From: Coffea arabica
Lineage: Eukaryota > Streptophyta > Magnoliopsida > Gentianales > Rubiaceae
Length of the DNA stretch: 64,000 bases
Assembly (NCBI RefSeq): GCF_036785885.1
Contig: NC_092330.1
Location: 12,682,525-12,746,524 of the forward strand
Direction: 5' to 3'
In this document: piece by piece, positions 1-64,000 of the stretch
Position numbering within the stretch: the stretch's first letter is position 1
How the letters are laid out: the number at the start of each line of letters is the position of its first letter
Position numbers and translations under genes: made by a program
Notes under the pieces: model-generated
Told to the model about the DNA's origin: nothing
Database searches by the model: none
The model's input: only the letters and a program-made list of their open reading frames with translations

Positions 1-1195
1 ATATTCCAAAGATCGCTCTATGAAAATAATCGGATCCTACCTTACCTTGTGCACTACCCCTTTGGATGGTACAAAAAATATAAACGTGCAAGTCTCCTTG
101 GATTAAATATCCGAGACACGAAGTGGCTTATTCCTAACACGGGATCCCCTAAATGACATTCCCTTTCTAGGCGAAATAAATATGCAGTACACAAAACGTG
201 GCCTAAAGAGACCCCCTTTTGTTTGCCGAGATGAGCCTAAAATGACATGTATTCATGTTGCAAATGCGAAGCATGGAATTTAAACGTGTCACATCAAATA
301 AGGTAGGCTCCTAGAGAGTACCATGCCAGGACTCCTATTTTCTAGGATTTATGAATGCAATGGGGACAAAACCAAGAAAAGTTAGTTCAATTAGATAAAT
401 ACATAACACATTGTAGCAAATCAATACAAAGAGATAAAGCCATAAAAGGAAAAGAGGGATTGGATCCCTCCCCTCGTGAATAGTGTCCCTAATAGGGTAA
501 GACAGACTCTACCCTAGGTAAACTATCATGGATGCATGAGGTATTGGTTCGCTAATGCATCTAGACTCGATAGGTCTTAGGTCCCCGAGCCTTCAGACTT
601 GGAAACCAAGGGTCATCTATCCCAAGGTTCTTTGTCGGTGGCTCGAGCGATTCCCCAAATACCGCTACGCACACATCGTGTCACGGCTACGTGTTTGAGT
701 GAATCTATCAAAAATCCTCAACCTTCGACTAAAAGGTAAAGGCTATCAACCCACAGCTTAAAGTGGAAGATTGAGTGACCCATCGGATCATGCTACACAC
801 ACATCGTGTCGTGATCATACATCCAAGTGGGTCGCCTAATCCTAATAGGGTGGAGTGGCGTGACAAGGCACTAAAAGAAAAATAAATGAGGGGTACAAAA
901 TTAAAGCGTATGCACATATGCTAGTGCTCGTTTAGAGGGGAGGGATCAAGAACCAACGCGAGACTCTAGGATAATATCCCCCACCCAAATGCAATGCAAA
1001 GCGCGGAATCACATATATAAACCATCCATCCATCAAAACAATCATAAGCCAAATGGGTGAGTGAGTGAGTTGGTACGCACGAAATGCAAAAATCCTAAAA
1101 AAGAAAATATGCAATCCTAAACATCCAAATGTAATATATAAGAAGATTAAAAGAAGAAAATAATCGACTAAATCAAATGCTCGGACTCTCTAAGT

Positions 1196-1212
1196 CCCCA
1201 GTGGAGTCGCCA
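1196..1212 (-). other. Primer binding site, tRNA-Arg type
   Basis: On the minus strand the sequence TGGCGACTCCACTGGGG lies two bases downstream of the LTR end. This matches the tRNA-Arg primer site known from Ogre elements. It fixes the orientation of the element as minus and identifies 1215-5549 as the 5' LTR. Confidence 0.7.
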
Positions 1213-3843
1213 ACTGTCGCGCCCCATTTTTTTTTAAAATAAGAAAATAAAAGACGAGTTTTAGAAAAAAAGGCTTTTGATTCAATTTTTGATTAAAAAA
1301 TAAATTTTTTGATTTAAAAATAAAATGAAAAAACAAGGGTCTAAATGGGACTTGAAAATGCAACAATTTGACCCAAAATATAGTTTAAAAAGGGTTTTTG
1401 AATGAAAAATGCAGTCGCCACTTGGTATAGAGTTAAGGTGTACCAAGTCACCTAAAAATGAATTTTAAAGAAAAAAAGTAGAAAACCCTTTTTAAACGAC
1501 TCCAAGTCTACGAAAATCAGAGAAAAAGATTCGGGAGTCATATTTGAAGAAAGGGAAGGCAAGGATAAGAATCCAAGGCACCCTCTCAACCTAGCCAAGG
1601 CTAGTTGCGCGATTTAGTCAAAAATTTTCTTATTTTAACCTAAAAATTTATCACATTTGGATATACTATATGAATGCAACCCTAGACCTAGAGGGGGTAT
1701 CGAGGGGTTGAAATTTCCCTTCAAAACTCGAATGGTGCCAGTCACATTAATTGTGACGCCCAATAATGACTCTTTGGAGAGGTCACCAGTTATGTAAAAA
1801 TATAAGACTCTAAGAAGAGGAAAAGGATAAAATAATTATAGAAATATACATGTCTTAAAGGAATGCATCATGTCGGGTACGGGGGACTAATGTTCGTGAC
1901 TCAATTTTCCTTTTAATAGAGGGAATACGAGCGTGCTAAGGCTAGAAAGCCAAACTCGTCCATATCCCATATTTAAGGGGTTTTCTCTAATCTAGTCAAG
2001 CAAATGAATTAACCTAGTTCTAATGCCTATATGAAATGCAATACTAATGTCATGTTTCATGCAAAAGGAAGAAGTAATATACAATTAAGGGAAAATATAG
2101 GGAAAGGGGTGTACATATATAAGGAAATTGCCACGCAATATGGTAAAAGAGGCCATAAAAAGTAAAGATATGCATGAGGTGAAATGATTTATCACACAAT
2201 CATGATCTAATGCGCGAAGGGCTCCTAAGGGCTAGCGTTGGACTAGCTCACATCTACGCTCTCTCACAAGCGTTGGACTTGCAAGAGTTCGAGGGGACAA
2301 CCATGACTAGCATTGGACTAGCCATGGTTACGTGCGTTTGCATCCATCGTACACATATATAAGTAATGTGTATAATTAAAGCAAGTAGACATGTGAGCAC
2401 GTAATTCACATAACACATAAGCATGCATATCTAGATGCCAAAACCTAAGAAACCGATAACATATAGCACATAGACATGCAAAACACACATAAGACAAATA
2501 AAGCAAATAAAACCCTATCTATTACATTAGGGAGGCCCTACTACAATCTAGAAGGGGGAATAAATAAATAAACGATTAAAAGAAATACTAAACTATTACA
2601 AATTGGGGTTCCAATGCCCACGAATAACTTGCTTAATTAAAGAAAGCGATATAAAAGCAAGCGACACAAGCAATTAAATCATTAATAACAATGAAAAGCA
2701 AATTAAAGCATGCATATTCACACAAAACACATAAGAGCACATAGAAAAAATAAAATCAAGGAGAAAGATTACCTCCCTTGCAATGGAAATCGAGTAAATG
2801 AGATATTAATTTCAAAACAATAAAAGGTCAAGGCACCAATTAAATAGTAAAGTATAAACAAAATCACCCAATCCCTTCCAATTACAACTCAAATGAAATC
2901 ACATAATGCATAATTCCCAAGAAAGTAAATTATTGATCAAAATTCAAAAAATAGAAAAAAACCACCAGGGACCCAATTGCAAACTTTAATCAAGCACTCA
3001 AACCCAATTAAAACATTTTAGGAACTTCAAGGGTCCAAGAGTAATAATAAGGCCAAGTAATGGTTCAAAACGCAATTACTCTAGAATCTAATTGCAAGAA
3101 ATTAGAACATGATTGGGTCATAGTGAAACAAGAAAGGACTTGGGGGGGTTAAGAGGAAAAAAATTTTAAACATTTTCCATGCAAGAATGCATGCATCGCT
3201 TGCAACAAGAAGCATTCTTGGTGAAGCTTTCTACAACCAAGACATTACCGTAACTTTCATTTTCGTAAGCAGCTATCAATCTCAACACATTTTTTTTGAT
3301 CAAAACTTTTCAACCTAAACATCCCAAACTTAATCTAAGCAACATGACAGCAATTTCAACATCTGAACAAACCAAAACATAAAAGGGAAATCACGCAAGC
3401 GCTGGAGAGTTTTATGCAAAAGGTTCGGCAATTCTAACTTATTCATTTTCCAGCAAAGTGTTTGATCATAGTTCAAGTGTTTGAGACCCAAATATGCAAA
3501 CTCAGCACCAAACTTTCCATTTCTTCCCTTCAACATAAGATTAAGCATGCAACTTAAGTGTAAAGATTCATTGAGCAACCATGGAAAAGAAAACAGCAAG
3601 AAAAATGCAACAGCTTTTTGCTTTGATACGAATTTTGCAGCTTCAAGCTCACGCAAATGAATGCCAAACGCACACTGATCAAACATGGTTGCTTACCCCT
3701 ACTCCCAGCCGAGAACAACAAAGAAAATGCAGCAAAAGAAACTCAGCCGCAACATATGTTCATGCCACTTTCACTCGGCCAAAACAGACTTAAGACCCGA
3801 CCAGAAAACAAGGAAAGAACAGGTTCTGCACACATTGTTGTAA

Positions 3844-3953
3844 TATCTCAGCCCAGCCAGAATTTCAGCAATCCAAATAAAGTAAAATTTCAATCCCCAT
3901 ATCTCAGCCCAGCCAGAATTTCAGCAATCCAAACAAAGTAAAAATTCAATCCC
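3844..3953. repeat. Two-copy 55-bp tandem repeat in the LTR
   Basis: A unit starting ATATCTCAGCCCAGCCAG occurs at 3844 and again at 3899, with a few differences near the end. It lies within the Ogre-like LTR and looks like local slippage or duplication. Confidence 0.7.
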
Positions 3954-5042
3954 GGAATCGCAATCTTCTTTGTAAAATGCAACAAAAACTTAATCAAGCT
4001 CCAAACTTGAGTTTTCAGCAATGAAATCAAGGATTCCATCATTCAAATTCGAAGGTCTGTTGCAACCTCTGTGGGTTTCATTATTCAAACCACAAATTAT
4101 GCGATCCAGTTTCCCAACCCAACATAGATCAGGCTACCCATACCTTCTACGGCTAAAACCCATCATCACATTGCAAAATGTAAAAGAAACAGTAACCAAG
4201 AAAACGTTAAGAATAAAAATCTAATGAAGATCATGAAACCCAAACATATACAACATAACTAAAACATTTACAACCCGACTGACCCCTTCATCAAAGATAG
4301 AAACCTTAGGAAGACATGAATATCAGAGACAGGAGACAGGCAAGCCGATAACTATATCTCGCATCAATTTGCTAACAACACTACAGGTAAAAAAAAAACG
4401 AAAAGGAACCTTACAGTTGACAGCAACGGTGGCTGACTCCTTGAGAGATGATTGGGCTTCACAATAGACCAACGTAACCTGCTGCAACCTTGGTGAAGGA
4501 AACCGCAAGTGAAAGTATGGAGATCCGGCAACCCCTGTCATTTTGCTCTCTTTCCAGTTTTTTCTCTTCTCCGCTGGTTTGTCACTCTCAGTTTCTATCT
4601 CGCAAGGTGGTTCTCTCCTCCTCTTGCTCTCGGCTGCCCCTAACCTCCTTTTCTCTCTAGCCTTCACGCTACCCTCAGCCGTCAACAAGCTTTCTGGTTT
4701 TTCTCCGCCGTCAAAACTCTCAACTCCCCCCAAAACCCTCTGTCGTTCCTCTCTATTTTCTCCTCTAATCCCTCCGTAACCTCCAGTTTTTTGTCTATTC
4801 TCTCAACCTCTCAACCACCACCCAGCTTCCATGGTTTCTTTCTCTAGCCGTCTACCTCCCCTCTCAGCTCTCGGTCTCCTCCCTCAATCTCTCAATTTAT
4901 CTCCTTTCCAGCCGCCACAAAGCTGCGTTCTTTTTCTTCTAAAACCCTCGTCGCTCCTCTCTCTCAACCAGCCGTCAAGTCCTCCCTTCGTTTCTTTCTT
5001 TTTGCCGTCCCCCAAAAAACCCCTTCTAAACCCTCTCTCCAG

Positions 5043-5051
5043 CTTTTTATA
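5043..5051 (-). promoter_or_regulatory. Possible TATA box of the Ogre-like LTR
   Basis: The minus strand reads TATAAAAAG about 500 bp into the LTR from its 5' end, upstream of the purine-rich part of the same strand. This is a reasonable place for a U3 promoter. It is a motif match only, and AT-rich DNA produces such matches by chance. Confidence 0.3.
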
Positions 5052-5969
5052 TCAGAAACTTCCTCCTGAACCCTAGCATCTAAGGCACGGAAAACTCCAT
5101 CTTGTTTTTGCATTTTTTACAGCCTTAGATTTTTATGTTTTATCACAAACCTTGGATCAAACTAGGGATTTTTGTCGGAACGAATCAGACGGAGGAGAAA
5201 AATGGAGTCAAGAAGTGAAATTGGAGTTTTCTTCACCGTTTTGTACCTTGTGGTGGTAAAAAAAATGAAGGCAAGGGCTCGGATCCTGTGTGGTTCGGTG
5301 TATGAGCTTGCTTTCTTCTTTTTTTTTCTCTTTCTTTTTCTTTCTTTTTCTCTTTTTTTTTTAATTAAAAAACGATAATCTTGAATCTAAAATAAGTAAA
5401 GCATGTTTTTTGATAAATTTCTATGCTAAAATGACTTTAAAATAAAAAATAAAATAAAATAAAAATAAAAACTAAAAGGAAATAAAAAACTAAAAAAAAC
5501 AAATAAAAATAAAAGTAAATAAAACTACACCAAAATTTTGGTGTCTACAGTATCATAATGGGTGCGGGGATCTAATATTCGTGACTTTAATTTTTCCTTT
5601 AATAGATGAAATACGAGCGTGCTAAGGCTAGAAGGCCACACTCGTCCATATCCCATATTTCTCGTATTTCTTATCTAGTCAAACAAATGACCTAATCTAG
5701 TTCTAATTTTCTTAAATGAAATGCAAGTTTAATGTCATATCTCACGCATAGGGGTAAGGAATATATATATAAGGGAAAATGGGATAAAAGATATACATAT
5801 AAGGGAAATGTCATGCAAAATGATAAAAACTCTAAAAAGTAAAAAATATGTATGAAAATGTAGTGATTGTCACACAAAATATGATCTAACGCAAAGACAG
5901 TCTCTAAGGATCTAGCATTAGACTAACCCATGTCAATAAATTTTCACTAGCATTGGACTAGTGAGAAAT

Positions 5970-6052
5970 CGGAAAAAAGGGTCACAACTAACGTTGGACT
6001 AGTGTGGTAGCGGAAAAAGGGGGTCACAACTAGCGTTGGACTAGTGTGGTGA
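5970..6052. repeat. Tandem 41-42 bp repeat with CTAG-flanked motif
   Basis: Two adjacent units starting CGGAAAAA each contain a GGTCACAACTA block followed by ACGTTGGACTAGTGTGGT or GCGTTGGACTAGTGTGGT. A related motif, CTAGCATTGGACTAG, stands just upstream at about 5947. Similar motifs lie near 2230-2330 in the other LTR, so the motif is an ancestral LTR component that has amplified. Confidence 0.65.
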
Positions 6053-8833
6053 CGTCATGCATTTATTACAATCAAATAAATCATATAAAACATAATAAAG
6101 CAAATAAACACATAAATCACATATAGCACATAGCACATAAGCATGATATCTAGATGCAGGACTCTAAGAAAGCGAGTAACACGTAAGCACATAAGCATGC
6201 AAAACACACAGTGCAAATACAGTAAATAAAACCCTAACTATTACATTTGGGGGCCCTAACTACAATCTAAGGGGGTAAAGAATGAAATAAAATAATAACC
6301 TAATTATTACAATTTTGGTATGTAATTGCCCTCCAAATAATTACAAATTAAATTAAAATAAATATACAAAATTAAAACAATTAAAGTGACTAAATAAATA
6401 AATGAAAATAAAATAAAACATTCAAAAATCATGCAATTACGCACATAAAATCACATAGGATCAAATAAAATAAAATAAAAATAAAGGATAGAATATACCT
6501 CCCTTGAATTGGTGATCTAAGAAAATGAAAATTTTCTTATTTATCCTCCAAAAACAAATAAAAAGGTCAAGGCATTACTTTAATTAACAAATAATTATAA
6601 AAGATAAAAATAAACATGAAATTGAATCAATTAAATCATTTAAATGAATGTAACAACCTACATTTAAGAAATTAAAACAAGTAGGGACTTAATTGTAAAA
6701 ATTAATAAATTTTTAGGGGTTAAATTATAATTATTGCAAAAATTTGAGGTCACAATTAAATAAAAATAAAGTATAGGGATCTATTTGTAACTAAATTAAG
6801 GACCTAATTGAAAGAGGTTAAAAGTTTTTAGGGTTTTAGCATAATTATTTAGACGTACAAGGACTGATTTGCAAATTCATTTTCTGGTCTCTTAATGGAT
6901 CAGGCCATTGGGCCATTTTCCTTATTTTCTTGGGCTAAAGCTTTCCAAGCCCAACCGAAAGTCCAAGGCAAAAGGACCGGGCCAGTCTATTATTTTTATC
7001 AAGCAAATCCAATAAAAATGCATGGACTTTAACCCCAAGCCCAAATTACAAACCCAGGAAATAAACAAACAAAACCCAATCAAAACAGGCAAACCCACCA
7101 TCAAGACCCAATTGAATTAAACCTAATCCAATTCTCAACTAATTTTTGTTAAACCCAACAAAATAATAAGATAACTATAAAGTATTAGAACCTAATCATA
7201 CCATAAATCTCAGAATTAATCTACCCAACAACTCACTGAAGATATAAAAGGAGGATTAAAACTTAAAAGGGCCAAATTATTTCGATTTTTTATCTTTTTG
7301 GGCCACAATGAAATTAGACAGAAATTAAGGGGTTAAATTGCAAATTTTCAAAAAATTATGCTTCATGCTTCGCAGAAGCTTTCTTCTTCGATGCAACTGA
7401 AAGGGAAAAGCTTCTGCAACCTCTGATGCTTCAAAAATCCAACAGCTTTACAAGGCAAAACACCACACCATTGCAAGATACAAGAGGCAGCGACAATGAA
7501 AAATAACTCAAAAAATCATTTGGCTTCTCTCCCCTCCCTAACTGGTGAAACGCACAGGTTCTGGCCAGCTTTGGACTGGCCAGGTTCCTCTTGAATGCAA
7601 ACAGAAAATGCATAAGATGTACTCTCTTGGTTCGAGATTCTTGTTTGGGCATTTTATCAAACAGGTTAGGGGTATTAGAAACTTCATCAATTCTTTGTTC
7701 CATTGAAACTATAATCGGTCCCAAAATTGTCAGCAACAAAAGGGATTTCAACTCCAATCAACATATAAAATATCCATATTCCAACATCGTGTATAATCAG
7801 CAAAACATCGTAATGAGCCAATTTAGAAAAAAAAAACGTGCTTTGAGAGCTTCGAAAATCTGAGCTTGAAGAGAAAAATGAAATTTTTAAAGGAAGAAGA
7901 TGACTTACAGTACTTTCTCGGTGCAGATTTGTAGGCGGTAATGGAAAATTCCGGAACTGGCAACAAGCTTCAACCTCTCCGTCCACCGCCTTTTTCCTTC
8001 ATTTGGTTTCTTGTTTTTCTAGCTTTTTCCGTCCTCTCTCCCTCTATCACTCTTGCTCTCTTTCGTTTTTGTCCCGAAGCTCTTTCCCAATTTTCCAGAT
8101 TTTCCCTTTCCCTTGCTCTGTTTTCTTGCTCCTAAGCTCTCTCTTCAATCCGCCCCCCTTTTCTTGTCCTCTGTTTTTCACTCTTCTCTGTCTTTCTTGC
8201 CCCTTGCTTGGTTCCGCCTTCCTCGCTCAGTCCCCCCTTTTCTTTTTTTGCAAGCCTCTTACTCGCCGTCCGCCGCCCCTTTTCCTCTCCTCTGTTTTTG
8301 CAGCTCCCCTTTTTCCCCTCTTTTTTTGTTCTTTTTCTTTGCTCTGTTCTTTAGCCGAAGCCTCTCTCTGTTTTTCTTTCTTGTTGACCTCTTTCCAATT
8401 TCTTTTTCCTCTTCTCCTTTTGCCGAAGTCCCTTTCTTTTTTTGTTCCCTTTTTTTTTGTCTCTCAAATTTCCTTAGGTCTCCATGTGTCCTAACACCTC
8501 GCTTTCTAAGTGTTGTGTTGTCAAAGAAATAAAGGGACACTTGTCCCTATTGCATGCGCCCCACTTGGCTCTATTGCATATGTACCACTTATTATCTTGT
8601 AATTATGTTTTTCTCTCTTTTCTTTTTTCTCTTTTTCTTTTTTTTCTTAAAAAAACCAATTTATGATAAATGAATGTTAATTTCTAATTACCTTGCAAAA
8701 TATCATTTCACTTAGCAAAAACTGAGTTTGAAGAAGATAAATGGATCTTTATTAAGAATTTCCTTTGTTTGAAATTTAGTGTAAAAAAATGTTTTAAAAA
8801 AAGAAAAGAAAAATGATGAATCTTAATGTACCA

Positions 8834-11800
8834 TGTGACGACTGGAAAAATTTCATTATATTTTTCTTAAAAATTCCCTTTTATTCGGAAATTATTTGGA
8901 AATTATTACTTTATAATAGCCCTGCTATCTAATCACCCCATAATAAGTGCAAATGAACCTAGAAAGTAGGGTTTTCACTTTTCGTGTTTTAAATCAGCAT
9001 GAATTAGGGTTTTTACGCCTTTTCGTAGTGTGACTATCCGGTACAGAGGGTGGATCAAATTTGGTGATTAAGAGTGAGTTTTAGATGATATTAAGTGTGT
9101 GATTAGAAGTGGTGATAATAAGTTAGTGAATTATAAGATAAAACCCTAGTATACGTGATTTAAGAAAAAACGAGTTGAACCGACGGGTACCGTTTGTTAC
9201 CGAGTGAGTGCACCACTTGAGCACTACTTTATTACCTTAATCTCCTTGCTATTAAGTGATTAATATCAGCCCAAAATATCTTCAAGGCAGCCGAAATATT
9301 GGACCAAAAATGAGAGAGAAAAGAACAAAATTTGACTACCAATCAAAGTGTGACACTTGTCACATTTGACCCAAATTCATTTCTATCATTTTTAACCTTC
9401 TTGAAACTTCATTGAGCCTTCATTTTCTGCCTACCAGCCGAGAGAGAGAGGAAGAAAAGCCAAGAGAAAGAAACCACAATCTATCTTGAGTTTGATCCAC
9501 TTAAGTGAGAAAACAAGAAATCTAAACCGATTAATCAATAGTTTGAGAGTTTGGGAAGCTTAAAGAACCAAAAATTTCAAAGAGAGGTAGAGGATATCCT
9601 TTGAAAGCTTGTTCTTGAGGTATTTTGGCTGTCCCTTATCTTTGGTTCTTTTACTTTTGTTTAAGTTATATAACTCATGATTTGGTTAAATTGGTAACTA
9701 TGGAGGTAGTTGTGGTGATTTTGGGAGAATTGGTGAGTTAGGGTTTGTATTGATCAACCATATTTCTTCTTGTTTAGATGGGTTATGATGGGAATAAGTG
9801 TAGATAAGGAGGTGAGGTAGTGTTTTAAGCTAGAATTATGAAGATTAGCACTTGTAGGCATAAATTCCAAATTTTCGGTTTTGCACCTCTCCAGTTCTGA
9901 CTGGCACTGTTTGACCATGCTAGAGGTTGAATTGGGCTTAGTACAAAACATGAAAGTTGTAGAGAATGATGTTTTATAGCTTCCTATAAAATTTCAACTC
10001 AATCCAACAACCTGAGACTGCCCTAGGTAGCATCCAGCTGACAGTTTTAACATTTCCTCATGTTGGCTGCATTTTTCACCTTGATCCGTACCAAACCAGT
10101 CTTTTTCCAAAACATGAACCTTTTAGCCCTATGTTTCAGCTTTCCAACGCAATTGAAAACACTTCAATCGGACTTCGGTAGCCTGAGTTCTTATCGTTTA
10201 CGCATAATGCAGTTAACTAGCCCGAATGTGAGATTTTGGTTCTGTAATCCGGACTTTTGACCTAGATATACTATGAACTGGACTGAGTAGTCTTAATCAA
10301 AGTTGTAGCACTCTGTCTTAACTTAGAAATAGTATAAATTGCACCCCAATCGGATAAACATAGCTTCGATTGTGCTCGTTACGCTAAGTGACGGCAAATC
10401 TGTCTTTTGATTTATGCCTTCGATTTCATTTTTGGACATGTACCTAGTTTAATTTTGTACTTGTATGACTCTGAGCCTATTGAACGGCTATTATAATAAG
10501 CTTACATTGTGTATGACTTTGGGATTGATTAAGGAAAAAATGAAGTCCTAAATGGATGGAAAATATGTAAATACAAAGGGCGTGCTGCCCAAATTTGCAC
10601 CCGAGGGCTTGGTAGATGTACTCTTGTCACTTCCAAACCTATATTTATACTTTGTACAAGTAAATATTCGGATTTTTTTTGGTTCACCTAAACTTTGAGG
10701 GTTTAACTGTAATATTTTCTCTTGGTTATTATTATTAGGGTTTGATTTTACCCAAGACATTTGTTATACGTTATTTCTTTACATATGAGTTAATTTCGGA
10801 CCAAACGAAGAGATTTACGAAAATTTGAACAACTGTCTTTTCATATCCGACCGTATTTTGAAGTGGCACTATTAATTGATTTTCAATGGAATTTTCTAAA
10901 AACTTTTTTTGGTATGGTTTTGTGTTTGATTTGGGAAAACTCTTAGTTACTAATGTCCTCTAATCTAAATATACACTTTTCACCTTAAAACTCATATTTA
11001 TGTATTGCACTAGTACGTATTTGGATTCTCTTTGAATCACTTAGGTTTTTATGGTAGAAGCGTAATGTGTTCTTTTGATTACTATCAGGGTTCCTTGGTG
11101 ATTGAGAATAATAACCGAAAGAACACTTTGGACGTTATTTTGCTTAAATATGTGAGTGTTCCTTGTTTGTTATATTTTCCTGGATTTCATGGCTTGTTGT
11201 TGTTGTTTGATAATGTGTTAAGTGCTTTCAATGATTCCAAAAATGAGTTTTCTAGGCGAGTGTGTACTTTATCACACTCGACCTAAATAAATGTGAAATT
11301 TTCAATGATTACATGATTAAATGCTAGTCGCGCATGAATGTAAGCCGTTTGGCTGAACTGGGCCCTTGCCCTTGGCTACCTGTCGACTCGAGTCAGAAGC
11401 GGACTCGGTCGGGCGATATGGTGATCCTAGATGAATATTTGGTATATTCAAGTATTATCTTGTTGTCGGGTGGAGCCTAATCAACGTCCAGGAGGGGGTG
11501 AACGAACGAACGAAGGTTTTACTTACAAAAATGCATTTTCAAATGATTGGAGGAATAAGGGGAATGACAGGAGAACGAACGAACGAACGAATAAATGGCT
11601 CCCTGTGAGCCCGTATCCTTTTAATGTATGTGTTATTATCGCTTTGTCTTGTAAATGTTTCTTGAATTATTGATACTCTATGTTTAATGTATTGGATTGC
11701 TTGTTTGATTATGTGTTCGGAACCTCACTGAGCTTTTAACCCATTCCTTTAGTTTTGTTTTCCTTAACAGGGGAAGGCGAGCAAGGACGAGAGCCGGTAT

Positions 11801-12086
11801 AGACTAGCCTGTCTAGTTCTTTTGATTCTTTTGTAATGGTTCTCGCCCTACCTTTTGGCACGGGTTGGATGTATGAAGAATTGAGAACTTTTGTATATTC
11901 GCTGTTTGTACTCCCTTTTGAGATAGCAATGTATATGAGTTTTGTTTTAAGTTTTGAATTATGGTTATACGAATTCTTATGATTTTAGTTCAGAATTGAT
12001 TAAGGTATGACTGAATTCCGACGAGAATTGGGCAGGCGATCCACCGAACCCTTTGGTTCGCCTTAGGGGGAGGTGAGGCTATCACA
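8834..12086 (+). mobile_element. Solo LTR, probable Ty3-Gypsy, 3.25 kb
   Basis: The element begins TGTGACGACTGG and ends GAGGCTATCACA, so its ends are short inverted repeats (TGTGA/TCACA). It is bounded by a perfect 5-bp target duplication, TACCA, at 8829-8833 and 12087-12091. It has no internal coding region, primer site or second LTR, so it is a solo LTR left by recombination between two LTRs. It contains short AACG/GAAC microsatellite runs near 11500-11595. The length and ends resemble large plant Gypsy LTRs. The plus orientation is inferred from resemblance only. It splits the older Ogre-like LTR and is therefore younger than it. Confidence 0.8.
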
Positions 12087-12190
12087 TACCAAAATAAAAA
12101 TAAACACCAATTACTATTTGCAACCTTAAATCAATTAAAATAAAATAATATAAAAATAAAAATGAAAACAAGAATAAATAATAATAATAA

Positions 12191-12334
12191 AAGAATAAAG
12201 CTAAAATTGAATTAAATAAACAAATAAAGCTAAAATTAAATTAAATAAATGAATAAAGCTAAAAATTTGAATTAAATAAATAAATAAAGCTAAAATTGAA
12301 TTAATTAATTAAATAAAGCTTAAAATTGAATTAA
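12191..12334. repeat. AT-rich tandem repeat, about 32-34 bp units
   Basis: Four to five degenerate units built around AATAAAGCTAAAATTGAATT run up to the LTR terminus. They belong to the end of the older Ogre-like LTR; the first LTR has an analogous AAATAAAA-rich stretch at 5430-5530. Confidence 0.65.
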
Positions 12335-12353
12335 TGAAATTTTGGTGTCTACC

Positions 12354-12852
12354 CCCGCCCCGTCCCTTGCATACAAGAAAAAAAAAATATATATATATAT
12401 ATAAATATAATACAATTCTAAATTTTCTAAAGTTGCACTCTTACTTACAAGTACAATGCTAGTCAGTGTCAACGGCCACCATAACAACTGAAGAAATTTC
12501 TTGGACTATTGTTGATTTATTTATAACGCCCCCACAAAGATTAAGCTATCCAATTCCAACCTATTTTGCTCCTAACCCTTTTTTATTTCGATCGGTTCTC
12601 TTCCTCCACACTGAATGTAACTTGATTTGTTATGTTTTATTTCCATCTTAACAGCTTTTTAATCTTATTTAACATTGTTTACAATTATATTATTGTAAAT
12701 AAATATTTATAATAAATTGATTTCTTATTCCACGCAGGAAACGAGGCTGGGGGTGGAGGGCAAGAGGCGGGCAAGGGGATGGGACGGGAGATGAGGGCAG
12801 TTATTTGACAACCAGGATCCCCCGCCCCAACCCCGCCCTATTGCCACCCCTA
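12354..12852. mobile_element. Truncated hAT-like element, right end only
   Basis: The right end reads TTGCCACCCCTA at 12841-12852, the complement of the TAGGGGTGGCAA terminus typical of a group of plant hAT elements. The interior next to it is rich in GGGGCGGG-type runs (12735-12840). The left side also starts in GC-rich sequence (CCCCGCCCCGTCCC), immediately at the Ogre-like LTR end, with no left terminal repeat. The simplest reading is that the older Ogre-like element inserted into this hAT copy. The sequence between the GC-rich parts is AT-rich and has no gene. The 8-bp duplication expected at 12853 cannot be tested here. Confidence 0.45.
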
Positions 12853-13218
12853 AGTTTTAACAAGGGTTTATTCTTTAACTACCCTTTTAAACCGGAAACT
12901 TTTTAACCAATCACACGCGCTCACGCGCTCAACGAGTCACAAAACTCCTCCACAGTCGCCCATTCATCCACCCGAGCAAAAATCGTCAAAACCCTCTTCA
13001 AAACCCCTTCAGTTCCCTCCGCTCGCGCTCAGAGAGGACAAAACTATGTCGTATATACATTCTTATTTCCTAGTCAATATTTGAGCGACTTCAGCAATTT
13101 CCGGAACAATAAACTTTTGCAGTAAAATTGATTCGACTAATCTTTTATCTGCACTATTAATTCCTTTTTTTTTATTTTGCTTGCAATAGAATTTTCTTTT
13201 TCATACTTTTCCAAGTAA
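12853..13218 (+). promoter_or_regulatory. DHODH upstream region and 5' UTR
   Basis: These 366 bases separate the hAT remnant from the DHODH start codon. They should hold the promoter and 5' untranslated region. I see no unambiguous TATA box or repeat. Transposon DNA lies only about 370 bp from the start codon. Confidence 0.4.
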
Positions 13219-16200
13219 ATGGCAACGAGGGTTGTTCTCAGATTGATCAAAGAAGCTGTTTCCAGCAATGGTAGAAGCAAGCCAAACTTTGATTTTGCTA
13301 AGCGAAGTCGTTTCTGCACCTCCACTCCTCCTTCACCTCCACCACCACCGCCGGCTCGTAAAATCCCTTATTCTTCCAAAAAAGTAAGTATCTTTTTTAC
13401 TAGATTGTTTTTATTGTAAATTGTTATTAATTTAACCTTTTTTTGGGTGTTATGAATCCATAATGGAGGTGACCCAAGCGAGTAGTTTTTCCGTTACCAA
13501 AATAAGGGTTATCATTTTTTTTTGGGTTTTACATGTGCCGGGTTTTCTCTTTTATTGTAAATGTTTTGTACAATTAATTAATTGGAGATTGTGGTACTCT
13601 TAAGAATAGTTTAACAGCTTAACCAAGTTGGAAATTGTCTTAAAAATTGAAACTTCATCGATTATTACTTTTGTTATTTGTATCTGTATGACATATGTCT
13701 TGTATCGGTTTATTTCATTCATACTATTGTTTTTATTTTAGTGAATGTGGTTCAAGTATATATAAAATATAGTTAATTTTTCTATATTTGGCCTTGATAA
13801 AATGTAGGGGAGATTATTTACTGGAGCTACTATTGCTCTACTTATTGGTGGAGGTGCCTATGCGAGTACAGTGGACGAAGTTACTTTCTGGTACTAAATT
13901 TCTGTTTCCTAAAGTTGACTCAAAACTTTTCAGTAAATGAGTGCATGAATAATTTCAGTGAAGTGCTCAAAGACAATGACCTTTTATTCCTGAGAATAGG
14001 TTGCTGGTACTTTGTTTATGTGATTGCAGTTCATTAATAGGTCTGATGCAGTAGTATTAGCGGCTATTACATTTAATAAATGCGGGAGCATACTGGATAC
14101 TTTAAAAGTACCAAGTTCACTTCTTCAGTCTTCTTAGAAGATTGTAGTATTTGGAAATTGGTTAGGGATTCAGTTTTGAAAAGTTTGCAAGCTATTACTA
14201 ATCTTGTTTTGGATCAAAGCCCACAAATGTGGTGAAGTTATTATGTAACTATCTAGATAATGCTTGTAACATAATTGGCTCTATGTAGTATGGCATGTGA
14301 CACGTGTCCAAAAGCAGTTTTCTGATGGCATCTTTGTATGCCCCTAGAATTGAGTTATTTTATGCAATTACTTCTTGTCATTTTGTCTGAATTTAATCTC
14401 TTCGGGGTGCCATTTTGGCCAAATTGAAGTAAGACCAATGGTATGCCAAGTGCTAATACAAAGTATAAATCAATATATTTTTGCCTTTTCTAGGAAATCC
14501 AAGCTGAAAGCATTTAGTTACTATTTCGAGTGTTGGCACTTTGTAGTTTGTTAGACTTTATTTATGGTAGGACCTCGAGAAATAGTTTTTCTGCATGGTA
14601 CTGTGGTTCCAAGAACAGGCTAGATCTTTCAACTTTAAGGGGGATTAGTGTTAGAATATTTCAACTTTCCTTGTAAAGGTTTGGATTGTGAAGAAGGAAC
14701 GCATCAAAATTCATGGTTTTAACTTCCAACACCGAGTGTGGCAGCTGGCGTCCATCTGGTGTCACTTGTCAGTGCCAAACATAATAAGACATAATAGTGT
14801 CCGATATGCTATTTTAATTGAACCTCTCCATATGGTGTTTTTCTTCTATCCATATATAAAAAAGTCAGAGCAGTTTTTATAAGGACATGATAACTTCATT
14901 AGTTCCCAGAAATGGTTTTCTTGCACCAACAACATGTAGCTTCAACTGCATATTCATTCGCGAGAAGTCCTTTCACTTGTAGCATATGCATGATGATTCA
15001 AGTGATTGTTAGCTAGTTTCCCCATACTCTTGTCGGGTTTTGCCATTCCCCATATATGCTATTGCTTCGGTGTTGGAAATGAGAGATGGGAAGGATGCAG
15101 GTGTGAGAGGGTGCTCTTTTCGCTTGATGGTTCATTGTGAAAGAGGAGATAGACCTTGATTCTTATAGGTCAGGTTGTAAGATTTGATGCTTTATTGATG
15201 TCAATTAACCTGCGGCTGCTTCATTCTGGTATAAAATGGAAATGACATCAGTTTTCAATGATCCTTCTAATTCTCATGATTCTTTTCACTCTAAGGAGCA
15301 TCAAGAGAACAAAAGAGAAAGGAAAATGAAGTTAGACTTATTAACTTAGGTATTAATTAAACAATCATTGTATCAATACATTTCTCATAGACTTGAGATC
15401 TACTCAAATCTTCTTCCCTGTTCTGTATCAAGAGTCAAAGGAAGAGACAAAGGGGCAATTACAGATTATCTTTAGCTGAAAGCATGTCAAATATATCCAA
15501 TTTGAGTAGTAAACTAAAGAGATTTTTTCTGGTACTTATGTCATCTGACCCAGACAAAGGAATGAAGGCCTACTTGTGGATCAACAGTCTTTTCAGAAAT
15601 TCTTTTGTGCTTTTACTATACATATCATTGTAAGACAAATCATCTTGTTATGGTTGACTGTGGAATAGTTGGAGCTAATATAAAATCATTAACATCAAAT
15701 TTGGACTCATTTCTAATTTTCTGTTTTAGTTTTACTTTAGGCATCTCTGGGTTTGAATCTTCTGGAACCTTTCGTTGAGATGGCTTCAATAGGTTTGAAC
15801 CTAGAGTCTTATTTAATTGATGGTTGGTTACCTTGATTCTTCCATTTTCTTCCAAAGCATCTTTATACGTCAATGCTAATTGTTTGCTTTATTTCTTTGT
15901 TAGTAATGTGATGGGAACAACTGGTTTTGTGAAAACTTGTGCAGTGGCTGGCTTTTCTCTGCAACAAAACTAGTAAATCCATTTTTTGCCTTCCTGGACC
16001 CAGAGGTTGCCCACAGACTAGCTGTCTCGGCCGCGGCTCGTGGATGGGTTCCAAGGGAGAAAAGGCCAGATCCATCCATATTGGGCCAAGAAGTGTGGGG
16101 GAAGCGATTCTCCAATCCTATTGGTCTCTCTGCTGGTTTTGACAAGAATGCTGAGGCTGTTGAAGGTTTACTTGGACTTGGTTTTGGTTTTGTGGAGGTT

Positions 16201-19200
16201 GGCTCCGTAACTCCTGTTCCCCAGGAAGGCAATCCTAAGCCTCGTATATTCAGATTACCTAAGGAAGGGTAACGACATATGAATTTTGCTTTTGGATTAG
16301 AATGACATTTTTTGTTCATTTCCTTGTTTTCATGTATTGTCAAATTTTCTTTTGAGTTGCAAGGTGTCGTGTATTTTGTTATCCAGATTCTTAGTCAATC
16401 ATGTTCTCGAACTTTTTGCAGTGCAATTATTAATAGGTGTGGCTTTAATAGTGAGGGAATTGTTGCTGTTGCGAAGAGATTGGGAGCCCAGCATGGGAAG
16501 AGGAAATTGGAAACATCAAGCACTTCATCTTCTACTGAAGATGATGTAAACCATGGAGGCAAAGCTGGTCCTGGAATTCTTGGGGTCAACCTTGGAAAAA
16601 ATAAGACCAGCGAAGATGCTGCGGCAGATTACGTTCAAGGTGTCCATACATTGTCCCAGTATGCTGATTACTTGGTATGTTGCCATACCCTTTTTTTTCT
16701 CCCGATATCTGGTCTGCATATTTTGCACAGATGTCTCCCAGTTCTGTCTGTAGGACTGTCATTTCCTTGGATAATTCATCATGGTTGATTTAGATGATTG
16801 CAGAGTATTAAATTAGTCCTTCACATCTTGATACGGTAGCTTGCTTCTTGGTTATTAGTTGTGTTAGTAAACTGTTTTCTCAAAGAAAGTTGTATTCAAA
16901 TTAAGAGATCTAGGCAGTCAAAGGGTGAATTATGTTAAATTTGAAGTTGGTGTCGTCCAAGCAATAGAGGAGTTTCTATGTATTCGTGGTTAAAAACAGA
17001 AATACTTGTGTTGCACCATTACTGTCTCGAAATCATTGAATGCGTATGATCGTGAGATTCCTATGATTTACTGTTAATATTGCCACAGAAGCATATGGCT
17101 TAACTGTTTGAAGAAATCACCTGGCTGGTGGTAGCCCTTGCTTATTTAGATTGGATATTAGTTCTTTTCTTAATCTTTCTGATGGATGGTTGACCCTCCA
17201 TTTATCTATAGATTTTGTGATCGGTACTTTCTCCTAATTTTGCTTCATTTGGCTCGGTATATGGTTCATACCATGTGATTTCTTGGTTGCACTAATGTTT
17301 CAGCTTTTATATGACTGCTATTAATTCATCATATTGATGTTTTTGATCATTATTGGTTCTGCTATTTTCCTTCCCAATATTAAGAGAGATATACATTTGG
17401 CTGTTGAATGTTTTTATTGATCCGGTTTTGACCTGGATATCCTTCTAACTAGTTTACAAGTTATTGACCTGAATTTTCCTTCCTAATGTTTTTATTGACC
17501 TGGATTTGACCTGGATATCCTTCTATGCATGTGTTTTGGGGCCCAGATTCCCCTGATAGGCAACACTTGACGTTCAAAGCTGCTTATTAGTTTCATTAGA
17601 ATGAGACTGATGTTCCCAGATCACATAGGCCTTTCCACGTGTCATTTCTGCTTCTCTAATATTTAAGTAACTCATACTTGTAGAGTTGAAAAGACTCTGT
17701 AACCTATATTTGACAGTTTATAGTGAAAATGTGGCTTTTGTTGTCCCTATTTTGTGCCACAGAAAATTTTTGGCGCAGTTGGTAACAATTGGAAATAGAT
17801 GTTGCTCTAGAAATGTGCATAAAGGCAATTTGTTTCTGATGATGATCTTTAAACTTTTTCTTTATCTTCATCTGCTACTGAGTTCATGAGGATGGCAGTC
17901 GACACTCTAATTCTGCTTAATGGGGGGAAATTGAGTTTTACTTTTGGCCATTCCAAAATTCGTCATCTAGTGTCCATTTGGTTAGATGTAAAATGATTTG
18001 GTGTCAAAAGGACTTCCAAGATGTTTCATTTCCTATTGTTTTGTGATGTCTGAATAGCTATTGGATATTGTTTCCCTGAAAACATTTTACATTTCACGAT
18101 CAGTCATTTCCCTGTATCAAGCTGAAAGAACCACAAAAAACCTACCCAGAATAATTGAAGACATAAAAATTAACCTTCTAATATAAAATTGGAATCAAAC
18201 TCATTCAGAAATAGAAAAAAAATCCAGAAATGAAAGTTTTACAGCTCCCAATTGATAGAGCAAGTCAACTAGAAATTTCTAAAATTCTTGCCCCCAAGTA
18301 TGCTCTGTGTCTTCATTCACTCTTCTCATGTCTGCGTTCTCCCTAACAATCTATCAGAGAGGCCCTAGATTCAGATTCTATGTATATTACCATAGCCACA
18401 CATGCAAGATGCAGAAAGATGGAGATCCATGACTGTGTGTCTGTGTGAGAGAGAAACAGAGAATGGAGGAGGAACAGGAGACTTTAATGGAAAAATAGGT
18501 GAAGGATGAGGAGGCTGTTGTTCGGGTAGTCAGCCAGGTGTTGGTCACCTTCCTGTTGGAAAATGTTCTTCATCTATCACTTCTAATGGCAATCAATAAA
18601 TTGGCATGTTTTTGTTGAAGGACACAGGTGGTGTTATGGTGTTCAATAACTTCAGCAAGTCGTGTTATTGTGGCTTTCATTAGACCAAACAAATCCCTAA
18701 TGTATAATAATCATTAGACCAGTTGACCAACACAATCCATATTCCTATCAATATGTTTAGAGGTGTTGTTCAATGAGTGACTATGAATAACTGATAGGAC
18801 TAAGCAAAAAAATTAGAATGTTAAAAACTACATGAAAACTTATATAGACTTATAATTATTAAACAGTTAGATTAATTGTAAGAACAAATCATTTGTTGAT
18901 TCTTCTGTCCAGTTATTGACTTAAATGACGATTTGGGTCCCGTTATTGTGCCTTTCATGCAGTCAGGGAACATCACAATCATGAGATAAGATGGTAAATG
19001 GGCAAGTCTGGATGATTTTACTATTTTGAATTCTTGATTAATGCTAAAACAATTAGAGTCCATGTCAAAATGACATAGAAACTTTTATGTAATTTATACT
19101 TATTGAACTGTTATCCCTGGGTTTGATTATAGATTAAGGTGAGGCAATCATGAATCCTTGGGTCTCATTGTCTTGTTCTTTTTGCCACTAGCAGACAATT

Positions 19201-22200
19201 ATGATGCAAATTCTTAGTAGCAATGAGCAAAGATAATGCACAATTAATTCTTTTGCATTCATACTTTTGCAATAGAAGGTGAAGAAACTGTTTTGTCATT
19301 TTCATTGATTGCTAGAACTTTTATCCACTCCCTTTTATGGAAAAATATGGTATGAAAACTGGTGTTTGTTTAATCTCCATTCTATTTTTATTTGTGCTAC
19401 AAAACAGAGGATAAAGGATTCTTCTTGGACTACAAAACAGGGAAAAAGAGTTTTTCTTAAAGTGCATCCGATTTGGTGACCTAGATGTCTAAAATAGAAG
19501 AGAGCCAAAATACTGTCTTGTTGAAATTATGAGAGATGGAAAGCAAAAAATTTTAACCCTAAACTTGACAAGAATGATACTTTTAGTCCATCTACTAAAA
19601 TGAAGTCAGGTGTCCAAACATCTTCTTTCTTTGCTTGATTTACGGTCTTTTTCTCTCTTCAGCCATTTTGTTCTCACTAGTTTGTTATCACTATGTTTAC
19701 AAATTCTTGCTTTCTTCATTCTTTATTATCTGTTGTAAAGGACAATTCTAAATGCTTCTTGAAATTAGAGATATATTGATTTTAACCCTGCATCCATGAT
19801 TAAATTGCTAGCTAGGTTAGCAGATAAAGGTTTACTTTCTAATTGGCTTACGTGTTGTTTGTATCTTATAACCTTTCTTGGTTAACAATGACTCTCGTAC
19901 CTTTACTTCAGTCTGGTCATCTGACTTGATAGACAAATTATCGGACATCAGGTCTACCCATCTCTTGGCTGGAGTATGCATTTATTAGACTTGGGTAATT
20001 TCTTGTAGTCAGAAATATCTGCATGGCTTTTTATGCAGTAGGCTTGCTTCTTTTTGTGCCAACCTGCAAGTGATGTTATGCTCTGGTTAGTTAATCCACC
20101 AAAATATTGACTTTGTAGACCTTGACTACAACCTCAAATTTTGGGATGTATATGTTTGTTTTCTTAATGTTATGGCTTCTCCATTATCTTTCCAAACATG
20201 TGCTTCCATAGCTTGCATGGCTAGTGCTGTACATAAGCAGCTCTTACACCTCCAAAGGCTATTAGTAAGTGCTGTGACAATGAACAACGATCAACCAGAA
20301 AGAGCCTGATCTTTTTCTTCTTTTTCCGTTGTTATTTCTACTCCCAAGTATTCTTTACTCAGGAAAAGCTCCAAGGATGCAACATGCATATGCAGTTTAT
20401 AAGCAGAAATGGAATTTGAATCTTCATTCCCAACCACATAATATGCACATGGAACATGTTTATCTTTGCTTAACTCCATTGGTGGAACCATTTGGTCCTG
20501 CATTATGCACTTCTCTTATAAGTGATTTCTGGAAGAAACCTAGACAATATGAAGAAAGTGTGGGAAAAGTGGCTGGTAATATCTTTCAGCATTTTATGTT
20601 TAAGTAGTAGTGCAACTTAATCTTCTTGGTCTATGGACAAAAAATCCTATGGTTTTGGTGCTAATTTAGTGATAATTTGCACACGCAGAGAGCAAAAATT
20701 TCTATTGCGTGCTATTCAATACTAGTTCTGAATGGTTCCAGGGATGCTAATTTATTATTTCTCTCTAATTAGGAAGTAAAACTTTGCTGTCACTGATTTT
20801 TTTTTTTCTATATTTGAGCAGTTTATGTTTTCAAAATCTGCTTCACCATCTGATGTTTTATCCACATTTCTAGTTTTGGGCATGTACAAATATGTAACAA
20901 TGATTTGATAGCTGACAAAGGATGTACTTTCAGTAATTTAAATACTCATTTGGTCTCTGAGGCCATGGAGGCCATGCCTTTGTACATACTTGAAAAACTA
21001 GTGCTCTATGCACAGGCCAGCATGTTTTAGAAAGAGTAGTCGATGGTAATGGACGGAAATTAATTCACTAAATTACAGTTAAAGGTCCTTTTTCAACCCT
21101 GGAATGTAAAGAAACTATTATCCTGCGCAAAATCATTAATTATGACATTACACCCAAAATTTTCTTCTACTTTATATATAGTAAGATGTTGCAAGTCTAA
21201 ATATGCAAATTTATATTGATGATTTACTATTTTGCCAAAGAATCATGCTTGTTTTTGCTAGTTATAGTACAAATTCTGGAAGCATTATCTGCAAGTGTCT
21301 GATTGTTTCTAGATCATTAAGATTCATCAACATCTGACTTGTAAGTGTAGACAACAATTTCTCATATATTTCATTATGGCCTTTCTAGGTGATTAATATA
21401 TCATCCCCAAATACTCCTGGACTCCGCCAACTGCAGGGAAGGAAACAGTTGAAGGACCTTGTTAAGAAGGTCTGAATATTCTGTATCTCCAGCTTTGCAT
21501 TTTTCCCTATTCATTTTTGAGGTTGTCAGTAAAGACTTGGGAAGTAATTCTTCTATATTAAGGTTCAAGCTGCTCGTGATGAAATGCAATGGGGTGAGGA
21601 AGGGCCACCCCCATTGCTAGTGAAAATTGCACCAGATCTTTCCAGACAAGATCTAGAAGATATTGCAGCGGTACGACTGAAAACTCGTGCTTCGGCCATC
21701 CTTTTCTGTTGTTATATACTAACTGTTGATTGACATGTTTAGGTTGCTCTTGCTCTCCGCTTGGATGGATTGGTACGTTTGCTTTAACAATTTCGTCTCT
21801 TTAAAGATGGTTTACTTTGGCTTTATGCTCAATATGGATATGAACATTATCTGTTTTGCTGCATCTGTATCTGCTGGTTCTTTATGTGTGAGTTCGGTAT
21901 TTTGTGCCTTTGGCAGTTCATTTTCTGTAGCTTCTTGCTGAAATGTTTTTTGAGATTTAAGTTGTGGTGGTTAAATTATCAATGGTACTTCTAGTTAGTA
22001 ACTTTTTTTTCCCTTCTTTTTGGTCCTATGGAGGGCAAAAGGCTCTTTACAAAGAAACTAGATGGATCCCATTACATCATTACTTGACAGATTCCTAACT
22101 ACATTTTTTATTTTTTGGTGAGGAAGAGAGGGGGGGAAGGGGGGGGGGGGAAATTCTCAGAGCATCTTCAACCCAGGTTCCAAGCTCAGACACAGTTTGC

Positions 22201-25200
22201 TTAGACAGTCTACACTTGCATTGCCTTCTTTCCAGACATGCCTCACGTTCCATTCCCCGTCCTTATCAATCCAACCTCTGTTTTGCTTTTTCAGATTTAA
22301 GTGGGGGCTATTCTCTGTGCCATCTTTAATAGTGGCAATACTTAACAGAGAATCCGACTCCAAAACTATCTTCCTGTACCCTGCCTTCCATGCCAGCTCC
22401 AGTTTACATGCCATAACTCCATAACTCTGCAATTATGTCTCTAGTTTTACCCACTTTATATTGAAGAGTTAACACATTTACCCATTCAACTTATAGCCAA
22501 GTTGCACCATATTGCTTTAAATACATTGGATGATAGGGTCCAGCAATGACATGAGATATGCCATTGATTTTGTTGAAGTAGGACCAATGCACAGACGAGC
22601 TCGCACACTGCACCATTAAGCTTAAGGCTAAGTTGGATTCTCTTCCATTAAATACACTGAATGACTAAGGTTCAGCATCAACATGAAATCTGCCATTGAT
22701 TGTATTGAAGTAGGACTGCAAAACAGTCATTAACCGAATGAGTTTTTCGGAAACTAATTCTGCAGTTAACTTTTGTAAACGTTGATTCTTTCTAGGATTT
22801 TACTTTCTACCCCTCTCCATCATTACAGAGTTCTTCTGCTCTATGGTGTCATCTTGTTCTTCCCCAAGTTTCTACACAGGAGTATTATTTAAATACTGAA
22901 CATTGTGGCTGCAATGTCATTTGGATGATATTTACTTTGAATAACTTAACTAGGAGTGAGAACCTTCTTTTTTTATTTGAACTACTTGTAGTTTTCAACG
23001 CTTCTGTATGAGCAGATATTTCCTTTTCTGTGTTGATAGTGGTATCACCTCACACACATCCTAGGTCACAGTTTACTCGTGATATTTAGCCATCTTAACT
23101 CAGTTTCGACTACAATATTTTGAGGACTGAATAATTTGCTTGTGTCTTTGTTTTAGGTTCCTAGTTTAAATATAAAACGTTGCTCTTCTTCTTCTTCTTC
23201 TTTCTTGGGGTGAGACATTTGGCTCTAATTGGATAAGTTGCGGAGTTGCCTTTGGATAATGTGAATCGTGTTGGCGAGAAACAATGGTGCAAAAATTAAA
23301 AAAGAAAAATTTCTTTGCTTACCCGATTCACTCGTATTATTTGCAGTTACTATGTATGCTTGTTTACCAAACTTTAGTGGATTGTCTTTGTGAATCTTGT
23401 TGCATGACTTGTGTACTTCATGCTTGCAGATTATATCAAATACAACAGTTCAAAGACCTGATCCTGTGAATAAGAACCCTGTGGCACAAGAATCCGGTGG
23501 CTTGAGTGGGAAACCACTCTTTAACTTATCCACTAATATCCTGAAGGAGATGTATATTCTAACAAAGGTATGCTTTTTGTAATCATTTTTAAATTGATTT
23601 CATACTGTTGGTGGTTTATCTGTTTTGCTGCTCTGATGTGTGTAATGCCTATAGGGATTTTAGTAATTATACACGGAAAATTGCATAACTTTGAGCAGAT
23701 CATGTAGTCAGTCTTATAGACATGTTCTGAAATCTTAGGAGACTTATATCTCCACCATGTTTAGGTGCCCAACTGATGTACTTCGTTTGATGCAATGAAA
23801 TATTTTGTGAAGTACTTTTACTTAGACCCTCAATCACGTTAGCGATTGACTTCTGCACTATCTCGGTTGTCATGAATCTGGTACCAGGGGAAGATTCCTT
23901 TAATTGGCTGTGGAGGGATTGGCAGGTACTTTTGGTTCTTATTTATGTGTTTGAGCATCACAATCTTGTGTAGTTAGGATTACCATTTGACTTGTATATA
24001 TGGATTAACTATTATTGATTTTAGTGGTGAGGATGCATATGAGAAAATTCGAGCAGGCGCATCTCTTGTTCAGCTTTATACAGCTTTTGCATATGGTGGA
24101 CCTGCACTTATACCTCAAATGAAGGTACTGTTTTGATTTGATTGGAAATGTTAAAGACAGATGTGACTCCAGCTGCAAATGTTTTTTGTTTAAGGTGCAC
24201 TTTAAGTATGTGTTTGTTGTCCACTAATTCAGTGCATAAAATTGAGGAATTTAATTGCGAACAGACTGAACTTGGTAGTAACAACTTCTATTGTTGTCCA
24301 TAATGATGGAAATAGGATTAAGATTACTCTTTTAACTATGGGGTCTTTCATTCTTGTAAGCGTTTCTTCATCTTGTAACTACACTCACAAATGATTTCTG
24401 TTTAAGGTGTACTTTAAGTATGTGTTTGTTGTCCAATAAACTCAAAGCATAAAATTGAGGAACTTAATTGCAAACAGGCTGAACTTGGTAGTAACAACTT
24501 CTATCATTGTCCATAATGATGTAAAAAGGTTTAAGATTACTCTTTTAACTAGGGGGTCTTTCATTCATTTCTTTTACTTTTTCTTTTTCTTTTGCTTTTG
24601 ATTAAGTTAGTTTTACACTAGAAAGCCAACTCCCAAGATCCATTACAATGAAACTGGAAGATGGCCCTCCTAACAGTTACATTGAAAGTGTGGGGTGACC
24701 TACCAGGTTATTTTTCCTCTTGGATTATAATTTGATGGATACCCCCAATCAACCACTGTAATAGGGATTTGTAGTTTTAGAGGCTCCCATGACCTAATTT
24801 CATTGTTAAATCTTCCTTTTCTGTGTAGTTTGGGAAGCTTCCACTGTAGCTATTGGATTTAGATTAATGTTGTTCGCTTACATGCATTTGTTATATGGAT
24901 GGGAAAACATGCAATGAAGTCCTTTACTTGAAGTTGCAAATATTTTTTCATTGGATGTAAATGAGAAATAATTATCTTTACATGTAAAAACACCATTATG
25001 CTATAAAGTTCAGAGCGAACATTGTCGAAGGGGCACTTGTTGATTATTATCACTTACCTTGGTTTATTTTTCTTCTGGACTTCTGCAGAATATCCTGAAA
25101 TCTTTAGCTTAAAGCTCAAACAAAAGTTCTTATGAAGTTAGTAAGTCTTTGTTGGGAAAAAACCAATCTATGACACTTCCTGAATGTAGGATTTTGTAAT

Positions 25201-25612
25201 GTCTCCTTGTAAATTTTTTTTTTTTTTTTTAAAGATGAGGTCTATGAGATGCTTTGGACAATTTGCATTGACTTGTAATAGTAGTTTATTGAAATGTACG
25301 AGTCAATAAAAGCTGAATGTGAGGATTTGATTAAGCTTATCTATGCTTTTTTTTTTTTTTAAACTATAGCTTTTCTGTGTCTGTTCATGGACATGCTGCA
25401 ATTGTAAATGCAATTGTTACTGTACATTTTTTTTTTTTCAACTATAGCTTTTCTTTTATGTTTGGTCATTTTTAGTTTTTATTTCGAAGTAGAAACAAGA
25501 CTGCTGTCTTCTGCTCTGAATATATGCTGCTTTTTAGGCTGAACTCGCTCAATGCTTGGAAAGAGATGGTTACAATTCTATCTATGAGGCTGTTGGCGCA
25601 GATTGTAGATAG
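13219..25612 (+). CDS. PYRD: Dihydroorotate dehydrogenase (quinone), mitochondrial
   Basis: This enzyme oxidises dihydroorotate to orotate in pyrimidine synthesis, at the inner mitochondrial membrane with FMN and quinone. I read 11 exons: 13219-13383, 13808-13890, 15945-16268, 16422-16674, 21389-21469, 21563-21670, 21743-21772, 23430-23567, 23888-23925, 24025-24124 and 25538-25612. They total 1395 nt, encoding 464 aa, close to the roughly 460 aa of the plant family. All junctions have GT/AG borders and consistent phases. The N-terminus is basic and Ser/Pro-rich (targeting peptide). A membrane segment follows at residues about 57-75 ([15 protein letters not shown]). The core has [32 protein letters not shown] (the class 2 active-site serine region), ISNTTV and [19 protein letters not shown] (FMN phosphate site). 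Intron 4 is 4.7 kb and exon 7 only 30 nt. The start ATG lies in AAATGGC. No coding defect is visible. Confidence 0.93.
17407..17525. repeat. Short duplicated motif in DHODH intron 4
   Basis: A 41-bp segment starting AATGTTTTTATTGA at 17407 recurs at 17485 and ends ACCTGGATATCCTTCTA in both copies. It is a local duplication in a gene-free 4.7-kb intron. Confidence 0.5.
22157..22432 (-). pseudogene. LINE RNase H-like fragment in DHODH intron 7
   Basis: The 91-aa open frame resembles the RNase H-like domain (RVT_3 type) found at the C-terminus of plant LINE ORF2 proteins and their derivatives. It has [18 protein letters not shown], with an acidic ESDS site, then a [17 protein letters not shown] segment. 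No reverse transcriptase is recognisable nearby, so this is a 5'-truncated or fragmented LINE copy, antisense to the host gene. The adjacent poly-G run at about 22129-22150 is low-complexity. The family call rests on recognition of the domain without a search. Confidence 0.6.
24190..24568. repeat. Tandem duplication in DHODH intron 10
   Basis: About 168 bp starting near GTTTAAGGTGCACTTTAAG at 24190 recur at about 24402, an offset of 212 bp. Both copies share CTGAACTTGGTAGTAAC and AAGATTACTCTTTTAACTA. They differ at roughly one base in ten, so the duplication is not recent. It has no coding content. Confidence 0.75.
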
Positions 25613-27520
25613 TTTTCTTGTAACTTACCCAGTTACACATGCCACGGAGGTAATGATTGCTGTCGTAAACCCTTAGCATACAACTAACTAAGCACTTAGT
25701 TTCCCTTTTCCTTGCTCTGTTGTGATATATTTGCGATGTATGTTGCTAATTTACATACACTTCTTATCTGTTCCACTTCATTGGCTGGGGCGGTGGTGGT
25801 TTTGATGCGAACTGAAGTTTTTGGTCTTTTGAATACTTTCAGTCTGCATAGATGAGTTTGATCTATATGTGTCTGGTTATTATACAGTAATCTGTTTTTT
25901 GCTATCTAGCCACTCCTGTTTTAGTAAAGAGTTGATAATTAGGTCTTTCAGCAGCTATATTTGTCTGAATTGACCTGGGAGTGACTTTGGATTGGCTAAA
26001 TGTGTTAACAGAGTCAAGCTACCTCTTCCTGGAAGACCCTTGGTGCTTTTTAATTCAAGGGGAGGATATTTGACAGCACAGTCATCCTGATTCGTATAGA
26101 AGAGACCTTTAGCAGTGGCTTGAAGTTTGCTGCTGAGCGAGACATCAAGAAGGCATTTTCATTTGTCAGAATTCTTATTATACCGATAAAACAGGAAATC
26201 TTTCTTAGAAACCGAAGTGATTGCCAGCATTGCTTTGACAATTTTGATTAGGTTCTAGTTACGTTTTCAATGCTAAAGCATTTTTTTCCACAGTTAGGGG
26301 CTGTTAGGATTGTGTCGGGGGTTTTGAGTGTTTATTTTTACTTTTATTATTATTTTGGGACCTCTCCCTTGGCAGCTGCTGTAAATCTTTATTTATTTTT
26401 ATTTTTATTTTTTTTGGCTATTTTGTATTCTGGAAGAGAATAAAATGTTGTTCACCTTATCTCATTAAAGTAAATGGATGAAATCCTGTCTTTGAAGCTT
26501 CTTTTCTATGTGAATAGGATAATAGATACCATGACCACCCATCGAAAACTTTAGCCATTTGGTCCTCCCATGGCTCACCAAATGATTGTGGCTGAAATCT
26601 TTTGGGTCCGCAGTTTTTTTCTATCTAATATTTAGAGTAAACAGTTGCAAGATCGGGGACACAAATAATTTAGGGGTAATTTTTTATTTTTTATTTTTAA
26701 TCATCATCACTTTATCTATATTATCTTATTCTATCCTAATTTAAAGGGGAAATTTAATTGGGCCTCCGGAGGATCGACGGAGATTAAAAAATCATCGGAC
26801 TAGATGGGTGCATTACGCATCTATATAGATTTTTTTTAAAAAGTCATATATTGTGATAATTGATGAGAAATAAATTTTGAACTCTTGACCTTTTATCTCA
26901 TCAAGTTTTAAGGGTTTGGTGGTGACCAGCAGCCCAAAAGACTATTGATTATTTAGTGGTAATTGTTGCCAAGCCATATTTCTGGCTCTTAGTCACCCTA
27001 GCCCACCATTTCGACAGTGTCATTGACTTTTTTGGTCAGACCTCCTGTCATTTAGTCCAATCAGACGTGAAGAAATGAATGATGTTTGGCATGCATTTGC
27101 CCATGGAAACAGGGGCTTGAAGTTTAAATTTGGTTAGATATTTACTCAAAGCGAGCTGGATAACACGGTGAAATTAATAGCTAAGCTCGAATGAAGTATA
27201 TATTAATGCTTTTCATGAAAATGCAAAGTAATCGACAGATATTACTTCGATTTGGAAGAGAGAAGTCATTTCTTAAACAGTAAACTGAAAAGTTTGAACT
27301 TGGAGGCAACAGAAGAGAAGAATTTTATGAATTACAGTAACAGCAAAATGCTTTACAACAATGTCCAAGGCGTCAAGGATTCATAAGAACTTTCTTGCTG
27401 ATGTTATACCAAAATGATGGAAAATGTTTAGTCTCTGGTTACAATGTGAAAATGGAGATAAAAATCTACAAGCATCGGCCAAAAAGGAAAAAATTGTACA
27501 TTGACAGACCATTGAAGCTC
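25613..27520. other. Convergent intergenic region, DHODH to GAPA
   Basis: This 1.9-kb stretch holds the 3' ends of DHODH (plus) and GAPA (minus), which point toward each other. It is AT-rich, with T-rich runs at 26330-26420 that could carry DHODH 3'-end signals. Short frames such as 26050-26241 on the minus strand have no recognisable features. I see no other gene. Confidence 0.5.
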
Positions 27521-29755
<2,235 letters not shown>

Positions 29756-30658
29756 GACTAAATTTCTTGAAGAACTCTCAATGAACCAGGTCAGTTTTCA
29801 GTAAGCGGCCAACAAGGTGTAGAAGAGTAGAGAGATGGAAGTAGTAAAGGAGGAAGAAGAAAAGAAGAAATGTGTATGGAAGGTTTAAGGATGAGTTGGG
29901 CCATGAAGTTGAAGAAAAGAGATAGTGGATGAGATTACTGATGATAGATAGCCTCTCACTCATTGTATGGCTGTGGTTGTGGCTCTGTGGTGTTTCTGAT
30001 ATGTTGTAGCTGTTTGTGTGTTTCATAATTTTATTCATTTTGTTTGTGTTATTTAAAATTTTTGGGCATACAAATTTTGCATTTGTGAACAATTCTATCC
30101 TGGGGAGTTGCCAGCATGTCAAGGAGGCTCCTCCTCATAGGATAGCTCAGGCTTGAAATCTGTTGTCCCTACCCTTCTAGCGTGGAAAAAAAAATTTGGG
30201 AACATGGAATTCTCCACTCTTGGATTTTACTCTGATTACATGGACATATCGTTTAATTTCATATATAGAAATAGGATTAAGACAATCACCTTTTTCTTTC
30301 TTTTCTTTTCATGGATTGACCTTATCATTGCAGCATTTGGTTGCAATCACATTATCTTCTAAGAAATCTTTGTAAAGGTATTCGAACATCCAGACCTTTT
30401 TCTTCACTTTAAGTAGCTTCAAACATGTTGATCATATAGACAATTTTGAAACGGTAGAGGGTTCACATTGTTGAACTTGATAGGACATGAAAATTGTAAA
30501 TTTGCAATTCTATGGAAAGGTCCTAAGACATAATTATAATAAAACTCATAGGCAAATGATCTAACAAGGAAAGATGATTGTTATAATATACGGATGGCAG
30601 ATTATAGATTTTTCTTAAATATTTAATAATTTTGGATATTCCAGTCTAGTTTTTGAAA
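29756..30658. other. GAPA upstream region
   Basis: This region should hold the GAPA 5' untranslated leader and promoter, read on the minus strand. The first 150 bases upstream of the ATG are pyrimidine-rich on the minus strand, typical of a plant leader. GGATAG at 30105 and 30139 could be light-response GATA-type elements, but six-base matches are weak evidence. I see no gene; the 114-aa minus frame 29778-30122 looks like leader and promoter sequence. Confidence 0.4.
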
Positions 30659-30992
30659 GAACAAATTATCTAAGTAGCCACTAAACTTTTTGAATAGTCG
30701 AGTTTTGGCCACTCAACTTTTAATAATACGTTTTTAGCCACTGAATTATCAATAATATAAATTTTAGATCATTCCATCTAATTTCATCATTAATTCTATT
30801 AAATCTAACTATTAATAGTATGTCTCGTAAATTGTGCGAATTCTTGGATATGATAGAATTAAGGATGGAATCAGACGGAATGACCCAAAAATTACACATT
30901 TGATAGTTCAGTGGGTAAAAACATACTATTAATAATTGAATGGTCAAATCTTGACTATTAAAAAATTTAGTGGCTACCCGAATAATTTGCTC
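30659..30992. mobile_element. Mutator-like MITE, 334 bp
   Basis: The ends form long imperfect inverted repeats of about 95 bp. The left end has GAACAAATTATC then GTAGCCACTAAACTTTTT, and the complement of the right end has GAGCAAATTATT then GTAGCCACTAAATTTTTT. The 9-bp flanks are TTTTTGAAA on the left and TATTTGAAA on the right, eight of nine matching. That length fits Mutator-like elements. No transposase is encoded, so it is non-autonomous. It lies about 900 bp upstream of GAPA. Confidence 0.65.
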
Positions 30993-32510
30993 TATTTGAA
31001 ATAATGATAGCCTTTCCCATCAATATAGGTTTTTAATTTTTTTTCCCTAATCCAAAGAAAATTGCGCTTCTTTTACTATCGAATATGTCCTATATCCCCA
31101 AAGCACGACAATCAAATTCTTTTTTGGCATTTCAGAAAAAGTTATAAAGCATGATTTGAAACGAGTATGGACATTTGGGAGATCAATAGCTTCAGATTAG
31201 GGAAAGTCTAAAATTATGATAATTAATATGGAAATGAGAAAAATAAATGTAATTGAGAACAATTGAGAACATTCACATAATAAATCTCCTCTAAAATAAA
31301 TCAGAGTCAACAACGTAAACAACGAAAACAAAGAAAGAAATGAAGCATATAAACCACGCAAGTACGAAGCCAAAATCATGGCCATGTAACTCTTTTGCAA
31401 GGACGCAGGCCGAACGGTTGTCAGGCAAGTCGTTCGAGTCGATTTTGTACGAAATGCACAAGATGTAACTTTTATTGCATGCGGTGTAACTCACTTTTAA
31501 TAACGTGTAATTATAGAACAAAATTTTATAGATCTCACACATGATACGAAAAATAATGTACAATATACAATCTGAACCTTCAAACAGCCGTTCCTGCCCC
31601 ACTTTCCTTGTGCAATATCCTAGAACCATTCCACATCGTTGTACATGGTGGTCCAACTCCGACTACGTGCTCTTTTAGGGTCCATATGCAAAGGTTTCAA
31701 TTTGATTGGACCTTGGTCGTTCGAAAGGACTACAGGTAAGAAAATTGTTAAACATAATATTAAGGACTAATTTCACTTTATACCTCTTAACTTGTATCTT
31801 TTTTTTTTTATTGTACAGCCTAAATTTTAATTTTCAACGCTTTACATTCCAAACTCTCAATTTTGGACACTTTATACTCTAAACTTTTATATTTATCCCC
31901 TTTAAATCTAATCAATGATAACATTAGAAAAATTAACCAAATAAATGACATTATTATAAATTGATGATAATGTATCATTTTGTTCTAGTTATGATTCCTT
32001 AGATCCTTTTTAACATTTTCAACGTATTGTCTTTGATTTGATTTGTATGGCTCTAATCACTAAAAATATTAGCAAAAATAAACAAATAAAAAAGGTACAA
32101 TTTAATGATGCTGTATCATTTTGTACTAATTGCAATATCTTGAACACTTCGGGCAAATTATTATTGATTTGCAAGGTCCTTAGATGCACAATTTTGTCGC
32201 CCAAGCATGACCATGTTAATAACACACTCTCCCCTCCTCCATTCACCAACCATCCCCCATTTCCTACCCCCCGCGGGCCCGCAAAAAATTTAGAAAAATG
32301 AAAATAAGACCCGCACAATGTTTATTCATTTGTGGCATTATACTCTTCTTTCAATACACACGTTGATTTCATACCTAAATCAACAGCTGCCGGAAATGGT
32401 CCTTTAACTACAAATCTCTTGTAATCCCACAAGTCCAGGAATCACCACAAGACAAGAAATCACAAGAAGACCAGGAATCAACAGCATCTGGACTTGTAAT
32501 CCCTACAAGT
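30993..32510. other. Gene-free AT-rich stretch
   Basis: I see no gene here. Frames such as 31291-31656 and 32019-32318 on the minus strand have no recognisable domain. Just before the next hAT element (32420-32510), words such as AAGTCCAGGAATCACCACAA occur; closely similar words resume to the right of that element at 33131. Confidence 0.4.
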
Positions 32511-33127
32511 ACGCATGGCCATGGTTCCATTTGGAACCGGGAACCGGACCGGAACCGGACCAGAACCGGAACCAGAACCGTGGAACCAGAACCGTAGTAG
32601 AACCTTGGATAAAGGTTCTGGTTCTGGTTCTCTAAAAAATAGAACCAGAACCAGAACCGCCGGTTCCAGAACCGTTAAAAAAATTAAAAATAATTAATAT
32701 AAAAAATAATAAAAGTAGAGACATCATGATGATCAGCATGATCCACCACAACCTTTTTGACCAAGCTCTCAACGGATCCAAGAGGAAAAAATTGCAAAGA
32801 AGGGCTCGGAAGAAAAAGCTTGTATTCGAAGAGAAAAAGGGAGCTTCTTCAATTTTTGCTCTCGGGGGCTCCTGACTTGCACAGAGGTCCTCGGGCTCTC
32901 AACGGAAGAAAGAAACAATCGTACGGAACCGGAACCGGAACCATAAGGAATCGAAATCAGAACTATGCGGTTCTGGTTCTACCTCTTTGAAGAACCAGAA
33001 CCGTCGGTTCTGGAACCAGAACCAGAACCATCTTATATGGTGCGGTTCTGGTTCTACCTCTTTGAAGAACCAGGACCGGCGGTTCTGGAACCAGGACCGG
33101 CGGTTCTGGAACCGTGGCCATGCCTAC
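32511..33127. mobile_element. hAT-like non-autonomous element, 617 bp
   Basis: A perfect 8-bp duplication, CTACAAGT, flanks the element (32503-32510 and 33128-33135). The ends are imperfect inverted repeats: ACGCATGGCCATGGTTCC on the left against GTAGGCATGGCCACGGTTCC for the complement of the right. The interior is dominated by GGAACC/GGTTCC-type words in clusters at both ends (32530-32670 and 32925-33115), which could pair. No transposase is visible. Open frames here reflect the simple repeat composition and are not genes. Confidence 0.75.
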
Positions 33128-34169
33128 CTACAAGTCCTGGAATCACCACAAGACACTCCCCACTCATACCCTTGAGAACTCAAGCCTACGTGTTCTTGTC
33201 TGTTACTAAAGCAAAATCTTATTTACTTGACATTCCAGGAAACAAGAATAAATAGGTATGAGTCATAATAACTTGCATAGAAGTTAATTATCAAAAAACA
33301 AATACTGCAACTGATATATGTTCAAATGAGGCACATTTGCCCTCACTTAAATTTTAATAAAATAATAAACAACTACTGTTTGGCATTCAAAATGCTTCAC
33401 GGAAAGAGTGTCCCCCCCCCTCTCCCCTTCAGAGCACCATTAAAGCTCTAGATCAACAGAAGACGAACTTTTTTACGACTTAGACCAAATAAGCCTATGA
33501 CAATTCGAAAAAGAGAGCAAGGATTTAAAGTCGCAAGCATCAAAACTACCAGCTACCTGCATTTCCGAGCAAAAACACAAAAGCTTGCCAGCACTGAAAA
33601 AAAAAAGATAATTGTGCACTTAAGAAAATAGTCTCTGTTTTCACAGAAAATCTCTGTTTTCACAGAAAAACTGCAGAGAAGTTGTAGCAACATGAATAGT
33701 CAGATATAAAGCAATTCTTATTATAGATTTTGAGGCAAAATCATACTTCCTTCCAAGTGAGCTTAGATTACTTTCCAAACAAACAAAAATTGCACATGAT
33801 GACATTCAAAATTACAAAAAACTTCACTTATGCATGGCAAAGTTTTGATGCACCGAATATTTCAGAGCTACAGCAACTTGTTTAAAAAATAGATGAGACT
33901 CAGACCACAGAGAAAGAGAGAGATCCAACACACGCAAACTACAGAAAGTAAAAAGGGAAGCATAACTGTCAAGCCACGCTGCGCACGGCACAAGAATGAC
34001 GTGACTGAAGTAGATTTCTCAGTAATAATAGCAACCTGCTGTAAAGTAGGAACTGAATCAAAGCAAAGATGAGCACCGGAAAGATTAATAGGCCAACGCA
34101 AGAAGAAAGTTGCGCCTGAAAAGGTAAAATGGCAGTTAGAAGAAGAACAGATTTTGCATGAAGTATGAA
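33128..34169. other. Gene-free stretch before the Copia element
   Basis: I see no gene in these bases. There is a C-run at 33412-33420, a short tandem copy of a TCTCTGTTTTCACAGAAAA-like word at about 33632-33668, and otherwise AT-rich sequence. Confidence 0.4.
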
Positions 34170-34174
34170 AACAA

Positions 34175-34705
34175 TGTTGGATCCTTAATCCAACATTGGA
34201 CTTATATGTGAATAATTATGTATTGCAAACTGTCAATTAAGATTTAACCCAATTAAAGTGATCAAATATAGTTTGGGTTTAATGTATCTAATTGGATGTG
34301 GGCCCTTTAATGTGTAGAAACTTATGGGCTCTTATTTCAATGATGTGCTGAAATAGGGCTCCAAAAGGTAACAGGAAAGTTACCTATAAATAGGGTTATG
34401 GTCCCCAGGTCACAGGCATCGTTTTAGTTGTCGTATTCCCTAATACCACAAAATATCTCTTTCCTGATATCCCATCGTCATGAAAGATACCAGAGAGAAA
34501 CTAAAGGCCTCTCTCAAAGGATCAGTAAATACCTGGAAGGCCACCCCAAATCTCTAAGGATACAAGTATCAAGTTTATCAATATGGATTCAGGTACGCTT
34601 CCGCTATTTTATCATTTATTTATTTCTTAATAATCGTCATATAGATCTTGGGTTCAATATGTGATGATTTTCACCAATGGTTAAATTTAGATAACCACCC
34701 CAACA
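34175..34705 (+). repeat. Copia 5' LTR
   Basis: The LTR begins TGTTGGATCCTTAATCCAAC, which contains a short palindrome, and ends CACCCCAACA. Its 531 bp include a TATA-type box at 34385. It lacks eight bases (TTGATCTG or the equivalent rotation) that the 3' copy has after AAATACC near 40248. Confidence 0.93.
34385..34393 (+). promoter_or_regulatory. Copia LTR TATA box
   Basis: TATAAATAG lies 210 bp into the 5' LTR, and the same motif occurs at 40098-40106 in the 3' LTR. Position and sequence fit the U3 promoter of a Copia element. Confidence 0.6.
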
Positions 34706-34707
34706 AG

Positions 34708-34720
34708 TGGTATCAGAGCC
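34708..34720 (+). other. Primer binding site, initiator tRNA-Met
   Basis: TGGTATCAGAGCC lies two bases after the 5' LTR. It is the standard Copia primer site, complementary to the 3' end of initiator tRNA-Met. Confidence 0.9.
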
Positions 34721-35743
34721 CATATGGTTGATTATTGAGAAATAATTTGGATTCAGTAATTTGTATATATATATATACATATATATAATTTCTATGTCTC
34801 ATGAATAAACTCTTCGGTTATATGGTTGTCGGCTGAACAAGAAAATTCTTGGTAATGGCCAATTGTTCACTAATTGGATTCTTGTTCATGTCATGATTGT
34901 TTATTTGTGCGGCTTTATGTTTTGGTTTGATGCTTCAGATTTCATGAATTACTGGTTTTGCATTATAAATGAATATGTGGATCCCACCATGATAGACAAG
35001 TTAATTTTGTTTCATGTTAACTTTTTTAATTCATGGTTTGTTTGCTTCCGCGGTTTGGGTCATGGTACTTCTGTACTCATGTTTTGGCTTCTGTTTTGGT
35101 TTCTCACATGGCAGACATGGGGTTTCCTTTAACTTCTCTATTTTTAAGGATCAAAATTGATAAGAAAGAATGCATGAATCAATTCTGCGTTGGATAGCAT
35201 AATATTTATGGGATTCGCATGTTTTGGATGATGTAAGCTAATTTGTCTTCTGGCTTCGGGAGGTCTTTCATCCTTTTCCCTGATTTTAAGAATCAAAATT
35301 TTGTTTAATTTGTATAATTTTAAATTTGAATATTGGTATGATTATATATATTTTGGAATAAATTAATTGAAATAATATGCCACCAAAGTGACCTCTATTA
35401 TGGAAATTAATTTATTTTAAAATATAATTAGTTGGGTATTGGTAATTTTATGAATATTGATCGGTCCAAAGGAAGGTCAATATTTGATGAAATTGCTTGT
35501 GCACTTGTGGTAATAAATATGTGATACTTATTCATTTTTTTTACATGTGAATTATAAATTGGCCCAAAGAAAAATTTATTTTTTGACATGTTATTATTGC
35601 CAGTGTTTATTACTGTGCCAAGATATCATTTAGAAGTTAATATTTTGTCCAAAGCTAAAATATTAATGGAATATCGGTATCTTGAGATGGGGTTACCATT
35701 ATTTAAATTTATTATTATTTTGATTTATGTGAGCTAGTTTTAA

Positions 35744-36499
35744 TTGTATTATATTTTTTGTACAGTTGCGAATGATCTTACAAATATTACTTCGAACATC
35801 AATTATATTCCTATACTGAATGGCACAAACTTCAAGTCCTGGAAAGAAAATCTCTTGATAGTACTTGGAGTAATGGATCTCGACCTTGCGTTAAGAGATG
35901 ATTCTCCCCCACCGCTTACAGATCAGAGCACCTCTGATGGAAAGAGAAATAATGAGAGGTGGGAGAGATCAAATCGCTTGTGTCTGATGATCATTAAAAA
36001 GGCCGTTCCAGAAGCATTCAGGGGAACAATGTCAGAAACGACTGTAACCGCTAAAGAGTTCCTTCAGGACATTGAAAAAAGATTTGTCAAGAATGAAAAG
36101 ACTGAAGTTAGTACGCTCTTGACACGCCTAGTTTCAATGAAATATAGTGGTAAAGGCAACATCAGAGAGTATATCATGGAGATGTCTCATCTTGTTTCGA
36201 AATTAAATGCACTTAAGTTGAAACTCTCTGAAGAGTTACTAGTGCATTTGATTTTAATATCTCTTCCTACACAATTTAGCCAGTTTAAGGTGAGTTACAA
36301 TTGTCAAAAGGAGACTTGGTCTCTAAATGAACTCATCTCGCACTGTGTAGAGGAAGAGGAAAGGTTGAAACAAGAGCAGACAGAAAGTGCCCATCTGGTG
36401 TCAACCACTAATAATAAAAGTAAGGGACTTAAAAAAAAGAAGAAAAAAGGGAGCTGCAGGTACAACGCTACAAAAGAAACAACAAAAGAAATCAAATGA
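35744..36499 (+). pseudogene. Copia gag, N-terminal part, frameshifted
   Basis: The 251-aa frame is a Copia capsid protein of the retrotransposon gag (UBN2) type. It has LNGTNFKSWKENLLIVLG near the start, a helical core and a Lys-rich tail. It runs off frame in an A-rich run at about 36431-36447 and stops at 36499. The zinc knuckle that should follow is in another frame (36516-36557), so a one-base net shift separates capsid from nucleocapsid. The shift could instead be a programmed frameshift site, but the later lesions favour decay. Confidence 0.8.
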
Positions 36500-39400
36500 T
36501 CAGGAAAAGAATAGTTGTTTCTTCTGTGGAGTTGAAGGGCATCAAAAGAAGCATTGCACCAACTATCACGCTTGGCGTGCTAAGAAAGGTATGCTTCTTA
36601 ATTTGATTTGTTCTGAGGTTAATTTAACTTCGGTACCTAAACACACATGGTGGTTAGATTCTGGTGCAACAACTCACATCAGTGTGTCTATGCAGGGTTG
36701 CCTGAATTGCCGAAAGCCTAATAATAATGAAAGATATATCTATGTGGGCGATGGCAAAACAGTTCAAGTTGAGGCAATTGGAGTTTTTAGATTATTGTTA
36801 AAGACCGGATTTTATTTGGATCTCTATGAGACATTTGTTGTACCGTCTTTTAGACGGAATTTAATTTCTATTTCTGTTTTGGACAAATTTGGTTATTTTT
36901 GTTCATTTGGAAATGGAAAATTTGAATTGTTTCATGATTCAAAATTGGTTGGTTCTGGTTCTTTAATGCATTACGATAATCTATATTTAATTGATACGAT
37001 TGCCTCATTTAATGAATCTCTGCATTTGAGTACTAGAGGAGTTAAAAGAAAATTAGCCAATGAGAATTCAGCTGCATTATGGCACAAGAGATTGGGACAT
37101 ATCTCCAAACGGAGAATGGAAAGGCTTGTGTCAAATAAAATTCTCGACCCCTTGAATTTTACAGATTTTAATGATTGTATTAACTGTATAAAAGGGAAAC
37201 AAACCAATAAAAGGAGATTTGAAACCAATAGGTCCTTAGACGTCTTAGAACTTATACATACAGATATTTGTGGACCATTTCCTACATCTGCTTGGAATGG
37301 TCAATAATATTTTATAACGTTCATAGACGATTTTTCAAGATATGGCTACATATATCTCATTTCTGAAAAATCACAGTCACTGGACGTGTTCAAAAGTTTT
37401 AAGGCTGAAGTTGAGAATCAACTCAACAAAAGAATTAAAAGCGTCAGATCTGACCGTGGTGGTGAGTACTATGGCAGATATGACGGTTCAGGTGAACAAC
37501 GTCCAGGACCATTTGCTAAATACCTAGAGGAATGCGGTATCGTCCCACAGTACACTATGCCGGGTTCACCCACTATGAATTGTGTAGCTGAAAGACGAAA
37601 TAGAACGTTTAAAGACATGGTAAGGAGTATGATATGTCATTCTACTTTACCAGAGTCACTCTGGGGTGAAGCACTTAAGACTGCAGCATACATCCTTAAT
37701 AGGGTTCCAACTAAATCAACTATCAAAATCCCTTATGAGCTTTGGACAGGGAAAAAGCCCAGTTTAAAGCATCTGCATGTTTGGGGGTGTCCAGTTGAGG
37801 CAAGGCCTTACAGGCCAAATGAAAAGAAACTGGACTCAAGAACGATTAGTTGTTATTTTATTGGATACTCTGAAAGATCTAGAGGTTACAAGTTTTATGA
37901 TCCCACAACTAAGTCAATTTTTGAGACAGAAAATGCTCGGTTCTTTGAGGATGTCGAGTTTGGGAGAGAAAATACAGTAAGAGACATTGTCTTTAAAGAG
38001 GAATATATTAATATTCCCACAGGTGTCATTGCTCTTGCTCAGGACCCTATTCCTGAATTTGATCATGATATGTCAAATCAAGACAATGTCGAAGAGCAAA
38101 CTGTTATAGAAGAACAAACTCTTCCTCCTCAAACACCAGTGCCATTAAGAAGATCTACTAGAGAAAGGAGAAGTGCAGTGCCAGATGATTACATTGTTTT
38201 TCTCCAAGAACATGAGAATGACTCTGGATTGATGGAAGATGATCCAATCAACTTCCGTCAAGCCATGGAAAGTTCAAATTCTCAAAAGTGGATCGACGGC
38301 ATGAATGAGGAGATTAAATCCATGAAGGACAATGATGTTTGGGATCTTGTCCCATTGTCCGAAGGTGCGAAACCCATTGGTTGTAAATGGATATTTAAAT
38401 TCAAAAGGGATTCGAAAGGCAATGTGAAAAGATTCAAAATTCGTCTTGTCGCTAAGGGATTTACACAAAAGAAAGGTATCGACTATAAAGAAACCTTCTC
38501 TCCAGTCTCTTCAAAGGATTCTTTTATCATGGCATTAGTGACACATTTCGATCTTGAGTTACATCAGATGGATGTAAAGACAGCGTTTCTCAATGGTAAC
38601 ATTGATGAGACAATTTATATGGTGCAACCAGAAAACTTTGTATCAGGAGATCCAAAAAATATGGTTTGCAAACTTAAAAAATCCATCTATGGGCTCAAAC
38701 AAGCGTCTCGACAATGGTATTTCAAATTTCATCAGGTGATCATCTCATTTGGTTTCGAGATGAATTTAGTGGATGATTGTATATACCATAAGTTCTGTGG
38801 GAGCAAATATATTTTTCTGGTATTGTATGTTGATGATATTTTGCTTGCCAGCAACGATATTGGTCTATTGCATGAAACCAAGAAATTTCTAACTAAAAAT
38901 TTTGAGATGAAAGATCTTGGTGATGCATCTTTTGTGTTAGGTATACAAATACACCGGGATCGATCTCGGGGTATTTTAGGACTATCACAAAAGGGTTATA
39001 TCGAAAAGGTTCTCAAAAAATATGGCATGCAAAATTGTAAATCAGGTGACACTCCCGTGGCTAAAGGGGACAAATTTAGTCTTGAGCAGTGTCCCAAGAA
39101 TGCTTTTGAGGAAAGAGAGATGCAAAAGATTCCTTATGTCTCAGCAGTAGGGAGTCTAATGTATGCTCAAGTATGTACGCGTCCGGATATTGCGTACATT
39201 ACTAAGATGTTGGATAGATATTTGAGTAATTTTGGATTAAATCATTGGAAAGCAACCAAACGGGTCTTACGGTATCTACAGAAAACAAAAGACTACATGC
39301 TCACGTATCGAAAGTCAGATGAGTTAGAGATCGTTGGATATACTGATTCCGATTATGCTGGATGCCAAGATACTATGAAGTCAACGTCAGGCTATGTGTA

Positions 39401-39533
39401 CTTGTTGGTTGGAGGTGCCATATCCTGGAAGAGTGCTAAACAGTCCCTCATAGCATCTTCCACTATGAGTGCAGAGTTTATTGTTTGTTATTTTAAATGC
39501 TCTTATGATATTTTTCAATTATTAAGGATTTAA
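36387..39533 (+). pseudogene. Copia pol: nucleocapsid, protease, integrase, RT, partial RNase H
   Basis: One reading frame spans this interval with a single stop (TAA at 37305). In order it shows a zinc knuckle (CX2CX4HX4C, 36516-36557), the protease site LDSGATTH, a His/Cys integrase domain (HKRLGH...CINC), the integrase core ([13 protein letters not shown] after the stop, then [10 protein letters not shown]), reverse transcriptase with YVDD at 38826-38837, and the start of RNase H (TDSDYAGC). After SAEFI the protein runs into unrelated sequence and stops, so the C-terminal half of RNase H is deleted. The stop sits where GQQYF would be expected, consistent with a CAA-to-TAA change. Confidence 0.88.
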
Positions 39534-39897
39534 GGATATTTTATGCATAAATAAAATTTGGATTTATTTGCACTCTAACTTTGGTATGGTTTGATCTCAT
39601 AAAATTTAAGGTGGACCAGTTGGAAATAGGCATGTTTTGATCACATTACATGAAATTTTCATACTACACATCCACATCATGATTCATGTCATTCAATTGC
39701 ATTGATATGTGTGACCATTGATGGGTCGAGTTACGAAATTGTAACAAAGGCCGCTTTGATCCTATATTGGTGTAATTGATGGACCGAATTGGTTACAGAT
39801 ACATTGTGATAATGACAGTAAAATTGAGCTCATACGGTTAATTGCAAACATAATTATAAGGTTACACATATAGTCCAAGTAGGAGATTGTTGGATCC

Positions 39898-40427
39898 TTA
39901 ATCCAACATTGGACTTATATGTGAATAATTATGTATTGCAAACTGTCAATTAAGATTTAACCCAATTAAAGTGATCAAATATAGTTTGGCTTTAATGTAT
40001 CTAATTGGATGTGGGCCCTTTAATGTGTAGAAACTTATGGGCTCTTATTTCAATGATGTGCTGAAATAGGGCTCCAAAAGGTAACAGGAAAGTTACCTAT
40101 AAATAGGGTTATGGTCCCCAGGTCACAGGCATCGTTTTAGTTGTCGTATTCCCTAATACCACAAAATAGCTCTTCCCTGATATCCCATCGTCAGGAAAGA
40201 TATCAGAGAGAAACTAAAAGGTCTCTTTCAAAGGATCAGTAAATACCTGTTGATCTGGAAGGCCACCCCAAATCTCTAAGGATACAAGTATTAAGTTTAT
40301 CAATATGGATTCAGGTACGCTTCCGCTATTTTATCATTTATTTATTTCTTAATAATCGTCATATAGATCTTGGGTTCAATAGGTGATGGTTTTCACCAGT
40401 GGTTAAATTTAGATAACCACCCCAACA
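39898..40427 (+). repeat. Copia 3' LTR
   Basis: This 530-bp copy begins TGTTGGATCC and ends CCCCAACA, nearly identical to the 5' LTR. The purine-rich AAGTAGGAGA just upstream (about 39887-39896) is a plausible polypurine tract. AACAA follows at 40428 as the target duplication. Confidence 0.93.
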
Positions 40428-40432
40428 AACAA

Positions 40433-41458
40433 AAATGCGAGTGCTCAATGAACACAGGCAAGACAGAGTAATGCAGCAACCCATTAAAAAAAAAAAGACC
40501 TTGAAATTTCTGAAATAAAAAATGATACTTGTTTGAATTTGTTTCGAGGATCAAAGCCTTGGTGTCAAATTAGTTGCCATTAAAGTATGCCTAATCTCAT
40601 TGCATCTTCCTTGGAATTCAATATTGTAACATAATCAGGAAGCGCAAGAAACTAATAAACTACAGACCAAAAATCAAGTGATTGCAGCAGAGAAACGCGA
40701 AAGCCGGCAGTGGCTGTACTTTATCAGAGAAATGCTAACAAAGAAGCATACCATGCTAAACCCCAAAGTATGCCTAATCTCCATTATTCTTGATTTATAA
40801 ATAAAAATGCTGTTTATTTTGCACACATTTATAAAGATCACCACACCACTTTGTTCTTTAATGTATTTTCCAAAGATATCTTACTCAATAAAGATATGCA
40901 CTTTCAGATTTTTGAGGGCTATCAAGATGAATTATAACAGAATGCAACTAAAATTGAAACTTTATGTGTCATCCATCTGCTTTCAAATTTTTCAGGATAC
41001 AATGCATAGCAAATCGCCCATCAAGAATATGTGCAACAAGTCACAATGAAAAATACAATTAAAATAAGAAAGAAACGTAAAGGACTCTTACATTTTCATA
41101 ATACTTCCCCGAGCTGAACTGAAAAGCGGAAAAAATCCTTTCTACTTGTGAAGTACACAGTACAATAGATCCCATGCCACAAAAACAAAGATACAACAGA
41201 ATTCTAATAACACAAACACAATATATGGAGAACTATATCTGATCCTGTTAGGAACTATATGCCATATTCCCCTACATCTGTGAAATGTGTCATCACTATG
41301 TTGAGCACAGGGACACAAAAACAAAATTCTGTCCCCTGTTTGTTTTTGTCTCAGTGAAAAAAATATGAAAGTGGAAATCAGTTAAAAGACCAATCAACAA
41401 AACCATATGATGAGTTGCAAAAATAGCAACAAACTCTCACCAGCTAACTTATGATTGC
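40433..41458. other. Gene-free stretch right of the Copia element
   Basis: I see no convincing gene. Continuing from 33.1-34.2 kb, this is the other half of the sequence split by the Copia insertion. Nothing here encodes the C-terminal part missing from the neighbouring cis-prenyltransferase. Confidence 0.4.
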
Positions 41459-42133
41459 TTAGTTTTCTCCTTCAAATAAGCGAAATTTCTTTGAAAAACC
41501 AAGATTGCCCAAACCAAATGCATATAAAAGACAGTTAGCGCTCTGCCACAAAAGAAAGTTACTCAATCGAGTCTCACCTGAAGTCTGTATAATTATATCA
41601 GGATCAGGTGCAACCGCAGCATATATATTTTTCTCTAAATCCTTGACTACGATTGAAGGCTTGCTCTTGTCATTCTTGTTTCCTTTCAGAAAAAGTAAAC
41701 CATTTCCAGCTCCTTTTGACTCCAATGCACTTCCTTCATCCCATTTTTCTTCACAACACTCTTGAACAGCATGCAAAATTTCATCTGAGGAAGTGTAGGC
41801 AAGACAAATTGACAGCACAGCTTTTGAATTCCTAGAAGTAGCAACTACGGCCCTCTCTGCAGCCAACCTTACCGGCTTGCTCAAAAGTTTAAGACTGCCT
41901 AGAAAGTAAATCCTAACGCCATACTGATTGACCATGCTCTCCTCCTCAATCAAATCTTCAATTTTCTCTAGTATCAACCGCATAGTGGACTGAACTTCTT
42001 CAGGACGTCTTCTAAAATTGTCAATGTTGAAGGCGTAAATTGTAACATACTTCACACCTAACTCATAACAGTATTTAAGCATGTTCATGAGAGCTAAACG
42101 GATTCTGGTCAAAATCGTATATTTCATATCCAA
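41459..42133 (-). pseudogene. cis-Prenyltransferase (dehydrodolichyl diphosphate synthase-like), broken
   Basis: The 224-aa frame matches the middle of plant dehydrodolichyl diphosphate synthases, which build polyprenyl chains from isopentenyl diphosphate at the ER. Recognisable parts are ALMNMLKYCYELGVKYVTIYA, IDNFRRRPEEVQS, LAYTSSDEILHAV and TSGETRLSNFLLWQSANCLLY. Three defects are visible. The N-terminal DGNRR region with the catalytic Asp is absent; it is replaced by unrelated MDMKYTILTRIR. The conserved Arg before TSGE is Gln (IIIQTSGE). Sequence after NCLLYAF diverges and stops, losing the C-terminal WPE region. I therefore call it a pseudogene. It has no introns, as is common in this family. 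Confidence 0.68.
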
Positions 42134-43208
42134 CCCACTTTTTTGTTAGAGTAAATGAGTACGAGTCCGAATCTAGGTAACGAGATTATTTCTCAATCCG
42201 TACCTGATCCAAACTAGTGGGTCCAAGCCCGAGTCCAAACCCGGATCGTTGACAGCCAAATCCACGGTTTCCACATCCCAAGTTTGTCCTCCATAGGTAT
42301 CATTGTTTTTGGGAACTTCGATTTAGTCTTCTCTGCAGATCCGGCTTCATCTATTTCTCCCTTTTCAAGCATGGTGTTATCCTCTTCTTCCTCAGATCCA
42401 TCATAGAAAAGCTGTTTTTGTAGGAGGTCTTCTATTAAACAAATGTAAAATTAAATAGTTAGGCAAGAATTTGGATGGACCCAATTTGTGACTCACTCAT
42501 AGACTGAGTGATGTATTAGTTTCCGCATCATCAACCATCATGTTAATCAATTCTAAATGTAGCACCCCATTAGATCTTCTACTAACAACGGGGACTAAAT
42601 AAATCCACTGGATCAAAAAGAAAATGCATTCCAATTCAGGGACTCAAAACATTTATGGAAAAATCTTTCAAAACATTTATCATATTTCGTCAAATGAATT
42701 TTTTCATTCTTCACTTTTAAAATGGTAAATTTATATCCTTTATAAAATTATATTGATAAAATTTGGTCCCAACTTAAACTTTTTCCCAAATGAGTCTGGA
42801 CCACTTAGCATGAAAAGTAAGAAATAAAAGTGGAGGTGAGTGAGTCAGTGGAACTGAAAGGTTCTTCTTTGGGGGCAAGATCCACTCCTCGACTCTGTCC
42901 CAGAGCTGGTAGTTTGGATGTAGCGCCAATATCAAGAAGTCCAGCAACCAAGAAGCCATTGCACGCCATCTAAAAAGAAATATTTACTTTGTTCAGAATA
43001 ACGATCGTCAATGTCCTTCACAGCAAAAGAAACAGCTTAACAACAAACGTAATTCCAAGTGGCGTTACTCTCATCAGAGAGATCAACTGTCAGACGAGAA
43101 AATAATGAAACTTGGCCTTTATCAAGCATTTTCGTATCCTTGGTTGAACATTTACAAACCGTAGATGTACAAGATTAATGTATTTCATAAACCTAAACCC
43201 CTAGAATA
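42134..43208 (-). other. Region upstream of the broken prenyltransferase, possible exon debris
   Basis: On the minus strand an acidic open stretch (about 42438-42315) encodes YDGSEEEEDNTMLEKGEIDE after an AATAG that could be an acceptor. A second short frame starts with ATG at 42969 and reads DIGATSKLPALGQSRGVDLA. Both look protein-like, but I cannot assign a family. They could be 5' exons of a lost gene now joined to the prenyltransferase remnant. The rest is AT-rich and featureless. Confidence 0.25.
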
Positions 43209-45635
43209 CTACTTCTTTGCTTTAGCAAACCTAAGGCAGCGATATTTCTCTCCACTAACTGTAATTTCAAGAGCTCCATCTTGATTATCTTGATTTGATG
43301 CAGTTCCCATCAGCACACTTTTCTCTTTCTCAAGGTTTTCTCTTTCCAGTTTTAATCTAGCTTCTTGCCGGGCAATCTCCGCCTGAAATAGAAACATCGT
43401 TAAGTAAGAAGTTTAAAGAAATGCTAAACCTTAAAAACTACTCTCATAGTAAATTCCGTAGTGTGGTGGAGATAAATGTTGAGCTACAAGGTATGAAATT
43501 GACTTCAATTTGACAAAGTAACATGGATTTGAAGTAGGGGTGCAGAAAGACAAATGAAAGAACAGATGCGCTCTCATACAATCCATCATAGTCCAAATTG
43601 ATCGGCCTAGGCAATCCAAGAGTATAAAATTATTACGACATGGAATGGAAGACTCTGGAAAGAATACTGCTATAATTGGACAAAAATGTTTCTGTCTTTG
43701 TAGCAGTCAACATAAAGACTTGATTTGACTCTTTCTTGAACTTGGAATCTCCCAAGATCTCAACCAGTCCAATTCTTCATAGAAGGAAAAACAAGTATGA
43801 GTGGCCTTAATCTAAATTCCTATTTCAACAATTTTGAACCTCTTGCAACCCCCACTTCACAAACTGTTTGATAATATTAGTTGACACTGGACTATCGGTA
43901 GTAGGTTTACTATGAGAACAAGCTCATTTAGTTACAACCCACTAGAATAATCCAATAGATACTAAAGGAGTATGCTTCTTGAAAAATGTTTCCTGGCAGA
44001 TCCTATGTAGAAGAAATTCACAAAGCTCCTCTGAGTTCATGTGTTCAGCCTGTGCATAGTTTGTGAAATAATCAAGCAACTATTGCCTGCACGAAGCCCC
44101 AACCCAAAAATCATGCAGACTCCAGATTCATAGAGTGTTACCCAGGTTCAAAGCTTCGTCTGTGAAGCTTCTCATAAAACCTCATTGCAGGCTTCTTAGT
44201 AGAATATTTACAAAGGATGGGTAATAGAAGAAGAAATTGAGCCTCAAATTACTAGCATCAAGAACCAAGCCTGCTTAGAAGATCAAAATATAATCTCTTA
44301 TTGACTAGTTCAGCAGTTGATCAATGCTCTGTGGAAGGAAAAGAGACAGGGAAACAGGACATAAAAGATTTCCAAGCAAAACGGCTCCACATCTTTAGAA
44401 GTTTTAGAAGCAAAGATCAGAAAAGAACGAAATGATGATGAAAAAAGGCTCACATAACAGGCCACTTGTTCATGTTTGGCAATCAATGTTGCAATAAACA
44501 TCATGTATTACAGGATCAAACAGGATTTCAATAAAAACCACTTGCAAAGCTTGCTTCATATCAGAATGAAATGCATGTTATTCTTTCATTTTTCTATTGC
44601 TTTTTCCTCTCTCACTTCTTTTTCTTTTTTCTGAGTTGCAGCATTTGCCAAAATCTCATCAGCAGCCTTGACCAGATTAAGGCAACATGGTGAGTTATAC
44701 CCAACAAAAGTACATCAATCAACTCTAAAGTTCAAATTGTTCAAATATAGCATCAACACCAGTCAAAAACCAACCAAAAAGGGGCAAAAGTCGACTATTA
44801 TAGGTGATGGTGCCAACATAGCATACTCATCTCCATTCCAACCACCAAAATATCACCATATAAACGGTCCTCTTATCACCGTATATTCCTCTCCAAGTCT
44901 GCATCTTTCTACAACATCCCCTTTAACAAATTCAATACTATAATGAGCTTTCTAAAACCACTCCAATCCAGTTGTCAATTAACAGTCAGCCAAAAAATTG
45001 TCCAAAGATGAGCATCCTAAATCCATCCTCATTGTCATTTGAAACCCAATTAAATCAAAAGGCCAGCAAACCTGCCACCTGATACAGCTGCTGCTATCAA
45101 CCCAAAGACAAAAGCAAATGGAGGGGGAACAGACAAAGAAACTGACTATGCAATCAATCTAATACCTACTAGACTATACCAATAGACTATTACTACATTT
45201 ATAAAGAAGGAGAACGGGATTGAGTTAAAAAGGAAAGAATATAGTGGCAGCATCTTTTCAAACAAAAAAAAAACATATAGCCAATTACCAATTAGTGGGA
45301 AATCAATTGGGAAAAATCGAAACATGATGAATTGGAGATAAAGAAAGCAAATCAACAAATGACAATGAACTTGGAGTAGGGAATGCTATGCTAAATAAAA
45401 GGTGATTTACAGGTTTACGGTGGAGGGTTGAGGGGGAGGGGTTGGGGTAAAGTACCTCACGACGAGAGAGTTCGGCCTTCCAAGCGGCTTCACGCTCGGC
45501 GACCTCGCGTTCCCGCTCCTCAATGTAACTCTGCATCTCCCTCTCTTTCATGAGTCGGTCCTGTATGTCCGCGTCCAGAGCCTCCTTTAGCTCGTGCACA
45601 AATTTGTCCACCACCGCCTTTATTCTTAGAGACAT
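43209..45635 (-). CDS. Conserved small coiled-coil protein, two exons
   Basis: Two minus-strand exons, 45456-45635 and 43209-43382, join in phase across a 2.07-kb GT/AG intron and encode 117 aa. The protein starts MSLRIKAVVDKFVHELKEAL. It then forms a strongly charged coiled coil rich in Glu and Arg (about residues 20-80: EREMQSYIEEREREVAEREA, then AEIARQEARLKLERENLEKE). It ends with a conserved-looking EITVSGEKYRCLRFAKAKK tail. I recall proteins of this form as conserved in plants, sometimes labelled golgin-like, but I assign no function. The frame is open upstream to 45746, but that extension looks unlike the rest and the MSLR ATG has good context (AAAATGTC). Confidence 0.82.
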
Positions 45636-47615
45636 TTTTATCAATTCTAATTCAATTAACCCCAAGCTGCTCTGCTGCTTAGTGCTTTCTCTGACGACGA
45701 CGGCAATAACCAGACTTTTCTTAATTTCAACGCCCCAAACTATCAAATTACGAATCCGGAAGAGTTGCTTGTTTTGACTTCTCCCTGTTTGCGATTCACA
45801 ATTACCGCCACAAAGAGCTCCATTTCATAAATACTACTGCTTAATTAAACTTTTTTTGGGTTAGGGGTGGGTTTTTTTGTTAGGGGGGGTTAGAGATTAA
45901 AATTGGAAAATGAAAGGTAAAAAACCCACCAAGATGAAGTAGAATTTGCTAATGTGGAGGAAGGAAGAAAGGAGAATATGAGCTCAGATCTGTTGCGGGG
46001 GGGAATTTGGGGTGATTTATGGTCAGTGGCTTACCACTCTTTCACTACCTACTTCCTATGTTTTCAGATGCGGACTGGGAATCAACTTGGCCAAACTCAG
46101 GGGTCCAGGGTCACTACAAAAGCAAAAATTGGTTGATAAAAGATGGAGACAGAAGCAATTATCACTACAAAAGCCAAACACACTGATAGCAATTATCTGC
46201 TTTATATTATAAACTATTATATTATGGTTGATAGTTGATACCTTTAGTCTTTGGTCATATACTTAGAACAATTGTAGGCAATGTGTTTTTGCTGTTCCTT
46301 GCCCAATTAGGCCATTGTAGTCAACTAAATCAATCCATAAAAGAATTAATTAAGTTAACCCCACTCTGGAAAGAATATAAGGAATAGCACTAGTCAAACT
46401 TTTTCATTAAGTATCTACATCATCGAGGACAAGTGTATCTTCTGTGCTAAATTCTTGCTAAACAGAAGAAAAAGCCAGGAGTGAATTTATTAAAACAGCC
46501 CCAGGATATGATATGAAAGGTCATAACCTACACTTTTCTTTCTTTAAGATTGCTTTTAACAGAATATATGATACTTTCTGATCACAGTGCTGCTTTTGCA
46601 CATGGATGATTAGGAATACAAAGTACAAACTTCGCAACACAGATAGAACATTCCACCTCTAAGCCATTAAGCAGCAAGGTTAATTTTGATTACCAAAAGA
46701 AGAGAGATTCAATAAATTTTTTTCTTTTTTTTTAAAAAAAAGAAAGATCATAATATAGTTATTAGCTTGACCCAAAGAGACTAGAAGTTATGAAATTTGC
46801 CTTGGATGTTCAATTTGCGTTCTGGCATAGCAAACTCAAATGGGTCTTTACCTATTAATCCACTCAAACATGCACAATCCCACCTCATTAAACAATTAGA
46901 AACACATTAATTTAATTTCTATCATCTCTAACTGCAATCCGTTTACCAATTGATAAACTTTCAAACTTTCCCAATAACAGAAAACCAACTAAAGCAAACC
47001 TTATAAACTTGGAAAAAATGTTTTGATTGAAGTAAGCTACTAATTGTCTCCACTAACTCCTGTTGCTTACTCTCTAGCAACTCATTTTCACTCTCTAGCA
47101 GTGGAGGCTTGAAGTTGGCATCCAAAAATTACACCAAAGGAGCAGGGCAATCAGAGATGGTGAAGTCCGGAGGAGGTGCACAAGCCTGGTGGTAGCGGCG
47201 CTACGGCGGCGGTGGACTGGTAGAGGAGCTAGGGTTACGAAAACAAACGGGAAGACAGAATATATCGTTTGGTCGAGTTTGCTATTTTCCCAGATTTTTT
47301 TTTTGCCTCTTTTTCGCTTATTTAGTTGGTCAAATGGAAGACAAAGTCAAGGAAGCTGTAAAAAAAAATTAGGCAAAAATAGAAAAATCGGGTTTAATAA
47401 ATTATACCGGTTCACCTGTCAGACCTTAGTTTTGACTGGATTTTACCGAATATATTCCTTTCGTGTTTTTAATCTGAATTGGACCGGCTATCTGGCCAGT
47501 TCCCAGTTCGATCGATCCGTCCGGTCCAAGTCTAAAACACAGCCTACTTCACCAACTCCCGTGTCGACTGTGGTCCTAGGTGGTTGTCATTTGTATTCTG
47601 TTTCCATTTCTTATT
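45636..47615. other. Upstream region of the coiled-coil gene, otherwise gene-free
   Basis: The first few hundred bases should hold the promoter of the minus-strand coiled-coil gene. Around 47155-47350 there is a GC-richer stretch with GGCGGCGGTGG and interrupted open frames. It could be a decayed exon or part of a repeat; I cannot assign it. No RNA gene is visible. Confidence 0.35.
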
Positions 47616-48598
47616 GGGATAATTTCACAAACCTCCCGTGAGGTTTTAACAATTACATTAAGCTCCTCTTAGATTTTAAAGATTACACAAACCTCTCTTA
47701 TTTTTACTATTTAGTAACAACGAAGGTCCAACAAGATAGATTTTCTCACAAAATTCCTAAATTGCCATTTGTTCAAAACTAAGAAATAACAATATAGTAT
47801 ACTCAATCATTGTCTTTCACACTTTGCATAAATTAACAAATATAATCCTTAACAACCATCAAAACATAAACTCTAAAATCAAGTAGCCATTCAAAAAATT
47901 TCAAATTGCATATACAGTATCAATACTTGCTATGCAAAAAAGAAAAAAACACACACACAAACCCCATTGACAACCAATTATACTCCAAAATTAAATATCA
48001 ATGCTCAAATACCTTTTTAACACAAGCTAATCTGGCTTAGAACCGCGATTACAACCCTCCTATGGTGTTAAAAATATTAATATCTCAAAAGTAGAAAATA
48101 AATTCTACTTTCATAGTAAAATCATAATAAAAATTTCTAATCAATGAAAGAAATCCTCATGTAATTATTGGCATTTTATTAAAGTTTTTCTTGACAATAA
48201 ACAAAATATGACAAATTCCACAATTTTAGTTCTTCTTCATATTTCAATCATCTATTTTATTATTTATTTCTCTATCATTATGGGTCTCTTCATTTCCTTC
48301 TGATTTCATACATAATCTGCTCTCTCTGTTGATTTTGTAATTTCAATTCACTAATATCTACAAAATTGAAGATAATAAAAAGAGGTTATATTAATTAGAA
48401 ACGAGAGGAGCGAAATAGACAAGAGACAAAAGAATAGATTTTCTTGTGGATTTTGTAAATTTATTGCCTTATTGTTTGCTAAGTGGAGGGCATTATAGGT
48501 ATTTTACTATACCAAGAGAGGCAAGTGTAATTTTTTAAACCTAAGGGGAGCCGAGTGAAATTGTTCAAAACCTCAAGGGAGGTTTCTGAAATTATCCC
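47616..48598. mobile_element. MITE with about 100-bp terminal inverted repeats
   Basis: The left end reads GGGATAATTTCACAAACCTC. The complement of the right end reads GGGATAATTTCAGAAACCTC, and the similarity continues inward for roughly 100 bp with scattered differences and an indel. The 983-bp interior is AT-rich with no transposase. The adjacent 9-mers TTTCTTATT and TTTTTCATT match at seven of nine bases, so a Mutator-type 9-bp duplication is possible but not secure. A similar word, GGAATAATTTCACAAAGCTA, at 48610 suggests a second partial copy beside it. Confidence 0.65.
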
Positions 48599-49367
48599 TT
48601 TTTCATTTTGGAATAATTTCACAAAGCTACCCTGCTGTTTGGCTTAATATCACTTAGCATCGCTATAGGTTACTAACTTGATAGAGCTAACACAAGTGCA
48701 GTCCCACCCCCACCTGTCTTATGTTTACCATAGACAAATTATCCACTTCTTTTCTTCACTTTTGCTTTGCTTTTTCTTTATTTAAAGCAAAGCCAGACTA
48801 ACCAGCCATGCACTTTGTTACTAACTTGATAGAGTTGCTGGCTATCAACTCCCGAACTCAAGTAAGTTTTCAAGTTGTAATTTCTGTCAATTATTTTGGT
48901 TATATGCAACACTAACAACTTATAATTCAACATGTTTTTTTGCTTTGCTTTAAGTTAAAGAAAAAAGAAGACAAAAATGGAGGGAGAAGTGATACATAAA
49001 AAGAATTTGAAGGTGGAAATTCCAGGAGAAAGTGAAATGGCTTTTCCGGCGGTGGACAAGCTATGGAATCTTCCAGTAGTTTAAAGATACATCATGTACC
49101 CATAACAGAATATTTGTCACTTTCTACCACTTTCATTCCCTTATTTTGTATGCACACAAGGCTTAAATCACCTCATTCATGCCAATCTTCTACAAATATT
49201 TCTGTTTTTTGGTTCACAAGTAATGCCATGAACTAATAGTCACTCTCCCGTAAGAGAGTCAGACAATATCAGTACTCCTTCCATGATGTAAGAATATTAG
49301 CTATCTAACTGGGCAAAGAGACCATGGTGTACTTTTCTGATACCTTGTACTTCAATATTTTCGACAG
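48599..49367. other. Mostly anonymous stretch
   Basis: Apart from the possible partial MITE end at about 48610-48670, nothing is identifiable. A short frame from ATG at 48977 encodes 35 aa with KNLKVEIPGESEMAFPAVDK. It is too short and unsupported to call. Confidence 0.3.
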
Positions 49368-49602
49368 GTGTCAGGCATAAAAATAAATGATTTTGAAGAA
49401 GATTTTGAAGAAGAGGGAGTACAGAATGTGACAATAAAAAGTGTTACATTCAGGAATACACAGAATGGTGCAAGGATTAAATCATGGGGTAGGCGGTTTT
49501 GTTAAGGATGTTTTGTTCCAGCATGCCACTATGATTAATGTCCAAAACCCCATCATTATTGACCAGAACTATTGCCCAGATAACATCAACTGTCCTGGTC
49601 AG
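49368..49602 (+). pseudogene. Polygalacturonase exon fragment, frameshifted
   Basis: The stretch resembles one internal exon of plant pectin-degrading polygalacturonases (glycoside hydrolase 28). It reads EEEGVQNVTIKSVTFRNTQN then GARIKSWG, and after a frame change FVKDVLFQHATMINVQNPII and DQNYCPDNINCPGQ. A plausible acceptor (CGACAG) precedes 49368 and a donor (GTAAAC) follows 49602. The frameshift lies near 49485-49500, at GGGTAGGCGGTTTTG. I find no other exon nearby, so it is an isolated remnant. Confidence 0.72.
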
Positions 49603-49820
49603 GTAAACTTCTACATATATAAATTATTTACTAGGCATTATTGATATTGAATGTATTTGACATTTCTATCCAAGGAATAATTATTGATATTGAATGTATT
49701 TGACATTGCCCAGATAACATCAACTATCCTGGTCAGGTAAACTTCTGCATTTATAAATTATTTACCAAGCATTATTGATATTGAATGTATTTGACATTTC
49801 TATCCAAGGAATAATTAAAG
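49574..49820. repeat. Tandem duplication over the fragment's exon-intron border
   Basis: A segment starting GCCCAGATAACATCAACT at 49574 recurs at 49708, an offset of 134 bp. Both copies include the exon end, the GTAAAC donor and intronic sequence (GATATTGAATGTATTTGACA). A copy of the acceptor side also recurs downstream: the words around 49337-49370 (CTTGTACTTCAATAT...GACAGGTGTC) reappear at about 49990-50019. Confidence 0.75.
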
Positions 49821-49849
49821 TAAACATAGAAAGCTTGAAAGTCTGTCTA

Positions 49850-50377
49850 GTTTTATTTCCTAGCTAAAGATAATGAAGAATTTGTGTTAACATTTTTTCC
49901 ATTTGAACAAAAGAAAGCAAAGCATGAAGATGGACAATTAAGTAAAAATCCCTTTCTGCATATTTCAAAATACACAAAATTTTCTGATAACTTGTACTTC
50001 AATATATTTGACAGGTGTCTAAGTCTGTATTGAAGATTCGACTTGCATTTTGGAGGATTTGGTGGTGACGTTAAGTTTAGGGTCTGGATTTGATTTGGTC
50101 TTAAGTGCAGGTTGATGAAATTGGAACTTGAAATCATGGAATTCCATTATTTGCACACATATGCAACTAATAATCAGGGCCTAATCAGTCGAAGCCTCAT
50201 AATATGTTCTCCTCTATATCTTGCTGTAGATTCTCACACACACACACAAAGAAAACAGCTATGATCTAAAGCCCCAATCTATTGCCAACTCTCAGTTTCT
50301 TTAGTGTGTGGAATCTTACTCTAGGAAGCAACAGGCAACTGCATGGCACTAAATACTAGTTACAGCAGCAACTACAC
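49850..50377. other. Gene-free stretch
   Basis: Contains the second acceptor-like copy noted near 49990-50019 and a short CA microsatellite at about 50233-50246. No gene is visible. Confidence 0.4.
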
Positions 50378-50611
50378 CTACAGTTGAGGTTTCAGATGCT
50401 GAAAAATACACTTGTTCCTTGCCTGCCAAAGAAAGTAGATTGTTATAGGAAAAGCAAGCCTTTTAACTATGTGACCAAAGGAGTTTGTGCTGCAATGTTT
50501 GCACCACCACTGAACCTCCTCTGTCCAAGTGATTGTGCCTAAATAAAGTAAACAAAGATTCTGAACCTTATCCAACACTGCTCTAGAAAATTTGCAGTCT
50601 AAAAACCTCAA
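50378..50611 (-). pseudogene. LINE reverse-transcriptase zinc-binding domain fragment
   Basis: The 77-aa frame resembles the zf-RVT domain near the C-terminus of plant LINE ORF2 proteins. It has FLDCKFSRAVLDKVQN followed by a Trp-rich stretch, FPITIYFLWQARNKCIF, which is characteristic. No reverse transcriptase is found upstream, so it is a fragment. The call rests on domain recognition without a search. Confidence 0.6.
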
Positions 50612-52114
50612 GGAACCTCTAGGAATCCGAAAAATAGAACAAAGGTCGCTTCTTAACTCCTCATAGACACAGCAAGAAACACATTATATTCTTGAAAATT
50701 AGGTCAAATACCAAATAAACTTTTAAACTCTAAGATAGTGTCCTTAAGTACCCCAAAAGAATGTGAAGTTGACATACAAAAATCAACCAGCCAAATCATC
50801 TTGTACCAATGCTGCTGGAACTACATCAGAATCCATCCCTCGCAGCTTGCGCATATTAATTTGTCAGTCAAGAATGGTAAAACCCCCAAAACTCAGCAGC
50901 CAAATTAATTCATTAGCGTCAATCAAATCAAATGTAACCCTAATCAGGTAAGAACAAACTAAAACAAAAGCAACTCACAAAAATTCATTCCAACCCAACT
51001 TCAAGAATCTACACCAGTAATTCTAGACAATTTTTCAAAGGAAAAGGGAGGGAAAAAAACTAATAAGTGACCATCATACCTCTGGAAATACTTAAGGAGT
51101 TTTCGACCTTGTTGGAGATGCTGTTGCAGGAATGGGGACGAGATGTCACTGCCAGAGTGGGGAAGAGCCGTTGATATTGGCTGCTTTTAAAGGAAAAAAA
51201 ATTAGAGAGAGAGAGAGGGAGATGATAATTTAGATGATTTTTAAAAAGAGAATAACCTAATTGAAAGAGTAGCCTACCTCTGAAAGTGAGTCTTCGCCGG
51301 AGTTGGATATGCTGCCGGTGATGAAGGGCTCGGTTTGCCAATGGATCTTCAACCGTTTGAAGGCCGTGAAAAGAAGAGGCCGTGATTTTAAGAAAGGTAA
51401 ATAACTTCAGAATGATAGAATATTATTCCAAATACTCTAGCACTTTTTCCCTGTAGCATTTTATTTTGAAATAATTACTGTAACACTTTTTATGATGCAT
51501 TATATATGAGATAAAAGAATAATTAAAAATATTTAAAAATAGATTGAAAATATGTTTATGATATAAATTAAAAATTATTTTGAAAAAATTTTCTATCCAA
51601 ACTTCTCGTGTAAGTTATTTTCCGTTAGAAATTATTTTTTCAAATTAAATTGTGTCCAAACAGTAGAATAGAAAAACATTTAATGTTTTCCGTCCAACCA
51701 AACAGACTTAAAAAAATATTGGATTTTTTTTTTGACAAACAAAAGGACCTGACCCTACTTCAGGCCTAACCCTTATTCGAGTTGTTGGGTTAAAAAAATG
51801 TTGGATTTGGTTCGATAACAATTGTAACAATTATACAAATAATGAATGTAATTCAATAATAGAGAAAATGCACAATACACAAAATGCCAAAAACAAAACC
51901 AAAACTACAAAAATGAGAGCTCTAAGTGTGCTTGAAAAAATAACCACATCAAAGGAAAAAAATTATTCAGATCCCACGTGAATGCACACTAAATTGGAAG
52001 AAGAATAGGGTGAGCATGCAAGGGCATAATAGAAATTTCACCATGATTATAAGCTTCTTCTACTAGTAGCTGTTACCAAACAATGATTATCTTCATTTAA
52101 AGCAAATAGAGTGA
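50612..52114. other. Gene-free stretch with possible minus-strand exon debris
   Basis: On the minus strand around 51280-51345 and 51070-51180 two GC-richer stretches border GT/AG-like sites and could be short exons or part of a non-coding transcript; I cannot assign them. 51430-51720 is very AT-rich and ends near GTGTCCAAACAG, which resembles words in some MITEs, but I could not find paired ends. Confidence 0.3.
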
Positions 52115-52657
52115 TTAAGCTGTAACAAAATCTTCCACCGCATAAAAGTATAAAGTTGTCGATTCATTCACATTTATAACTTCACCTGCTTGTGCAACTT
52201 GCACAAATATATCCACCCACAAATCAAAATACCTATATAGCCCCAAAGACACTTGCCCCAAAACAAAGACAGAATAAGTCCACACAGCAGAGCAAATAAG
52301 TAAATTTATCCCAACCCTCAAAATTAACAACTTGCACCACATGCAACGTTTATTTCCTGCCAAAATTTCAAAGACAAATAACTCCAAAATCAAGCAGTCG
52401 AAAGAGCCTAAATTCACAACACAAATGACCCCAAACTCAATCTTATATGAGCATGTGATATTCACACGAAGCTGACCAACTGGTTCCAAGAAATCGATTT
52501 CATTTTGGCATACTGTCAAAGACTCAAGCAATTCGCCATATGAGATCTGATCATCTAGTGAAACATAAGTTGCAAGTTTGACTACAAGTCCGAGATTCAA
52601 ACCTATATACTTGTAGTAAAATTCAAAGGGTGTGTAATAGTACACCCCTTTAGTCAA
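52115..52657 (-). other. 180-aa open frame of uncertain status
   Basis: This is the longest frame in the 50-55 kb gap. The predicted protein is hydrophobic and Cys/Leu/Val-rich in the middle (LILELFVFEILAG). I recognise no domain, and no introns or start context support it. It may be chance or a decayed insertion. Confidence 0.2.
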
Positions 52658-52865
52658 TAGATGGGATCCTCTACCTCTAGCCTCCCATGGCCAAGCTGAG
52701 TCGTTTTCAAGCGTTAGTTAGATTAGGAATAATAATGTAGAATAAAATCCAAGTATGTAATAATGCACTCCTTCGATCAAAAGATGGAATTCTCTACCTC
52801 TAACCACCCCTCATTGCCTGGTTGAGTCCCCCCTTAGTGTCTGTTATAGTAGGAATAATGTAGCT
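52628..52865. repeat. Diverged tandem duplication, about 120-bp units
   Basis: A unit with GTAATAGTACACCCCTTTAG, TCTCTACCTCTAGCC-like words and GGAATAATAATGTAG recurs with divergence about 124 bp downstream (GTAATAATGCACTCCTTCGA, then GGAATAATGTAG). The first copy overlaps the start of the uncertain open frame. Confidence 0.55.
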
Positions 52866-55137
52866 ATTGCCTATTATAAAAATATAAAAATAAAAATTTA
52901 TATAGTCAAGACGAACTCAAATTCTTAGTCAAATGTTGCCAAAAAATCATTAATTGGGAAAAAGGGTAAATTTGGATTTAAGAAGCCTAAAACAGTTACC
53001 TGTCGGCTGCTATGTTATAGTAGTTAGCTGTTTTTGTGTTTGGGGGTTGTGCCCCCACTCCCCTTGGGGGAAGGGGAGGCGAGATTCAAATTCTAATGGC
53101 ATTTGATAGGAAAATTAGACAAATTCTCAAGGGTTTGGGTAACAAAAATGTACCTCAATTATAGTGCGTAATTTTATTGTAAACTTGAAAATAACCTTTG
53201 GTTTTTCATGAGCAAAACTTGAAACACACACACACACACACATCTGATGACCCAAAACTTTAGAAATGCTTCAACCTGCTATCACCATTGTTTTCCCCAT
53301 TCTCTCATTTTTCTAAAATACTACCAAGACTATCAACAAATACGTGCATGGTGCAATATCTGTCAAAGATGCCAAATCAAAAATTGTTCACGAAAATCCT
53401 CTAGAGACAGAGGTTGGATTACACAGATAAATGCATGTATAGTAAGTCATGATTGTTTCCACCACCATTTCCGTTAAATTTAACGGTTCCGTCACCTTTA
53501 TAATTTAGTTCAAAGCATGAGGTGTCATGTTGTATATTTTGAAACCATAAGGGGCTTTTCTGTGTATTAGGCTTATCACAGGGGGTTTTTTTGTTTTTTA
53601 CCCTTTTAGTAATAAGCAAAAAGAAATTTTTTGCTTCACTTTTAGAAAATAATTAAACAAGATTAGGAAATAAGGGGGAGGGTTGGGTGGTAAGACAAAT
53701 GGATTGTAAGTAGGAGGTTCTGAATTCAAACTTTTGCATTTCCAAAAGACAAAAAAAGATTTGGAAATGAAATTCTCAATTCAAGGGTGAAAGGTAATTT
53801 TCTTGGAAAACTAAATAAATAATGCTTTGTTAACAATGCCTGATGAATCTTGATTCTATACCATTATGAATAGATTTTGAGTATTTCGTATTTGAGATTA
53901 GACAAATCAATCATTCTATTTTTTTGCTTGTGCATATTCCTAAAACTAAAGTCGAAAAGCCCTAAATCGGTGGCAAACTTTCACTTAATCTATTGGGGTG
54001 TTTGTAGCTTCTTAATTAGGACGTTCGATTCCATGTTTGTTTTTTTTCCCCTAATGATCAATTCTCAAAATATTAGGAACGCATTCAACAATAGAACTTT
54101 TCGTTATATAAAAACGTAAATTAATTTACATTTGTGTCAGAAATTATAGTTGTTTAGAAATTTTCGTGTTATGTGTTCTTACCTCTCTAACTTTTGGATT
54201 TTACTTGTGTTCTTCTATTTGTTGTATTTAATTATTGTTCACTTTGTGCTTTGTTTTTTCAAGCAGGAGAGGGGCAGGACTTAAAAAAGCAAGAGGAAAA
54301 AAGAGAGAATGGAACCCCTCCCAAAATCTTTAAATCTTGAAATCTCAACCTTAACTAGTAGATCAAAATCTATAATTCATTTTGTGCTTACAGTCATAAA
54401 TCACATAATTAATTTTAGAGTAAAATTTCACTTAGCCTATTGAACTATTTTTGTTCTCATTAACCCACTAGACTCTTTATGATTAATTATGAGGCTAACT
54501 CCGTCAACTTCAACTGTTAACATTATTACATAAATATGGTCACTTACCTTGATCAGATAAGGTATATATCAATTTGAGTTAGTTATTGAACTTAATATAT
54601 TATTGCTTACCGGAGGCTGATTTTACAGGTTGGAACAACTTGGTCAGGATCAGCAAAGGTGTACAATAATTTAGTGGCTGATTTTGCAGCTTCCAGTTCC
54701 ACAAGAGGAAGAACCAATAAAAAGACCAACAAGCTTCCAGTTCCATTAGTCAAGCATTTCCTTCTAAGGTAGGGTTGGTAGATGTTTACGCGTTCTTCAG
54801 TCCTCTGAAAGACCAACAAGACTTTCGAGTCATAATTTCTTCCAAAATAGGGAGTACAATACATTACTGTGCTACCAACATTCTTTTGATTCTTGGTCCC
54901 CGTAATCTGCACTCCAATTTTGAGAACTTTGCACTTCATTTCATTTTCTGCCCGCCAGATTGACGGACCGAAGTAGAAATTTCTTATCAAAAACATGAAA
55001 AACAACAACAATAAATGCGCTCAAAATAATAACTCAATTATGGGCTTTGATAATATAACGAGTTGCTTAGAAGAATGTAAGAAACCTCTAATATAATGAG
55101 TTTAACTAGGCTTGATCGCATACTTGACGTTTTGCAC
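52866..55137. other. Gene-free stretch with a CA microsatellite
   Basis: An (AC)n run of about nine repeats lies at 53224-53242. The 134-aa minus-strand frame at 54607-55011 has no recognisable domain. No RNA gene or paired-end element could be delimited. Confidence 0.35.
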
Positions 55138-55652
55138 CAGTGGTGGAGCCAGAAAAAATTTTTCAGTGGGGGCAAAAGCAACTCTAAAATTTTTTACCTA
55201 CTCTTTTTTCAGTTTTTTAAGGAAAAAAATATTCATCAACAAGTACAAATGATACATATATTTCATGAAAAAATCAAAAGACAAACTCAAAATTATTAAT
55301 GTAATAATAATTTTATTTCAAAACAAACTAAACCATTTATAATTGCTCATAGCGAGTTTTCATATTTTAATAACAGTTTATAACCTTTTTATTTTGAACT
55401 TCACGAAGTATATTTTTCTCAATAAAAGTAACTAATAGATACACAAAACTCCAGGGGGCACACTTGAAATTACATCAAATTTTTATAGGTATTATAGAAA
55501 TTTAAAAGGGGCAGTGGGAGCCTATAAACCAATAGATACACAAAACTCTAAGAGACACAGTTGAAATTACACCAAATTATTATAAGTATCATAGAAATTT
55601 AAGGGGATGAGTGGGGCCGTGCCCCCAGTGTCCCAGTGTGAATCCGCCACTG
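55138..55652. mobile_element. hAT-like MITE next to the receptor-like gene
   Basis: The 515-bp element begins CAGTGGTGGAGCCAG and its right end complements to CAGTGGCGGATTCAC. The 8-bp flanks are TTTTGCAC on the left and TTTTACAC on the right, seven of eight matching. That length fits hAT elements. No transposase is encoded. Inside, a diverged AATAGATACACAAAACTC-type segment occurs twice (about 55435 and 55531). It ends only 130 bp before the receptor-like protein start codon, so it lies in the likely promoter. Confidence 0.7.
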
Positions 55653-55782
55653 TTTTACACCTGAGTTGACTTGTCTCCGGTCTCCGGCCCTGCGTTCCAG
55701 TACATTGATAAGCGATTATAAATTATCCTGCCTTCCATTTTCATTACAACACTTTCCTTCACTAATTCTCCATACTGAAATC

Positions 55783-58700
55783 ATGCGCGGTCATTCCATT
55801 CTGATTGCCTCATGGGCTCTCGTTGTATCAATAATACTCAATGGAGGACTACTTTGCTCAGGTTGCTTTTTAGAAGAAAAACATGCTCTCTTGGACTTCA
55901 AAGCTTCCTTAAATGTGACTACAAATGCTCATCTTATCCTTTCTTCGTGGACTGGAAAAGAAGGTGACGGAGCAAATGCTGATTGCTGCACCTGGGAAGG
56001 GGTCAAGTGTAGTAATATTACTGGGAGAATTGTTGAAGCCGACCTTAGTTTTTTGCGAGAGAATATGGATGAGGATTGGTATGTAAATATAAACATTAGC
56101 ACTTTCATACCTCTGAAGGACCTGCGAACTCTAGACCTGAGTAATAATTACTTCAATAGTGAAGTGACAGGTAACTACCCTTCCATCTTTTTCTCAAATC
56201 GTTGGTTTATATTGTATAATTTGAAGTTTCTTGTTCTTGGTTACACAGGCAAGTAATTCATCTTTCTTCATCATCTTTTCTTTTTTCGTTCTAGCCTTAC
56301 TTTTGGTATTCTTGTCCGCAGCTTGAGGCAAGTTTTTCATATTTCTTCATCTTTTTTTCTCGGCCTTATTTCTTTTAATTTCTCATGTATTATAATTGTA
56401 GAAGACTCAAAATCCCATAAAAACTGACGATAGTTTAATTAAGCAGGAAACTATTTTGCATTAAATTTTAGCTGTGAGTTAGTCATTTGCACCCCTTCAA
56501 AACAACAAGAATTAATATATCATAAATTGAAAGAAGTCAAGAAAAAATAGCAATTAAAAAAATAGATCGTACAGGCATAAAACATCAACCTATCGTGATG
56601 GATTAGGAGCAATAATTAAGGAATGTATACATGAGTAAAATTGATGACTCTAAGAAAAAAAACAGGCAATTTATGTGGAAAAAAGTGAATGGATCGAGAG
56701 AGAAAAAAAAAAAAGATATTGCATTACAAAGTATACTTTTTTTTTTAATTTGAATTACTCTCGCTTCTTACCATCATTTTCTTTTAGTCAATTAGCAACC
56801 AAGTTTTACTTCCACGTTTTTTGATAGTGTGTCTTATTTATTTATCAAATAGTTTTCAATTCAATGGGTGACCGGTTACAAATTAGTTTGTGTAATGTAC
56901 AACAATTTTACCACTTACATCAAGTTTTATGCATAGTCGTTAACTTTGAAAACAAAACCGAAAAGCAAACATTTATATCTTTGCCGACGTGGAAAGTATA
57001 AAAGTGTGATAAATTTTAAATCTTACATCATTTTATTTAGAGTCAAATATCGAAAACCTCTTTTGGTAGAAGGAAAAGATCAGCTCCCTTTGGATGATGC
57101 TGCCGGCAAGAACCATGGTGGACCGCTGCAAAGCTCTAATAAGTGTTTCTTTTGCCAGAAATCAGTAGGGAAGAAGAAGCTTTATTATGAAATTTAATTT
57201 TTGCGATGATGTCATTTTGGAATTATATTTGACACCAAATTTTGTCTACAATTTATATATGACTTGGTTCAAAGGTCGATTTGATTATTTCATCATTGTT
57301 TTTCTATTAAAAACTTTAATCATGCTCGATTATTAAATTTAATAAAAAAAAAAAAGCTAACAGTTTCACTTTAATCCAAAACCATGCGGGTTAAATGGTA
57401 CGTTTTCAAATTATTGGGAGGAAATGTGTATATTGGATTAGCCAAAGGGGTTTCTTTGGCATTTAGTCCGTTTATTAGAATCTGACTCGTGCTTTGCAGG
57501 CTGCAGGAATTGGGCTAAGTTGCAAAATCTCAAGTCCTTATACCTCGATTGGAACAATTTCAACAACAGTAGTATAATTCCATGTATAACTGCAATTACT
57601 GAACTTAAAAGGCTGTCTCTCCGTGATTTGGATTTAAAGGGATCGTTTCCTATAGAAGGTATATTCACTTGCTATCTATAATTCTTATAGGAGACTTTCT
57701 TTAACCTTTTTACACAATTTTCTTGGACTTTACGTCTGTTCTATTTTTTGCTTTTCTACTTCGTTTGTTCAGCACATAGAAATAAATGAATATCTAAACT
57801 TAGAATGATTCAGCATTATTTATTTGTAATCTATTTCAATTAATAGCTCTTAAATGTGAAAATTACAAAGTATCTTATTTGTTTTTCCTTTTACCGTCAC
57901 AAGTATGGGATTAGACGGTAACTTAATTTACATATCCAAGTATGGGTAGTTGTTTGAAAGATGCTAATTAGTTAATCTTTTTTTTTTTTTTTTTTTTGTA
58001 GTTGTGAGAGATGTTGCATATGCCAAAATTATAAAGCATAGATATACAGAAAAGATAAAATTGTAGAATCCATTAGCATGAGAGTTGTTGGACCGCAATC
58101 TGCCCATTCAAGGAGTTCTAATTGGATCATCTTCTTGCTGCAGAATTCAAGCGTCTGGAAAAATTGGAGTTTCTTGACTTAAGCGGTAATCAGCTTTCTG
58201 GTTCCTTGTCCTTTAAAGGTACGCATATCCAGTTTGAGATAAAAGTGTATATAGGACAAAGCTGTTACATGATTTGGAGTATAACCATTAAGGATGGGAC
58301 AGAACTATCTGTATACTTTTCCCTATTTCTATAATTTGATGTTATATTTTGTCCAAATTCCAATAAGAAAATAAATTCCTAAAAATTAACAAATTTGCCT
58401 AAATTTCTAGATTAGCTGTACATACAACTTTGTCTACCACGTGATAAACGTCCCCTTTGTCTACCATACAACTTTTTACTACCAAATGACAAAGCTTCCC
58501 CTGCAGAGTGTGCAGCTCACATGCAATGAATTTTGTCTATTTTAATCGAGCAAATGGATAGAATAGCCCAATTTGATCCTTTTTAGCTGTTCAATGGATC
58601 AATTGACGTGAAAAAAATAGTATAGTTGACCTGTGGCCTAATTTACCTTGTTTGAAATATACAAATTCTTATAGAATAGGGGATGGAGATGCAACAATAG

Positions 58701-61692
58701 TTATGTAATTTTGATATATCCAAAACTATAATACTAACATAAAGTTTTGAACTGCAGAATTGAAGCTGGAGAGCTTGAAGGTACTCAATCTTGAATATAC
58801 AAATTTTAACAAACTCTCAGACGTTGAGGCTTTAACTTCTCTCAAAGCCTTATCTTTGAACGATATTGGTATTAATGATTCCTCCGTCCTTCAAGGTAAT
58901 AAGATAGGCTGTGAAAGGCTCGGTTGCTTGCATGAAGTTGCTATTTACTTTTCAAATGTTGAGCTAGACCGGATGAAATTTGAAAACCAACATTTCAATT
59001 TTTTTGCGTGTAACATATGATTTCACGGTTTCTGAATTGGCTATGTATTGACAATTCATACCTAGCATCAACTATTACTGTATGAAAACCTTACAATGAA
59101 CTTGGTTTTTGGACAGGAATTTGCAGTTTGAAGAATCTCCATGAACTTGACCTGAGTCGGAATAATTTTTACGGGCCTGTTCCCATGTGCTTCAGAAACT
59201 TGACATCTCTTCGACTTCTTGATCTCTCCAACAATATTCTCAGCGGAAACATCCCTGCAGCTCTCATTACTCCTCTCGTACACCTTGAGTATCTATCTCT
59301 CTCTGGCAACCTTTTTGGAGGTTCTTTTTCTTTCAGTTCTTTGGGCAACCATTCAAAGCTTCAGGGGTTCAAACTTGGACCTTTGAACAATGATTCACAT
59401 GTCGACACTGAGGATCTTGCTCTGCCCCCACCATTTCAGCTAAAGGCTCTCTATTTATCTGGCTGCAACTTGAATAATCAGACTCGAAAAATCCCAAGTT
59501 TCCTGCTCTATCAGAAAGAAATGCAAAATCTTGATCTGTCTTCCAATAAGTTAGTGGGCCAGATTCCTACTTGGCTTCTGCAAAATAATACAAACTTGGA
59601 AGTTCTTGTTCTAAAGGATAACTCTTTTACGGGTCCGTTTCTTGTAGATGATTCTCTGGGAAAATATCTAAGTCAATTAGACATCTCAAACAATGACGTC
59701 AGTGGTAAGGTTCCCCAAAATATCGGTTTATCTTTTCCATTTCTGCAGCGGTTGAATTTGTCAGGAAATTCATTTCTGCAGTGGGGAACCTTACCACTGA
59801 CGTCATTGTTTGAGATGTCTAATTGACTTAGATATTTTCCCAGAGAATCATCTACAAGAAACGGACCGTAAAAGAGTTATCCTTTAGAACAAGAACTTCC
59901 AAGTTTGTATTATTTTGCAGAAGCCAAGTAGGAATCTGGCCCACTAACTTATTGGAAGACAGATCAAGATTTTGCATTTCTTTCTGATAGAGCAGGAAAC
60001 TTGGGATTTTTCGAGTCTGATTATTCAAGTTGCAGCCAGATAAATAGAGAGCCTTTAGCTGAAATGGTGGGGGCAGAGGAAATTCATCTCAAACGAGAAA
60101 AATGACGTCATTTGAAGTCATTGGGAAACTTGACATGGGCAGAATCAATTGATTTGTCCCACATCATGTTTTCAGGGGAGGTGCCAGGTCAAATTGGAAC
60201 TGGATGTTTAGCCCTTACTATGTTGGTATTGTCTTATAATAATTTGCATGGCAATTTTCCTTCTGGGTCCACGAACTTAACAAGCCTAGAATTCCTTCAC
60301 TTGGATAATAACCATTTTATTGGGAGCATTTCACATGGATTATCTCGTTCTCCAAGTTTATCTTTGCTGGATATTTCAAACAATTCTTTTCAAGGCAAAA
60401 TTCCAAGTTGGATTGGAAATTTTTCATATTTGAATGGTCTTGACATGTCAGCCAACTTGCTAGAAGGTAGCTTACCAGATGCTATATGCAAACTTTCAGA
60501 TCTTGAATTTTTAGACCTCTCCAAAAATCAGTTGATCGGACCTTTACCAGCTTGCTCCGAGCTTACGTCATTGAAGTTCATCCACCTGCATCACAACATG
60601 ATCTCAGGGCCCATCTCAAACATGCTGTCTGGGAGCTTCAATTTGATGACACTCGATTTGGGTTACAACAAGCTGTCTGGCGGTATACCACGCTATATTG
60701 GTAAACTTAAAGAGCTCAGGGTCCTTCTATTGGGGGGAAATGAATTGCTTGGTCATATTCCTTTGCACTTATGTCAGCTGCAGAATGTGACAATTATGGA
60801 TCTTTCTCAGAATAAGTTTTCTGGGCCACTGCCTACATGCTTCAACAAAATTTCTTTTGGCAGCGGGCAGTTCTCCAACGATGCATTTTTTACCTATGAC
60901 CCGTCTTTTGGTGAGAGTGAAAGCTTCCCAGGGTACCCTGGATCTCATTTTCTGGCTATGGAGATAAGGTGGAGTGAGTATTATAAAATTTTTTCCGACC
61001 AAGAAAATGTGATATTCACAACAAAAAGTAGAAGCGAACGCTATGCAGGGAATTTATTAAATTTCATGTCTGGACTTGATTTGTCGTGTAACCAATTGAT
61101 TGGAGCGATTCCTCCTGAATTTGGTGATCTCAGACATATCCGGGCATTAAATTTATCCCACAACTACTTGCAAGGATCCATTCCCTCAAGACTTTCCATG
61201 TTGAACCTAGTAGAGAGCTTGGATCTTTCTTACAACAATTTCAGTGGCGAAATACCTTCAGAGCTGGCATCCTTGAACTTCTTGTCCATCTTCAATGTGT
61301 CATACAATAACTTGTCTGGCAGGGTACCTGATACAGGGGAGTTTGCAACCTTTGACGACAGCAATTATAGAGGAAATCCAGGTCTCTGCGGACCATTGCT
61401 CAAGAGAAGTTGTAACCCCTTTGCTCCACACCCTGAAAATGTTGGTGATCAAGACATAGAAGTTGATGGTGCAATTGATGTGGCAACATTCTATTGGAGC
61501 TTTTTTGCTTCATATATGGTGATCGTGATTTCATTTGTGGTAATTCTTTGTGTTAGCCCTTATTATAGAAGAGCATGGTCTTTTTATATTGATTATTGGA
61601 TCCTGTCGAGATTCTACGAGTATTGCGGGTCTCGTTCCTCAGAGAAAAAGCAAACATGGAAAGTGTTTAATTGGAACATGAGAAGGAGATGA
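55783..61692 (+). pseudogene. LRR receptor-like protein, disrupted by an inverted duplication
   Basis: Plant receptor-like proteins of this form sense ligands at the plasma membrane, usually with partner kinases. Exons are 55783-56170, 57500-57658, 58144-58218, 58758-58895 and 59117-59826. All introns are phase 1 with GT/AG borders and the joined frame is 489 codons. A signal peptide (SILIASWALVVSIILNGGLL) precedes a Cys-paired N-terminal cap (DCCTWEGVKC) and LRRs such as LRLLDLSNNILSGNIPAAL. The frame stops at 59826 inside the inverted copy. After it, 60112-61692 continues in the same frame for 526 codons with more LRRs, a cap (GNPGLCGPLL), a membrane helix (FFASYMVIVISFVVILCV) and a short basic tail without kinase. 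That part begins after a stop at 60103 with no good ATG. The architecture resembles the multi-exon RLP14/CuRe1-like group. Confidence 0.85.
59420..60078. repeat. Near-perfect inverted repeat of RLP coding sequence
   Basis: The forward arm is 59420-59716 (297 bp) and the reverse arm 59783-60078 (296 bp), separated by 66 bp. Base-by-base comparison shows one single-base gap (ACGGGTCCG against ACGGTCCG when complemented) and no mismatch. The arms encode LRR sequence from LPPPFQLKALYLSG to NDVSGKVP. ATTTCTGCAG occurs twice in the loop, once just before the reverse arm, and could have served as microhomology. A transcript across it would fold into a long duplex hairpin. Confidence 0.95.
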
Positions 61693-62510
61693 ATTGGTCC
61701 TAGTTACTCTATTGGGATTCTCAAAATTGGAACTATATGAGCTGAAATTCTGATGTCCAATATATTTTGCACTACAGTTTTTTTTTTCTCATATTTGCGG
61801 TTTAATTTTCTTTATTTGCACAATTACCATTTCTTTTCCGAATAGCCATAATTTTTTTGCCTAATTAATGTATGAAGATGAAAGCTTTGGAAAATTTTTA
61901 ATTGGTCAAAAGAAAATGTATGATCAAGCTGCGATTTTGCAATACAAATAGCCAAATTGTACAGTCGCTCAACTTTTTGTTTGTCTTTTTCTAGCAGCGT
62001 AGGGAGAGGAGAGGTCAGAGGAGGATTAAAACTCAAAATCTTTATATTTTGAGGTTTTAAACTTAGCCACTAGATGATTAACGAAAATGTGGCACAGCAA
62101 GTAAAAAAAATTTATTTCTTAATTTATTAGTTTAATTAACTTGTAAAATTTGTGTATTTTTCACTAATTATTTCTTTTACAAAAAAAAATCGTATCAATA
62201 TGAAAATTACAGCAGTTCAAACTATTTCTACCTATTCCCTTGACAATGATACAATTTAGACCCACATATTCTCTTGGTCCCAAAACCCGCCTCAGCTTCA
62301 CGTTTGGGTTTCGAGTAGCGATGCCAACATTGGGCCGCAAAATGGCATCACAGCTCAGTTGGTGCCCAAAAGAAATAGCAGAAAATTCTTGTAACATGGC
62401 CACGAGAAATTGTACAAGCAAAACTCTAAATGAAAATCAGAAAGAAGCAAAATCACACTGGGTCAGGTGATAGATGAAAATAATCAATCAAAATACTGCT
62501 TAGGAGCTAC
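61693..62510. other. RLP 3' flank, no gene
   Basis: This AT-rich stretch should contain the receptor-like gene's 3' untranslated region. The overlapping frames at 62164-62470 on both strands show no domain. Confidence 0.4.
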
Positions 62511-63257
62511 TAGGGGTGGGCAAAATTATCCGCTAATCCGAAAATTCGTCATATCCGATCCGATCTGATCCAAAAATTAGGATATCCGATTTTTATTATT
62601 TGATCGGGTCAAAAGAGGGTTGGGTACCCGCTAAGATGCGGGGCGGATTAGGGTCACATAATTGAAAATCCGCGGGTACCCGATCCGCCCCGCATATATA
62701 TATATATTTTTATTTTATTTTTATACACACACTATAAAATAATAAGTTAGAACTAAATAAGTAATTTTATTGAACAAATTGCATTACAAATATGAGAGAC
62801 TATAGTTTATTTACAAGATTCATTTGTAGAGGCCATGATCTTATATTTTATAAAAAAAAGTTTAATTAATGTGGAACATATATATTAAAAATTGTGCTCC
62901 TTATTTCAAAATTTTATTGATTTTGAATTCTTTTAATTTTTTTTCTTTATCTTATATTCCCTTCACATGCTTGTTTCTTGGTGGGAAGCCCTTTTTTAGA
63001 AAAAAAAATTATTAAATCTTAGATGAATGTGTAAAATATAAAATTAAATTGGTATAAATCATTTTTTTAAAAAAATTAATGATAAATGAGGCGGGGCGAG
63101 TACCCGCTGACCCGACCCTATCTCAGCGGGTACCCGATTATCGGGTACCCGCTGATATGCGGGGCGGGTAAGGGTCAGAAAATGGCTAACCTGCAAGGTG
63201 CGGGTTGGGTCAGTCAAATGGTGAATGGGGCGGGTACTCAACCCGCGCCCACCCCTA
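62511..63257. mobile_element. hAT-like non-autonomous element, 747 bp
   Basis: A perfect 8-bp duplication, GGAGCTAC, flanks the element (62503-62510 and 63258-63265). The ends are an 11-bp perfect inverted repeat, TAGGGGTGGGC. GC-rich blocks with GGGTACCCG and GCGGGGCGG words near both ends surround an AT-rich core. One block, 63124-63154, is a perfect palindrome with 14-bp arms and a 3-base centre (CAGCGGGTACCCGA arms). No transposase is encoded. Confidence 0.85.
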
Positions 63258-64000
63258 GGAGCTACCCCAAGAAGCAAGTTTACTCGGCAATAACCACCTC
63301 ATTCGGCACCGAAGTTGCCTGGCCAGAACATCCGCCTCGGTTAAACAGTCAATCTTTCTTTGCTGCCTGTTGACCATACTTTTTTGTTTTTCCTTGAATT
63401 ATACTGAAGTTCAATCCATAATATACCCTGACGAAAATGAACCACCCAAATCTTGAAATAATTTGTTTAAATTTGACTCACAAATATGCTTGCCATAAAT
63501 TGCCCTGAAGAAAATGATTATTCTAGTCTTGAAACTTTGTTTTTGGTGGGTTCGGTTTCTGTCATCTTCACGATTTAAAATATGCCTTCGGAATCATGAC
63601 AGTGGAATTTGAACACACGATTTTTTGTAAAAAAGTAACACGTTTTTGTCAACTGAGCCAACTTATTATTCTTGAAACTAACATGTTGAGTTTGAGCTTT
63701 TAAATTAGACTCGTTGATGTATCAAGAGATGGTTTTGAATAAACAGGGGTAGAAATTTTGTTTGAAACGGTTGTGCACTTTCCACTTTTTGATGAGAAAT
63801 TTTCTTCCCAACTAAAATGATCCTTATAAAGGTAGTGGCTTAACTCAACTCGAGTATGAGTAACTTGATTAAAGGCTCTAACAGAGCTCGGGCCAAAGTT
63901 ATTTGTGAATATAGTTTTGTACCTTCATTAGTCATTATCCCCAAGTGCAATTAAATTCATTTTCAAAAAAGATCATAGTTATATAGACAAGGTCAATTAG
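63258..64000. other. Gene-free right edge
   Basis: After the GGAGCTAC duplication copy I see no gene, RNA or element with paired ends to the window edge. Confidence 0.4.

Follow-up and report, generated by a model that had tools for sequence, protein, structure and literature searches.

A near-perfect inverted duplication in a receptor-like protein gene of Coffea arabica, a candidate hairpin-RNA locus of probable template-switch origin

A hairpin in the large exon of a receptor-like protein gene

The window analysed here is a 64-kb stretch of Coffea arabica DNA (C21:12682525-12746524), and searches of the genome covered 1,197,963,845 bases in 131 contigs. On the forward strand, at about 55783..61692 of the window, lies an RLP15/RLP14-like receptor-like protein (RLP) gene, recognised from its open reading frames, its Pfam matches and its named Coffea relatives. 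Exon 1 begins at an ATG at about 55783, encodes a signal peptide (both read by eye) and contains an LRRNT_2 domain (Pfam, 7.8e-11). Small LRR exons follow on the same strand within 57442-57678, 58122-58331 and 58751-59017. The large LRR exon, with LRR_8/LRR_1 matches, runs from about 59120 to 61689 and closes with a transmembrane-like stretch and a short tail, both identified by eye only. All exon borders are approximate. No kinase domain was found among the Pfam matches of the gene. Its closest named relatives among the protein matches listed were Coffea receptor-like proteins 15, 14, 21-like and 56, and a structure search by sequence returned only solved LRR receptor ectodomains such as GSO1, and the LRR receptor-like protein 7drb. 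The gene resembles an RLP in its LRRNT_2 domain and LRRs, but its frame is broken by an insert; its counterpart on C22 (locus L010) has an open large exon.

The insert forms a hairpin inside the large LRR exon. As the earlier note had reported, positions 59420-59716 are repeated in inverted orientation at 59783-60078 with no mismatch, a single 1-base gap and a loop of 66 nt; reading and measuring the sequence gave the same structure. The copied segment proper is slightly shorter (59420-59714 copied to 59785-60078), the last two to three pairs, next to the loop, being owed to microhomology at the junctions. Arm A (59420..59714, forward strand) is the exon original that served as template for the inverted copy, and it equals C22 L010:5010-5304 except for one mismatch. 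Arm B (59785..60078, reverse strand) is the inverted copy, 294 nt long in the alignment with a deletion of 1 nt. It lacks one G of a GGG run near 59867, so that perfect pairing runs in two stretches of about 211 and 85 bp. The loop (59717..59782, forward strand) consists of exon original together with most of a short copied piece, or scrap, CTGCAGTGG.

No further inverted repeat was found in the 64-kb window with arms of at least 60 nt (seed 14), both rows returned belonging to this hairpin. The RNA fold of 59390-60110 has a predicted energy of -585.9 kcal/mol, compared to -178 +/- 8.7 for 20 shuffles (z -47). The duplex of about 296 bp matching the LRR exon, as previously proposed, is reproduced in this predicted fold as a near-perfect 296-bp stem with arms of 297 and 296 nt. 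Such a stem is the long double-stranded RNA expected of plant inverted-repeat (hairpin) siRNA loci. The search of Rfam gave no family match anywhere in the 64-kb window.

A TGA at 59824..59826 (forward strand), inside arm B and 48 nt into the insert, is in frame and ends the RLP frame, which is therefore broken. Where the window frame stops, the C22 exon stays open, over 760 codons in all; the window regains an open stretch further on in the same frame, 528 codons long. Peptide words derived from the hairpin were found in none of the best 120 of 6,059 protein matches, which gives no sign of coding annotation and is neutral with respect to the readings discussed below.

Ancestral state and anatomy of the insertion

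The C22 counterpart is uninterrupted at the insertion point, and so are all 19 other loci fetched, which represent 17 places on C21, C22, C2, C15 and C16. These paralogues were taken from the best-scoring candidates of the genome search, and more may exist. The inverted arm copy was absent from C22 and from all 17 paralogous loci, with the two hairpin loci (the window and a second copy described below) as positive controls. One paralogue, L033, contains two short self-inverted matches that lie away from the arm region. For the diploid species, one annotated orthologue each was compared. The C. eugenioides orthologue (P0011) reads through the insertion point and differs from C22 at 4 of 484 amino acids in the compared stretch, its last residues diverging from C22. 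The C. canephora orthologue (P0010) also reads through, with 2 of 248 amino acids different from C22, compared to at least 21 differences from each of 14 paralogues in the same stretch. Because C22, the 17 paralogous places and both diploid orthologues run uninterrupted, the inverted arm is derived, and it is absent from the one annotated orthologue found for each diploid progenitor species. The proposal that coding sequence had been duplicated within an LRR receptor-like gene is thereby borne out, with the inverted arm as the derived state relative to the C22 counterpart and the paralogues. C21 and C22 would be homoeologues rather than alleles if the assembly is the published di-haploid ET-39 HiFi assembly (PMC11018527).

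P0010 itself carries pieces of its own gene that are coded antisense, which could mean that the hairpin is the remnant of an older, larger inverted duplication held in common with C. canephora. For residues 396-492, the matching sequence lies on the minus strand of C22 L010, at 5447-5397, 5099-4977 and 4792-4658, and the last of these pieces agrees at 41 of 45 residues with C22 and with the window but at no more than 38 with any of 14 paralogues. However, the antisense pieces sit between sense positions equivalent to C22 5956 and 6269, about 590 bp downstream, and reach well beyond arm B. P0010 is also uninterrupted at the Arabica insertion point, the Arabica exon is continuous downstream of 60118, and P0010 is one gene model from one assembly in which a misjoin is possible. 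We consider a shared older duplication improbable. Among seven candidates scored, no second protein with this antisense stretch was found, only P0010 itself. The antisense pieces, which cover RLP exon and sequence just upstream of the exon, suggest either that this gene has undergone a second inverted duplication or that the draft assembly is misjoined here.

The insertion was parsed against C22 L010, with the inverted tract aligned apart from the short tracts. It proved to be compound, a feature that goes beyond the earlier note, with scraps at 59776-59784 and 60079-60117 and a 14-bp deletion. On the left, normal exon extends to 59775 (C22 5365). It is followed at 59776..59784 (forward strand) by the first scrap CTGCAGTGG, a direct copy of C22 L010:5333-5341 whose original now lies at 59743-59751. 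Position 59749 within that original is C in the window and T in C22, in the scrap and in 12 of 12 polarising paralogues; among more distant paralogues, the base is C in L034 and L035 and A in L037. The inverted tract then follows, 294 nt from C22 5304-5010, reversed. The trailing scraps (60079..60117, forward strand) begin with GAAATTCAT, a direct copy of C22 5355-5363, and continue with CTCAAAC (C22 5275-5281), the 6 untemplated nucleotides GAGAAA, AATGACGTCA (C22 5282-5291) and TTTGAAG (C22 5363-5369). At 60117..60118, on the forward strand, C22 L010:5370-5383 is missing, a 14-bp deletion with 2 bp of AG microhomology, and normal exon restarts at C22 5384.

Except for the 6-nt filler, every tract has its template within a span of about 360 bp. 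The six joins that were scored carry 1, 3, 2, 3, 3 and 2 bp of microhomology, summing to 14 bp (P = 0.008 against simulated random joins), while the seventh join holds the 6 untemplated nucleotides. The first join has 1 bp of microhomology when compared to C22 and 5 bp (CATTT) when compared to the window's own source sequence. The microhomology excess is modest. Any one 7-nt scrap might match by chance and would be weak evidence by itself; the case is carried by the 9-, 10- and 294-nt tracts and their order.

The inverted arm is flanked by a 10-bp direct repeat, GGAAATTCAT, at 59764-59773 and 60078-60087. Mutator-like elements produce duplications of 9-11 bp. The repeat could be read as the target-site duplication of a gene fragment carried by a Pack-MULE-like transposon. 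Terminal inverted repeats were not seen by eye, however, and the cargo would be nothing other than the neighbouring exon, 66 nt away. Moreover, the ancestral TTTGAAG that normally follows GAAATTCAT is delayed after the right-hand copy by 23 nt of scraps, and neither join has a third exact copy in the genome. Transposition in this manner is the least probable of the alternatives that we weighed. Considering transposable elements in general (MITE or Pack-MULE), the locus shows no terminal inverted repeats to the eye and no clean target-site duplication, with 23 nt of scraps present before the exon resumes.

The parse, with its ordered nearby templates and microhomology at the joins, argues for serial template switching. 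A reverse-complement copy lies beside its template, the ancestral state is known and uninterrupted, and the joins bear microhomology and short extra templates. In our best explanation of the locus, the insertion is very likely a template-switch (templated-insertion) mutation that arose as one complex event in the RLP exon. Synthesis would have halted after 59775, stepped back by about 33 bp and copied 9 nt. It would then have switched to the opposite strand, from which 294 nt were copied in reverse, before a return switch added short direct pieces and the 6-nt filler and rejoined the exon with a loss of 14 bp. Pol theta end joining is one candidate for the machinery and microhomology-mediated break-induced replication another, the enzyme being our inference. 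With such an event, the RLP frame would have been lost and a near-perfect hairpin created.

Related events, with which this proposed machinery agrees, have been described elsewhere. Template switching has been considered as a source of RNA hairpins (PMC8794818), and those hairpins resemble the coffee locus in having a reverse-complement copy made beside its template in one mutation, with a perfect stem. Unlike them, the coffee inverted tract is hundreds of nucleotides long, is accompanied by several extra short templated scraps and lies in a plant protein-coding exon. In yeast, templated and inverted insertions at breaks are attributed to fold-back and microhomology switching (PMC11724301). 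The yeast events share with the coffee locus a local inverted duplication, microhomology at the joins and a multi-piece insertion, but the fold-back events given there are mostly about 5-34 bp, whereas the coffee tract is 294 nt.

A second copy, the surrounding region and the age of the event

The hairpin is present a second time, at C21:12641740-12642398, which the earlier note had not described. The block at 54690..62416 (forward strand) is repeated in inverted orientation, with the same hairpin, at C21:12639403-12647111, at a distance of about 100 kb. The 7.7-kb copy is 99.6% identical to the window block, with 14 mismatches and 6 gap openings over 7727 aligned bp. It also keeps exon 1, preceded by a 5' flank of about 1.1 kb (the block starts at 54690 and the ATG is at about 55783). 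Each join of the insertion has an exact match at just two places in the genome, the window and the inverted copy on C21, and a reversed-pattern control had none. Both copies share the T>C change at 59749 and the missing base of arm B. Since the copied scrap keeps T, the T>C change is most simply later than the event; the missing base may be part of the original event. The simplest order is insertion, then the T>C change, then block duplication or conversion between the two copies. Either an inverted duplicate of the block would have arisen later, at a distance of about 100 kb, or conversion between two existing copies would have spread the hairpin.

These observations bear on whether the reverse arm is an assembly artefact, created by a fold-back (palindromic) long read or by a misjoin. 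The near-perfect arm identity and the repeat-rich region would fit an artefact, as would an unplaced contig, C50, that repeats part of the region at 100% identity where tested. A fold-back read, however, would not be expected to switch strands again and carry on through the gene, and here normal exon continues past 60118, with normal gene sequence on either side of the arm. The joins bear scraps from nearby templates and a 14-bp deletion. Identical joins occur at two places, in opposite orientation, within blocks that differ at 14 sites, and both places carry the T>C change at 59749 as well as the one-base gap, which indicates that the hairpin structure has a history of its own. An artefact is very unlikely. 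The double occurrence and the anatomy of the joins thus speak against the assembly error that had been raised as an alternative to a recent event, and the inverted duplication at 59420-60078 is confirmed as real.

The wider region contains further repeats. A unit of about 8.9 kb occurs in four tandem copies to the left of the window (C21:12645747-12678013), 99.7-99.9% alike, and takes in the beginning of the RLP gene (window 53466-56056). On the right side, at C21:12786990-12807197, a tested 2.4-kb piece occurs three times in mirrored orientation, with the same spacing as this unit. The tested piece is also found whole on C4:76828983 and C7:7362065. Capture of the 5' end of the RLP gene by a mobile element may be how the unit arose. 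Within the window, 34175-34706 and 39888-40428 form a direct repeat of about 540 bp, 96.3% alike and 5.7 kb apart, and are a candidate LTR pair. The unplaced contig C50 (98,811 bases) is 100% identical to C21:12679824-12682424 and C21:12690524-12695267, where tested, and an exact-match search found neither hairpin join in it. C50 may be assembly redundancy or a true recent duplicate. Because the region is rearranged and C50 repeats part of it, its order on a large scale may be imperfect, and the 0.7-kb structure is the more secure of the two.

Over 296 positions the arms show no substitution, which places their divergence (K) below about 1%. By comparison, C21 and C22 differ at 220 of 35,453 aligned bp across five window-side blocks (0.62%), an estimate made without three further C21 stretches (L040-L042). 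This divergence is uneven, with 0.30% just upstream and 1.34% just downstream. Dating from arm identity alone is weak: at 0.64%, the divergence of one flanking C21/C22 block, no difference in 296 bp would be expected 15% of the time. Since 296 bp bounds divergence only below about 1%, the claim of recency is based on the ancestral-state comparisons. The suggestion that the event was very recent is therefore qualified. Arm identity, on which it had leaned, gives a loose bound only; absence from C22 and from one orthologue per diploid progenitor puts it on a better footing.

Changes in the large exon were polarised with 12 of the 17 paralogues. On C21, 10 nonsynonymous and 2 synonymous changes are present in both copies and 1 nonsynonymous change in the window only; on C22 there are 11 nonsynonymous changes and 1 synonymous change, a further one being unclear. 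In a comparison for relaxed selection, C22, with its large exon open, has the same nonsynonymous excess as C21. The excess in C22 perhaps arose through conversion among paralogues. At window positions 60211-60222, six C21/C22 differences fall within 12 bp of exon, and the C21 state occurs in some paralogues at five of the six; this cluster looks like a short gene-conversion tract. From window position 34678 to past the right end, the sequence is about 99.4% identical to C22:22628001-22667876, whereas L034/L035, another RLP pair with one member on each of these contigs, is 97.1% identical. The contrast, drawn from one comparison pair only, raises the possibility of homoeologous exchange or conversion.

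A candidate source of small RNAs

Arm B holds 276 sites of 21 nt, which were matched against 1 kb of each locus. Exact matches to the C22 gene were found for 237 of the 276. Sixteen of the 17 paralogues match between 18 and 159 sites each and the last matches one, while a single unrelated 1-kb control had no exact 21-nt match. A search for RLP paralogues matching the arms, one of the checks named in the earlier note, has thus yielded many exact 21-mers in C22 and in 16 of the 17 paralogues, so that potential targets in trans, matched in sequence, are available as at hairpin siRNA loci. An open frame of at least 700 codons, within the 3.3 kb fetched, is present in 9 of the 17 paralogues; therefore, intact targets probably exist.

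DCL4 and DCL2 cut long hairpin duplexes into 21-22-nt siRNAs. If the old RLP promoter were active, the transcript would fold into the 296-bp duplex. The resulting siRNAs could act in trans on the C22 counterpart and the RLP cluster, as hairpin-RNA transgenes do. At the soybean I locus, inverted chalcone synthase (CHS) repeats produce CHS siRNAs (PMC3534067). The coffee locus is similar in that the inverted repeat consists of coding sequence, belongs to a multigene family and has homologous targets at other genomic places; a further likeness is that siRNAs would come from a broad region rather than as one miRNA. The soybean repeat is a gene cluster whose silencing is backed by mutants, whereas the coffee repeat is a 294-bp copy within an exon and its silencing is putative.

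The birth of MIRNA genes by inverted duplication of their target genes was reportedly put forward by Allen et al. in 2004. The same origin appears in other accounts (PMC3237417, PMC5388894, PMC1790633). In line with these, the coffee arms have extended identity to the target gene family and a pseudogene as founder. Both arms resemble the targets beyond what would be a miRNA site. Unlike in MIRNA birth as described there, the coffee arms are still near-perfect over 296 bp; long-duplex dicing is thus expected rather than a single miRNA. The locus was not classed as a MIRNA gene proper, its stem being 296 bp and near-perfect rather than a short imperfect foldback and having no match in Rfam. By its anatomy, the hairpin is a candidate for the founder stage of an inverted-repeat siRNA or MIRNA locus. 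Coffee RNA-silencing genes are the subject of a published paper (PMC5407642). No publication on this locus was found among the matches listed in the open-licence literature.

The locus could instead be an inert pseudogene, in which the template switch was real but the repeat is untranscribed, loses its RNA to nonsense-mediated decay or is methylated, with no silencing in trans. This is the reading to which we incline. In general, neutrality is to be expected of most young inverted duplications. The RLP frame is broken, the RLP family is large and partly redundant, and no hairpin was found outside this lineage, as judged from C22, the 17 paralogous places and the diploid orthologues. Against it, exon 1 has been kept together with about 1.1 kb of 5' flank, also in the second copy, and the arms are unmutated except for one base. 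A real silencing role can be proposed tentatively and ranks somewhat below the inert pseudogene. Whether the full course of events applies is more doubtful still: that a hairpin-RNA gene has been caught at birth, one template switch in Arabica having turned an RLP gene into a silencer of its C22 counterpart and a cluster of related receptors, with the hairpin later doubled through an inverted segmental copy.

Inverted duplication is the starting point in models of how plant MIRNA and hairpin-siRNA genes are born, but the underlying DNA event has usually become illegible with age. At the coffee locus, the state before the event (C22, the paralogues and the diploid orthologues) and the state after it (C21, twice) allow a nearly base-by-base comparison, and the joins of the insertion point to a mechanism. 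The hairpin would also make the question whether newborn hairpins are expressed and active at once directly testable in coffee small-RNA libraries. If a hairpin gene has indeed been captured at its birth, the scraps at the joins would be the molecular record of the start of the locus, before any miRNA-like refinement. Should small RNAs be found, the locus would illustrate how one repair error can dampen an immune-receptor family in a polyploid crop.
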